The position numbers and the translations under genes were made by a program. The notes under the pieces are model-generated. The model was not told where the DNA came from and searched no databases. It saw nothing but the letters and a program-made list of their open reading frames with translations. This document shows positions 1 through 50,071 of a stretch of DNA of 50,071 nucleotides, piece by piece (the first letter of the stretch is position 1; every line of letters starts with the position of its first letter). This DNA is from an uncultured Lachnospiraceae bacterium (lineage in GTDB: Bacteria; Bacillota; Clostridia; Lachnospirales; Lachnospiraceae), in the NCBI GenBank assembly GCA_947567595.1, contig CANOMQ010000032.1, positions 1 to 50,071 of the forward strand, in the 5' to 3' direction.

Positions 1-42
1 ATGTGATTTCAACCTATAATTTTTGTTGCCTATACCCAAAGT

Positions 43-678
43 TCAGAAAGAACCTGTTCTTGCTTTTATAGCCTTGTTTTTTTCTATGCTTTTTTCCAAA
101 AATGACAATGCGGAAAGATAAACCTCCGTTAATGGAGAAGCTTTTTTCAAATGCTCCACACATTCATTAAATAAAGCTACCGCCTTTTTCAGATCATAAT
201 CTTCCTCGCGTCTCAAATAGTGAACCGTTCCCTGATTTGATACTACAACCATAACCTCTAAAACAGAAAACTCAATAAAGAACCGTATATCCTGTATGGA
301 AAATGTCTGCGTGGAAGGATGATTGTGTAAAATAACTACTGCTACGGATTTCTGCGAAACAAGCATGTGATTTGACAATGTATCTGCCCTGACATCCACT
401 TCATGTTCCGTTCCAAACGAAACACCATACACCTCTAACGGATTGTCAACCCCAAGGTCACAGGTTATGGCAACCTCATTACTATCATTTTCATCTTTAG
501 AAACTGTTAATACTTCCTGTGCCAATTTTTGCATGATATAATTTTGTTCTTCCGTAAATCCTTTATACTGAATTAGTGGTACTTTTCTTATTGCAGTATC
601 AGTAATATATACCTTCTTATCACGCTTCTTTGCCATTTCCAAATCTTCCAATTTTATCGACCTATCTATAACGTCCAT
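43..678 (-). CDS. RadC/JAB-domain-like protein
   Basis: A 211-residue protein with a JAB/MPN-type core. The run HNHPS-x6-S-x2-D near residues 117-130 matches the metal-binding HxHP...S..D signature of the RadC family, whose members are zinc metallo-proteins of unclear role found in many accessory regions. It lacks the helix-hairpin-helix N-terminus of classical RadC, so it is a short RadC-like variant. The first ~45 residues are charged and unassigned. The gene lies downstream of prfH on the same strand with 76 bp between them, so cotranscription is possible. The Shine-Dalgarno sequence is weak (AAGGAA about 10 nt upstream of the ATG). Family assignment rests on the motif only; substrate unknown. 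Confidence 0.6.
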   Translation of the reverse strand: MDVIDRSIKLEDLEMAKKRDKKVYITDTAIRKVPLIQYKGFTEEQNYIMQKLAQEVLTVSKDENDSNEVAITCDLGVDNPLEVYGVSFGTEHEVDVRADTLSNHMLVSQKSVAVVILHNHPSTQTFSIQDIRFFIEFSVLEVMVVVSNQGTVHYLRREEDYDLKKAVALFNECVEHLKKASPLTEVYLSALSFLEKSIEKNKAIKARTGSF

Positions 679-754
679 TGAAACCAGTTCCTTCCCGAAG
701 TCATCTATTCACTTGTATTATAGCAGAAGGCAGTCAAAAATACACCTTTTTCTA

Positions 755-1402
755 CTAGCGTTTCTTTATAGATTGATTTCCATCTTCAATTGCGTTTCCT
801 GCAACTTTAACTGCTCTTTTCAAAACAAACCCCTCCCCTTCATAAACCCGCACCGGATTTCCCCTGATAATCCGGTTATGCTCCTTCCACGCAGCGTTCA
901 CCTGACCTGCTTTTTGCTCCTGCTGCAAACCGGCAAGCTTTTCCTGAAGCTTCTCCATCGCCCTTTGCTTATTTTGGAACTGGCTGCGCTCCTCGGTTGA
1001 CTGTGCTGAAAGTCCGGTCGGAAGATGGATAATACGAACACCAGTTTCTACCTTATTCACATTCTGCCCGCCCTTTCCGCCGCTATGAAATTTTTCCACA
1101 CGGTATTGTGCCCCCGTTGCAATCTTAGTCAAATCCGGAATAATGCTCACATCGACGTACCAGTTCTTGCGTTTATGATTTTTACGGAAGGGACTTTTGC
1201 AAATCCACAGCACCGTACCCTCAAGGATGCTGAAATCATGCTCTGTCTGAAACCGGATTGAATCAAGGCAGCCCTTTTCATATCCTTTCGTTTCCGATAA
1301 AATTTCAAAATCACCATACTCCTTTTCCAACGCCTCAAACAGCTTCGCAACCGCGAGCTGGCACTCGGACGGTCCCTGTCCTGCACTGATTTGAACAATC
1401 AT
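755..1402 (-). CDS. prfH: Peptide chain release factor H (PrfH), ribosome rescue
   Basis: A 215-residue class-I release-factor homologue. The catalytic GGQ tripeptide is at residues 111-113 within a GGKGGQNVNK context, followed by the basic and glutamine-rich helix typical of RF peptidyl-hydrolysis domains. The codon-recognition domain of RF1/RF2 is absent, as in PrfH. PrfH is known to release peptides from ribosomes whose 16S rRNA decoding centre has been cleaved and usually sits beside the RNA ligase RtcB; no rtcB is visible here. The start at 1402 is chosen because AGGAGG lies 8-9 nt upstream and the product begins MIVQISAGQGP, a typical PrfH N-terminus; a longer frame to 1453 lacks an RBS. 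A 25-codon ORF and a terminator precede it on the same strand, suggesting attenuation control. Confidence 0.88.
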   Translation of the reverse strand: MIVQISAGQGPSECQLAVAKLFEALEKEYGDFEILSETKGYEKGCLDSIRFQTEHDFSILEGTVLWICKSPFRKNHKRKNWYVDVSIIPDLTKIATGAQYRVEKFHSGGKGGQNVNKVETGVRIIHLPTGLSAQSTEERSQFQNKQRAMEKLQEKLAGLQQEQKAGQVNAAWKEHNRIIRGNPVRVYEGEGFVLKRAVKVAGNAIEDGNQSIKKR

Positions 1403-1512
1403 ACTGTATACTCCTCCTGTCTGTCCCTGCCTTCTGCCCAAACCCACAGGCAAAAAAGCAGCTTCCTATTAAATAAATTAATATAAATGATAAAACTCCA
1501 AAAAACGGGCAC

Positions 1513-1534
1513 AAAAAAAGCACCCCAAAGGTGC
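1513..1534 (-). terminator. Rho-independent terminator between small ORF and prfH
   Basis: On the minus strand, GCACC-TTTGG-GGTGC (1534-1520) forms a 5-bp GC-rich hairpin followed directly by seven T (1519-1513). It starts 14 nt after the stop codon of the 25-codon ORF and about 110 nt before the prfH start. The stem is short, so partial read-through into prfH is plausible. Confidence 0.65.
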
Positions 1535-1548
1535 AGTTTCAAAATCTA

Positions 1549-1626
1549 TCAGTCATACATGAAGACTGCCATGCCTTTGAATGTCCGTTTCTTTATTAAG
1601 TTTCCAAATCTTCTGCTCTCCTGCAT
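1549..1626 (-). CDS. 25-codon small ORF / possible leader peptide upstream of prfH
   Basis: A 25-residue basic peptide starting MQESRRFGNLIKKR and ending MYD, followed by two adjacent stop codons (TGA TAG). It has its own strong RBS (GGAGGAGG, 6 nt before the ATG), a promoter at 1676-1704 and a terminator 14 nt after the stop. I do not recognise the sequence. Because the terminator sits just beyond the stop codons and prfH follows, it could be a leader peptide whose translation or termination controls read-through. It could equally be an independent small protein or toxin-like peptide. Translation is supported only by the RBS and compact gene structure. Confidence 0.55.
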   Translation of the reverse strand: MQESRRFGNLIKKRTFKGMAVFMYD

Positions 1627-1655
1627 GGCAACCTCCTCCTTTCACAAATCAGCTT

Positions 1656-1723
1656 CATTGTTGTTATCAAGTAAAACAATAACACAATTGTTTCGAATTT
1701 GCAAGCTTTTGATACAAACAATG
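1656..1723. promoter_or_regulatory. Operator-like nested inverted repeats in the WYL/prfH divergent region
   Basis: Two arms, CATTGTTGTTATCAA (1656-1670) and TTGATACAAACAATG (1709-1723), are inverted copies that agree at 13 of 15 positions. Between them lies a second repeat, AAACAAT (1674-1680) and ATTGTTT (1687-1693), a perfect 7-bp inverted repeat with a 6-bp spacer. The inner repeat covers the -10 element and spacer of the minus-strand small-ORF promoter, which is where a repressor or activator would act. The divergent WYL proteins are the obvious candidates, by inference only. Confidence 0.6.
1676..1704 (-). promoter_or_regulatory. Sigma-A promoter of the small ORF upstream of prfH
   Basis: Minus strand: TTGCAA (1704-1699), 17-nt spacer, TATTGT (1681-1676), with an extended TGT immediately before the -10. 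The predicted start near 1669 gives a leader of about 42 nt before the 25-codon ORF. It overlaps the inverted repeats. Confidence 0.5.
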
Positions 1724-1817
1724 ATCTTCCAAACTACGATTTTTAACTGTATAACGAATAAAAAATCCCCCCAATCAAATTTCCTGCAGGAAACTGTCGT
1801 TTTCCCTTACCAGCCTG

Positions 1818-1826
1818 TGTTATAAT
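1818..1826 (+). promoter_or_regulatory. Extended -10 promoter of the WYL gene pair
   Basis: TGTTATAAT gives a perfect TATAAT (1821-1826) preceded by a TGn extension. No good -35 is visible. It lies 37 nt upstream of the first WYL start codon, whose RBS is GAAGGG. Confidence 0.6.
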
Positions 1827-1862
1827 GAAAAAAACATTCCAAACAGAAACGAAGGGATTGCT

Positions 1863-3143
1863 ATGTCCGAATTTAAGGAACTCATCAAATCATTTTCCAA
1901 AAGCCGCGAATACGTCCGTGACTTCTTTGTATATGGCTTTAAGACGCGCGACGATTTTGGCGGCTGGAGCGGGCGCACTTATGATAACGAGCGCCGCAGG
2001 CTGGAAAGCTGGCTGTCCGGCTATGTCAGGCAGGATTACTCCGCAAACGGAAAAAATATCTACCTGTCCATTGACAGCAACCTCCTTGACACCAATCCGC
2101 TATACCGCGTGTGGAAGGCAAAAAGCTTCACGGATAATGATATTATGCTGCACTTTTACATCTTGGACTATCTGCAAAAATACCCCAAGCAGACAGCCGA
2201 CGCAATCACCGACGGCATTCTCGCGCAATACGACGTCATGTTTGAGCCGCAGACCATCCGGCGAAAGTGCAATCAGTACGCAAAGGACGGCATTCTCGCA
2301 AAGGAAAAATCTGGCAAGGAAGTCCTCTACTGCCTGAACCCGCCATTTCACAAAACACTGTCCGCACACCCCGGGTTCGCAAATGCGCTTGCCTTTTATC
2401 AGCTTTTTTCCCCGCTTGGCATTGTGGGAAATACCATTATGGACAACGCCTCCCTCAAAAATAAAACCTTCCGCGTCAAGCACAGCTTTTTTGTACATAC
2501 CTTGGAGGACGAAATCCTGCTTGACCTGCTTGACGCAATGCACGCGGAAAAAACAGTCCTGTTAACTGTCAAAAGTACGAAATCGGGCATTTTTCGCGAG
2601 ATGGAAGGCGTTCCGCTAAAAATCTTTATCAGCACGCGGACGGGACGGCGGTTTTTGTGCCTGTATCTGCCCAAACCAAAACGGTTTACAGCCGTGCGGC
2701 TGGACGCTGTCAAAAAAGCTGAAATCAAGGAACCCTATCCTGATTATCAAACGGTCAAAGAACATTTGGAAAAAAATAAAGCGTCCGCATGGGGCGTTTC
2801 CTTTCAGAACAGCAATCGCAGGCACTTAGAACACGTAAAACTGACGCTGCATGTCAATGAGCAGTTCGAGGCATTTATTATCAACCGGCTGGAGCGGGAG
2901 GGAAAGGGCGGCGTTATCCGGCGCATTGCTCCCGATACGTTCTGTTATGAGACCGATGTGTTTGACGCAAACGAAATGCTGCCTTGGATACGCTCGTTTC
3001 TTGGAAGAATTATCGCAATCGAGACCGACTGCCCCAAGCTAAACCAGCTCTTTCAAAGGGATTTTGCCGCAATGTACCGTATGTATTTCGGGGAAGCCAC
3101 AGAGCCTGCCGCCGAAGACGACATGGAGGAATCAAATGAGTGA
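1863..3143 (+). CDS. WYL-domain transcriptional regulator (first of a pair)
   Basis: A 426-residue protein with a winged-helix-like region around residues 90-165 and a WYL-type domain around 200-310, including a KIFISTRTGRRFLCLYLP stretch followed by FTAVRLDAV. The C-terminal ~100 residues resemble the WCX extension. WYL proteins bind ligands, often nucleic acids or nucleotides, and control stress, DNA-damage or defence genes. The ATG at 1863 has GAAGGG upstream and follows an extended -10 promoter. It overlaps the second WYL gene by 8 bp, so the two are translationally coupled and may form a heteromer. It is divergent from the small ORF/prfH unit. Confidence 0.75.
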   Translation: MSEFKELIKSFSKSREYVRDFFVYGFKTRDDFGGWSGRTYDNERRRLESWLSGYVRQDYSANGKNIYLSIDSNLLDTNPLYRVWKAKSFTDNDIMLHFYILDYLQKYPKQTADAITDGILAQYDVMFEPQTIRRKCNQYAKDGILAKEKSGKEVLYCLNPPFHKTLSAHPGFANALAFYQLFSPLGIVGNTIMDNASLKNKTFRVKHSFFVHTLEDEILLDLLDAMHAEKTVLLTVKSTKSGIFREMEGVPLKIFISTRTGRRFLCLYLPKPKRFTAVRLDAVKKAEIKEPYPDYQTVKEHLEKNKASAWGVSFQNSNRRHLEHVKLTLHVNEQFEAFIINRLEREGKGGVIRRIAPDTFCYETDVFDANEMLPWIRSFLGRIIAIETDCPKLNQLFQRDFAAMYRMYFGEATEPAAEDDMEESNE

Positions 3144-4101
3144 ATTATTTTCAGAAGTATACAACTGCTACTTTCAGGTCATCAAGTCCCTGATTGAGAC
3201 AAAGCAGTCCATTTCCGAAAAGGAGCTGCACTACCGCATTCAGGACACCTGCTTTGCGGAAAGCATTCTCTACCTGCTGCCAAAGCTCACCGAAAACGGC
3301 TGGGGCTTTTACGAAAAGCAGGGTGGCGTTCTGCGCTCAAAATTTTCCACGGACTTCTATGTCCCGCTGACTGACCTGCAAAAATCTTACTTAAAGGCAA
3401 TCCTTTTGGACGATAAAATCAGTCTTTTTTTCAGTGATATGGAGCTTGCACAGATTCATGCCGCCTTTGCGGACGTAAAACCGCTTTATCTGCCAAACGA
3501 TTTTTATTACTATGACCGCTTTTCCGATAAGGACGATTATCAAAACCCTGATTACCGTAGGCACTTCCAAATGATTATGGAAGCAATCCAAAACCATGAA
3601 TATTTGGATATCCTGTATGAATCGCGCAACAATCACAGGGTACACCACATTTACCTGCCGTGCCGCCTTGAATATTCCATTAAAAATGACCGCTTCCGTC
3701 TGCTGGCTGTCGAAAACCACATGCAGCGCACGCGCAAGGTTGAAATCTTAAACCTGAACCGCATTGTGAAAATAATAACAACCGGAAAGACCGCAAAGCA
3801 CATGCCTGACATTGACAAGGCAATCAAACGCTCCTATTATAAGGAGCCCGCACGCATTCTCATCAAAAACCGCCGCAACGCCTTAGAGCGCGCCATGCTG
3901 CAGTTTGCCAACTATGAAAAAAGCACGCGGAAGCTGGACTCTGACACATACGAATGCCTTATCTACTATAATAAGAAGACCGAGACAGAGCTATTAATTG
4001 AAGTGCTGTCCTTTGGCCCAATGATGAAAGTCGTGGGAAACGAGAATTTCCTGAACCTTGTCAAAGAACGCCTCCTGCGTCAGGCAGATTTGATGAAATA
4101 A
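3136..4101 (+). CDS. WYL-domain protein (second of a pair)
   Basis: A 321-residue WYL-family protein. The diagnostic region is YLPCRLEYSIKNDRFRLLAV near residues 175-200, followed by a basic segment and a C-terminal WCX-like portion. The ATG at 3136 is preferred over a longer frame because it has GGAGGAATCAA just upstream and overlaps the 3' end of the first WYL gene. Tandem WYL genes of unequal length are a recurring arrangement in Firmicutes. Its role is probably regulatory with its partner; targets are not evident, though the divergent operator region points to the small ORF/prfH unit. Confidence 0.7.
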   Translation: MSELFSEVYNCYFQVIKSLIETKQSISEKELHYRIQDTCFAESILYLLPKLTENGWGFYEKQGGVLRSKFSTDFYVPLTDLQKSYLKAILLDDKISLFFSDMELAQIHAAFADVKPLYLPNDFYYYDRFSDKDDYQNPDYRRHFQMIMEAIQNHEYLDILYESRNNHRVHHIYLPCRLEYSIKNDRFRLLAVENHMQRTRKVEILNLNRIVKIITTGKTAKHMPDIDKAIKRSYYKEPARILIKNRRNALERAMLQFANYEKSTRKLDSDTYECLIYYNKKTETELLIEVLSFGPMMKVVGNENFLNLVKERLLRQADLMK

Positions 4102-4114
4102 TACCCTCGCCGCA

Positions 4115-4245
4115 AGCGCTCATGATTTTCATATTTTCAAACAAATATGCATTGTCCTTTTTCTCCCCATCGTCGGTACGCATATCCTCAAAAAAATTAG
4201 TTTTAGTATCTTCGAATACATAATCCATTGAAAAGAAAAAAGGAT
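4115..4245 (-). pseudogene. Remnant of an AAA-ATPase/PD-(D/E)XK gene
   Basis: The minus strand encodes FFEDMRTDDGEKKDNAYLFE followed by NMKIM, identical to residues 61-85 of the intact gene at 11329-13035. Just upstream of this block is sequence closely matching the untranslated leader and -10 region of that same gene (compare 4205-4240 with 13080-13117). The first ~60 codons, including the Walker A region, and everything after residue 85 are missing. This is a deletion remnant of a paralogue with its promoter region partly preserved, wedged between the WYL pair and the esterase. Confidence 0.8.
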
Positions 4246-4251
4246 ATGTTT

Positions 4252-5025
4252 TCACACATCCTCCGCCAAATATGCCTTTATAAACCGCCCCGCAGTTCCC
4301 CCTGCTTCCTCGCCGACAATATTATACCCCCTCTGCGTATAATGAAATTCATCCTTCATCAGCCCGCGCTGTGCAAACGTCTTAAACTGGTCGCTTACCA
4401 GAATGATATTTGAATGTTCCCCGACCAGCTCCAACTGCGCCTGCTGAATCGGCACATACAATGTTTTATCGTCCCGATGATTTCCGATTTGAATGAGAAA
4501 ACAGTTCTCAATTGAACATTCTTCACAATATGATTCGATAAATCCAGCCGTACAGTCCTTATAAACATCCGCAGGCGTATGTAAATCACCGTCCGTACAC
4601 CCCTGACACCAAACCATTCCCCCATACCGAATCGTAAACCCGTGATGAATCAGCCACTGTTCGCAGCGCATTGTGCGCTCAACCGCGTCCTTGTAATAAG
4701 GCGTACCCGGCAGCCACTCGGCAATCGAAGAGCCACCCTTTGCGCAGGAAACACCGACAATCGGAATATTCGTTTCAGCATAGCAGGCATTCACAAACGC
4801 CGTCACCATGGAACCCGTTTTCATTCCCGGCTCTGTCACGCCATGAGCATTGTCCTCCTTTTCCCCAAACGGCTCACAAAGCGGCGACAGGCAGTCAGGC
4901 GCGGTAATTGCGCGGTATTCCCAGCCTGCCCCCTGTATCAGCGCGGGCGCCTCAGAAGCATTGCCGCGCCCCGCCATGTTACTTTGTCCCATAAAGGTCA
5001 TTAAAAGAACTTCTTTTCGCTCCAT
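4252..5025 (-). CDS. SGNH/SASA-type carbohydrate esterase
   Basis: A 257-residue protein of the sialate O-acetylesterase/CE6-like SGNH hydrolase group. The nucleophile block is GQSNMAGRG near residues 13-21, a GVSCAKGGSSIAEW block follows, and a C-terminal DEFHYTQRGY block supplies the catalytic Asp/His. Such enzymes remove acetyl groups from plant glycans. No signal peptide is evident, so it is likely cytoplasmic. Start at 5025 (MERKEV) is favoured by GAGAGGA upstream and by the identical start of the remnant copy at 29460-29796. It is the downstream gene of a minus-strand pectin/hexuronate cluster. Confidence 0.75.
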   Translation of the reverse strand: MERKEVLLMTFMGQSNMAGRGNASEAPALIQGAGWEYRAITAPDCLSPLCEPFGEKEDNAHGVTEPGMKTGSMVTAFVNACYAETNIPIVGVSCAKGGSSIAEWLPGTPYYKDAVERTMRCEQWLIHHGFTIRYGGMVWCQGCTDGDLHTPADVYKDCTAGFIESYCEECSIENCFLIQIGNHRDDKTLYVPIQQAQLELVGEHSNIILVSDQFKTFAQRGLMKDEFHYTQRGYNIVGEEAGGTAGRFIKAYLAEDV

Positions 5026-5143
5026 GTTCCCACGTCCTCTCATTTCTGTCGGTTTAAAAAAGTATACATTCACTATACCACAGCTTTATCCCATTATGAT
5101 ACATATTTCCGCAATGTCTTTCGGACCGCACCCGTACCGGCAA

Positions 5144-6175
5144 TCAGTTCCTTAAAATAACCACACACTTCTTCTGTGAAGTGTCCGTCGCAATGCGCTG
5201 TGGCGTATCGGGCATAAACGGGTTCGGCACGCGCACCCTAAGCACCGTATCAAGAAATTCCTTTGGATCAAGAATGCCCGGATTGACCACTACGGGTAAC
5301 CCTTCCTGATAGCCGACCGTCTCCACAAGCTTCACTAGCTCCCTGTCCTTCATTTCATCGGAAATTTTTGTGTATCCGAGCAGACAGCCAAATATTGCAA
5401 GGCAGGTATGCAACGGATTGAGGCAGGTGCAGACCTTCATCTTCTCCACCTTATCCACCGTTTCGCGGTAAACCATGTGCATCATCCGCAGGATGTTTTC
5501 CTTGCAGGTGATAATCCGCGGCAGTCCGAACACGCTCCACGCGGGATCATCGGGGTGAATTGCCATGTTGATTTGATAGCAGTCGCAGACCGGCATGATT
5601 TTTTCCAAGAAATATTTTAAGTCCTCGAACAAATCGTCCGCACTGACATTTTGATACAGTGCAAACAATTCCTTTACCTGCGCCATTCGTTCGGGTTCCC
5701 ATCCGGGCATGACACTCCCGTTCGCGTCGCCTGCAATCGATGCAAACATCTTCTCGGGCTGCAGCGCGTCAACCGCCTCCTGCGTATAGGCAAGCACCGT
5801 GGAACCGTCCGCGCGCTTTCTCGCAAGCTCCGTTCTTGTCCAGTCAAATACGAGCATGAAATTGTAGCATACCAAATGGATTCCTTCCTTGCCCAAGTTC
5901 TCCAAAGTTTCTATATAATTATTAATATACAAATCCCGTTCGGGCAGTCCCGCCTTTATCGCGTCATGAATGTTGACGCTCTCAATCCCCGAAACGTGCA
6001 GACCTGCTGCCTCCACCTCGTCAATCAGCCCGCGGATTTCTTCCCGTTTCCATACCTCGCCTGCCTTCTTATCGTACAGTGTCGTAATCACTCCCGTTAC
6101 CCCTGCAATCTGCTGGATTTGCTTTAAAGTGACCGTGTCAAAATCAGAGCCATACCATCTGAATGTCATTTCCAT
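5144..6175 (-). CDS. uxuA'-'uxuB hybrid: truncated mannonate dehydratase fused to a fructuronate reductase segment
   Basis: A 343-residue ORF. Residues 1 to about 231 match mannonate dehydratase UxuA, including the HPDDP metal-binding segment at 207. From about 235 the sequence is instead the C-terminal part of a mannitol-dehydrogenase/fructuronate-reductase UxuB protein: VEKMK...CLNPLHTCLAIFG, LPVVVNPGILDPKEF and PNPFMPDTPQRIATDTSQK. The rest of UxuA (further metal ligands) and the Rossmann half of UxuB are missing, and the product ends soon after TDTSQK where UxuB would continue. The simplest reading is an in-frame deletion between adjacent uxuA and uxuB genes. The product is probably not active in either reaction. 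RBS: GGAAAGG about 14 nt upstream. Confidence 0.85.
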   Translation of the reverse strand: MEMTFRWYGSDFDTVTLKQIQQIAGVTGVITTLYDKKAGEVWKREEIRGLIDEVEAAGLHVSGIESVNIHDAIKAGLPERDLYINNYIETLENLGKEGIHLVCYNFMLVFDWTRTELARKRADGSTVLAYTQEAVDALQPEKMFASIAGDANGSVMPGWEPERMAQVKELFALYQNVSADDLFEDLKYFLEKIMPVCDCYQINMAIHPDDPAWSVFGLPRIITCKENILRMMHMVYRETVDKVEKMKVCTCLNPLHTCLAIFGCLLGYTKISDEMKDRELVKLVETVGYQEGLPVVVNPGILDPKEFLDTVLRVRVPNPFMPDTPQRIATDTSQKKCVVILRN

Positions 6176-6280
6176 ACCGCTTTTCCATTCCTTTCCGTTT
6201 ACTTTTATTCATATTCTCTTTCATTTGAATGCCAAGTTTACATAATCCAAAAACTTCTCCCAAAATCTTTCCAAAAGACT

Positions 6281-7774
6281 TTACAGACAACTTATCCGCT
6301 CCAGCGTGATATTTTCACAATACTGCAGGGAAATTCCATGACGGCTGCAATGATGGTGACTGCCGATACAGACGTCCCGCAGCGTGATATTCTTTAACGC
6401 ATATCCCGCTTCCTCAAACCCAATCAGCTCCAGTGCCTCGCATTCTCTCCAAGCGGCATGGTCATCAAAATACGCACCCAAAATCCGCACCCGCTCAAAG
6501 CAACAATTCTCAAACACAGGCGGCGTCGGAACCGCGATTCCGTCGTCATTATAACCTACCGCGTGAAACAGCACCCTTGCCGCCACACTGTCCCGCACAT
6601 GAACATCGCGCACATACCCGCCGCGTTTCTTTGTTGCCTTGATTTCGATGCCATACATGGATTTGCCCATATCGCAGTCCCAAATATCCACGTCACGAAC
6701 CCCGCCCGACATTTCACTGCCAATCGCAATGCCATGCCCGAACGCGCATTTGCAGTCAAATATCCAAATATGCTCCGCAGGTCTTGCCACCCGATTCCCC
6801 TCGGGGTTTTTGCCCGACTTAATCGCAACCGAGTCGTCGCCCATATAAAACATACAGTGAAAAAGAAAACAGTTTGTGGACGAATCGGGATCCCACCCGT
6901 CGCCGTTCCAAACATCGGTTGAGTAAAAGGTGCAGCCCTCTGTCACGATATCGTCCGAATAAATCATATGGACATTCCAGCAGGCGCCGTCACGAAACGT
7001 CACACCCGAAAGTACGATATTCTGGCAATCGCTGATATTCACCAGCTTTGGGCGCGCCCTTCCCGGGATTGTCTCGGGTTTTTCGCACTCCAAAACCCTG
7101 TCCGGATTTGCCTCCAATTCCGCTTTCAGACGCTGCGTCTCCAATGCAATGACGCGCTGCGCCAAACGCTTTCCGCCGCTTGCAATCGTGCCATTTCCCC
7201 GTATCGTTACATTTTTGCAGCTATATCCGCCCGCGTTGTCCAAATCCCCCAAATTCAGCAGACTGCTATAGCACTCCTGTTCGATTCCCTCAAAGCGTCT
7301 CCAAATCTTTGGCTGATAATCCTCAGGCTGATCCGTTCCCTGCAGCACTGCGCCCTCTTCTAAATACAACTCCATATCACTATGCAGCCTGAGTGCGCCC
7401 GTCCTAAAAGTTCCGCTTGGGACATACACCGTTTCCCCTGCCCCGCAGTCATCAATCGCCCGTTGTAAAGCCGCCGTATTCAACGTTTCCCCGTCTCCCA
7501 ACGCAAAATACGGCGCAGATGTGACATCAATATACCTCTTTGCAACTGCCGTACAGACCTCCAGCTCCGCTTTTGCCTCACGGCACCGCACGCCGAGCCG
7601 ATAACTTCTTCCCGCATCAAGTCCCGTAAAATAATAATAGGTTTTCTCTGTCTCTCCTACAGGCTTCCCGTCAAGCTTCAGGGTATAGTTTCCCGTTTCA
7701 TAAAACGGCTTTCTCCAATACAAGGTAATGGAATCTGTAGTCGAAAAAAAACGCACTTCCTCTAATTCCTTCAT
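6281..7774 (-). CDS. Glycoside hydrolase family 28 (polygalacturonase-like)
   Basis: A 497-residue GH28 enzyme that hydrolyses galacturonic-acid linkages in pectin. A fibronectin-III-like N-terminal region (about residues 1-80) is followed by the right-handed beta-helix. Catalytic signatures are all visible: NGDGWDPDS (290-298), GDDSVAIKSG (312-321), GHGIAIGSE (346-354) and IEIKATKKRGG (376-386). There is no signal peptide, suggesting action on imported oligogalacturonides. Start at 7774 has GGAG 6 nt upstream and lies 11 nt after the stop of the GH115-like gene, so they are cotranscribed. It appears intact, unlike most of its cluster. Confidence 0.9.
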   Translation of the reverse strand: MKELEEVRFFSTTDSITLYWRKPFYETGNYTLKLDGKPVGETEKTYYYFTGLDAGRSYRLGVRCREAKAELEVCTAVAKRYIDVTSAPYFALGDGETLNTAALQRAIDDCGAGETVYVPSGTFRTGALRLHSDMELYLEEGAVLQGTDQPEDYQPKIWRRFEGIEQECYSSLLNLGDLDNAGGYSCKNVTIRGNGTIASGGKRLAQRVIALETQRLKAELEANPDRVLECEKPETIPGRARPKLVNISDCQNIVLSGVTFRDGACWNVHMIYSDDIVTEGCTFYSTDVWNGDGWDPDSSTNCFLFHCMFYMGDDSVAIKSGKNPEGNRVARPAEHIWIFDCKCAFGHGIAIGSEMSGGVRDVDIWDCDMGKSMYGIEIKATKKRGGYVRDVHVRDSVAARVLFHAVGYNDDGIAVPTPPVFENCCFERVRILGAYFDDHAAWRECEALELIGFEEAGYALKNITLRDVCIGSHHHCSRHGISLQYCENITLERISCL

Positions 7775-7785
7775 TCTTTTCTCCG

Positions 7786-8694
7786 TTAATCCAGTTTCGC
7801 TTCCATCAGCGCAAACAATTCGTCGTCCTTTAAATGGTTTTCCATATTCATAATCAACATGACACGCCTGTCATGCGCATATTCTTTTAGACACTGCGCA
7901 ATCTGCCCGCTGCCCTCCGCACCGTAATACGTCCTCACATAGTCCAGCCGATGCGCCTCAATGTCAATCGTACCTGTTTTCCATAACTGCGCAATAAAAT
8001 CCAAATAATAGACATGCGGTTTCACGTTGGAGCAGTTGATAATCCAAAAATCATCGCCGCCCCGCGCAATGACCTCCGTCAATTCCCGTTTAACAAATTC
8101 GGGCGTGTTGGGCAGCATGGTCATGTGATTTGCCGCCTGCAAATCATAAAAGGAAACATGATAATAAATCCCGTTTGCCTCCTCTTTGTTCTCGGGCAGT
8201 GCACAAACTCTCGGATTTTCGTTTCCCTGCCGTCTGCTGACCATTTTTCCGTATCCGTTATCCGCCCATATCTTAATCACGTCGGCGGGAAGCTTAAGGC
8301 ACCCCTTTTTGTACAAATCAATCGTTTCCCCGTAAAGGTTGGTGCAGCAGACCGCCTCAGGATTTGCCCGCTTTACGATATCATACTGCCGTTTTATCAG
8401 TTCGCCCATCAGCGCTCCTCTTGCCTCGTCGGACTGATACCGCACGTCATCGTCCCAAAACGGGCGGTCACCCTGACCGCGGAACCCGATATTCCATAAG
8501 ACCGTCCTGTCCTTTTGACGCGCTACGGCGTCTTCCCACAGCGCATGAAACTTCTCAGGATACAAATCATAGGACGCCGCAAGAGCCAATGGTTTCACAC
8601 AATAATTCCCACTCGCTTTGCTCCCCGTCCTCCGCAATTTGTCCTTTGCCGAAAACCCTTTGCAGCCATTGGTAAACCCCTCGCTTTTTCTCAT
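7786..8694 (-). pseudogene. N-terminally truncated GH115 (alpha-glucuronidase family)
   Basis: A 302-residue ORF corresponding to the central part of GH115 enzymes, which remove glucuronic acid from xylan and related glycans and are usually 800-1000 residues. Recognisable blocks are NIGFRGQGDRPFW, IWADNGYGKM, NGIYYHVSFYDL and the segment DDFWIINCSNVKPH. The normal N-terminal domain is missing and the first ~30 residues (to SKASGN) look unrelated; another frame is also open across 8570-8700, so a frameshift or deletion junction probably lies there. Downstream GH115 domains are also missing. It sits between a broken response regulator and GH28. Family call is moderately sure; activity doubtful. 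Confidence 0.65.
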
Positions 8695-8742
8695 CGGAAT
8701 ACCCCATCCGTTTCATTTGACAGGAAGCAAGATAAAGTTCAA

Positions 8743-9275
8743 TTAAAACACGCTCTCCAGTTCCTCCATAAAGAGCCGATAATCCTCCTGTATCTGCTTC
8801 CTTCCCATTAGCAGATTATAGAACACCTGTTCCTTTGCTCTTGGAAGAAGCCTCCGAATCGTCGTACTGTACTCTGCCATCTGTTCCTTCTGCCTTGTCT
8901 GCTCCGCAAGCTCCGCCTTTACCTTGTCGATGACCTTGATAATTTTTTCCTCGTCGCAGGGCTTTAAAATATAGTGGCGCACGCCCTCCTCCATTGCCTG
9001 ACTTGTGTACTCATATTCCCCGTATCCTGACAGCACAATAAACGCAATTTCAGGAAATTCCCGCTTTGCCTCCCGTATCAGCTCTATTCCGTTCATAACA
9101 GGCATTTTAATGTCTGTCATCACAATTTCGGGGCGGTTTTTTTGATTTTTTCAAGCGCTTCCACGCCATTCCATGCCTTATCGGCAAGCGTGATGTCATA
9201 ATCCGCCCACGGAATAAACCGCGCCATTCCCTCCCGTTCCAATTCCTCGTCGTCAACAATGATAAACTTATACAT
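8743..9275 (-). pseudogene. YesN-type response regulator, frameshifted and lacking its AraC domain
   Basis: The frame from 9275 encodes the start of a receiver domain (MYKFIIVDDEELEREGM..., acidic pocket DD) but stops after ALEKIKKTAPKL. The continuation MTDIKMPVMNGIELI... with phospho-acceptor Asp and conserved Lys (LKPCDEE) is in another frame from 9123 to 8743. The break is at a T7 run on the plus strand (9137-9143, A7 in the coding strand); one extra A would restore ...IKKNRPEIVMTDIKMP. Even when joined the product is about 177 residues and ends shortly after the receiver, without the AraC-type HTH expected of YesN regulators. It overlaps the upstream kinase gene by 8 bp. Confidence 0.85.
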
Positions 9276-11061
9276 CTTCCCTCTCCTCAATTTTTTTCGG
9301 GATACATATCGTAACCCGCGTCCCTGCGCCCGCTTCGCTGTCAATTTGAAAAACACTGTCCGTATACAGCATGCGCAGCCGTTCCCTGATATTCTTTAAA
9401 CCGATACCATGCCCTTTCGGCGCAATTGTCCCGTTGCGGACCTGCTCAAGCGCGTCCTTGTCCATACCGCTCCCGCTGTCCCTGACGCAAAGGGTCACCC
9501 CGTCATTTGTTTCCTTCGCCGACACGTCAATTTCACACACTGACAGCGACTGGTCCGCACCGTAATGAATCGCATTCTCAATTAAAGGCTGTAAAATCAT
9601 GCACGGAACAAGATACTTTGTCAAATCACCCTCCTGCTCCACTGTAAACCGAATGCGGCTTTTATAGCGGAACTGCTGAATGGTGATATAGCTCCCTGCA
9701 ACCTCCATCTCCCGCGCAACCGTTACATACGGCTCCGTTGCGACAGCCGCCTGCATTAAATTCCCAAGCTCCACAATCATTTTGCTTGCGTCCCGGTTCT
9801 CTCCCGCCTTAATCGTCCAATTGACCGCATTGAGCGTATTGCTCATAAAATGCGGATTAATCTGCGCCTGCAGCATTTGATAGCGTGTGTCCTTCAATAA
9901 TAACTGCTTCTCATAATTCTCGTGTATCAGGCTGTCAATTTTCTCCAGCATAACCGCAAACTCCTGCGTCAAAAGTCCCGCCTCGTCCTTGCTGTCCTCG
10001 ACCTGCAAAAAACGCCTTGCGCCCCGAAAATCCCCCTGCTCTGCCAATTGCATGGTCTTTGTCAGATGATACAGCGGATTTGTAATAATATAGGAAAGGC
10101 GGATCATTCCATACAAGGTTACAAGAAAAACCACCAGCAGCCCTAGCAGCATACCATAGCGCAAAACCGCCATTTGCCCGAAGATTTCATTGTACGGTAC
10201 ATAGTTCACATACATCCACCCGTTATTTTCCGCCCGCAGATAACTCATAAAGTAACGCTCGCCCTGATATTTCACAATCCGGTAACCCTGCTTTTCACGC
10301 ATGTCAGGCTGATACGGCGGCTGTTCCCCGTCCCCGTAAATCAGTCCGTTCTCCGAATAAACATAAAGCAGCGAATCCGCATACTGCAATTCCGATTTTT
10401 TCTTTTCAATCATCTGTGAAATGTCACTGGTGATGATAACCGTTCCCAAATACGTAAGCGTCGCGTTTTTTGTTTCAAGAATGTCCCGTCCCGAAAGCTG
10501 ATAGGGAAACTCCCCTGACGGGGCAAGACGGATATATCCGCCGCGCGCCTCCTTGCACATCGCAAGCAGCTTTTGATATGTTTCCTCACCCACTTCCCCA
10601 CAGTCTGTCCCAACGGAAATCCGAATGCTTTCCCTGTCAATGTACATCGCGTTTTTTACGACCGAATGAATGTTCACTTCATCAAGAAAAATTTTTCGGA
10701 TTGGCATAATCGTATAGTAATATTCCTGCGAAAGATACTTCGTATCCTTTGCCTTCCCAAGCGCCTCCTGCACCTGCGCATTCATCGCAAGCGTGTAGCT
10801 TAGGTTTTCAATTGCCTGCAAGTCGTCATTGACGTTTTGTGTAAAAAATTCCAGTTCCTGCAGGGATTTTTCGTACAATTTGCGGTCGTAAATGCCAAAG
10901 CTTGCCTGTAGTCCGACCATCGAAATCCCGCAGCTCATTCCTGCGACAATCAGGTAAATCAGAACCATTTTTTTGGAAAGCTTCATATCGCGGAACCGAC
11001 GCGCGCAGCGCTGCGCAAGATACGTGATGTATTGTAATCTGTTTTGTGGGTTCTTTTTCAT
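9268..11061 (-). CDS. YesM-type sensor histidine kinase
   Basis: A 597-residue membrane kinase of the YesM/LytS (His_kinase) family: first transmembrane helix near residues 30-50, a long extracytoplasmic sensor region, second helix (YGMLLGLLVVFLVTLYGM), HAMP, then the phospho-acceptor block QINPHFMSNTLNAV and an ATPase domain with GSGMDKD and GIGLKNIRERL. These kinases sense oligosaccharides and control adjacent carbohydrate genes. Start at 11061 (MKKNPQNRL) is supported by AAGGA 9 nt upstream; the longer frame to 11169 lacks an RBS. Its cognate regulator is the frameshifted gene immediately downstream, so the signalling output is likely lost unless another regulator substitutes. Confidence 0.85.
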   Translation of the reverse strand: MKKNPQNRLQYITYLAQRCARRFRDMKLSKKMVLIYLIVAGMSCGISMVGLQASFGIYDRKLYEKSLQELEFFTQNVNDDLQAIENLSYTLAMNAQVQEALGKAKDTKYLSQEYYYTIMPIRKIFLDEVNIHSVVKNAMYIDRESIRISVGTDCGEVGEETYQKLLAMCKEARGGYIRLAPSGEFPYQLSGRDILETKNATLTYLGTVIITSDISQMIEKKKSELQYADSLLYVYSENGLIYGDGEQPPYQPDMREKQGYRIVKYQGERYFMSYLRAENNGWMYVNYVPYNEIFGQMAVLRYGMLLGLLVVFLVTLYGMIRLSYIITNPLYHLTKTMQLAEQGDFRGARRFLQVEDSKDEAGLLTQEFAVMLEKIDSLIHENYEKQLLLKDTRYQMLQAQINPHFMSNTLNAVNWTIKAGENRDASKMIVELGNLMQAAVATEPYVTVAREMEVAGSYITIQQFRYKSRIRFTVEQEGDLTKYLVPCMILQPLIENAIHYGADQSLSVCEIDVSAKETNDGVTLCVRDSGSGMDKDALEQVRNGTIAPKGHGIGLKNIRERLRMLYTDSVFQIDSEAGAGTRVTICIPKKIEEREDV

Positions 11062-11328
11062 TTGCTGTATTCCTTTTTTGTTTTCTATTATCAATTTAAT
11101 GTATTTTTGTTTCGCAATCCTGCACTTTTCCGACGTGTGACTTGGAAAAATCCGACTTCTTTTATTCAAAACGGAATCTCCTGAATGTTTTGCTCAAAAT
11201 TTGCACAAACAATTCCAAGCAGTCAAATACCTCGCGACAAGCGGAAATGAAAAATCCATGCAAAAATCGCACGCGAACCTGTTTCGCTTTACAACTTATG
11301 CATGGATTCAAGGCTTGTATTATTATTC

Positions 11329-13035
11329 TCACTCCGAACGCTCCCGATGCATGACGCAGCAGTCCTTTCCGCAGAACGAAATCCCGTAGCTGCTTGCAAT
11401 GTCATAGCCGTCGTCCGCAAGCTCCAAGGCGTATCTGTTATCGTCAATCTGCTGCAGCGCCTCCTGCGCTTTTGCTTCGAGTTCTTTTATTTTTTTTGCC
11501 TTTTTAAATTCCACGATAAACGCCTCTTTTCGGCGTGATACAGGCTTTACGAACAAGTCGCACCTGCCCTTGCCTGTCTCACGGTTGGACTTTGTGCGGT
11601 AGCCTTTCATGCCTGACAGCAGCCCCGCTACCAGTCCGTGGTAATAGTTTTCGCTCTCGTCGAAGGAGCTGATTGTTTCATATAAAATGTCTGTCAGTTC
11701 TTCTTCCAGTGTTTGGGTATCCTTGTTGACGAAGGCGGTGTACAGCCTTGTGAGGTCGCGCGCTTTCATTTTTTGGTCGAACCATGCCATGATTTTTTCG
11801 CGGAAAATATATTTTACTTCCTCATTTGGAATTTCCAATGTCAGATAGCGTTTTTTTGTCTGTTCATCAACCCGTTCCTTTACCTTTTTGAAATACCCTG
11901 TAAAAAACATAAAATTCCACAAATTGCCCATATTCTCATATACTTCACCATAAGTAATATCTTCATGTATCGGCTTCTCAATTGTGCCGCCGTCAATCAG
12001 ATTTTCTATCTCGCTTTTTACACTGTCATCCGCCATGTCCAACAGCCTTCGCACCACGGCATTTGAAGATGTATTTGCCCAATAGGAACGCGGATACCAG
12101 TTCTCGTTTTCCGTCAAATCATCAATAAACTGTATGACACTCCACGGATTATAGACATTCATGTCACCAAAAATATAGCCGTTGTACCATTCCTGAATCG
12201 TATTATATCTATGTGACAGCCCGTAATAATCACATAATTCCTGTACCTCTTCTGGTGTAAACCCAAAGTACTCCGCGTACTTTTCGTCTAAAATGGAAAT
12301 GACCTTTAGGTTATTTAATCCTGTAAAGATGCTTTCCTTTGAAATACGCAGGCAGCCTGTTATGACGGCAAACTCCAAACTGCTGTTTGTTTTTAAAGAG
12401 GACTCAAATAAAGAACGGATAAAACAAATCATTTCATTATAAAAATTCTCTGTAAACGCATTCTCAAGCGGTACGTCGTACTCGTCAATCAAAATAATGA
12501 CTTTTTTTCCATAGTATTTTTCAAGGCATTGTGACAAAAGCTTAATGGAATTGTTATATGCGCCTCGGTTTGCCGTGCACATCATAATATTGAGATACTC
12601 TTCCTTTTTCTCAGACAGACATTCCGCTTGAAGGATATATTTATGGCGGAAATACTCATCCGCAATCTGCCGCTTGATTGCCGCATACGCAAGCTCAAAA
12701 TTCGGCTGTTTCGCGTCCTTCAACGTCAGATTAATCACAGGGTATTTCCCTATATGCGCAAGGTATTTCTCCCCCGCGTCCATGATTTTCATGTTTTCAA
12801 ACAAATATGCATTGTCCTTTTTCTCCCCGTCGTCAGTACGCATATCCTCAAAGAAATACTGGAGCATACTCATATTCAGCGTCTTGCCGAACCGCCTCGG
12901 ACGCGTAAATAAATTCACACTTCCCTTTTTATCCAGTAACTCTTTCATAAACCATGTCTTATCTATAAAATAATATCCTCTTGTTATCAAAAGTTCAAAA
13001 TTATCCACCCCTACAGGCAATGGCTTGTGTTCCAT
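11329..13035 (-). CDS. AAA-ATPase-like/PD-(D/E)XK nuclease-family protein (copy 1)
   Basis: A 568-residue member of the AAA-ATPase_like plus PDDEXK_9 family. The N-terminus YYFIDKTWFMKELL and TRPRRFGKT (residues 45-52, Walker A-like) are diagnostic; IILIDEYDVPLENAF is the Walker B region. The C-terminus has the nuclease-fold signature GRCDLFV...EAFIVEFKKAK. The function of this family is not established; it is common and multicopy in gut Clostridia and suspected to be mobile or defensive. Start at 13035 is set by GGAGGGAG 4 nt before the ATG. Two related genes (29829-31526, 39936-41525) and a remnant (4115-4245) lie in this window. Confidence 0.85.
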   Translation of the reverse strand: MEHKPLPVGVDNFELLITRGYYFIDKTWFMKELLDKKGSVNLFTRPRRFGKTLNMSMLQYFFEDMRTDDGEKKDNAYLFENMKIMDAGEKYLAHIGKYPVINLTLKDAKQPNFELAYAAIKRQIADEYFRHKYILQAECLSEKKEEYLNIMMCTANRGAYNNSIKLLSQCLEKYYGKKVIILIDEYDVPLENAFTENFYNEMICFIRSLFESSLKTNSSLEFAVITGCLRISKESIFTGLNNLKVISILDEKYAEYFGFTPEEVQELCDYYGLSHRYNTIQEWYNGYIFGDMNVYNPWSVIQFIDDLTENENWYPRSYWANTSSNAVVRRLLDMADDSVKSEIENLIDGGTIEKPIHEDITYGEVYENMGNLWNFMFFTGYFKKVKERVDEQTKKRYLTLEIPNEEVKYIFREKIMAWFDQKMKARDLTRLYTAFVNKDTQTLEEELTDILYETISSFDESENYYHGLVAGLLSGMKGYRTKSNRETGKGRCDLFVKPVSRRKEAFIVEFKKAKKIKELEAKAQEALQQIDDNRYALELADDGYDIASSYGISFCGKDCCVMHRERSE

Positions 13036-13083
13036 ACTACTCCCTCCGTTCTGTTCAAAATTCCAAATCCACTGATTACCCTT

Positions 13084-13113
13084 AGTATATCCGAAGACAC
13101 AACCCATTGTAAA
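13084..13113 (-). promoter_or_regulatory. Promoter of AAA-ATPase copy 1
   Basis: Minus strand: TTTACA (13113-13108), 18-nt spacer, TATACT (13089-13084). The same region is recognisable at the remnant copy (about 4205-4240). Confidence 0.5.
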
Positions 13114-13240
13114 GAAAAAATAAAAGCAAAAACCCCTCAAACTTCTATTGCATTTCTGACCCTCGCAACTTTTTTGAAATGATATATGCGCCCAAATATT
13201 GTATTGTATATTCAGACGAGGGAACACAGGCGAATGTCCG

Positions 13241-13356
13241 CTGCCGCAGTAGCTCAATCGGTAGAGCGCGGTAAAACAGGTCTTGGCAAAGACCTTAGCA
13301 GCAATCCTAAACACCTGATAAGTGCGTTGTTGCGGGTTCGAGTCCCGTCTCGGCAG
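13241..13356 (+). ncRNA. tRNA-like RNA 1 (Y-RNA-like candidate)
   Basis: Ends pair as CTGCCG (13241-13246) with CGGCAG (13351-13356). A tRNA-like D-arm follows: GCTC (13252-13255), loop AATCGGTA, GAGC (13264-13267). The T-arm is GCGGG-TTCGAGT-CCCGT (13332-13348) with a classic B-box. In place of the anticodon arm are about 64 nt with a 7-bp hairpin AGGTCTT-GGCA-AAGACCT (13278-13295) and a stem GCAGCAA/TTGTTGC (13298-13304 with 13327-13333) that shares two bases with the T-stem. There is no anticodon arm, no proper 7-bp acceptor stem and no CCA, so it is not a functional tRNA. A paralogue follows and the TROVE/DUF2828-vWA gene is next on the same strand. Exact ends are unknown; a weak promoter (TTGAAA 13174, TATTGT 13197) may drive it. 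Confidence 0.7.
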
Positions 13357-13386
13357 AGGCTTTCCAATGGGTTCCCAAGTCAAAGC

Positions 13387-13517
13387 ACAGCCTTACTGTG
13401 GATAAATCGAGTTTTCTCGATTACAAGTCTTGCCAAAGACTTTCACAGCAATCAGAATGTTTAACCCAAACAATAAGGTGGATTACGCAGGTTCGAATCC
13501 TGCCCCGGTAAGGCTGT
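13387..13517 (+). ncRNA. tRNA-like RNA 2 (paralogue of RNA 1)
   Basis: A closing stem of CAGCCTTAC (13388-13396) with GTAAGGCTG (13508-13516) is perfect and extends on both sides to about 12 bp. Within it are a D-arm-position hairpin AATCGAG-TTTT-CTCGATT (13405-13422), the hairpin AAGTCTT-GCCA-AAGACTT (13425-13442), a stem GCAATC/GATTAC (13448-13453 with 13481-13486, one mismatch) enclosing TGTTT-AACCC-AAACA (13458-13472), and a perfect T-arm GCAGG-TTCGAAT-CCTGC (13487-13503). The second hairpin differs from RNA 1 by a compensatory G-C to A-T change, which supports a real conserved RNA fold. The hairpin repeats 147 nt after its counterpart. It ends 43 nt before the TROVE-like gene with no terminator between. 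Confidence 0.72.
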
Positions 13518-13559
13518 CTGAAAGGAAACAAGATACCAAATCAGAAATGGGGTGCAGTT

Positions 13560-15071
13560 ATGAATTTTATGGAGCTTTTAAAGAACAACCTGAACAATCA
13601 GAAAATACGCACGGAAAACGGTGCTATCGGTTATCAGACCACCGGAAAAGCACTTGTGGACTTGAATTTTGCCGTCGCGTCGCTTCGAAACGAAAACGAA
13701 GCACAAATCATAAAACGCTTTCTGCCCGCATTTTATGAAGACCAGCTTCTTGCACTCAAATGGCTGTTTTTCTTAAGAGATGTCAGGGGCGGCTTAGGCG
13801 AACGGCGTTCGTTTCGAATTATCATGCGCTCCCTCGCCACAAGCACTCCCGAACTGGCGGAAAAATTAATCGCGCTCATGACAGAATACGGACGGTTTGA
13901 CGACCTGCTTTGTCTGTTTGACACACCAGTTGAACAGACCGTATTAGCAACATTAAAGCAGCAGCTTGAGGACGATGTACAGAGCATGGAGCAATCCGCG
14001 TCGGTTTCCCTGTGCGCAAAATGGATGCCAAGCGGCAATGCCTCCTCGAAGGACAGCAAACACAAAGCCGCAAAATTACAGGGTTTCATGGGACTAACCG
14101 CAAAGGAATACCGCAGGCTTCTTGCGTCTTTACGGGCATATTTAAAGGTAACCGAAACCTATATGAGCGGCAACCGCTGGGAGGAGATTGACTACACAAG
14201 CGTGGCGTCAAGGGCAAATGTCCTTTACCGGAAAGCCTTTCTGCTCCACGATGAGGCGCGCAGAACGCAGTACCTTGCAGACGTGGGCGAAAACAAGGCA
14301 GTCATTCACGCAGGCGTCTTAATGCCGCATGAAATCGCCACGCAGTACACCACCTATGGCGGCTGGAAAATCAGCGTCAACACAAAGGACGACGCTTTGG
14401 AGGCGCTTTGGAAAAATCTTCCCAATACGGTCGGGAATGCACAGAATGTACTCTGCGTCGTTGACGGCTCCGGCAGTATGATGTGTCCTGTAGGCTCCGG
14501 CACCACGACGGCGCTCCATGTGTCAAACGCACTCGGCATTTATTTTGCAGAGCGTATGCATGGCGCGTTCCGCAATAAATTCATCACGTTTTCCGCAAAG
14601 CCGCGCTACGTTGATTTATCCGCGTGCAGGTCATTGCGGGAAAAGCTGGAGCTTGCCCTTTCGCATAACGACTGCACCAACACCAACATCGAGGCAACCT
14701 TCCAGCTCATTTTGCAGACAGCATTAAAAAGCTATTTAAGGCAGAATGAGCTTCCGCAGACAATCCTGATTATCTCGGACATGGAATTTGACTGTGCCAC
14801 CGGAAATGGTGCAACCGAAACCCTTTTTGCATCCATTCAGAGACGGTTCGCAAACTACGGCTACAAAATGCCAAAGCTTGTCTTTTGGAACGTCAACAGC
14901 CGGACAAATGTCATTCCGGTTCGGGAAAACAAGCTCGGCGTGGCTTTGGTCAGCGGCTTTTCGGTCAATGTCTGCAAGATGGTGCTCTCCAATGAGCTTG
15001 ACCCATTTGCTTGCCTGAAAAAGATACTTGACGGGGAGCGTTATAAAAAGGTGGAAGAAGCCGTCTCCTGA
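13560..15071 (+). CDS. TROVE/DUF2828-like protein with C-terminal vWA domain (Ro60-like)
   Basis: A 503-residue soluble protein. The N-terminal helical-repeat half contains FLRDVRGGLGERRSFR (71-86) and YGRFDDLL (110-117), the pattern shared by TROVE and DUF2828 families. The C-terminal von Willebrand A domain has a complete MIDAS: VVDGSGSM (300-307), TNTN (373-376) and SDMEFD (406-411). Ro60/Rsr proteins have this TROVE-vWA layout and bind Y RNAs and misfolded RNAs, acting in RNA quality control and stress survival. Two tRNA-like RNAs lie directly upstream on the same strand. The start at 13560 has only a weak RBS (GGGGTG), consistent with a primarily RNA-led transcript. Whether it is strictly TROVE or DUF2828 needs a profile search. 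Confidence 0.8.
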   Translation: MNFMELLKNNLNNQKIRTENGAIGYQTTGKALVDLNFAVASLRNENEAQIIKRFLPAFYEDQLLALKWLFFLRDVRGGLGERRSFRIIMRSLATSTPELAEKLIALMTEYGRFDDLLCLFDTPVEQTVLATLKQQLEDDVQSMEQSASVSLCAKWMPSGNASSKDSKHKAAKLQGFMGLTAKEYRRLLASLRAYLKVTETYMSGNRWEEIDYTSVASRANVLYRKAFLLHDEARRTQYLADVGENKAVIHAGVLMPHEIATQYTTYGGWKISVNTKDDALEALWKNLPNTVGNAQNVLCVVDGSGSMMCPVGSGTTTALHVSNALGIYFAERMHGAFRNKFITFSAKPRYVDLSACRSLREKLELALSHNDCTNTNIEATFQLILQTALKSYLRQNELPQTILIISDMEFDCATGNGATETLFASIQRRFANYGYKMPKLVFWNVNSRTNVIPVRENKLGVALVSGFSVNVCKMVLSNELDPFACLKKILDGERYKKVEEAVS

Positions 15072-15221
15072 CGCCTGTTTCAGACAGGCTCCTGTATGGG
15101 AGAAGCCCGGCGCCGGCAAAAGATTGTTTTTCTTATATACAAAATTGCTTAAATTTGGTATGATTTCAAATGAAGTCATACCTTTTTCTTTTGAAATTGA
15201 TTTTAAAAACAGGAGCATACC

Positions 15222-16991
15222 ATGAACCAATCCGTCTTATTAATCGGCATCAACGCCAAATACATCCACTCCAATCCGGCTATCCACAGCTTAAAAGCCT
15301 ACGCGGACGCGTATTATCCAAACCGTCCAAGAGGCTGTGCGCTTGCGGTTGCCGAATATACCATCAATCAGCAGACCGATACAATCCTCGCCGACTTATA
15401 TCAAAAAAAGCCGCAGGTTGCCGCGTTTTCCTGCTACATATGGAATTGGCGCGTGATACAAGATTTGCTTGCCGAACTTCCAAAGCTTTTGCCCGAAACC
15501 GACCTTTGGCTTGGCGGACCGGAGGTTTCCTTCCATGCCCAAAATCTGATAAAGGAATTTCCGCAGCTTACCGGAATTATGGTTGGCGAGGGGGAGGACA
15601 CGTTTTTGGAGCTTTTGCACCACTATTGGGAGCACACGCCCGCGCTTTCGGACATCAAGGGCATTGTATCGCAAAATGGCTTTACGGGAACGCGCACTCT
15701 TACAGACATGGACAAAATACCGTTCTTCTACGACTTCGCAAAAAATGACACGCGTGTCACTTTTCAGAACCGCATTCTATACTACGAGTCCCAGCGCGGC
15801 TGCCCGTTTGCGTGCGCATATTGTCTCTCCTCGATTGATAAGACAGTGCGCCTGCGCCCTATTGACATGGTAAAGTCCGAACTACAGCAGTTTCTTGACA
15901 ACCGTGTTCCGCAGGTGAAATTCATTGACCGTACCTTCAATTGCAACAGTGCACACGCACTTTCCATATGGCGTTATCTCAAGGAAAATGACAATGGTGT
16001 CACAAATTTCCACTTTGAGGTTGCCGCCGACCTAATCACCGATGAACAGCTTGCCGTCCTGCGCGAGCTGCGTCCCGGTCTTATTCAGCTTGAAATCGGC
16101 GTGCAGTCCACCAATGAGACGACGCTTGGGGCAATCAACCGCCGCACGGATTTACGCAGACTGCGCGAGGTCGTTGCCAAAATCCATGAATTTCAGAATA
16201 TCCATCAGCACCTTGATTTGATTGCCGGACTTCCCTATGAGGATTACGACAGCTTTGGGCAGTCCTTTAATGATGTCTATGCAATGGTGCCCAATCAGCT
16301 ACAGCTTGGGTTTCTCAAGGTGCTCAAGGGCTCACCGATGGAACAGCAGGCGTCACAATATGGTATTGTATATGCCGCAAACCCGCCCTACGAGGTCTTG
16401 TACACCAAATGGCTTTCGTATGATGATGTGCTAAGGCTTAAGGGCATTGAGGAAATGGTGGAGCTGTACTACAACTCTAGCCAGTTTTCGCATGTCCTCC
16501 CCGTACTGGCGCAGGAATTTGCAACGCCGTTTCAGATGTATGAGGCGCTTGCCGCGTACTACCGCAAAAACGGTTATTTTACCAACGCGCCGTCGAGAAC
16601 ATACCGCTATCAGGTATTGCTGGACTTTGCCTGTTCTGTCGCGGGCGATAAGCGTGCGCTTTTTATTGAGCTTTTATTGTTTGATTTGTACTTGCGCGAA
16701 AACCTGAAAAGCCGCCCTGACTTCGCGCCCGAAAACACCATTGACAAAGAGCTGCTGCGCCGCTTTTTCACGCAGGAGGCACAAAACCCGCAATACTTAA
16801 CAAATGAGCAAAACCATACTTCAACGCAGCTTTTAAAAATGACACACGTAGAAAGGTTTTCATACCCCGTATGGCATGAAAACCCCTCCTACCAAGCAGT
16901 CCGGCTCAAAGCCCCTGCCTATATTCTATTTGATTACCAAAACCGAAACGCCCTGACGCATGACGCTGTCTTTTATGAAATCATGCTTTAA
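15222..16991 (+). CDS. B12-binding-domain radical SAM protein (DUF4080-type)
   Basis: A 589-residue protein. Residues 1-135 form a cobalamin-binding-like Rossmann domain (VLLIGIN..., WLGGPEVSF, VGEGEDTF). The radical SAM cluster motif C-x3-C-x2-C is at Cys194, Cys198 and Cys201 in RGCPFACAYC. A C-terminal DUF4080-like region follows. Many Clostridia carry one such gene; the substrate is unknown. Start has AGGAG 7 nt upstream. Its 3' end overlaps ctpA by 4 bp, convergent. The 150 bp before it hold two GC-rich hairpins (about 15074-15115) without a T run. Confidence 0.85.
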   Translation: MNQSVLLIGINAKYIHSNPAIHSLKAYADAYYPNRPRGCALAVAEYTINQQTDTILADLYQKKPQVAAFSCYIWNWRVIQDLLAELPKLLPETDLWLGGPEVSFHAQNLIKEFPQLTGIMVGEGEDTFLELLHHYWEHTPALSDIKGIVSQNGFTGTRTLTDMDKIPFFYDFAKNDTRVTFQNRILYYESQRGCPFACAYCLSSIDKTVRLRPIDMVKSELQQFLDNRVPQVKFIDRTFNCNSAHALSIWRYLKENDNGVTNFHFEVAADLITDEQLAVLRELRPGLIQLEIGVQSTNETTLGAINRRTDLRRLREVVAKIHEFQNIHQHLDLIAGLPYEDYDSFGQSFNDVYAMVPNQLQLGFLKVLKGSPMEQQASQYGIVYAANPPYEVLYTKWLSYDDVLRLKGIEEMVELYYNSSQFSHVLPVLAQEFATPFQMYEALAAYYRKNGYFTNAPSRTYRYQVLLDFACSVAGDKRALFIELLLFDLYLRENLKSRPDFAPENTIDKELLRRFFTQEAQNPQYLTNEQNHTSTQLLKMTHVERFSYPVWHENPSYQAVRLKAPAYILFDYQNRNALTHDAVFYEIML

Positions 16992-18274
16992 TCCATCATC
17001 TCCCCAAGCACCTGCTTCGCCTTCTCGAGCTGGTTGTCAACGCCCGCCTTATACTGCTCCGCGTCAAACGCGACCTCCACGTCGGGCTCAACGCCAATCT
17101 GGTGAATGTTATTCCCATTCGGTGTAAAATACGTGCTCACCGTAATCTTCATTGCGGAGCCGTCGGAAAGGTTAATCACCTTCTGCACAATGCCCTTTCC
17201 GTACGTCGTCGTGCCGACAAGCTTTCCGATACCGTAATCCTTAACCGCCCCCGCCAAAATCTCCGACGCGCTCGCGCTATACCCGTTCGTAAGCACCACA
17301 AGCGGCACGTCTATCTCATTCTGCCCGTTGCAGGTATATTCTTCCCGCTCACCGTATTTATCCTCCGTATAGACAATCAAGCCTTTCGGCAGCAGCATTC
17401 TCGCAATCTCGCATACCGTCGAAAGATTTCCGCCCGGATTGCTCCGAAGGTCAATGATAAGGCCCTGCATGCCCTCTGTCCTAGCCTGACTCAGCGCCTC
17501 CTCAAACTGCCCCGAAGTCACCACGTCAAACTCCGTAATCTGAATATACGCCATATGATTGTCAAACATCTCATACTCTACCGTCGGGCTTTCTATCTTC
17601 CTGCGCTGCACCTTAATATCAATCGGCTCGGAAACGCCTGTACGCAGCACCGTCACCGTGACATACGTCCCCTCCTCGCCTTTAATCTTGCTCACGACGT
17701 ACGTACTGTCCTTACCGTACATACTTTCGCCGTCAATTTCATAAATATAATCGTCCTGCATGAGCTTGCTTTCCTCGGCAGGCGTATTCTTAATCACACC
17801 GCTGATTTTCACATACCCCGCTTCCACGTCCTGACTGATGTATGCGCCAATCCCGTAATAAATCCCCTGTGTCTGCTCCTGCAAGGCAATCAGCTCTTCC
17901 TGCGTATAGTAAACACTGTACGGGTCGTCAAGCGCCTCCAAAATTCCACGGTATACGCCTTCCTCAAGCGTCGCACTGTCAACGTCCTGCCAAAAATATT
18001 CCTGAATGGTCTCCTCCAAAATGCCAAGCTTGCGCACCACGTCCGCGTCCGTGACACTCCCGCCGGAGGTATTCTCCTTGTGCGCCCGAATGTCCTGAAG
18101 CTGCTTTATTCCCCTGCCCAGTCCCCGAATTCCGGTAACAAGAAGCGCCAAGAGCACCGTCACCAAAATGCCTATGGTCAGACCAAGCACAAACTGCTTT
18201 CTGCCCTGATTGCCCCCGTCGTCTCCCCCGTTGTACGGATATTGGTTCATTCCATTATTCCACTCATTCTGCAT
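16988..18274 (-). CDS. ctpA: S41 family C-terminal processing peptidase
   Basis: A 428-residue serine protease of the CtpA/Prc type: a glycine/asparagine-rich N-terminus, one transmembrane helix (about 29-50, FVLGLTIGILVTVLLALLV), a PDZ domain (about 120-205), and the protease core with GYSASASEILAGAVKDYG supplying the nucleophile Ser and TTYGKGIVQ supplying the Lys. It acts at the outer face of the membrane. It lies 24 bp after the LytM-type hydrolase and the ftsEX genes on the same strand, an arrangement common in Firmicutes that links it with peptidoglycan hydrolase control. RBS AGGAAGG 8 nt upstream. Confidence 0.92.
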   Translation of the reverse strand: MQNEWNNGMNQYPYNGGDDGGNQGRKQFVLGLTIGILVTVLLALLVTGIRGLGRGIKQLQDIRAHKENTSGGSVTDADVVRKLGILEETIQEYFWQDVDSATLEEGVYRGILEALDDPYSVYYTQEELIALQEQTQGIYYGIGAYISQDVEAGYVKISGVIKNTPAEESKLMQDDYIYEIDGESMYGKDSTYVVSKIKGEEGTYVTVTVLRTGVSEPIDIKVQRRKIESPTVEYEMFDNHMAYIQITEFDVVTSGQFEEALSQARTEGMQGLIIDLRSNPGGNLSTVCEIARMLLPKGLIVYTEDKYGEREEYTCNGQNEIDVPLVVLTNGYSASASEILAGAVKDYGIGKLVGTTTYGKGIVQKVINLSDGSAMKITVSTYFTPNGNNIHQIGVEPDVEVAFDAEQYKAGVDNQLEKAKQVLGEMMD

Positions 18275-18298
18275 TGTTATGCCTTCCTATCATCATGA

Positions 18299-19552
18299 TT
18301 ATTTTAAATACCCCCAAGGGCTTACATAATTCCCATTTAACCGCACGCTAAAATGTAAATGGTTTCCCGTAGACCTTCCCGTCGTTCCGACAGCCGCGAT
18401 TTTCTGCCCCTTCACAACCTCCTGCCCCTTCGAGACATAAAGCGCCGAAGCGTGCATATAAATTGTAAACAGATTATCCCCATGGTCAATCATCACATAA
18501 TTTCCCATCGACGCGTTATACGCCGCCGCCACAACCGTTCCGTTATACGCGGCAAGAATGGGCGAGCCGCCCGGCGCCGCCATATCCACACCATTGTGAA
18601 ACCGTGTCACGCCAAGAATAGGGTGCTGACGGTTCCCATAATCATCGGAAATGCGCGTGTAGGAAGGAGCCGGCCATGCAAACATGCCGCCGTCATATTT
18701 GCGCTTCGGATTGGACGCAGCTTCCAGTGCCGCCTGTTCCGCCTTCACCGCGTCCTCAAGTGCCTTGATTTCCGCGTTGCGCGCCGCAATCTCCGCCTCA
18801 TACTCCCTAAGAAGCGCTTCCTTATCGTTAATGTCCGCCTCATACGCATTGATTTCCGTCTGCTTCTCGGATATCAGCGTTTCCAGCGACTCCTGTTCCT
18901 GCTCGACCTTTTCCTTTGCTTCCTTTAAAAGCTCCTGCTCTTCCTCAAGCTGCGCCTTGCAGACCTCAACGTATTCCCGCGTCGTCCTGAAATTGTCCAA
19001 AATCCTGCGGTCAGACTCCGTAATCTTCTCGACGTAATCCGCACGGTTTAACATATCGCCAAACGACGCCGCACTGAAAATCGCCTCAATGTAAAAATCC
19101 GTCCCGCGCTCATACATATTTTTAATGCGCAGCTTCATCGCGTCATACTGCGAAGCCTCCTGCTCCAGCGCCTCCTCGAGCTCCGCCTTTGTCTGAATAA
19201 TATCGCTTTCCTTCTCGCTAATCATATCATTCAGCTCCGAAATCCGCGTCTGCGCCGCCGTAAGCTCCTTGTCAAGCTTGCTCACATACGAAGCGAGATT
19301 GCTCTTTGAAGTCTCTAAGCTGCTGATAATCTGCTTCACGTCCGTAAGCCCGCCCTCAAGCTGCTTTCTCTGACTCTGCGTATCCTCAATCTCTTTTTGC
19401 TTCTTCGCAATGCTCTGCTTTAAGTCAGACACCTCATCTGCCTGACTGACAAAAGGACAGGCACCGGCAAAGCAGGCAGTCACGACAAGCGTAACCGCCA
19501 GCAAAAGTGCTGCCCTTTTCCAAACCCTTCTCTTGTAAACCCCAAGCTGCAT
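18299..19552 (-). CDS. Coiled-coil M23 (LytM) peptidoglycan hydrolase, EnvC/PcsB-like
   Basis: A 417-residue exported protein. A signal peptide or anchor (AALLLAVTLVVTACFAGACPF) is followed by about 230 residues of charged coiled coil and a C-terminal LytM domain with zinc ligands in FHNGVDMAAPGG and GNHLHFSVRLNG. Proteins with this layout are activated by FtsEX to cleave cell-wall peptides during division, and ftsEX lies directly upstream. Start at 19552 is chosen for GGAAAGG 8 nt upstream and a typical export signal. Confidence 0.9.
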   Translation of the reverse strand: MQLGVYKRRVWKRAALLLAVTLVVTACFAGACPFVSQADEVSDLKQSIAKKQKEIEDTQSQRKQLEGGLTDVKQIISSLETSKSNLASYVSKLDKELTAAQTRISELNDMISEKESDIIQTKAELEEALEQEASQYDAMKLRIKNMYERGTDFYIEAIFSAASFGDMLNRADYVEKITESDRRILDNFRTTREYVEVCKAQLEEEQELLKEAKEKVEQEQESLETLISEKQTEINAYEADINDKEALLREYEAEIAARNAEIKALEDAVKAEQAALEAASNPKRKYDGGMFAWPAPSYTRISDDYGNRQHPILGVTRFHNGVDMAAPGGSPILAAYNGTVVAAAYNASMGNYVMIDHGDNLFTIYMHASALYVSKGQEVVKGQKIAAVGTTGRSTGNHLHFSVRLNGNYVSPWGYLK

Positions 19553-19585
19553 AATTCTGCCTTTCCGTATTTTCATGACGATGCC

Positions 19586-19617
19586 CGTCAGTGGCGATAC
19601 TCGTCAGTGGCGGTATC
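19586..19617. repeat. 16-bp tandem repeat, two copies
   Basis: CGTCAGTGGCGATACT (19586-19601) is followed by CGTCAGTGGCGGTATC (19602-19617), 14 of 16 matches, in the short gap between ftsX and the hydrolase gene. No function is evident. Confidence 0.6.
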
Positions 19618-19619
19618 CG

Positions 19620-20516
19620 TCATACACTAAGGTGTTTCCTGACCGTTGTAAAGCTCCCCAAAAATCCAATGCCCACGCCGATTGCAATACAGACAGGAAC
19701 CAGCGTCGAGAACACTGTTGTCACAGGCAAAAACTCAAAAATCTGTGACAGAAACGGAAACCGTCCCGCCACATACATCATTGCCTCATTATAAATAAAA
19801 TACACTGCCACAAGCGGAATTAACGAGCCGATAAACCCGATGATAATTCCCTCAATCACAAACGGCGCCCTTGTAAAAAAGTCCGTCGCACCGATGTATT
19901 TCATAATCTGTATTTCTTCCTTGCGCACCGAAATACCAATCGTCACGGTATTGCTAATCAGGAAAATCGAAACAAGGAACAAAATCACGATAATTCCCAC
20001 CGACACATAGCTCACAATCGCGTTCACGCCCGTAAGCGCCTGCGCCGTAAGCGCAGACTGGTTGACTTTTCTAATGCCCTCTATCGACTCCAAATAGGCA
20101 ACAAGCGCCGGCTGCTGCGACACGTCCGTTAAATAAATATCAAAGTGTGCGCACTCCTCCAGCGGATTTTCCGTAAAAATGCTCACGTCGCCAAAATTCA
20201 TTTCCTCCGCAAACTTCTCCCACGTTTCGTCCGCGTCGATAAAAATGCTCTCTTTGACCTCCGAACGCCTTGAAATCATATTGGAAATCTCCTGCACGCG
20301 CTCGTCGCTCAAGCCGCCCTCCAAAAGCGCGCTCACCGGAAACCGCTCCTCCGCGTTCTTTACAATATGCTGAAAATTGGAAAGTATGGAAAAAAACAAT
20401 CCAAACATAAACAGACACGCCGAAATCGTCGCAATGGACGCAAGCGTAAACCATTTATTCTTAAAAATATTGCGTATCCCCTGCTTGATACAGTAAAATA
20501 GTGTATTAATCCTCAT
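19620..20516 (-). CDS. ftsX: Cell division ABC permease FtsX
   Basis: A 298-residue membrane protein with the FtsX layout: N-terminal helix (TLASIATISACLFMFGLFF), an extracellular loop of about 120 residues, and three C-terminal helices. It transmits FtsE ATPase cycles to peptidoglycan hydrolases outside the cell. The start at 20516 (MRINTLFYCIKQG) overlaps the end of ftsE by 11 bp, implying coupled translation. The LytM-domain coiled-coil protein immediately downstream is the likely partner. Confidence 0.92.
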   Translation of the reverse strand: MRINTLFYCIKQGIRNIFKNKWFTLASIATISACLFMFGLFFSILSNFQHIVKNAEERFPVSALLEGGLSDERVQEISNMISRRSEVKESIFIDADETWEKFAEEMNFGDVSIFTENPLEECAHFDIYLTDVSQQPALVAYLESIEGIRKVNQSALTAQALTGVNAIVSYVSVGIIVILFLVSIFLISNTVTIGISVRKEEIQIMKYIGATDFFTRAPFVIEGIIIGFIGSLIPLVAVYFIYNEAMMYVAGRFPFLSQIFEFLPVTTVFSTLVPVCIAIGVGIGFLGSFTTVRKHLSV

Positions 20517-21240
20517 CGATATAGCCACCCTTTTCCTCATCACTTACGATGATGCCTTTCTTCATAGTGATAACCCGCTTCTGCATTGCGTTGACAATCT
20601 CGCGGTTGTGCGTGACTACAAGAACTGTTGTTCCATTATTGTTTATCTTCTCAAGCAAATTCATGATTTCCCACGAATTTTTCGGGTCCAGATTTCCCGT
20701 CGGCTCATCGGCAAGCAGGATTTTCGGCTTATTTACAAGCGCGCGCGCAAGTGCCACACGCTGCTGCTCACCGCCGGAAAGCTGCTTCGGTCTTGCCTTA
20801 TATTTTCCCGCAAGTCCGACCGTTGATAAAATGGACGGTACGTTTTTGCGAATTTCGCGGTTTGGCATTTGTATAATGCGCTGCGCAAACGCAACGTTCT
20901 CATACACGTTTCTGTCCTTTAACAGACGGAAATCCTGAAACACCACGCCAAGGCTCCTGCGGAATTTCGGAATGCTTCTGCGTTTTAAGCGCACCACGTC
21001 CGTCCCGTTTACGATAACCTTTCCCGACGTGGGCAGAAGCTCCCTTAGCAAAAGCTTGATTAAAGTGGACTTTCCCGAACCGCTGTCCCCCACGATAAAT
21101 ACAAATTCTCCTTTATTTATATGCAAAGTGACATCATTTAATGCCGGCACTCCCACCGTGTATGCCTTACTAACATGCTCCATCAAAATGACCGTATCAT
21201 TGTCCCCCGCAACCGTACGACCTCTTACTGTACTTCTCAT
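20506..21240 (-). CDS. ftsE: Cell division ATP-binding protein FtsE
   Basis: About 244 residues of ABC ATPase with Walker A GDSGSGKST, signature LSGGEQQRVALARAL and Walker B ILLADEPTGNLD. With FtsX it couples division to wall hydrolysis. The exact start is uncertain: AAAGGAG is only 1 nt before an ATG at 21252 but about 13 nt before the ATG at 21240, so 21240 is preferred. There is a C-terminal acidic tail (EEKGGYIDED) that overlaps ftsX. Confidence 0.93.
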   Translation of the reverse strand: MRSTVRGRTVAGDNDTVILMEHVSKAYTVGVPALNDVTLHINKGEFVFIVGDSGSGKSTLIKLLLRELLPTSGKVIVNGTDVVRLKRRSIPKFRRSLGVVFQDFRLLKDRNVYENVAFAQRIIQMPNREIRKNVPSILSTVGLAGKYKARPKQLSGGEQQRVALARALVNKPKILLADEPTGNLDPKNSWEIMNLLEKINNNGTTVLVVTHNREIVNAMQKRVITMKKGIIVSDEEKGGYIDED

Positions 21241-21298
21241 GCCCTTATCCATACTCCTTTCAATACACAATACCCTTATATCATAAATTTCAATTTTG

Positions 21299-22387
21299 TC
21301 AATACTCAAATGATTCCATATACTTCATGTACCGCACCACCATCAGCGCAATCTTGAACGTAATCGCGTCCTCAAACACCCGCAAATCAAGCCCCGTGCC
21401 CTTTTGCAGCTTGTCAAGGCGATACACCAAGGTATTGCGGTGAATGAAGAGCTGCCTTGATGTCTCCGATACATTCAGCGAATTTTCAAAAAACTTATTG
21501 ATGGTTGTAAGCGTCTCCTCGTCAAAGTCATCAGGGCTTTTCCCTCCAAAAATTTCCTTGATGAACATCTTGCAAAGCGGTATCGGAAGCTGATAAATCA
21601 ATCTTCCAATCCCAAGCTCACTGTACGCGATAATATCACGCTCCGCAAAGAAAATCTTTCCGACATCAAGCGCCATCTTCGCTTCCTTATAAGAACGGCT
21701 GACCTCCTTGATTTCCTTCACATTCGTGCCATACGAGATATGCACGTCCTTAATGCCCTCCTTCACAAGGCATTCCTCGATTGCCCTCGCATATTTGTCA
21801 ATATCGCGGTTTGACTCGTTGTCCGCCACTTCCTTCACAACAATCACATTATTTTCATCGACCGCTGTGACAAAATCTTTACCGTTTTGCCCAAAACTTT
21901 CGCGGACACGCTCCAAAATATTTGCGTCCTTGCCGTTTGGCGACTCCACAATCAGCACGGCGCGCTTGACGTCGGTCTGAATATGCAGCTTTTTGGAGCG
22001 GCTGTAAATATCCACCAAAAGCAGGTTGTCAAGCAGCAGGTTCTTGATAAAATTATCCTTGTCAAAGCGTTCCTTGTAGGCAACCATCAGGTTCTGCAGC
22101 TGAAACGCCGCCATTTTTCCCACCATGTACACGTTTTCTCCCGCGTCGCTTGCAATCAGGATATACTCTAGCTGCTGGTCATCATAAATCTTAAAAAACT
22201 GGCAGCCCTGCAGCTCTTGGCTGTCTGCCGCCGATTTTACGAACTCTAGTACGGAATGCTCGAACGTATTGCCGATCGTCTTTGTCGAAGCCACAAGCTT
22301 TCCGTCAATGTCTGCCACGAAAAGCTCCACTCTTGCTATTGCCTTAATCCCTTCAATGGTATTTTGCATTATCTGATTTGAAATCAT
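21299..22387 (-). CDS. CdaR/PucR-family transcriptional regulator
   Basis: A 362-residue regulator with a long N-terminal sensing region (GAF-like) and the C-terminal PucR-type HTH: SLNVSETSRQLFIHRNTLVYRLDKLQKGTG. Relatives respond to sugar diacids or other small molecules. It lies just upstream of ftsE on the same strand, but 58 bp separate it from the preferred ftsE start. RBS AAGGAG is 8 nt upstream of the ATG and a sigma-A promoter lies at 22425-22453. Its ligand cannot be read from the sequence. Confidence 0.8.
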   Translation of the reverse strand: MISNQIMQNTIEGIKAIARVELFVADIDGKLVASTKTIGNTFEHSVLEFVKSAADSQELQGCQFFKIYDDQQLEYILIASDAGENVYMVGKMAAFQLQNLMVAYKERFDKDNFIKNLLLDNLLLVDIYSRSKKLHIQTDVKRAVLIVESPNGKDANILERVRESFGQNGKDFVTAVDENNVIVVKEVADNESNRDIDKYARAIEECLVKEGIKDVHISYGTNVKEIKEVSRSYKEAKMALDVGKIFFAERDIIAYSELGIGRLIYQLPIPLCKMFIKEIFGGKSPDDFDEETLTTINKFFENSLNVSETSRQLFIHRNTLVYRLDKLQKGTGLDLRVFEDAITFKIALMVVRYMKYMESFEY

Positions 22388-22424
22388 GTGTCACACTCCT
22401 TATTTTTTAAAAGTGCATATCAAC

Positions 22425-22453
22425 CTATACAATATTAACAAATTTTGGTCAAA
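22425..22453 (-). promoter_or_regulatory. Sigma-A promoter of the CdaR-like gene
   Basis: Minus strand: TTGACC (22453-22448), 17-nt spacer, TATAGG (22430-22425), 38 nt upstream of the start codon. Confidence 0.5.
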
Positions 22454-22619
22454 TTGCTCCGGCTGTTTCGCCGCAATCTGTCTCTATTTTAATATATTTA
22501 TACAAATAAATCTATAGCAAATAGCAATTTTTTTATGCATTTTTCAATATTTTTCCATAGGGAGGGCATTTTTTTCAATTTATGCAAGATACACAAAACG
22601 TTTTTGTCCCTTTTTTGCC

Positions 22620-22666
22620 TAATCTTTTCCCAATCCTGACCGAAATAATATATAGGGAAATTTCCC
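22620..22666 (+). promoter_or_regulatory. Possible sigma-D promoter and palindrome upstream of yjfB
   Basis: TAAT (22620-22623), 15-nt spacer, ACCGAAAT (22639-22646) resembles the motility sigma-D pattern TAAA-N15-GCCGATAA. A perfect 12-bp palindrome GGGAAATTTCCC (22655-22666) lies between it and the RBS. The match is partial. The rest of 22388-22685 shows no gene. Confidence 0.35.
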
Positions 22667-22685
22667 GTTAAAGGAGGACGCTGTT

Positions 22686-22877
22686 ATGGATATAGCAGGA
22701 CTTTCCATGAATATCGCACAGACAAACCTTTTAAACGATGTCGGCACGGCAATGCTCTCAAAGTCGCTTGACATGGCAAAGGTAATGGGCGCTTCCATGA
22801 CCGAGGTCTTAGACTCCGCCGCCATGGAGCGTTCCGTTCATCCGGAGCTTGGCGCGAACATTGACATCAGCGTTTAA
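22686..22877 (+). CDS. YjfB-type putative motility protein
   Basis: A 63-residue protein starting MDIAGLSMNIAQTNLL and ending with the conserved IDISV. It matches the YjfB_motility family, small proteins linked to flagellar regulons by genomic context; biochemical role unknown. It has a perfect RBS (AAAGGAGG 7 nt upstream), a possible sigma-D promoter and a strong terminator, so it is a monocistronic unit. It is the only sign of motility in the window. Confidence 0.85.
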   Translation: MDIAGLSMNIAQTNLLNDVGTAMLSKSLDMAKVMGASMTEVLDSAAMERSVHPELGANIDISV

Positions 22878-22910
22878 AATGTCTGTCCCCCTGCGCTTTA
22901 TGGCGCACAA

Positions 22911-22953
22911 CAAAACAGCCCTCGTGTTCCACTGCGGATACGGGGCTGTTTTG
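22911..22953. terminator. Strong bidirectional terminator
   Basis: CAAAACAGCCC (22911-22921) and GGGCTGTTTTG (22943-22953) are perfect 11-bp inverted repeats. The A/T ends provide a T run in both directions, so it can terminate yjfB on the plus strand and cvfB on the minus strand. Confidence 0.85.
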
Positions 22954-22965
22954 CATTTCAAGCTG

Positions 22966-23808
22966 TTACCTTTTTAACACAATGCAGTCCGTCTTGATAA
23001 CGATTTCCCCGCTTTTCAGAAGCTTCCCGACAGCACGCTTAAACTCGTTCTTGCTCATGCCTGTCTCCTTCTTAATCAGCTCCGGCGACGCCTTGTCCGT
23101 AAACGGCAGCGCACCCTCATGGCGTTCCATGATTTCCATAATCTTATGGGCGTCCTTTTCCATCTGAAGATACGCCTTCTCGCGCACGCTCAAATCAAGC
23201 TTTCCGTCCGGCTTCACCTCCACAACACGCGCCTTAATCGTGGCGCCCACCTGAACGTCGCCAAAAAGCTCCCTGTTTGGAATGAGCGCCGAATAGCAGT
23301 CGTCCACCGCGACATACGCGCCCACCTGTTCGTTAATCTGATACACCGTACCTGTCACCATGTCATCTTTTTTATAGCTGCTGTCCGTTCTCAGGCATTT
23401 ATACACATTCATCGTTGCTGCAAGGCGGCTGCTCTTATCCACATAAATCGTGACTAGAATTTCGTCGCCTTCCTTAAATTTGCCCGTCTGCTCCTTGTAC
23501 GGGAGCAGAATGTCCTTCTCAAGTCCCCAGTCAAGAAACGCCCCGATTTCCGTAACCTGCGAAACACGAAGCCTTCCCACCTCACCGATCATAATCCTTG
23601 GCGTATTGGTTGTCGCAATGATCCGATCCTTTGAGTCTTTATATAAAAAGACCTCCATCTGATCGCCAATCTTACAATCGGACGGAACCTGCTTTTTCGG
23701 AAGTAATACCCTGTCGTCCATGCCGGCCTCAGACTGCTCAGCAAGGTAGACACCAAAATTTACTTCTTTTACTACAATTAATGTCTGCTTTTTCCCTAAT
23801 TGAAACAT
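22966..23808 (-). CDS. CvfB-like S1 RNA-binding protein
   Basis: A 280-residue protein of the CvfB/YitL family: three S1-like OB-fold domains (around 1-65, 70-135 and 140-215) and a C-terminal winged helix (KETGMSKNEFKRAVGKLLKSGEI). Homologues bind RNA and affect virulence or stress gene expression post-transcriptionally. The start at 23808 (MFQLGKKQTL) is fixed by GGAGGAG 7 nt upstream; the frame is open 44 codons further but without an RBS. It ends just before the bidirectional terminator. Confidence 0.87.
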   Translation of the reverse strand: MFQLGKKQTLIVVKEVNFGVYLAEQSEAGMDDRVLLPKKQVPSDCKIGDQMEVFLYKDSKDRIIATTNTPRIMIGEVGRLRVSQVTEIGAFLDWGLEKDILLPYKEQTGKFKEGDEILVTIYVDKSSRLAATMNVYKCLRTDSSYKKDDMVTGTVYQINEQVGAYVAVDDCYSALIPNRELFGDVQVGATIKARVVEVKPDGKLDLSVREKAYLQMEKDAHKIMEIMERHEGALPFTDKASPELIKKETGMSKNEFKRAVGKLLKSGEIVIKTDCIVLKR

Positions 23809-23951
23809 ACTATCACTCCTCCATTCATAACTAAAGGCTGCCATTTCCTCTGTTTCATTCTTGTGAGCGGCGGATTTACCGACATATCCGCATACATTAG
23901 TTTCCACTTTTATTGTAACACGCCCTCTTGCACGGCGCAATCCTTAATCAT

Positions 23952-24425
23952 TTAATAAAACGCAATTTCATTTTCAACCAGCCTGTCGTCCTCATAAACG
24001 CATTTCACCGTGAAAAACCGTTTGTCGCCATTTAACAGCGGTTCCAAGAACAGATGGTCTCCCTCCCATGTCGGAAGCGAAAGCACCTTCTCCTTGTCCA
24101 CCCATTCCAGCTCCCCTTCATTGCACACCTTTGCCAGCTCCCCGCCAAAGCCGTCCGCCGTGAACAGACACATCATCTCCGGCTCGCACTGGTTGCTTAC
24201 AAAGGTAATCAGCGCCCTGAATTGATAAGAATTTAACAAAAGCCCGGTCTCCTCACGAACCTCGCGCAGAAGGCACTCCTCGGGACTTTCTCCGTCCTCC
24301 CCATGCCCGCCCACGCCAATCCATTTGTCGTGGCTGATGTCGTTCTTCTTTTTCACCCGGTGCAGCATTAAGTATTTTCCGTCTTTTTCGATATAGCAAA
24401 GCGTTGTCATTCTCATTTGTTGCAT
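23952..24425 (-). CDS. Nudix hydrolase (MutT-like)
   Basis: A 157-residue Nudix protein with the box GHGEDGESPEECLLREVREE (G-x5-E-x7-REVxEE). It likely hydrolyses oxidised or other nucleoside triphosphates; sequence alone does not give the substrate. AGGAGG is only 3 nt before the first ATG, and another ATG lies at 24416, so the true start may be three codons later. It is divergent from dpaA, sharing a 109-bp intergenic region with the sigma-K promoter. Confidence 0.88.
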   Translation of the reverse strand: MQQMRMTTLCYIEKDGKYLMLHRVKKKNDISHDKWIGVGGHGEDGESPEECLLREVREETGLLLNSYQFRALITFVSNQCEPEMMCLFTADGFGGELAKVCNEGELEWVDKEKVLSLPTWEGDHLFLEPLLNGDKRFFTVKCVYEDDRLVENEIAFY

Positions 24426-24454
24426 AAACCTCCTAAAATTCGCTTAATTACGAA

Positions 24455-24481
24455 CATTTTTTTCATTCTATCATACTTTAT
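24455..24481 (+). promoter_or_regulatory. Sigma-K-type promoter of the dpaA-dpaB-asnB operon
   Basis: AC (24455-24456), 16-nt spacer, CATACTTTA (24473-24481) fits the sigma-K pattern AC-N16-CATAnnnTA exactly. Sigma-K acts in the mother cell late in sporulation and drives dipicolinate synthase in Bacillus. Confidence 0.7.
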
Positions 24482-24534
24482 TATATAGTTTCAACCGCGA
24501 AACCAATTGATTATTCCAACAAGAGGAGGCTTCC

Positions 24535-25440
24535 ATGACAAAATATGATATTGCAATTGTCGGCGGGGACAGCCGGACTGCCTATATGGCGCCGTATTTT
24601 GCAAAAAAGGGCTGGCGCGTCGTGTGCTGCAGCACTGTAGAGGTGCCCTGTCACCGAACGCTGAAAGCGAAAATCCGTGACACGGACAATCTGCGCGAAT
24701 GTATCGGTTCCTCCTTCGTTATCGTATGCGGCATTCCCTTTTCAAAGGACGGACAGATTTACTGCGAAAAATCAAAATCAGATACCGCCCCCGCGATTTC
24801 CGTGGCGGAATTTCAGCGCTGTCTGCGCAGACATCAGACCATTTTTGCAGGCATTATTCCCGAAAATTTCCGCGCCGTCTGTGAAGAGCGGGAAATATCC
24901 TGTCACGACTTTATGCACGACGAACCCTTAAATATTCAAAACGCCGTCTCAACCGCGGAAGGTGCAATTCTTGAAGCGCTTCTTCGAAAAAGCACCGTGC
25001 TCCATGACAGCAGTTGTCTTGTTTTAGGCTTTGGACGCTGCGGAAAAATGATTGCAAACCGCTTACAGGGTATGCACGCCTTGGTGACCGTATGCTCGGA
25101 AAATGAGACACAGCTTGCACAGGCACAGGCGCTTGGCTGCCAGACGCTGCCGCTTTCTAAGCTTTCACAGGGCATTTGCCGCTACGAATATCTGTTCAAT
25201 ACCATACCGGCGTGCGTGCTGAACCGAGGCTGCCTTGAACATGCCTCAAAGGAGTGCTTAATCATTGACATCGCTTCAAACCGCTCGGGCGCGGACTATG
25301 AAGCCGCAAAGCAGCTTGGCGTCAACCTTTGCTACTGCCCCGGGCTTCCGGGAAAATACGCCGGAAAAAGCTGTGCGAAACAGCTTGCGGAATATGTTAT
25401 ACGACACATCAACAATACAAAATCGGAGGTAATGACATGA
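24535..25440 (+). CDS. dpaA: Dipicolinate synthase subunit A
   Basis: A 301-residue NAD(P)-binding protein of the SpoVFA/DpaA family. An N-terminal domain with VGGDSRTAYMAPYFAKKGW and a Rossmann motif VLGFGRCGKM (about 162-171) are characteristic. With DpaB it oxidises dihydrodipicolinate to dipicolinic acid, the spore-core calcium chelator. RBS GAGGAGG 6 nt upstream. It overlaps dpaB by 4 bp. Confidence 0.93.
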   Translation: MTKYDIAIVGGDSRTAYMAPYFAKKGWRVVCCSTVEVPCHRTLKAKIRDTDNLRECIGSSFVIVCGIPFSKDGQIYCEKSKSDTAPAISVAEFQRCLRRHQTIFAGIIPENFRAVCEEREISCHDFMHDEPLNIQNAVSTAEGAILEALLRKSTVLHDSSCLVLGFGRCGKMIANRLQGMHALVTVCSENETQLAQAQALGCQTLPLSKLSQGICRYEYLFNTIPACVLNRGCLEHASKECLIIDIASNRSGADYEAAKQLGVNLCYCPGLPGKYAGKSCAKQLAEYVIRHINNTKSEVMT

Positions 25441-26039
25441 AATTAAACGGAAAAAAAGTCGGCGTCGCACTCACCGGCTCATTCTGTACTTATGAAAAAA
25501 TGTTCTTGGAGCTTGAAAAGCTTGCCGCGGCAGGCGCAGACGTTTACCCTATCTTATCAGACGCCTCCCAGCGCATTACAAGCCGTTTCGGAAAACCTGA
25601 CACATATGTCATAAAAATAAAGGAACTCACCGGACGCGAGCCGATTACGACAATCGAGGGCGCGGAGCCTATCGGGCCAAAGGGCTACCTAGACGTGCTT
25701 GCCATTCTGCCCTGCACCGGAAACACTGCCGCAAAGCTTGCAAACGGCATTACCGACACACCCGTGCTCATGGCGGCAAAGGCACATATGCGCAACAACA
25801 AGCCGCTTGTTATCTCCATCTCAACCAACGACGGGCTTGGCATGAACCTGAAAAACATCGGGGTATTGTGCAATACCAAGAACATTTATTTCGTCCCATT
25901 CGGGCAGGACAATTATGAGAAAAAGCCAAACTCCCTTGTGGCGCACACGCAGCTTCTCATTCCTACCCTTGAAATGGCTTTGGAGCACAAACAGTATCAG
26001 CCGATTTTAATGGATTATCAAAACGGAAAGGACGTCTGA
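25437..26039 (+). CDS. dpaB: Dipicolinate synthase subunit B
   Basis: A 200-residue flavoprotein-like subunit: GVALTGSFCTYEKMFLELEKL, SDASQRITSRFG and LPCTGNTAAKLANGITDTPV are the conserved SpoVFB blocks. The start at 25437 lies in the ATGA overlap with dpaA and is preceded by a GGAGG within dpaA. The gene shows the organism can make mature heat-resistant spores. Confidence 0.93.
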   Translation: MKLNGKKVGVALTGSFCTYEKMFLELEKLAAAGADVYPILSDASQRITSRFGKPDTYVIKIKELTGREPITTIEGAEPIGPKGYLDVLAILPCTGNTAAKLANGITDTPVLMAAKAHMRNNKPLVISISTNDGLGMNLKNIGVLCNTKNIYFVPFGQDNYEKKPNSLVAHTQLLIPTLEMALEHKQYQPILMDYQNGKDV

Positions 26040-26041
26040 CC

Positions 26042-27895
26042 ATGTGTGGAATTGCAGGCTTTTGCAGCTTTAACAGGAACTTCCGAGAAGACTCCTCAAG
26101 GTGGTACGGTGTACTGCAGAAAATGAACAAATGCCAAAAACACAGAGGTCCCGACGACGATGGGCTTTTTCTTGACAGAAGCTGCGGGCTTGCCCATACC
26201 CGCCTCTCCATCTTGGATTTAAGTCTCGGCACGCAGCCCATGACAAGGCAGCTTGGCAACAGGCGCGCCACGATTGCCTACAACGGGGAAATCTATAACA
26301 TGCCCGCACTGCGAAAAGAGCTGGAGCAAAGCGGTATTGTGTTTGAGACCTCCTGCGATACCGAAGTCATTTTAATGGGCTGGCTGCTCCACGGCATTGA
26401 TTATGTAAAGCAGTTAAACGGCATTTTCGCGTTTTCCATATGGGACGAAACACAAAAAAGGCTCTATCTGTTTCGTGACAGGCTTGGGGTGAAGCCTCTG
26501 TTTTTCACCCATTTTAGAAACACACTTGTCTTCTCCTCCGAGCTAAAGGCAATCCTGTGCTTTCCTGCGTTTAAGGCACAGGTTGACCGCGACGGCTTGT
26601 GCGAGGTGTTTGGTCTTGGCCCTGCAAAGACCTACGGAAAAGGTGTTTTTAAGGATATAGCGGAGCTGCTGCCGGGACACTTCTTGGAATACTATGGCTC
26701 CGGTTTTCGCACACAGCCATATTGGAAGCTGGAAAGCCGCCCGCACACGGACTCATGGGAACAGACAGTGGAGCATACCCGTTATCTCGTAACGGACGCG
26801 ATTAAAATGCAAATGCTCTCCGATGTCCCCATCTGCACCTTTTTATCCGGCGGCATAGACAGCAGCCTTGTCACGGCAGTATGCGCGGGCGAGCTGCAAA
26901 AGCAGGGTAAGCGGCTCGACACCTATTCCTTTGATTTTAAGGACAACGACAAAAATTTCCGCGCAAACAGCTTCCAGCCCTCGCAGGATAAGCCGTGGGT
27001 TGACAAGATGATTGCCTACAGCCGCACAAACCATCAATATCTCGAATGCACCAACGCGGAGCTTTTCGACTATCTGTTCGAGGCGGTTGACGCAAGGGAT
27101 TTGCCGTGTATGGCGGACGTGGAGGCTTCCATGCTCTATTTCTGCAAGCGCGTCGCAAGAAACCATAAGGTGACGCTGACCGGCGAGTGCGCCGATGAGA
27201 TTTTTGGCGGCTATCCGTGGTTCCACCGGAAGGAATGCTTTGAGGCAAACTGCTTCCCGTGGTCGATGGACTTTGCACCGCGCACCATGCTTTTGAAGGA
27301 TAACGTTCTAGCGCTGCTTCCCCTTGAGGAGTACGCCCACGCCGCCTACGAACAAACGGTTGCCGAGACGCCCTTCCTTCAGGGCGAGGACGATACCGAG
27401 CGGCGCAGAAGGGAAATTTCTTATTTAAATATCAAATGGTTTATGCAGACGCTTCTTGACCGCATGGACCGCACCAGTATGCACGCGGGGCTTGAGGCGC
27501 GCGTTCCCTTTGCAGACCACCGGATTGTGGAGTATGTTTGGAATGTGCCGTGGAATATGAAGTGCAAGGACGGCGTCGTAAAAGGGCTTCTGCGCGCCGC
27601 AGCGGACGGACTGCTGCCCGGTGAGGTGCTTTACCGTAAAAAGAGCCCTTATCCCAAGACGTATGACCCGGCGTATGAAAACCTTCTGCGCACGGCGATT
27701 ATTGAAGTGCTTTCCGATACGCGTTCGCCTTTGCGGGAGCTTGTGAGTATTGATAAAGCGCTTGCGTTTATCCAGCACCCGTCTGACTATGGCAGACCAT
27801 TCTACGGACAGCTTATGGCAGGGCCACAGCTTTTGGCGTATCTGCTGCAGGTGAACTACTGGCTGACAAAATATGAGGTGGAGCTTTTGATTTAA
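26042..27895 (+). CDS. asnB: Asparagine synthase (glutamine-hydrolysing), sporulation-linked
   Basis: A 617-residue two-domain enzyme: class-II glutaminase with Cys2 (MCGIAGF), then a synthetase domain with the PP-loop SGGIDSS around 268-274 and GECADEIFGGYPWF. It converts aspartate and glutamine to asparagine, or amidates a related substrate. It begins 2 nt after dpaB and has AAAGGA upstream, so it belongs to the dpa operon and probably to the sigma-K regulon. Bacillus has a sporulation-specific paralogue, AsnO, for comparison. It overlaps the convergent Rrf2 gene by 4 bp. Confidence 0.9.
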   Translation: MCGIAGFCSFNRNFREDSSRWYGVLQKMNKCQKHRGPDDDGLFLDRSCGLAHTRLSILDLSLGTQPMTRQLGNRRATIAYNGEIYNMPALRKELEQSGIVFETSCDTEVILMGWLLHGIDYVKQLNGIFAFSIWDETQKRLYLFRDRLGVKPLFFTHFRNTLVFSSELKAILCFPAFKAQVDRDGLCEVFGLGPAKTYGKGVFKDIAELLPGHFLEYYGSGFRTQPYWKLESRPHTDSWEQTVEHTRYLVTDAIKMQMLSDVPICTFLSGGIDSSLVTAVCAGELQKQGKRLDTYSFDFKDNDKNFRANSFQPSQDKPWVDKMIAYSRTNHQYLECTNAELFDYLFEAVDARDLPCMADVEASMLYFCKRVARNHKVTLTGECADEIFGGYPWFHRKECFEANCFPWSMDFAPRTMLLKDNVLALLPLEEYAHAAYEQTVAETPFLQGEDDTERRRREISYLNIKWFMQTLLDRMDRTSMHAGLEARVPFADHRIVEYVWNVPWNMKCKDGVVKGLLRAAADGLLPGEVLYRKKSPYPKTYDPAYENLLRTAIIEVLSDTRSPLRELVSIDKALAFIQHPSDYGRPFYGQLMAGPQLLAYLLQVNYWLTKYEVELLI

Positions 27896-28314
27896 GGCTC
27901 CACCTTCTCTTTCTCAATCTCCAACAAATCCTGCACGGTAATATTGTCAATCACATCGTTCACCGCATCATAAATCCGCCTGTAAACCTCGACCGTGGCG
28001 CACCGCCCGCTGCGCTCACAGGGCAGCGCATTCTCCGCAAGACACTCTACTGGCGCAAGCGAGCCCTCCGTCAGCCGCAAAATCATGCCGACCGTATATT
28101 CCTGCGGCTGTTTCACAAGCTGATAACCGCCCTGCGCTCCTCTTGTGCTGCGCACGTAGCCTGATTTGTTGAGCACCGCGATGATTTGTTCCATATATTT
28201 TTCGGAAATGTCCTGTCTTGCCGCAATGTCCTTAAGCTTAACCGTCTCGCCAACATGCGCGCCCAAATCCAGCATAATCCGTAACGCGTAGCGTCCCTTT
28301 GTTGATATGGTCAT
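27892..28314 (-). CDS. Rrf2-family transcriptional regulator with three cysteines
   Basis: A 140-residue Rrf2/IscR-type regulator: MTISTKGRYALRIMLDLG, the HTH segment DIAARQDISEKYMEQIIAVL and the wing STRGAQGGYQL. Three cysteines in C-x7-C-x5-C (VECLAENALPCERSGRC) lie where IscR binds an Fe-S cluster, suggesting redox or iron-sulfur sensing. RBS GAGGAGG. A strong sigma-A promoter lies at 28358-28386. No target gene is adjacent. Confidence 0.88.
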   Translation of the reverse strand: MTISTKGRYALRIMLDLGAHVGETVKLKDIAARQDISEKYMEQIIAVLNKSGYVRSTRGAQGGYQLVKQPQEYTVGMILRLTEGSLAPVECLAENALPCERSGRCATVEVYRRIYDAVNDVIDNITVQDLLEIEKEKVEP

Positions 28315-28357
28315 ATAGTGCCTCCTCTATTGTATCTGTCTGCTGTTTTATATTTAA

Positions 28358-28386
28358 TTTATATCATTTTATTCCTATTATGTCAA
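28358..28386 (-). promoter_or_regulatory. Sigma-A promoter of the Rrf2 gene
   Basis: Minus strand: perfect TTGACA (28386-28381), 17-nt spacer, TATAAA (28363-28358), 44 nt before the start codon. Confidence 0.75.
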
Positions 28387-28410
28387 TCGGTTTAATTGTA
28401 TTTAAAATTA

Positions 28411-29388
28411 TCACCGATTTTCCAATAGTTGCTGGTACTTCTGCGTCAAACTGTCTCTTGGCTTAATCTTTTTCCCAATGCCATATTCATAAACGGTAAT
28501 CCATAATGCATCGTCTTCCATCCAGTCAACAATGTCCAGCGCACAGTACAGCGTAATTTCTCTATCTGACCTTACACAATGTTCGAAATAATATTCAATT
28601 GCCGATTCCGGTTCCGCTAACTTTATTGCAGCCATCAGAATAAAGCCGCACAGCTCATTTATTGTTTCTGCTATATAATATCTTCCATTGTCATATCGTT
28701 TCAGTTCTTTTAAATTCTCATGCCTTTGCTCTACCAGTTTTTGTGCTTCCTCAATTGCCATATATTTTACATCGCTGGTTCCAAGCTCCGACAGCAAAAC
28801 AGTTTCTTGAACAATATGAAGTGATTCCATGCTTAGTCCTCCGCTTACTGCATCCAAAAGCAGTTCAGCAATCTTTTCTTTTGAATATCCCAAGCTGAAA
28901 TTTTTCTTTACAACCAGTTGAAATAGATCTGATTGTTTCCACCCAATGGAGCGAAAAGGATCGTCCGTAGAAAATAAATAGTAATTACAGGCTTCACATA
29001 ATAATCGGTATATGTTTAGTAGTAATTTTGCAGCTTCAGCACAATTCTCATCCTCTGTCGGTATATTTTCCAGTATCTTAATATAATTTTTCACCATAAA
29101 ACGCCACTTGGGCCGTTGGCTTTTTGGAATAATCCTGTTTGGGGCAAAATAATTCTGTGCATATGCATTCTCTAAAAATTCCGTTATTTGCTCTGCTAAT
29201 TCCCTAAAATCCAGTGTTTCTTCTTTTTTTGTGCTTTTTTCATTTCTGCCTTCGAGGACGTTATTGATAACTTGGTCAACATCTTCCTTCTGGCTTTTTG
29301 TAAACTGTTTATAGCTTTCCGCGAAAGCCTTTTCCAGCAATTCCCTGTCAGCATCCTTGATTAAGTTTCTTAACTCTTGTATCTTCAT
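28411..29388 (-). CDS. Unknown alpha-helical protein
   Basis: A 325-residue soluble protein that I do not recognise. It is largely helical and charged, with a basic N-terminus (MKIQELRNLIKDADRELL), a Lys/Glu-rich stretch near 50-60 and several leucine-rich segments (LLLNIYRLLCEA, IAELLLDAVSGG). No membrane segment, signal peptide or enzyme motif is visible. The start at 29388 has GGAG 6 nt upstream, inside an earlier in-frame ATG (29400). It lies between the Rrf2 gene and an esterase pseudogene in an accessory-looking stretch. Confidence 0.55.
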   Translation of the reverse strand: MKIQELRNLIKDADRELLEKAFAESYKQFTKSQKEDVDQVINNVLEGRNEKSTKKEETLDFRELAEQITEFLENAYAQNYFAPNRIIPKSQRPKWRFMVKNYIKILENIPTEDENCAEAAKLLLNIYRLLCEACNYYLFSTDDPFRSIGWKQSDLFQLVVKKNFSLGYSKEKIAELLLDAVSGGLSMESLHIVQETVLLSELGTSDVKYMAIEEAQKLVEQRHENLKELKRYDNGRYYIAETINELCGFILMAAIKLAEPESAIEYYFEHCVRSDREITLYCALDIVDWMEDDALWITVYEYGIGKKIKPRDSLTQKYQQLLENR

Positions 29389-29459
29389 ACGTTTCTCCAT
29401 TCATTCCCACAAACAGCAAGCCCAATTTTTTTAATCATCCATAAGTTGACTTGCAATAT

Positions 29460-29796
29460 TCATTTTGCCATGTATCTTCTCCCCGCCTCTTCTCCAACCA
29501 AGTTATACCCTTCCTGATGATAATGAAATTCGTCCTTTATCAACCCGCGCTCCGCAAAGGTCTTAAGTGCCTCACTCACCAAAAGAATATCCTCATTTTC
29601 CCCCGCCAATGCAGCCTGCGCCTCCTGTATCGGCACATACAGCGCCCTATTGTCCCGATGGTTTCCGATTTGTATCAGAAAGCACTTCCCAATCCCGCAC
29701 GCCCGGCAAAACGCATGGATAAACCGCTCCGTTGCCGCGCCCCGCCATGTTGCTTTGCCCCATAAAAGCCATCAAAAGCACTTCTTTTCGTTCCAT
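29460..29796 (-). pseudogene. Internally deleted copy of the SASA-type esterase
   Basis: Minus strand begins MERKEVLLMAFMGQSNMAGR, nearly identical to the esterase at 4252-5025, then jumps out of frame to its last third (ERFIHAFC, CFLIQIGNHRDNRALYVPIQ, DEFHYHQEGYNLVGEEAG), ending RRYMAK. About 430 bp of the middle, including the GGS block, are gone and the frame is lost at the junction near 29727. The start region, including the GAGAGGA leader, is conserved. It lies 32 bp after the AAA-ATPase gene copy 2. Confidence 0.9.
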
Positions 29797-29828
29797 ACTG
29801 CTATATCCTCTCATTTCCGCCAGTCTAT

Positions 29829-31526
29829 CTACCCAATCAGCACATTCTTCCCCTCAAACGCAAAACCATACCTGCGTATCCGCTCCGCCGGAAACCCTTT
29901 TGCCATCAAAGCCCCTGCATATCCCTTCTCCTCAATCTGCAAAAGCGCCGCCTTTACGGTTTCCTCCAAATCCTTCTCTTTTTGGGGACGGCGGACTTTA
30001 AATTCCATAATAATGGCATCATCCGTTTCGTTCCCCTTCGCCGGCTCAAGCATGACATCATACCGCCCGAAACCGCTTTCACGGTTTGAAGTAATCTCAT
30101 ACCTGCCTGCCAAATCCACCATCAGTCCAAGCACAAACCCATGATAAAAACGCTCCGGCTGTGACTTTCCCGACGGCTGCTTTCCAGTGTCAAAATTGCT
30201 GAACGTCGCAAATGCAACACAGTTCATATACTCATTCATCGCGTCAATGTCACCTTGCAACAACGCTTTGATAAAATCATTATAATCTGAACCGTAGTTT
30301 TTAAACCACCCATCAATCATACTCTCAAACATCAGTTTTACTTCTTTATTTGTAAGCTTAAGATCATACTCCTCCTTCCCCGTACCATTGCCATCCGTGT
30401 AATGCTCCACCTTCAAATACCCGCTCGCAAGCAGCAGGCTCCATATCGCATATTCATTGTGGTCAAGCTGCTTAAACACAATCTGCTCGTCAATCCTCGT
30501 ATGGAGCGTACCACCGTTCAGCAAGTCCTCCATTGTAACCTTTACGTCCCTGCTGCCTTCACGGATTAACTTGCTGACAAGGCTATTAGAACTGGTATTT
30601 GCCCAGTATGTTGACAGCTTTTTTTGATCCAAAAAATTAATAATCGACCACGGATTATAAATATCCGTCTTTTTCCCAAACGAAAAACCATCATACCAAT
30701 CCTTGACGCCTTCTTCCATCTTTGACATCCCAAATTCGCGCAAAGCCTCTGATACCTCTTCCTGCGTAAATCCAAACGCGTCCTCATATTTATTAGAAGT
30801 CGATGTAACTACCGCCAAATTATTTAAATCGGAAAAGATACTCTCCTTACTAACTCTCGTAATCCCCGTCAAAATAGCACGCTCCAAGCAGGCATTCGTC
30901 TTAAACGTCGCGTTAAACAAATTCCGCATAAACGCCACTATCTCTCCCCAATATCCCGTAACATACGCCTCCTGCATCGGCGTGTCATACTCGTCCAGCA
31001 GGATAATCACCTTTTTCCCATAATGCCGCATCAGCAATTTCGAGAGCATATTCAGCGACATCGCAGCCGTATCCTCGTCCATATCCCACGAAACCGCATG
31101 AAAAAGCTCCTTCTCCTTGTCGTCCATCAGCCCGTCCACGTCCAGCAGATACCTGCGCTGGCTATACTGCTCATAAATCAGCCTGCACATCATCCGCCGC
31201 ATTCCCGCAAAATCCTTCATTTCCTTCACCGGGGCAAACGACAGGCTGATGACCGGATACGTCCCCTGTATCTGCCGATACCGCTCCTCCTTCCAAAGCT
31301 TCATGCCCGCAAACAAATCACCACGCCCCGCATAATCAATTGAAAAAAACTGCTCCACCATGCTCATGTTCAGCGTCTTCCCAAACCGCCGCGGACGGGT
31401 AATCAGCGTCACTTGGTCAAGATTTTCCCACCATTCCTTAATGAACAAGGTCTTATCAATATAAAATGCATTCTTCCCAATCAGCTCCTCATAACTCTGA
31501 TAACCAATGCCAACCGTTCTCGCCAT
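29829..31526 (-). CDS. AAA-ATPase-like/PD-(D/E)XK nuclease-family protein (copy 2)
   Basis: A 565-residue homologue of the protein at 11329-13035 with the same order: FYIDKTLFIKEWWENL, TRPRRFGKT (43-51), Walker B IILLDEYDTPMQEAY and C-terminal nuclease-type core GRYDVMLEPA...IIMEFKVRRPQKEK. The two copies are divergent paralogues rather than recent duplicates. RBS GGAGGGAG. The function of the family is unknown. It is followed by the esterase remnant, mirroring the ATPase remnant next to the intact esterase at 4.1 kb. Confidence 0.85.
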   Translation of the reverse strand: MARTVGIGYQSYEELIGKNAFYIDKTLFIKEWWENLDQVTLITRPRRFGKTLNMSMVEQFFSIDYAGRGDLFAGMKLWKEERYRQIQGTYPVISLSFAPVKEMKDFAGMRRMMCRLIYEQYSQRRYLLDVDGLMDDKEKELFHAVSWDMDEDTAAMSLNMLSKLLMRHYGKKVIILLDEYDTPMQEAYVTGYWGEIVAFMRNLFNATFKTNACLERAILTGITRVSKESIFSDLNNLAVVTSTSNKYEDAFGFTQEEVSEALREFGMSKMEEGVKDWYDGFSFGKKTDIYNPWSIINFLDQKKLSTYWANTSSNSLVSKLIREGSRDVKVTMEDLLNGGTLHTRIDEQIVFKQLDHNEYAIWSLLLASGYLKVEHYTDGNGTGKEEYDLKLTNKEVKLMFESMIDGWFKNYGSDYNDFIKALLQGDIDAMNEYMNCVAFATFSNFDTGKQPSGKSQPERFYHGFVLGLMVDLAGRYEITSNRESGFGRYDVMLEPAKGNETDDAIIMEFKVRRPQKEKDLEETVKAALLQIEEKGYAGALMAKGFPAERIRRYGFAFEGKNVLIG

Positions 31527-31567
31527 ACCAAACTCCCTCCAATCCTATTTATTCCTATACTAACACA

Positions 31568-31592
31568 AAAGCTGCCCAAAATGAACAGCTTT
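31568..31592 (-). terminator. Terminator of the ABC transporter operon
   Basis: On the minus strand AAAGCTG (31592-31586) and CAGCTTT (31574-31568) form a 7-bp stem with an 11-nt loop, ending in a short T run, about 40 nt after the permease stop. Confidence 0.55.
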
Positions 31593-31629
31593 CTTCCATA
31601 GTATCCATATTCCATATTCACTCGCCCAT

Positions 31630-32319
31630 CTATGGCAAGTCCCGCACCTCCACGCGGTGCACCGACAAAAACGCAGCCCACGCCGCAATCACAAGCAGCA
31701 TTCCATAAAACGGCACATTATTCACCAACGTCGCCGAGCCGATATTGCCTTGCGTCATAAATGTAATCACCACCGCCGCCACAATCGTCGCCTTCGAAGA
31801 TTTCATCAGCAGCCCCACCGGCAGCGCAATATAGCTGATGCTCACCATCGCCGCCGAGCCAAGCACCATGTCCAGCCAGAAATCCGGCGCGCCGAACGCA
31901 ATCCCCGCAGCGTCTATCCCCAAAAGCGGTCTTACCAAAAGCAGTACTGCACACACAAACGTCTTGCTCGCAATCATCGCCGCCACATTGAAAATCCACA
32001 CGGCAAGCATTTTCGATGCCAAAATCTTCTTGCGGCTGATTGGATACGAAAACATCAGATGAATGGTCTTCTTCTCGTAAGCCCCCACAATAAAAATCGA
32101 CAGCATAACCCCCGTCATGATAATGTACGCCATATTCACAAAAAGATTGACCGATGCAGTCATCATGCTCGTCCCATATGCCGTCATTGTCTCCACCGAC
32201 TCAAGCTCCCCCGCCATCGCGGCAATCATCAGCGTAATAATCGCTGTCATAATCACAGCCTTGCAGATGTACTTTCCAATACGGTTCTTCTTCCATTCCA
32301 AACGAATTAATTTCAACAT
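31630..32319 (-). CDS. ABC-2 type transporter permease
   Basis: About 229 residues with six likely transmembrane helices (e.g. AVIMTAIITLMIAAMAG, YIIMTGVMLSIFIVGAY, AATIVAAVVITFM). It pairs with the ATPase gene 11 bp upstream, forming an antibiotic-peptide or bacitracin/lantibiotic-export type transporter. The ATG at 32319 is preferred over 32325 because GGGGGA is about 6 nt before it. Last gene of the envelope-stress cluster. Confidence 0.8.
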   Translation of the reverse strand: MLKLIRLEWKKNRIGKYICKAVIMTAIITLMIAAMAGELESVETMTAYGTSMMTASVNLFVNMAYIIMTGVMLSIFIVGAYEKKTIHLMFSYPISRKKILASKMLAVWIFNVAAMIASKTFVCAVLLLVRPLLGIDAAGIAFGAPDFWLDMVLGSAAMVSISYIALPVGLLMKSSKATIVAAVVITFMTQGNIGSATLVNNVPFYGMLLVIAAWAAFLSVHRVEVRDLP

Positions 32320-32330
32320 TTCCATTCCCC

Positions 32331-33242
32331 CTATTCCTCTCGAGTCAAATTCAAAAAATAATCCTCCAGCCGCTCCGACTTCCTGCCAATCGCCAAAATC
32401 TCCACACCCTGCTGCGTCAGCGCCCGCGTCAGGTCTCCCGTCGTAACCCCGCCGTCGTAAATCCGGATATGCTCCCCGTCAAACACCTTGAAATTGCGCA
32501 GGTGTAGCTGCTCATTCAGCACATATGCCGCCCGCGTCAAATCCGCCGCCGCAAGCTCAATGTACTCCGTGTTGCGCTCCGAAATCTCCTTCATGGAAAT
32601 CTCCTCGCGCATAATCCCGTGATGAATAATGCCAATCGTGTCCGCGATACTCTCCACCTCCGTCAGGATATGGCTCGAAATCACAATCGTCATTCCATAT
32701 TCCACACACAGCCGCCGGAACAAATCCCGAAGCTGTTTCATGCCCGCCGGGTCCAGTCCGTTCGTCGGCTCGTCAAGCACCAAAAGCTCCGGTCGGCACA
32801 AAACCGCACGCGCAATTCCCAACCGCTGCCTCATGCCAAGCGAATACTCCTTCACCTTCTTGCCGGCAGCGTCCGACAGCCCCAGCAGCGCAAGCGACTC
32901 CTCCACGCACCCCGGCATGCAATACCCCATATACTCACAATGGAGCTGCAAATTCTCCTGCCCGCTCATATGGTCGTAAAACTGTGGAAACTCGATAATG
33001 CTCCCCATTCGCTTGAGCACCGCGTAAGAGGTCGGCGTCAGCGTCTCCCCAAACAGCTCCACCGTACCCGACGTCGGCTTCCACAAATTCGTGACCATCT
33101 TCATCACCGTCGTCTTACCCGCGCCGTTTGGCCCCAAGAACCCGTAGATTTCCCCCTTTCTGACATGAATGTCAACATTCTTTACCAAGTCCTTTTTATT
33201 AATGGTTTTTGTTAATTGATGTGTTTCTAAAATATTCTGCAT
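32331..33242 (-). CDS. ABC transporter ATP-binding protein (BcrA-like)
   Basis: A 303-residue ATPase: Walker A GPNGAGKTT, Q-loop region, signature YSLGMRQRLGIARAV, Walker B LLVLDEPTNGLDP. It resembles bacitracin/lantibiotic immunity ATPases such as BcrA. RBS GGGGG 8 nt upstream. It follows the OmpR-type two-component genes on the same strand, an arrangement typical of peptide-antibiotic sensing and export modules. Confidence 0.88.
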   Translation of the reverse strand: MQNILETHQLTKTINKKDLVKNVDIHVRKGEIYGFLGPNGAGKTTVMKMVTNLWKPTSGTVELFGETLTPTSYAVLKRMGSIIEFPQFYDHMSGQENLQLHCEYMGYCMPGCVEESLALLGLSDAAGKKVKEYSLGMRQRLGIARAVLCRPELLVLDEPTNGLDPAGMKQLRDLFRRLCVEYGMTIVISSHILTEVESIADTIGIIHHGIMREEISMKEISERNTEYIELAAADLTRAAYVLNEQLHLRNFKVFDGEHIRIYDGGVTTGDLTRALTQQGVEILAIGRKSERLEDYFLNLTREE

Positions 33243-33336
33243 TTGTTCTGCCCCCTTTCAAAAACCATTATACCGACGCCATTTTTCAAAACTCTTGCCA
33301 AATTCTTACGAATTTCTTTCGCCAGACATTTTCACG

Positions 33337-34296
33337 CTACACAACCTCTTTGAGCTTCACCGAAAAAACCGTCCGCACCTGCGGCTCGCTCTCTAACAGC
33401 ACATCTCCGCCCATCTGCCTCGCGAGGTTTCTTGCAATCGTAAGCCCCAAGCCATTCCCCTGAATTTGCCGGTTACGGGAATCCTCCATCGTATAAAGCC
33501 GTTCAAAAACACTTGCCGCAAACGCCTTCTCAATCCCCTTCCCCTTATCCGCCACATCAATCCAAACAAACTCCGCCTCTTTTCGCAAAGCAATGCCGAT
33601 ATACTTCCCGTCACTGCCATAGCGTATGGCGTTGGACAGCAGATTTGTTAAAATTCTATCAATCGAATCCCTGTCCCCCCACACAAAGACATTCTCATCA
33701 GGAATGGCAAGCTCGACCGTAAACGCCTTTTGCAGCAGCAGCTCATAAAACCCAAGCACCGTTTCCCTGCAAAGCTCACTGACGTTGACCTTCTCCATCG
33801 CAAGGGACATATCCCCCGCCTCAAGCTTTGCCAGCGTAAAAAATTCGTTTATCATTTCCATGACCTGCTTCGCCTTTGCCTCCACCTTTTGCAGGCCCTC
33901 GTCCTGTGCCCTGTCCATGCCAAGGATTTCCAAATATCCCAAAATCACCGTCAGCGGCGTCTTGATGTCATGTGAAATATTCGCAAGCATTTTTTTCGAC
34001 GACAGCTCCTGCTTCCGAAAATCCACCTTCACCCTCTGCCTGTCCAAAAGCACCCTGTTGATCTGCCCAAGCAGCTCCATCAAATCCTTGTCATCGGTAA
34101 ACACCATCACTTTCTCGTCACTGTCCCGCTCCAAAATCTGCGCCAAAGCCGCACTGATTTCCCGGATACGCGCCCGCATTCCCCACGGAAGGCAGAGCGG
34201 TGATTTTGTGCATAAAAGAAACTGTTGATAACAGACAATTACCAACAGCGCCAATCCAATCCCCGCCAATCCAATGATTATCACCTTGTCACTCAT
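33337..34296 (-). CDS. Sensor histidine kinase
   Basis: A 319-residue kinase with one clear N-terminal transmembrane helix (about 5-27), little extracellular sequence, a phospho-acceptor H-box NISHDIKTPLTVILGY, and an ATPase domain with DKGKGIEKAF and GNGLGLTIARNL. The small sensor region suggests it senses within the membrane or through its ABC transporter or the M56 protein. The start at 34296 lies in an ATGA overlap with the response regulator. Confidence 0.88.
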   Translation of the reverse strand: MSDKVIIIGLAGIGLALLVIVCYQQFLLCTKSPLCLPWGMRARIREISAALAQILERDSDEKVMVFTDDKDLMELLGQINRVLLDRQRVKVDFRKQELSSKKMLANISHDIKTPLTVILGYLEILGMDRAQDEGLQKVEAKAKQVMEMINEFFTLAKLEAGDMSLAMEKVNVSELCRETVLGFYELLLQKAFTVELAIPDENVFVWGDRDSIDRILTNLLSNAIRYGSDGKYIGIALRKEAEFVWIDVADKGKGIEKAFAASVFERLYTMEDSRNRQIQGNGLGLTIARNLARQMGGDVLLESEPQVRTVFSVKLKEVV

Positions 34297-35012
34297 GCCA
34301 AATCCCCCAACTTGTAACCAATTCCCCAAACCGTAACCACATACTGCGGACTGCGCGGATTGTCCTCGATTTTGTTGCGCAGCCTGCTGATATGCACATT
34401 GACCGCATTCTCATCACCAAGATACGCGTCCTTCCACACCAACGCGTAAAGCTGCTCCTTCGTATACACCTTCTTCGGATTTTTCATCAACAGCTTTAAA
34501 ATCTCAAACTCCTTCGCCGTCAGCTCAATCCGCTCCCCGTTCTTCGACACCGAATATTCCTCCAAATTCACACACAGCACACCGTGCATAAGCACCGTTT
34601 CCCCCTCGTCCGTCTCCGCCGCATACTTTGTGCTCCTGCGGATATTCGCCTTAATCCGTGCCAAAACCTCCGTCACCGAAAACGGCTTCGTCACATAATC
34701 GTCCGCCCCAAGCCCCAAGCCAAGCGTCTTGTCCGAGTCCGAATCCCTTGCCGACAAAATGATGATTGGTACCGTGCTGTTCTCCCGAATGACCTTCATC
34801 ACCTCTATGCCGCTCTTCTTTGGTATCATCAAATCCAGCAGTACCAAGCTGAACGGCTCCGCAGGAAACAGCTCGCACGCACGTTCACCGTTGTAGGCAG
34901 TTACGACATCAAAATGCTCCGTCTCCAAAAAATTTTTCAACATATCGCTGATTTCAATGTCGTCCTCCACCAGTAAAATTTTATATTGTTCGTCATCGTT
35001 TGTTCTTTGCAT
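34293..35012 (-). CDS. OmpR-family response regulator
   Basis: A 239-residue regulator: receiver with acidic pair EDD, phospho-acceptor in LVLLDLMIPKKSG, Lys in VTKPFS, then a winged-helix DNA-binding domain (VNVHISRLRNKIED...YVVTVWGIGYKL). RBS GGGAGAGGG 6 nt upstream. Its likely targets are the ABC genes downstream. Confidence 0.92.
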   Translation of the reverse strand: MQRTNDDEQYKILLVEDDIEISDMLKNFLETEHFDVVTAYNGERACELFPAEPFSLVLLDLMIPKKSGIEVMKVIRENSTVPIIILSARDSDSDKTLGLGLGADDYVTKPFSVTEVLARIKANIRRSTKYAAETDEGETVLMHGVLCVNLEEYSVSKNGERIELTAKEFEILKLLMKNPKKVYTKEQLYALVWKDAYLGDENAVNVHISRLRNKIEDNPRSPQYVVTVWGIGYKLGDLA

Positions 35013-35095
35013 ATCCGTCCCTCTCCCCCGTTAAAGCTTTCCTTACAGTATACTACAAACCTTCCGAAACGTCATGCGTTTTTATCAGAAATCCC

Positions 35096-36754
35096 TTACC
35101 CCGGTGCTAAGATATGCCGCGCTCTATCGCCACTGTAAAACCCGGAAACGGTCTGGATATTCTCAATATACCAGCCATTCTCCCGATAAGAAGCATCTAT
35201 CACATTGACCGTCTCATCATCTTCCTCCGGCAGCAGTTGTATGAACCGAACCATTGTCTTCCCGTTCTCTAAAAAGATTGTCGCCCCTTCAATATATAAA
35301 TCCCCGTTCAACCAGCTCTCCTCCGCTTCAAAGCTTACCGGCTGTTCCATGGAAATATCAGGATTATGGATAAAATTGTACGGATATTCCACCCATTTCG
35401 TGCCCTCAAGATGCAGTATGGAAACCTCAACCGCACCATAATTACTGCCTGTCACTCCCCGCACGGATACCACGTCCGCTTTTCCGTTCCCCGATAAATC
35501 CCCTGTCACAACGGTTGAAGCATAATGCCCGTCATAGTCCTTCATTGCCACATCTACACCGTTCACATCCGCTATAATCTGCGTAAATGCCGCATCGCCG
35601 CTGCGCACGTCAATCGTGCGCACCCTGTCCTCTTTTCCGTCCCCGTTTAAATCCGTTCTGGCTTCAATTCCCGAGTCAACCGAAACGCTGATTGGAATGC
35701 GGTTCGTCCGCGAACGGGTTTCACCAAACGTTCCACTTGCCCTGATATCAACAGCACCTCCAATGACCATGATTGCGACGCACATTGCCCCAAACAGGAC
35801 TGCTCCGCTCTTTTTCGGCGCGCTGTCAAAAATATTGGAAAACCGCCATTTTAGGAATGCCATTTCCGCCATGTATCCCGTCGCCACAGGGCTTTTGGGC
35901 TGCCCGTTTTTCTCCACCCATGCCATGATGACCTCACTGTACTCGCAGCGCTCCTGCTTTGTGGCATTTTGCAAAACACCCTCGTCACATACCTGCTCCA
36001 TGTCATTCTCCGCAAGCCTGCGCAGCAGCCACACAAGCGGATTGAACCAGTGTACGATGTTCACGGTCAGAAGCAGCAGCTTCCATAAAATATCCCGTTC
36101 CCTGCAATGAATCAGTTCATGCTTTAAAATATAGTACAAGTCCTTTTCCAACAGCTCCTCATCCGGCAGGCATATTACCGTTCTGAAAATCCCCATTGTG
36201 AACGGCGCTTCCGATTTTGTAAGCTGCAGCTTCGGAATACTTTTTAACCCCAAGTCGACAGCAATCTCCGCAGCCATTTTATGTAACCCCTCATTGTTGC
36301 AGTCGCAGCTCCACCGCCTGACTCTGCGGCACATTTTCCAATACAAAAAACAATGATAGACTGCCAGCAGCAGCACGCCGGTAAGCCAAATGCAAAAGAG
36401 TAGCTTTTCCGTCGAAACCGCCGACATATGACGTTCATTTTGCATGGGTTCAACCCAGTTCGTATCGTCCTTTTGCCCGGACTGCTGCACATTGTCACTG
36501 TCCTGCACATGCGCCGCCTCCTCCGATGCGTCCCTGATTACAAGGCTTGGAAGCTGCACCGTGCGCATATGGATATGCGGCAGTTCGACCAAATGGAGTG
36601 GCAAAAGCAGGCACACCGCAATCAGGAGCCAGCCATTTTTTCTGCTCCTTGCGCCGTACTTTCCTCGGAGCGCCCATGACAAAAAACAGAATATCAGAAT
36701 GCTCAGTCCGCCTGTCACCGAGGTATTTATCATTCCCAAAAGCAATCGTTCCAT
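35096..36754 (-). CDS. M56 (BlaR1/MecR1-type) metallopeptidase with C-terminal calcium-repeat-like domain
   Basis: A 552-residue membrane protein. Four N-terminal helices surround the zinc site HELIH (in YYILKHELIHCRERDILW) followed by WFNPLVWLL, as in BlaR1/MecR1 antibiotic sensors. After a further helix (GAVLFGAMCVAIMVIGGAV), the extracellular C-terminus has FG-GAP-like DLNGDGKEDRV and DLSGNGKADVV motifs instead of a penicillin-binding domain. No BlaI-type repressor is adjacent; the OmpR-type system is 83 bp downstream. RBS GGAGGAG. The ligand is therefore unlikely to be a beta-lactam, by inference. Confidence 0.82.
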   Translation of the reverse strand: MERLLLGMINTSVTGGLSILIFCFLSWALRGKYGARSRKNGWLLIAVCLLLPLHLVELPHIHMRTVQLPSLVIRDASEEAAHVQDSDNVQQSGQKDDTNWVEPMQNERHMSAVSTEKLLFCIWLTGVLLLAVYHCFLYWKMCRRVRRWSCDCNNEGLHKMAAEIAVDLGLKSIPKLQLTKSEAPFTMGIFRTVICLPDEELLEKDLYYILKHELIHCRERDILWKLLLLTVNIVHWFNPLVWLLRRLAENDMEQVCDEGVLQNATKQERCEYSEVIMAWVEKNGQPKSPVATGYMAEMAFLKWRFSNIFDSAPKKSGAVLFGAMCVAIMVIGGAVDIRASGTFGETRSRTNRIPISVSVDSGIEARTDLNGDGKEDRVRTIDVRSGDAAFTQIIADVNGVDVAMKDYDGHYASTVVTGDLSGNGKADVVSVRGVTGSNYGAVEVSILHLEGTKWVEYPYNFIHNPDISMEQPVSFEAEESWLNGDLYIEGATIFLENGKTMVRFIQLLPEEDDETVNVIDASYRENGWYIENIQTVSGFYSGDRARHILAPG

Positions 36755-36838
36755 TATTTCTCCTCCAAAGCTCCACAATGCTTTCCTTATTTCAAATTCT
36801 GTTTGCGCCTTCCAAAATAAATGCTGTTTTCCGATTGA

Positions 36839-37480
36839 TTAGTATAGACTAACTCCGCTTCCGTCCTCCTGATAAAAAACATAAATGCTGTATGAAGCAT
36901 CTGATTGATTGGTACACTCATATTCTTTTGGGAGATAATCTGCCGGAAATTGAATGTCCTCCTCATGGACGAACATCAAAAACACATACGCGATTTTTCC
37001 GTCTCCCAAATCAAGCGCATATTCGTAGCAGTGATTATCGGCATATATCGTCACATATGCAGGGTAGGAAAAATGCTCTGTGTCATAGCGTATTTTCTGC
37101 ACGTTTCCCTTGTATTCCTCCGAAACAGCCTGCAATCGTTCCAGCTCCTTGGCATATTGGTCGGCTTCATAGGTGCATTCCAAGTACACCTGCACCGTCG
37201 GATCAAAAATAAAATCCTGATACTCCCAAAAATAAGAATTGACCGTCCTATCCTCGTCAAGTGTTTGCGGAAAAATCTTGAAATTGCTATATGCCCCGGA
37301 CTCCCTAAAGTCCCCGTATGTATCCGCGTTTTCATAATGGCAGATGTCCCCGGCTATCCTGAACAGCTTCAATATGCTGCCTCCTTTTCTGATATAATGG
37401 AAAAGCAGCGCCAATCCCAGCAAAACTACGACAACTATTATAATAGCTGCTTTTTTTCCGTTTTTCTTTTTACTATCCAC
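36839..37480 (-). CDS. Membrane-anchored protein of unknown function (GTG start)
   Basis: A 213-residue protein with a basic N-terminus (MDSKKKNGKK), one transmembrane helix (about 11-28) and an extracellular domain of about 180 residues rich in aromatic and acidic residues. I do not recognise the domain. The start codon is GTG at 37480, fixed by GGAGGGGG 6 nt upstream. It is 85 bp upstream of the M56 peptidase gene on the same strand and may be part of that operon or a substrate or partner of the peptidase. Confidence 0.6.
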   Translation of the reverse strand: MDSKKKNGKKAAIIIVVVVLLGLALLFHYIRKGGSILKLFRIAGDICHYENADTYGDFRESGAYSNFKIFPQTLDEDRTVNSYFWEYQDFIFDPTVQVYLECTYEADQYAKELERLQAVSEEYKGNVQKIRYDTEHFSYPAYVTIYADNHCYEYALDLGDGKIAYVFLMFVHEEDIQFPADYLPKEYECTNQSDASYSIYVFYQEDGSGVSLY

Positions 37481-37678
37481 TCGTTTCCCCCTCCTGAAAA
37501 GCTTATTTCATGACATCATTTGGCTTTTATATAATATTATACATTACGATAATATGATGTCAAGGAAAAAACACGATTTCCCTGCTTTACATTGATAAAA
37601 AAACCGTTTCGTGATAAGATTTTAAGCAGAACGTTCATGTACCACATTCATTTATTGTTGCGAAAGGTAAAAAACACT

Positions 37679-39109
37679 ATGTTAACATTTGAAACAGCCA
37701 CGCCGGAGGAAACCGGTATCCCTAGTGATTGTATCCTTCAATTCATAAAACGCATGGAACAGCGGCAAATTCCCATGCACAGCCTTCTTCTGATGCATCA
37801 TGACAAGCTGATTTTTGAGGACTATTACGCCCCTTGCAGCGCGGACAGCCTGCACCGTATGTTTTCCATCAGCAAAAGCTTTACCTCCATCGCAATCGGT
37901 CTGCTGATTGACGAGGGAAAAATTGCGTTGGACGCTCCGATTGTCCAATACTTCCCGGAAAAGCTGCCCGAAAAAGTGCACCCTTGGATTGCCGAAATGA
38001 CCATTCGGGATATGCTGATGATGCGCACCTGCCACGCCTCCACCACATACAAGCTGAATATGTCGTCCGACTGGGTGGAGAGCTTTTTCACCACACCGCC
38101 CACACACCCTAGCGGAACCCTGTTCCACTACGATACCTCCTCTGCGCACACGCTCTGCGCCTTAGTGGAAAAGCTGACTGGCGGCGATATGCTCGATTAT
38201 CTCAAAAAAAAGCTGGATATTCTCGGATTTTCAAAAGACTCCTATATGATAAAAGACCCTTTCGGCGTATCAATGGGTGGAAGCGGTTTGGTTGCGCTCC
38301 CCTCGGATATGATGAAATTCGCCTACTTTATCGCACACAGAGGACTTGTTGAAGGCAAACAGCTTATCTCGCCCTCCTACATTGATTTGGCAGTTTCTCC
38401 CTTGACCGAAACCTGCATGACAGCCCCCCTCCCAAGCGAGGCGCAAGGGTACGGCTTACAGTTTTGGCGCAATGAGCAGAACGGCTTTGTGTGCTACGGA
38501 ATGGGGGGACAGCTTATTATTTTCCTGCCCGATTATGAGCTCATCTGCGTGACCACTGCGGATACCCAAAGAATACAGGGCGGCAACCAGCAAATTTATG
38601 ATGCGTTTTATGAGGAAATCCTTCCCCATGTGCAAAAGTCCGCACTTTCCCCTGACCAAGCGGCAGCACAGCGCCTGCAAGACATCTGTGCTTCCCTTGC
38701 CATAAAGCCTTTGGAAAGTGCGCCTGCGCCAAAAAATCTTTGTGAAATAAATAACAGAACATATCAGGTTCGGACGGAAGGCTCTGACTTTCAGACTGTT
38801 CAGATTTGCATACAGGAAAACACAGGTACTTTGTCCTTCACCTGTAAACACACGCCATATGAAATCAAATTCGGCATCGGCACAATGCAGACAGGCATCT
38901 TCCCGATTTATGACCAACAGTACGCCGCAAGCGGCGCGTGGCTTTTCGATGGTACGCTGTTCATCAAGGCGCATATTATTGATGCCTATGTCGGCAGTGT
39001 GCAGTTCCAATTGTCTTTTCGGGGTGATGAATTGGTTGTATTTATGAATAAGAAAGAAGAAAGTCTTTTCCACGAGTTTAATGGGCATCTCTATTGTAAA
39101 GCCTCATAG
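37679..39109 (+). CDS. Beta-lactamase-fold serine hydrolase
   Basis: A 476-residue class C beta-lactamase-like hydrolase. The nucleophile motif S-x-x-K is Ser63-Ile-Ser-Lys66 in MFSISKSFTS, the Tyr motif is probably YDTSSAHTL, and the third motif is likely in YGMGGQ. The C-terminal ~130 residues form an extra beta-rich domain. No signal peptide is evident, so an esterase or peptidase acting in the cytoplasm is more likely than a secreted lactamase. Start at 37679 has AAAGG about 11 nt upstream; the frame is open a further 29 codons. It is divergent from the envelope-stress cluster. Confidence 0.8.
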   Translation: MLTFETATPEETGIPSDCILQFIKRMEQRQIPMHSLLLMHHDKLIFEDYYAPCSADSLHRMFSISKSFTSIAIGLLIDEGKIALDAPIVQYFPEKLPEKVHPWIAEMTIRDMLMMRTCHASTTYKLNMSSDWVESFFTTPPTHPSGTLFHYDTSSAHTLCALVEKLTGGDMLDYLKKKLDILGFSKDSYMIKDPFGVSMGGSGLVALPSDMMKFAYFIAHRGLVEGKQLISPSYIDLAVSPLTETCMTAPLPSEAQGYGLQFWRNEQNGFVCYGMGGQLIIFLPDYELICVTTADTQRIQGGNQQIYDAFYEEILPHVQKSALSPDQAAAQRLQDICASLAIKPLESAPAPKNLCEINNRTYQVRTEGSDFQTVQICIQENTGTLSFTCKHTPYEIKFGIGTMQTGIFPIYDQQYAASGAWLFDGTLFIKAHIIDAYVGSVQFQLSFRGDELVVFMNKKEESLFHEFNGHLYCKAS

Positions 39110-39184
39110 CAGGGATTGCTTATCTTCGCAAGCAAGTAGGGGATATGTTACCTTAGCGACATATTTCCCCTACACAGGGCTGCT
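39108..39184. other. 77-nt highly structured element after the serine hydrolase gene
   Basis: AGCAG (39108-39112) pairs with CTGCT (39180-39184) and encloses two hairpins: TTGCTT (39116-39121) with AAGCAA (39130-39135), and TAGGGGATATGT (39137-39148) with ACATAT-TT-CCCCTA (39159-39172), 12 pairs around a 2-nt bulge. It begins in the stop codon of the hydrolase gene. No T run follows, so it is not a simple terminator. It could be a 3'-UTR RNA, a processing site or a small palindromic repeat. Confidence 0.5.
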
Positions 39185-39243
39185 CATAAAAATTTATACC
39201 TGTATCAGGGCTGAATACTGTTTCGTGTCCTTCAACGTCATCC

Positions 39244-39272
39244 TTGCATTTTTTTCAAAAGTATGGTATAAA
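39244..39272 (+). promoter_or_regulatory. Strong promoter of a small RNA candidate
   Basis: TTGCAT (39244-39249), 17-nt spacer, TATAAA (39267-39272) with an extended TGG just before the -10. The predicted start near 39279 leads straight into a terminator-ended hairpin with no ORF. Confidence 0.6.
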
Positions 39273-39278
39273 CTAATT

Positions 39279-39355
39279 AGAGAAAGAGTCGTCCTCGAAC
39301 CCCTTGTCCCATTCTTTGAATGGTTGACTGGTTCCATGAACGGCTCTTTTTATTT
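39279..39355 (+). ncRNA. About 75-nt intrinsic-terminator-ended small RNA candidate
   Basis: Downstream of the strong promoter the transcript folds into one long nested structure: AGAGTCGT (39285-39292) with ACGGCTCT (39340-39347, one G-U), GAACC (39297-39301) with GGTTC (39330-39334), and CCATTC (39309-39314) with GAATGG (39318-39323) around a TTT loop, then a T run (39347-39357). No RBS or ORF of note. It overlaps the last base of the convergent gene at 39350 and may also serve as its terminator on the minus strand. It could be a regulatory RNA or the promoter and terminator left after deletion of a gene. Confidence 0.5.
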
Positions 39356-39784
39356 TCTCCCATATACCTTTAATACTTCCTCATTTTTCATTAAAATAAT
39401 CTGTTCCAAAAAACCAAGCCTTGGAGAAGTATACAGACTTTCAATCTGCCTTTCAACCTCCTCCACACTTAAAGGGCATTCGGAAATATCTATGATGAAA
39501 TTGTCTGCCTGCTTATGTTTTTTTGCAATAAGTCCATAAATTAAAAACACCTGTGGCACAAATTCAACGTGTTTCCCATACTTCCCGCTTGAAATCGCAG
39601 CAACCTCCCTTTCCTGCTTCGTTGGGTGGAGTATGACGTGTTTCCCATCTACTTTATATATCGTGCCATTGACTGTATATTCCTGCCGTTCGGTAACAGT
39701 GCCTTCTGTTCCTCTTGTCCTTGTCCATTCATTCGTAATATCCATAGAACCTATTAGCACTCCAATCTGCTGCTGTGTTTGCAT
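39350..39784 (-). CDS. Hypothetical protein, possibly 5'-truncated
   Basis: A 144-residue protein with MQTQQQIGVLIGSMDITNEW at the start and a charged middle; family unknown. The frame stays open about 21 codons upstream and encodes a plausible coding sequence with a CGKCGY zinc-ribbon-like pair, but no start codon or RBS is found there, and the ATG at 39784 also lacks an RBS. This suggests the true N-terminus has been lost or uses an unusual start. It ends in the structured region at 39285-39355. Confidence 0.4.
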   Translation of the reverse strand: MQTQQQIGVLIGSMDITNEWTRTRGTEGTVTERQEYTVNGTIYKVDGKHVILHPTKQEREVAAISSGKYGKHVEFVPQVFLIYGLIAKKHKQADNFIIDISECPLSVEEVERQIESLYTSPRLGFLEQIILMKNEEVLKVYGRK

Positions 39785-39935
39785 TTTCAGGGCTTCTAGC
39801 CTGCTGATATGATACCCACATTTACCACAATTCGTTCCGAGTATTTATTGGACTTTTACGGACTTTCAGCGATTAGATTGCGTCCATACCGGGCGCACAT
39901 AAAAGTGCTATCGTTCGTAATTTTTATGCAATGTG

Positions 39936-41525
39936 TTACACAACCGCCTCCACAATCGTCTTCCCACCAACTACAATCTGCTTTACCCCCGTCGTCTTTG
40001 TCTGATTGAAATTAAAGCTCAGCATATACCCTTTATCCTGATGATAATACTCCAAATACTCCGTAAGCTGCTGTTCGCCTCTTTCGTTGTACTCGTTTCC
40101 ATGCCAAATTTTTAACTCCACGATGAACTGCTCACCGAGGTAATCCACGATGACATCTGTGCGCCTTGCGTCTCTTGTCTGCGCCTCGATGTAATAGTTG
40201 CCGACGCCGTTGATAATCGGTTTTAAGTATAGCAGAAACAGCTTTCGTCCCTGACTTTCCACAAATTTCCAGTCATTGTCGCCGTAAATGTCACAAAAAT
40301 ATTCCACAAATTTTTTCAGCACCAAATCCATGTCAAGGCGTTTGTCCTTCACAAATTGAATACGGTCAATTTCGCCCTGCGTAAACGCGTCGCTGCCTGC
40401 CTCCTGTGCCATAAACAGATTGAGCAGACACATTTCGAAAATGCGGTTTGCGATTGCAACATGGTCGTTTTCTTCCTTTAAAAAGCCAAACATGACTCCT
40501 AAATTGATGGACTTTTCTTCGGGGCTGAACGGGATTCGTTTGCCGCGGTATATGATGTTTTCTATCATATTGCGTAAGTCGGGATAGGTGTCCAGTTGTT
40601 TTGTCATATGCCCGAAAAGCGGCGGGTTTTTCTTCAAAATAATCCGAACGGCTCTCGCCACGCCTGCTCTCGTCCACACCTGCTGCATGGTTTCAAAACC
40701 GTCAGTGCCTAAAATTTTTTCATCAAGCTGCTTGCAAATGGCAGAGACAAGGTACGGATAGCCTGACGTATACTGATAAATTTCCTCTGCCACGACTTGT
40801 ATATCCATTCCGGTATGGTTGTCGGTTTCGTACTCCTCCAGCATTGCAGAAATCTGATTGGCAGAAAAACCCATCTCAATATCAAAATCCGCCGCGATGT
40901 TCCATGGGCTATTGTACTTATGCTCCGCGTCAGGTCGCAGCTTTAATTTTAAATTTTTAATATCATATACACCCGCAAGAATAACAGAGTGAAAAATCGG
41001 TGTCGTTTCACGCTCCAAATAGTAGCCTCTAAGCTGCGCAAGAAAATCCACAAATACCTGATTGTTGCTTGCACTGTCAACCTCATCAATGATTAGCACA
41101 ATGGGACGTGTACTCTTTTTACATAAATTGCTTAAGCACACAAACAACTCATTCAGTCCCATGTCCGCATTGCCTTTCTGAAAATCCAACAGCAATCTCT
41201 GCAATTCTTCCTTATTATCCAATACCAAATCACAAAGCGCCATATAGAGCTTTTCCACCAATGCTTTTGAAAATATAAATTCATCTGCAAAACTGCTCGT
41301 CGACATTTTCTGAAAATCAAGCAAATATACAACATACTCACACTCAAGATAACTTGCCAGCGCCTTCAGCGTCGTTGTCTTCCCGTACTGCCGCCCCCTG
41401 TTAATCACAAAATACTTTTTCCGGTCCACAAAAAGCCGCTTTATTTTCTCAACCCGCTCGTCAAGACGCACCATATAATGCTCATTCGGATTACACGAGC
41501 CCTCCGTATTGAAATACCGCAACAT
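39936..41525 (-). CDS. AAA-family ATPase with C-terminal PD-(D/E)XK domain (copy 3, divergent)
   Basis: A 529-residue protein. Walker A is INRGRQYGKTTTLKAL (GxxxxGKT at 43-50), Walker B IVLIIDEVDSASNNQ, and the C-terminus has the nuclease-fold core RRTDVIVDYLGEQFIVELKIW followed by a helix with QLTEYLEYY. Compared with the two other ATPases it has a different N-terminus (MLRYFNTEGSCNPNEHYMVRL) and so belongs to a sister family. RBS AAAGGAG 8 nt upstream. Function unknown; the genes are often accessory. Confidence 0.82.
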   Translation of the reverse strand: MLRYFNTEGSCNPNEHYMVRLDERVEKIKRLFVDRKKYFVINRGRQYGKTTTLKALASYLECEYVVYLLDFQKMSTSSFADEFIFSKALVEKLYMALCDLVLDNKEELQRLLLDFQKGNADMGLNELFVCLSNLCKKSTRPIVLIIDEVDSASNNQVFVDFLAQLRGYYLERETTPIFHSVILAGVYDIKNLKLKLRPDAEHKYNSPWNIAADFDIEMGFSANQISAMLEEYETDNHTGMDIQVVAEEIYQYTSGYPYLVSAICKQLDEKILGTDGFETMQQVWTRAGVARAVRIILKKNPPLFGHMTKQLDTYPDLRNMIENIIYRGKRIPFSPEEKSINLGVMFGFLKEENDHVAIANRIFEMCLLNLFMAQEAGSDAFTQGEIDRIQFVKDKRLDMDLVLKKFVEYFCDIYGDNDWKFVESQGRKLFLLYLKPIINGVGNYYIEAQTRDARRTDVIVDYLGEQFIVELKIWHGNEYNERGEQQLTEYLEYYHQDKGYMLSFNFNQTKTTGVKQIVVGGKTIVEAVV

Positions 41526-41579
41526 TTTACTCTCCTTTCAAAGCACGGCACACCGCAGCACCTATCACCAAGCCAAAAA

Positions 41580-43871
41580 TCACCCAACCCTGTTATAATT
41601 AATCAGGCACCCTTTCAGAATAATCTGTCGCTCCTCGTCGGTCAGCTCGCCAAGCGTCATCTCAAACTCCGTCTTTTTATCCTTCCCGACAACATACGCC
41701 TGAATCACGTCCGCCTTCTCCTCGACAGCCTTTCGGATACCCGGGATATAAATATAGTCAAGATTTTGAAACGGCAGCTCGCCCTCCTTAATCAAAAATG
41801 GCAGCATACCCCAGTTAATCAAATTCGAGCGGTACCGCTTCGTCGCGTACTCATTCGCAATGTTCGCCCAGCCGCCAAGCACCTTCTGACAGCTTGCCGC
41901 CTGCTCCCTCGCCGAACCGTCGCCCGGCTTTACCGCAAAAATCGTGCTGCCAATACCCGTATTGTAACGGTCTGCATCGGGCGTAATCGTCTTCATCATC
42001 GCCCAAGCCTCTTCCAGCTCCGGAAGCGTCTGTACAGGACACGACTGCTCTTCCCTTGCCTTCTCCGCCGCCTGAATTTCCTTCGCGCGTCCTACATAAG
42101 CAGGGTCTTTTCTTGATAATGTAAACTCCGCAAGTCCTAACGGATTTGAACGGTATGAAGACGTTTCGCCCGACGGAATGAGCTCGTCCGTTGTCGTAAC
42201 AGGGTCGTGGATTTCCGAAACAACCTTCAACATCAGATTATCCGTCAGCGCAACCATTGCAGGCCAGTCCTTGATGTTCGGACCAAACTTAATCTCCACC
42301 GACTCGTCCGCCACACCCTTTGAATCAAACACGCGATTCTCATATATTTTTTTATCAAAGAAATACTTGTACTTTGTGAAATCTCCGTCAAACTCCGTCG
42401 CAGGTGTCAAGTATCCCTTATTCGCCGCCGTCGCCGCAATCGAACGCGCGTCCATCAGCGCAACCGACGCAATCTGCCCGCTCTGCAGCTTCGAGCCCTC
42501 ACGGTTCGGGAAATTCCTCGTTGAGTGACGAATTGAAAACGCATTGTTCGCAGGCGTATCCCCCGCACCAAAGCACGGACCGCAAAATGCCGTCTTTAAC
42601 ACCGCACCCGTCTGCATCAGCTTCGCCGCACAGCCGTTTTTCACCAATTCCATGTAAACAGGCATGGACGCAGGGTAAACGCTCAGCGTAAACGCGTCGG
42701 GACCAATGCTTGCATTCTCCAAAATATCCGCCGCCGCACAGATGTTCTCAAATCCGCCGCCCGCACAGCCCGCGATAATACCCTGCTCGACATACAGCTT
42801 TCCGTCGCGCACCTTATCCTTCAATTTAAAATCAACCGCCCCGTCAAGGCTGACAAGCGCCTTCTTCTCACACTCGTCAAGAACCTCCAAAAGATTGGCA
42901 TTCAGCTCCTCAATCGTGTATGTATTGCTTGGGTGGAACGGCATTGCAATCATCGGCTTGATTTTGCTCAAATCAACCTTAATCACGCCGTCATAGTAAG
43001 CCGTTTCGCCCGGATTTAACTCTGCATAATCCTGTGTTCTGCCGTGAATTTCATAAAATTCCCTGATTTCATCGTCCGTTCTCCAAATCGAAGAAAGACA
43101 GGTCGTTTCCGTCGTCATGACATCAACGCCGATACGAAAATCTGCCGATAAAGACGAAACGCCGGGACCGACAAACTCCATCACCTTATTTTTCACATAA
43201 CCGTTCTTAAACACCGCACCGATAATCGCAAGCGCCACGTCCTGCGGACCGATACCCTTTGCAGGCGCGCCTTCCATATAAACGGCAACCACGTCGGGCA
43301 TATTGATGTCATAGGTTTGGCTCAAAAGCTGTTTTACAAGCTCCGGACCGCCCTCTCCCATCGCCATTGTTCCAAGCGCGCCGTAACGTGTGTGCGAGTC
43401 GGAACCGAGTATCATTTTGCCGCCGCCCGCAAGCATTTCACGCGCATACTGGTGAATGACCGCCTGATGAGGGGGCACGTAAACACCGCCGTATTTCTTG
43501 GCGCAGGTCAATCCAAACATATGGTCGTCCTCGTTGATGGTGCCGCCAACCGCGCAGAGCGAATTGTGGCAGTTTGTGAGCACATACGGAACCGGGAATT
43601 TGGTCAGTCCCGACGCGCGCGCTGTCTGGATAATTCCCACGAAAGTTATGTCGTGTGATGTCAGCTTGTCAAACTTTATTTTCAGCTTGTCCATATTGTC
43701 TGACGTGTTGTGGTTTTCGAGAATGCCATAAGCAATCGTATTTTTCTTTGCCGCCGCTTTATCCGCGTCTTTTCCGGTTTTTGCCTTAACCGCTGCCGCC
43801 GCGTCCGCGTTGTCGGCAATTAATTCTGTGCCGTTTATGAGATATGCACCTGTTTCAAATAATTGTATCAT
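41580..43871 (-). CDS. Aconitase-superfamily hydratase (YbhJ-like)
   Basis: A 763-residue enzyme of the aconitase/isopropylmalate isomerase superfamily, closest in feel to the putative hydratase YbhJ. Conserved blocks: [33 protein letters not shown] and [19 protein letters not shown], which hold cysteines suited to a [4Fe-4S] cluster, plus a C-terminal swivel domain ([10 protein letters not shown]). It probably interconverts hydroxy-tricarboxylates; the true substrate is unknown. RBS AAGGTG is rather far from the ATG. A promoter lies at 43959-43987 with a leader hairpin between. Confidence 0.85.
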
Positions 43872-43918
43872 TTATTGTTACACCTTGCCTTTCTGTTATT
43901 TTCAAATTTTTTAGAAAA

Positions 43919-43944
43919 GGCGCAAGCCTGTTGTAGCGTGCGCC
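43919..43944 (-). terminator. Hairpin with T-rich tail before the hydratase gene
   Basis: Minus strand GGCGCA (43944-43939) and TGCGCC (43924-43919) form a 6-bp stem with a 14-nt loop, followed by TTTTCT. It lies between the end of the CHAP protein gene and the hydratase gene, downstream of the hydratase promoter, so it may be the CHAP gene terminator or a leader attenuator. Confidence 0.45.
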
Positions 43945-43958
43945 CTTGTACTATACTT

Positions 43959-43987
43959 ATGTTAATTCTTTATTGGAAATCTGTCAA
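43959..43987 (-). promoter_or_regulatory. Promoter of the hydratase gene
   Basis: Minus strand: perfect TTGACA (43987-43982), 17-nt spacer, TAACAT (43964-43959). It gives a leader of about 80 nt that contains the GGCGCA/TGCGCC hairpin. Confidence 0.5.
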
Positions 43988-44024
43988 TGTTTTTTTAATG
44001 CCATCTCCCCTTACATCTTTCTAT

Positions 44025-47000
44025 TTATAAAGAGCTTACCCTTTTTGTCACCTCACCCGTAAAGCTGCCGCCTTCTTTTGCTCTTATTGTGACGGTAATT
44101 TTATTTTTGCCGACGACTTCGCCATATATGAGGTCATAATCTACGCCTTCTACCAGTGTGTGCTTTGCGTAGGTTATTGTCAAGCTACCTTTTGCACCTT
44201 TTACGGTCGCTTTTTTGATTTGGCATGGGTTGATGGTAAAGTAAAAGGTCTTTGCCGGAATGCTTTTGTAATTTCCTTTGCCACGGACGGTTACTTTTGC
44301 GTGGTCAGTGGCGTGGAGGTTGTTGGTGTAGGTGAGGGTGTAGTCCTTGTTGAGTTTTAGTGTCTTGCCGTTTGCCATGACGGTGATTTTGGGCTTTTGG
44401 AGTTTACCGTTGTAGGTGGGGGTGGCAATTGGCTTTTTCAGGGTAAATTCCCCATCTGAGGGTTTGATTGTGAATTCCTTAACAACGCTTCCGGCGTAGG
44501 CGCCCTTGCCTGTGATGATTGCGAAGGCGGTTCCGGTCTGTTTATTGTTTTGGTAGGTTATGGTGTAGTCTTTTCCTGCGGTCAGGGTTTTGCCGTTTAT
44601 TGTGACGACTGCCGTCGGTTTGCACGCGGTTCCGGTGTAGGGGTAGGTGCTTTGGGACAGCTTTACGGCGTTCGGGTTGTCGATTGTGCCCTGAATGCGG
44701 GTGCCTGCCGCGTCATAGACAGTGAGTTTTGCGGTAGTTGTGCCTTCGTAGTCGGAGTCAGGGGCGGCTATGACGTAGAACTGTTTTTTGCCCTTTGTGG
44801 CGGTGAGGTTTTGGGTAATGCCGTCTAGGGTGTAGTCCTTGTTTTCCTTTAGCAGGGTGGCGCCGTCGTAGACGTAGACTTTTGGCGCGGCGGTCGTGCC
44901 TTTGGGCATACTGTCTGCGAGGACTTTGAGCTTTTTGCAGGGTTTCTTTTTGATTTCATATTTCCTGCTGATTGTGCCTTTGTAGATACCGTTTCCTCTG
45001 ACGGTGACAGTGGCGGTGCCTGCGTGGGTGTTGTTGAAGTAGAGGACGCGGTAGTCCGTTCCTTCGGTGAGGGTGACGGGTTTGCCGTTTTCGGTTGTTG
45101 TTACTTTGATTGTGGGCTTGTAGGGCGTGCCGTCGTAGGTTTTGGGTTTGATGGCTGTTGCGATTTCGCCGTGCATGGATAAGTCTTTGTAAGTGACTTT
45201 TTGCTCGCTGTAGTGCCATTTTACACCGTCTTGTGGGTCTTCGTCCTCGCTGCTTTCCTCAGTTGGGATGCTTTCCTCGGTGCTTCCGCTCTCTTCCGTT
45301 TTACTGCTCTCCTCGGTTTTTCCGCTCTCTTCCGTCTTACTGCTTTCCTCGGTTTTTCCGCTCTCTTCCGTTTTACTGCTCTCCTCAGTTTTTTCACTTT
45401 CGGGTTCGGTCTCCTTTGGGATTACCTTATATGTATAAGTCACAATATCGCTGTCCTCGTAGCCCTCTTTTACGGCGAACGCTTTGAGAGTGTAAGATTT
45501 CCACTGTGTAAAAATTGCAAGTCCTGAATATTTAAACTTGGAATACGCCATGCTCTGCCTTGTGGGTTCTGTGCCGTCCCATGTGAGATAGACCTCGTCC
45601 GCGCCGTGTGTGTCAAGATAGAATCTCGTGCCTGCCTCGACTTCCGCGCCGTCGGGATATGGGGCGGTTGGCGGCTGCATTTTGGGTTTCTTGGCGGGGA
45701 CGAATTTCCAATTTTGGGCTCCGCTTCCTCCATGTGTCCATACATATGTCCATACATTTGTTCCTTCCTGTGTTCCCGCGTTTGCCACATCCAAATAGTG
45801 TCCGCTGCACCGCGGCTGGATATAATATGTGCCGTCGGACGCTTTTCGGATTGCCCACTGCTGAGCAAAGTTTCCATCATATGCAATAACTTGGACATTG
45901 GTTCCTCTATATGCCTCTGCCCGTGATATATCCATACTCATGCCTGTTTGTTTATGGATGATTTTATAAAAACCGTTATTCAGATAAGTAACCGTAAAGA
46001 CTGCATCATTCTGCCCTATTTTACTGTTGATTTGGACATTTGTGTTTTCTACGCTTAAGCATTTACCGTTGTCCACTTCGGTAACAATATGATAATCGCC
46101 GTTTGGAATGGTCTGTGACTGCGCCGGAACAAAACGCCATTTTTGGTTGTCCAAACTGTGTCCTTCCCACACGTAAACATTCGCGCAGTCTGCCGCTTCA
46201 GCCACATCTAAATAATGGCTGCCGCATCTTGATTGAATCGTATAATACGCGCCGTTATCAACTTCATTGATGACCCACTGCTGATTTAGTCCTTCGGTAT
46301 ACTCCCACTGATGGACATTCGCACCCTTTTTTCTGCTCCCATATTCTATATCTATACATTTACCTGAATTTTTACAGACGATTTTATAGCCTTTGTCCGC
46401 GCCAAGCCATGTGACGGTAAAGACCTGTTTGGGATTGTCTATGCTGTGGCAAAGATGAACATTTGCGCCATTCACCGTTTGATAGCTGTCAACGTCCAAA
46501 CACATAGTATTGTCAAGCGCTGAGACAATATGATAATCGCCGTCCATAATGGTACGCGTGCCGCCGTTTGGAAGGTCGGGACCGTCGGGTTCGGGAGGGG
46601 GAGTGGACGCTTTAAAATTCGGTCTGATAACGCAGTTTAACAAGGATCCGCCAGTATAATGCCTATACCCTGCATGATATCGAATAGCACATGGAACATC
46701 TCCATAATCGAAAGTGCCATCTGCCCCTGCTGCATAGTTTTGTTCTGCAACATTAAACCCATTTGCATCTACGGATACTACAATCGCCACATGACCTGTA
46801 GAAGTTCCAGTCCATACTGCGATATCGCCCGGCTGTACATCTTTTACATTCGCATTAAAACCAATGCGGTTCCACCCTGCAGGAGTCGCATTCGTTGCAT
46901 AGTTTTTCGCATCTCCATATAAAACCGCTGCCCCTAAATATTTATAATAATAACATATTAAATCCACACATTGAGCTCCGTAGTATCCATCATAATCCAA

Positions 47001-47543
47001 TTGTTTTCCAACCTGTTTATTCACCCAATCGACAGCCTCATCTCTTGTGATATCACTTGCTGCACGAACATCAGTTTCCGTATCTGAAATTTCTTCCGTC
47101 TCCGTTTCCGTCTGCATTTCTTCCTCTGTCAAAGTTTCGGTTGTGGATGCTGAATTTTCTTGTTTCTCTGTATCAAGTAAAGTATCAGGCTGACTACTTT
47201 CCATGCCTTCTGTCCTATTTTCCTCTGTGTCACTTTCTTTGCTGTCATTCTGCAAACTGCTTTCTGTTTCTTCCTCAGTTAACTCAACCACCGTTTTTGT
47301 TTCCGCCTGCTCCTCTTTGGGTTTCTTCCACCCTTCCTCCGTCGTTTCTTCAATTGCCTGCTCTGCCGAAACCGCTTCCTGCGTTTCAATTACTGTTTCT
47401 TCTGTTCCTTCTGTCAAAACTTCCGCCGCAGTCCCCTCAATGTCGCTTTCCTCTGCCGCGTAAGCGCCTGACGGTGCCGATGTCGCTATCATCACCGCTG
47501 TCATCATGCCTGCAATAATCCGTTTCCATTTCCTAAATTTCAT
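44025..47543 (-). CDS. Large exported CHAP/ricin-B/Ig-repeat protein
   Basis: A 1172-residue exported protein. Signal peptide about 1-29 (IIAGMMTAVMIATSAPSGAYA), a Thr/Glu-rich linker to about 160, a CHAP amidase/peptidase domain (about 165-305, likely Cys192 and His251), two ricin-B-type lectin domains (about 333-475 and 482-617, repeated QQW and QxW-like blocks), a chitobiase-like C-terminal fold (about 625-700), a KTEESGKTEESS low-complexity repeat (about 705-765) and four Ig-like repeats of the pattern YDG...Y.NN..AGTATVTV.G.G.Y.G to the end. It probably cleaves peptidoglycan or a cell-surface glycan. Start at 47543 has GGAGGG 5 nt upstream; the frame is open upstream but without an RBS. 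No sortase motif is visible. Confidence 0.82.
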   Translation of the reverse strand: MKFRKWKRIIAGMMTAVMIATSAPSGAYAAEESDIEGTAAEVLTEGTEETVIETQEAVSAEQAIEETTEEGWKKPKEEQAETKTVVELTEEETESSLQNDSKESDTEENRTEGMESSQPDTLLDTEKQENSASTTETLTEEEMQTETETEEISDTETDVRAASDITRDEAVDWVNKQVGKQLDYDGYYGAQCVDLICYYYKYLGAAVLYGDAKNYATNATPAGWNRIGFNANVKDVQPGDIAVWTGTSTGHVAIVVSVDANGFNVAEQNYAAGADGTFDYGDVPCAIRYHAGYRHYTGGSLLNCVIRPNFKASTPPPEPDGPDLPNGGTRTIMDGDYHIVSALDNTMCLDVDSYQTVNGANVHLCHSIDNPKQVFTVTWLGADKGYKIVCKNSGKCIDIEYGSRKKGANVHQWEYTEGLNQQWVINEVDNGAYYTIQSRCGSHYLDVAEAADCANVYVWEGHSLDNQKWRFVPAQSQTIPNGDYHIVTEVDNGKCLSVENTNVQINSKIGQNDAVFTVTYLNNGFYKIIHKQTGMSMDISRAEAYRGTNVQVIAYDGNFAQQWAIRKASDGTYYIQPRCSGHYLDVANAGTQEGTNVWTYVWTHGGSGAQNWKFVPAKKPKMQPPTAPYPDGAEVEAGTRFYLDTHGADEVYLTWDGTEPTRQSMAYSKFKYSGLAIFTQWKSYTLKAFAVKEGYEDSDIVTYTYKVIPKETEPESEKTEESSKTEESGKTEESSKTEESGKTEESSKTEESGSTEESIPTEESSEDEDPQDGVKWHYSEQKVTYKDLSMHGEIATAIKPKTYDGTPYKPTIKVTTTENGKPVTLTEGTDYRVLYFNNTHAGTATVTVRGNGIYKGTISRKYEIKKKPCKKLKVLADSMPKGTTAAPKVYVYDGATLLKENKDYTLDGITQNLTATKGKKQFYVIAAPDSDYEGTTTAKLTVYDAAGTRIQGTIDNPNAVKLSQSTYPYTGTACKPTAVVTINGKTLTAGKDYTITYQNNKQTGTAFAIITGKGAYAGSVVKEFTIKPSDGEFTLKKPIATPTYNGKLQKPKITVMANGKTLKLNKDYTLTYTNNLHATDHAKVTVRGKGNYKSIPAKTFYFTINPCQIKKATVKGAKGSLTITYAKHTLVEGVDYDLIYGEVVGKNKITVTIRAKEGGSFTGEVTKRVSSL

Positions 47544-47691
47544 AATTTCCCTCCATTTCTGCGTGTTACAGCCTTGCGCCCGACAATGCGCAAGCACAAA
47601 GCATATGGTTGAAACAATTTCAACCTGTTCCTGTAAAAATTTTAACACTCTACAAATGCACACAAAAACATAAATATCTTTACATTTTCCA

Positions 47692-47732
47692 CGAAAAAAG
47701 GAAGTATCTCCATCTTTAACGGAAATACTTCC
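47692..47732 (-). terminator. Terminator of the PIN-domain gene remnant
   Basis: Minus strand GGAAGTAT (47732-47725) and ATACTTCC (47707-47700) form an 8-bp stem followed by TTTTTT. It still stands 18 nt after the stop codon of a gene whose 5' part is gone. Confidence 0.7.
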
Positions 47733-47749
47733 CACTGCTTAAAAGCTTT

Positions 47750-47917
47750 TTATTGATCCGCTATTTCCGTATACTGCCGCAGTTGCTTGTCGTTTGTAAG
47801 AAACACATTACAGCCACTAATTACTGTGGCAGCGAGCTGTAGGGCATCCATTTTATATGTTTTTCCCTTAGATACCATGTATTCTGACAGATGCCCTATC
47901 ATGGACTGGTAATCTGC
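47750..47917 (-). pseudogene. 3' fragment of a PIN-domain (VapC-like) gene
   Basis: Minus strand encodes DYQSMIGHLSEYMVSKGKTY, then KMDALQLAATVISGCNVFLT, then NDKQLRQYTEIADQ and a stop. The D-x2-x2-A...F-x-TND pattern is the conserved C-terminal half of PIN-domain ribonucleases, which are toxins in VapBC modules. The first half with the other catalytic acids is absent and no antitoxin gene is adjacent, so it is a fragment. Its terminator is retained. Confidence 0.7.
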
Positions 47918-47926
47918 CGGAAACTA

Positions 47927-47935
47927 TGCTATACT
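47927..47935 (+). promoter_or_regulatory. Extended -10 promoter of the leucine-rich-repeat gene
   Basis: TGCTATACT gives TATACT (47930-47935) with a TGn extension, about 108 nt before the start codon at 48043. No clear -35. Confidence 0.4.
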
Positions 47936-48042
47936 TTTAAAAATGCAAAAATAGGGAACGCAGCAAGGAACAGTGCATGGATTTTTACTTGGCCGTGGTA
48001 CGTTTTTCGCATGGCATGAGTTGAGAAAGGTATGGTGATTTC

Positions 48043-50071
48043 ATGAAACAAAAAATATTTAAAAAGCTGGCGTGTCTGGCGTTGTCGGGTATTTTATCCG
48101 TATCCGGTGTGGAAATTCCGGCGTATGCATCTGAGAGTTTAATAATAAACGGAAATACGGAAATACAAACAGAAACGACGGCAGAAGGGACAACAGAAAC
48201 GTCAGGCGAATCGGCGGAACCGGAAGTTGTTCCGACGCAAACATCCAACGAATCGACAGAAACAGAAGTTGTTCCAACGGAAACAGAAATTATTCCAACG
48301 GAAACACCGGATGAATCGACGGAAACGGAAATTATTCCAGCGGAAACATCGGACGAATCGACAGAATCCGAAACAATGGAAGAAGAAACCACGGAAACTG
48401 CAACAGACGAAGAAACTATGGAAACCGAAACAGAAATGGCGGAGAAGATGACTGCACGCGCCGCCGATGAAGGTGGGGACGTCCCAACTCCACAGGAAGT
48501 CTATGATGCCATGATTGCCTTACAGTCAGATTTTCCGGAGGGAATGCCTTGGACGGATGCCAGCAGCGGTACATATACGTGGAAGGGGGGAAGCGGAGAA
48601 AATGGTGAGATTGCAACCATGGGCACGGGCTGTGTATACTTTGCTTTCCGATTAAGCGACGAAGCATTCGGAACACTTCCCGCGCGGATGCTGAAAGAAA
48701 ACGAATTTAAATTTGAAGATATCAGGGTCGGAGATATATTAAGAATAACCTATGGACACAGCGTGATTGTACTTCAGATCAATGATGATTCGATGGTCAT
48801 TGCCGAGGGAAACTACAATAAATCCATCCACTGGGGGCGCGTAGTGACAAAAAGCGAAGTGGAACGATCAGCACACGTCCTCACCCGTTATCCAAAAGGA
48901 TATATCCCTCCCGATGATCCGGGCGCGAATGATGTCATTGGTGAAGGCTCGATTCAAGACGATGAAGGGAATTCGTCCGGACTTCAATGGAAACTTACCA
49001 AGTCGGGCACTCTCACAATATCCGGAAAAGGAGATATGCCAGATTTTAATTTTGGAAATCCTTCCATCTCAAACCGTCCATGGAATGATAATATAGGCAG
49101 CGTTCAGAAAATCATTATCGAAGATGGCGTGACAAGTATAGGCAACAACGCTTTTCGCAAATGTGACGCTTACAGTGTATCCATACCGAAAAGCGTGAAA
49201 AAAATCGGCGATGATGCTTTCCGTGAATGCAGGAAGATTAGCTATGTATATCTTGAGGGAGTGGTCACGATTGGAGAACGCGCTTTCCAGAGCTGCGATA
49301 ATATCAGGGGCGTAACACTGCCCGCCTGCATAAACAAAATTGGCTCCGGAGCATTTTTTCAGTGCCAGCAGCTGCTAAGCGTGGGATTTGATCCCGACAC
49401 AGAAAGTGTGACTGTAGGAGATGATATTTTTAATAGCTGTTGGCGGTTGATGGATGTGACTCTGCCGAAAACAATGAACCAAATAGGCAAAAATATGTTT
49501 TACAGTTGTCCGCTTCTTCTCGGACTGATCATTCCGGAAGGGGTAACCAGTATTGGGGAGGGAGCTTTTGCAAGCTGTACAGGTATGACGACTGTTTTTA
49601 TTCCGAAGAGCGTGACGCAAATAGGGACGGCCGCATTTTCTAACAGTGCTCTAACAACGGTGTATTACGGCGGCAGTGAGGCGGAATGGAAGAACATACA
49701 AAAAATAGGCGACACGGCAGCGAGACTATCAAATGTTACACTCTTTTACAACATCGATCCAGAACCTCGACTGACACCCGATACAAAAACTGTTTATAAA
49801 GTGGGCGAAGCGTTTGACAAGGATGGATCGAGTGTCAAGATAGTAGATGATACCGTTTCCCTAAGCGATAAAGATGTGAAGGGGTTTGACTCCGAAAAAG
49901 AGGGCGTCACAACGATAGCCGTAACTTTATACGAGGATATTTATGAGTTTGACCTGCTGGTTGTCGAAGAACCAAGCCTGACAGCAAAACAAGGGCAAAA
50001 ACTGGAAGAATTAACACTGCCTTCCAATAACTATGGAACATGGAGCTGGCCGGAAGACAGCAGACAAACGG
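48043..50071 (+). CDS. Exported CHAP-like plus leucine-rich-repeat (BspA-type) surface protein, partial
   Basis: The first 676 codons of a gene running off the window. Signal peptide about 1-30 (LACLALSGILSVSGVEIPAYA), a Thr/Glu/Pro-rich linker (about 40-145) like that of the CHAP protein on the other strand, and an NlpC/CHAP-like segment (about 150-285: GTGCVYFAFRLSD, GHSVIVLQINDDSMVIAEGN). Then about 300-530 BspA-type LRR_5 repeats (VTSIGNNAFRKC, IGDDAFRECRKIS, IGERAFQSC, IGSGAFFQC) and a beginning Ig-like domain. Such proteins attach to hosts or to other cells. The start at 48043 has only a weak RBS (AAAGG about 13 nt upstream). Confidence 0.85.
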   Translation, partial: MKQKIFKKLACLALSGILSVSGVEIPAYASESLIINGNTEIQTETTAEGTTETSGESAEPEVVPTQTSNESTETEVVPTETEIIPTETPDESTETEIIPAETSDESTESETMEEETTETATDEETMETETEMAEKMTARAADEGGDVPTPQEVYDAMIALQSDFPEGMPWTDASSGTYTWKGGSGENGEIATMGTGCVYFAFRLSDEAFGTLPARMLKENEFKFEDIRVGDILRITYGHSVIVLQINDDSMVIAEGNYNKSIHWGRVVTKSEVERSAHVLTRYPKGYIPPDDPGANDVIGEGSIQDDEGNSSGLQWKLTKSGTLTISGKGDMPDFNFGNPSISNRPWNDNIGSVQKIIIEDGVTSIGNNAFRKCDAYSVSIPKSVKKIGDDAFRECRKISYVYLEGVVTIGERAFQSCDNIRGVTLPACINKIGSGAFFQCQQLLSVGFDPDTESVTVGDDIFNSCWRLMDVTLPKTMNQIGKNMFYSCPLLLGLIIPEGVTSIGEGAFASCTGMTTVFIPKSVTQIGTAAFSNSALTTVYYGGSEAEWKNIQKIGDTAARLSNVTLFYNIDPEPRLTPDTKTVYKVGEAFDKDGSSVKIVDDTVSLSDKDVKGFDSEKEGVTTIAVTLYEDIYEFDLLVVEEPSLTAKQGQKLEELTLPSNNYGTWSWPEDSRQT

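Follow-up and report, generated by a model that had tools for sequence, protein, structure and literature searches.

Locus layout

The window, a stretch of 50,071 nucleotides from contig CANOMQ010000032.1 of an uncultured Lachnospiraceae bacterium (assembly GCA_947567595.1), carries on its forward strand two small tRNA-like RNAs directly followed by a protein gene. The gene (13560..15071) encodes a Ro-like protein of 503 amino acids with DUF2828 and DUF7788 (vWA) domains. RNA1 (13243..13356) and RNA2 (13390..13514) precede it, and upstream of both lies a 19-nt block, CGCAACTTTTTTGAAATGA (13164..13182), which is identical or has few changes in 14 aligned window-like upstream regions. The block contains a −35-like TTGAAA (13174–13179), placed 17 nt before a −10-like TATTGT (13197–13202), and together these elements probably make up a promoter.

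The protein matches PF11443 (DUF2828; E = 2.8e-33, 115.8 bits, cut-off 29) and PF25043 (DUF7788; E = 2.6e-42, 145 bits, cut-off 27.1) in Pfam. Its VWA_2 match (E = 0.0054) is below the cut-off, and TROVE (PF05731) gives no Pfam match at E ≤ 1. Residues D302, S304, S306, T375 and D407, which we take to be the MIDAS residues of the vWA domain, are invariant among 22 homologs. The protein falls into phrog_850, ‘RNA-binding protein’, with E = 4e-131. When aligned by hhalign with three TROVE proteins, it matches with a probability of 89 (E = 2.3e-6) over columns 203–488, which cover the vWA part plus some 90 residues preceding it; judged by these profiles, the similarity to TROVE is remote and appears to come largely from the vWA part. 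A single-sequence search of solved structures gives no match at E ≤ 1. With a 22-sequence profile, TROVE/Ro60 chains in the PDB are matched weakly at E = 0.34–0.63 (TROVE 0.34, Ro60 0.53) and are outranked by two LpoA chains (E = 0.19 and 0.24), taken as chance matches. No PADLOC model matches the protein at E ≤ 0.01. An earlier note on this DNA had described a TROVE/DUF2828-like protein with a MIDAS-bearing vWA domain. DUF2828, DUF7788 and the invariant residues bear this out, whereas the TROVE part comes down to the remote profile similarity.

Two tRNA-like RNAs

RNA1 has a D-arm, a T-arm, a split anticodon stem and an inserted hairpin. It scores 33.3 bits with the Rfam tRNA model at 13243–13355, passing the gathering score of 29. 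With model R1, a covariance model built in this analysis from tRNA-like RNAs, RNA1 scores 94.5 bits as a training member, and RNA2, from outside the training set, scores 40.8 bits at 13394–13511. RNA2 is a T-arm-only variant with an outer stem, an extra hairpin and a core hairpin. The tandem tRNA-like RNAs with T-arms, and with a D-arm in RNA1, are thus as the earlier note had read them.

The core hairpin is AGGUCUU/AAGACCU in RNA1 (13278–13295) and AAGUCUU/AAGACUU in RNA2 (13425–13442), which agrees with the compensatory change proposed before. In RNA1 it is followed by UAG and then CAGCAA (13299–13304), and in RNA2 CAGCAA lies at 13446–13451. This hexamer after the hairpin is the key conserved element, and was absent from the earlier description. 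The middle of RNA1 had been thought to be replaced, but the anticodon arm is intact: CAC-CUGAUAA-GUG (13312–13324) is extended by pairing of C13269–G13270 with C13325–G13326, and the extra hairpin interrupts the anticodon stem between positions 28 and 29 (insert at 13271..13311), as indicated by register comparison, covariation and motif enrichment. The arm, with its loop CUGAUAA and anticodon GAU (13317–13319), had been overlooked; it emerges from ortholog comparison, and related RNAs split the stem at the same register. The acceptor stem of RNA1 is imperfect.

Folding energy gives z = −4.26 for RNA2. For RNA1 z is only −1.43 and the minimum-energy fold differs from the cloverleaf, so that support for the folds comes from comparison, and energy-based folding was dropped as proof of the RNAs because it is weak for RNA1. 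ARAGORN calls no tRNA gene in the window. Between 13100 and 13600, Rfam at E ≤ 5 returns no family besides tRNA except a chance miRNA match on the opposite strand.

A helix-CAGCAA RNA class at homologous loci

Homologous loci were compared in a set of 160, made up of the best 80 of at least 490 species-genome loci and the best 80 of at least 497 viral-contig loci, the viral set including near-duplicates such as L120, L122 and L171. The signature was defined as a helix of at least 7 bp, a spacer of 2–3 nt and CAGCAA, and was counted as near the gene within 1500 nt upstream or 700 nt downstream. The earlier note had held that homologous loci without RNAs would speak against its proposal; at least one helix-CAGCAA RNA was found near the gene in 130 of these 160 best-matching loci (70 of the 80 genome and 60 of the 80 viral loci), with 1–6 copies each.

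Across the 160 loci, a helix stands beside CAGCAA at 354 of 525 sites near the gene. At greater distance the figure is 69 of 383, within the gene it is 10 of 116, and on the opposite strand 41 of 542. The density of CAGCAA within 700 nt upstream is 3.18 per kb, compared with 0.35 per kb in control flanks. Either CAGCAA or a T-arm occurs within 700 nt upstream in 64 of the 80 viral loci and in 70 of 76 genome loci, four of the best 80 being excluded with less than 250 nt of upstream sequence. The helix strand pairs downstream, as a plain hairpin, in 266 of the 354 cases and upstream, as in the tRNA insert, in 88, so the helix end stays the same in both groups while its strand order differs.

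The signature test finds no helix-CAGCAA in 30 of the 160 best-matching loci. Three of these (L040, L048 and L069) have less than 250 nt upstream, and L047 nonetheless holds a tRNA-like RNA scoring 83.8 bits with model R1. Matches to R1 of at least 60 bits and over 85 nt occur in 57 of the 160 loci (32 genome, 25 viral). Some copies lack the D-arm, the anticodon arm or any tRNA part, yet keep helix-CAGCAA. Copies are also found downstream of the gene, three in Mycobacterium phage Lolly9 and others in L063 and L065, at variable distances.

Genome-level association of RNA and protein

We scanned 60 related genomes, the window’s own included, and the protein is encoded in 23 of them. Among the matches listed, an R1 match above 62 bits is found in 20 of the 23 protein-bearing genomes versus 2 of the 37 others, and ordinary tRNAs reach at most 61.3 bits. 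With strict filters, 41 of the 43 listed matches above 62 bits lie at DUF2828 loci. The two genomes with RNA and no protein are G024, whose contig ends after the second RNA, and G027, where the array is followed by rtcB. Of the three with protein and no R1 match, G007 is at a contig edge, G056 has a fragmented protein match and G042 has no tRNA-like RNA upstream despite its CAGCAA sites. The pairing of RNAs and protein as a candidate Ro/Y-RNA-type system, put forward earlier from the window only, is thus supported by comparison, and the protein presumably binds the RNAs.

tRNA-like architecture and covariation

The mark of the full tRNA-like form is an insert of ~45 nt that interrupts the anticodon stem between positions 28 and 29. 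The register was examined in 84 parsed RNAs from 48 loci with near-identical ones collapsed, a set that includes false parses (L091, L092 and one of L110) and one L019 RNA twice. Positions 27–28 pair with 42–43 in 58 of the 84 (shuffle mean 25.1, maximum 34 in 500), and six alternative insert registers give 14–35. Core hairpins of 7 or 8 bp are present in 57 of the 84, as against about 5% of shuffles. When 100 RNAs were selected by acceptor, D-arm, T-arm and motif, the complete split stem was seen in 32.

Covariation was evaluated in a seed alignment of 42 rows, a subset of the larger parsed sets (84 and 51) from which L029, L091, L092 and one L110 parse were excluded. Of its cells 92.1% are paired, 295 double-change cells are counted against a shuffled mean of 79, and sliding the partners lowers pairing to 37–47%. 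The lack of covariation that would have told against the earlier proposal is not what is seen, as 26 of the 28 pairs have changes on both sides. The acceptor, D and T helices were used in selection and are circular as covariation evidence. The insert hairpin, however, is independent of selection; it is 89.3% paired, and all 6 pairs of its main helix change on both sides. The split anticodon stem is weaker in this alignment (58.6% and 75.6%), owing in part to misplaced columns and in part to copies lacking the split stem. Degraded ordinary tRNA genes were considered and rejected as a description of these RNAs, whose arms are conserved and covary over distant loci.

Anticodon variation

The 32 RNAs with the full split stem have a 7-nt loop with U33 in 31, A37 in all 32 and U36 in 26, and show 13 different anticodons; these rows are related, and U33 and A37 were slightly favoured by a bonus in the choice of register. 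With the same bonus in the 84-RNA set, RNAs without the full split stem have U33 in 30 of 60 and A37 in 35 of 60, as against 23 of 24 and 24 of 24 with it. Among host tRNAs, 9 of 30 distinct ones have U36 (the 30 best of 33 tRNA matches).

One orthologous RNA is represented by 13 sequences, of which 12 were used and one without a readable loop was excluded. Its three anticodon columns have entropies of 1.46, 1.58 and 0.65, compared with a mean of 0.19 over the 111 other columns. Four further columns, taken singly, attain the anticodon mean, 1 of 104 three-column windows is more variable than the anticodon, and the linker after CAGCAA is the other variable stretch. Seven anticodons (GAU, UAU, CCU, GUU, UCU, GUC and CUU) are found in the 12 orthologs. 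The anticodon is among the most variable stretches of this RNA, and the loop frame is constant. Since the frame is kept, the change of anticodon seems to be selected rather than relaxed.

In the window’s 14-row group, the loops include CUGAUAA (the window and G024), CUUUUAA, CUGUCAC, CUUAGGA and CUAAGGA, with no regular loop fit for L036, L038 and G006. C38 alongside GUC, and G37 alongside NAG anticodons, are known traits of real tRNAs. The loops CUAAGGA, CUUUUAA, CUCUUAA and CUCCUAA are identical to loops of the window host’s own tRNAs, and CUUAGGA, from a mimic of another species, differs from the host’s Leu-UAG loop UUUAGGU; this comparison covers the 30 best of 33 host matches, with the tRNAs for GAU and GUC outside that list.

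RtcB link and shared 19-mer

RtcB is a tRNA ligase that seals cut tRNAs. By tblastn of the fetched flanks with two RtcB queries, rtcB was found beside 22 of the best 80 of at least 490 genome loci, at 19 of them downstream, on the same strand, and at 3 upstream, and Pfam confirms RtcB in 4 of the 22. The same two queries found none in the flanks of the best 80 of at least 497 viral loci; a ‘tRNA splicing ligase’ lies 1.3 kb downstream in Listeria phage A511. In G027 and G028, the RNAs stand in front of rtcB.

The window itself has no rtcB, which is encoded elsewhere in its genome. With up to 2 mismatches, the 19-mer has just two occurrences in this genome, one ahead of the RNA array and the other ahead of rtcB at C40, where it is about 190 nt upstream of the RtcB domain. 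The reversed pattern does not occur in the genome, and a second RtcB gene (C7) has no 19-mer site. With up to 1 mismatch, the 19-mer is found in 9 of 36 genus genomes; three of these have two copies, and in all three the second precedes rtcB. The RNA array and rtcB are thus probably co-regulated in the window genome. Upstream matches to a relaxed version of the element are present at 13 of the best 80 of at least 490 genome loci and at none of the best 80 of at least 497 viral loci, suggesting that regulation by the 19-mer is lineage-specific. Four divergent upstream genes were scanned. Those of L081 and L093, both loci with rtcB, have a WYL domain, one of the two matches being just below the Pfam cut-off, and those of L031 and L052 have no Pfam match at E ≤ 0.001.

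Phage homologs

A homolog is present in 676 of 50,697 phage records, and part of the records already annotate it as ‘Ro-like’ or ‘RNA-binding protein’, so a Ro-like branch as such is no new idea. In the ten phage records opened for the protein, all are DUF2828 with DUF7788 and none is TROVE at E ≤ 0.01. Helix-CAGCAA RNAs can be made out in Listeria A511, Mycobacterium Lolly9, Escherichia SUSP1, Bacillus FADO, Enterococcus EFDG1 and Campylobacter PC5, and are less clear or not visible in Serratia BF, Vibrio PVA8 and Staphylococcus Alsa_1. In Synechococcus phage B23, a 91-bit RNA is annotated as ‘tRNA-Undet’; this excepted, the cognate RNAs are unannotated in the stretches of 11 phage records opened. 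Such RNAs lie beside tRNA genes or RNA ligases in named phages, and many phage loci sit within tRNA arrays. Among 30 viral loci chosen for tRNA arrays, 29 have ARAGORN calls, up to 22, some of which overlap mimics, as a tRNA-Cys call does in L113.

For a P100-like Listeria phage, passages of PMC12282133 report highly transcribed non-coding regions upstream of CKA15_055, for which Y RNAs were suggested, an HHpred match of CKA15_055 to Rsr, and the presence of this protein in virions. In the CKA15 record, a DUF2828 match coincides in position with CKA15_055, and three helix-CAGCAA RNAs lie at about 25300–25560. The most transcribed region given in these passages (26236–26727 of the record) was tried as a helix-CAGCAA RNA and rejected, as it has no CAGCAA. 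Elsewhere, portions of PMC13148394 describe the ‘Ro-like’ gp53 of LeBron as toxic when overproduced, and portions of PMC7824862 describe ROT/TROVE proteins with a tRNA-like partner in jumbo phages.

Interpretation

We consider it fairly probable that the locus encodes a Ro60-like RNP that belongs to the DUF2828/DUF7788 branch and has small RNAs of its own, probably used for tRNA damage handling. The protein would grip the helix-NNN-CAGCAA element, found in two settings, within a plain hairpin or inserted into the anticodon stem of an RNA shaped like a tRNA. The RNAs would be free molecules, and the tRNA-shaped ones would present the surfaces of the tRNA elbow and the anticodon, by which tRNA-acting enzymes (nucleases, modifiers and RtcB) may be brought to the particle or held off. 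Because the array and rtcB have a common promoter block in the window genome, the RNP is probably made together with the ligase that seals cut tRNAs, and the unit may serve tRNA repair or defence. The most likely role would be to deal with damaged tRNAs when the cell is attacked or stressed, a function also discussed for the rsr-yrlBA-rtcBA operon. As a tentative extension, which we regard as possible but doubtful, the mimics could be exchangeable anticodon decoys or tripwires. The loop would be swapped per lineage to match the tRNA attacked by anticodon nucleases, and a mimic cut on the DUF2828 particle would be what RtcB repairs, or a damage signal.

The same arrangement could be read as cis regulation, in which the tRNA-like folds form a 5′ leader of the DUF2828 mRNA that is bound by its own product and controls expression. 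Many copies do lie upstream on the same strand behind a conserved promoter block. However, the copy number of 1–6, the copies downstream of the gene in Lolly9, L063 and L065 at variable distances, and the RNAs before rtcB in G027 and G028 make a leader unlikely. Much less credible still is that these are intron-bearing tRNA genes, from which the ~45-nt insert is removed to leave a working tRNA. What speaks for introns is that 32 of the 100 parsed RNAs would be regular tRNAs without the insert, with the 7-nt loop and the U33 and A37 counts given above, small register bonus included. Yet the anticodon differs among orthologs with the other arms nearly unchanged, the acceptor stem of RNA1 is imperfect, other copies keep helix-CAGCAA but have no D-arm, no anticodon arm or no tRNA part at all, and ARAGORN on 20 loci gave one undetermined call. 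In the viral locus L113, a tRNA-Cys call overlaps a mimic. A missing encoded CCA was set aside as a sign of non-tRNAs; it is uninformative, with CCA encoded in 1 of 32 mimics and 1 of 29 host tRNAs.

It is also improbable, to about the same degree as a cis-acting leader, that the RNAs are known YrlA-class Y RNAs and the protein is an ordinary Ro60 ortholog missed by the TROVE model. The layout and the tRNA mimicry are the same, the remote hhalign similarity to TROVE points this way, and an rtcB link is reported for the Ro60 operon in the sections of PMC7790460 consulted. Against this stand the TROVE loci of Bacillota genomes. A TROVE match at E ≤ 1e-10 is found in 4 of 249 genomes of the phylum, and all three TROVE loci with a full-length protein have GGGUURCUYCG on the gene strand; in two of them (L205 and L206) the T-arm comes before a D-arm-like part, and the RNAs of L207 show no tRNA parts. 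Model R1 finds nothing above 21.1 bits at these TROVE loci apart from plain tRNAs. Conversely, GGGUURCUYCG is absent from the window and occurs in 1 of the 160 best-matching DUF2828 loci (L103), where it lies within the rtcB coding region and was rejected as a YrlA core. The ten phage proteins without TROVE likewise count against an ordinary ortholog.

If the Ro60-like RNP reading is right, bacteria and phages have two versions of the Ro60/Y-RNA idea, in two protein families with two RNA recognition motifs, both turned to tRNA mimicry, and a function is suggested for a protein with homologs in 676 phage records. The promoter block common to the array and rtcB would be a simple reporter for the trigger, and a fast-changing anticodon in a nearly frozen RNA would point directly, and in a testable way, to an arms race over tRNA.

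Comparison with known systems

Like Ro60/Rsr (TROVE, PF05731) with YrlA, the DUF2828 system has a vWA-bearing protein next to small RNAs, at least some of which are tRNA-like, and a link to rtcB; the DUF2828-locus RNAs have a tRNA-like domain as YrlA-type Y RNAs do. Chen et al. (2014) reportedly found that more than 250 species of bacteria and phages have Y RNAs close to Ro60, and some DUF2828-locus RNAs may be included there. Within the limited literature searched, papers naming ‘DUF2828’ deal with plants by their titles, and none of them also contains ‘tRNA’. In the same limited literature we did not meet the DUF2828 signature, the insert architecture, the anticodon swaps or the rtcB promoter link, which may be new, and phage Y RNA work may overlap with them.

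The Salmonella rsr-yrlBA-rtcBA operon, as described in parts of PMC7790460, similarly places RtcB under common regulation with a Ro-like protein and tRNA-like RNAs. There the tRNA-like YrlA is uncut by a damage-induced nuclease, and YrlA is proposed as a possible inhibitor of an anticodon nuclease. Two DUF2828 loci, in contrast, have a WYL-domain gene where Salmonella has RtcR, and rtcB of the window genome is unlinked, with the same 19-mer upstream. The phage ‘Ro-like RNA binding protein’ (phrog_850) is of the same protein family as the window protein, whereas Ro60/Rsr differs from it, the window protein being PF11443 with PF25043 and not TROVE. The RNAs differ as well: those at DUF2828 loci carry helix-CAGCAA, and their tRNA domain has an open acceptor end and an interrupted anticodon stem, but TROVE loci carry GGGUURCUYCG, with the tRNA domain permuted in 2 of 3. 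With GGGUURCUYCG at the TROVE loci and no R1 match above 21.1 bits there besides plain tRNAs, the two systems appear to share an idea rather than an RNA motif.

Genes around the array

The two tRNA-like RNAs and the Ro-like DUF2828 gene are flanked on both sides. The divergent neighbour of the RNA array encodes an AAA-ATPase-like protein with a PD-(D/E)XK part (11332-13035, minus strand; PF09820, PF08011). The next gene downstream (15222-16991, plus strand) starts about 150 nt after the DUF2828 gene; its product is a radical SAM protein of the B12-binding type that also contains DUF4080. One viral homolog of the DUF2828 protein (L110 5001-6524) gives a weak PADLOC match to Csa3 over residues 133-244 (E = 3.5e-4), the model of which we take to describe a regulator with a CARF-like part.

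Loci with variant or other RNAs

At L070, L074, L075 and others among the 30 loci negative for the helix-CAGCAA signature, the protein is present and no such RNA was detected. A variant of the motif, for example CUGCAA or CAGCAG, may take its place at these loci; CAGCAG is observed in L098. According to the Listeria phage CKA15 paper (PMC12282133), the most highly transcribed region of this phage is 26236-26727 of its record. CAGCAA is absent from this region (in L210), and its product looks like an abundant RNA of another kind than the helix-CAGCAA RNAs.

At L190 (G027:C59), an RNA with a Leu-AAG-like loop lies directly 5′ of an rtcB (tRNA ligase) frame, which stops early at 243 aa; DUF2828 was not found in this 74% complete genome. 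Because ‘tRNA-Undet’ of Synechococcus phage B23 (L200 5869-5978) scores 91.4 bits with R1, the covariance model of the tRNA-like RNAs, the undetermined tRNAs of phage annotation may conceal RNAs of this type.
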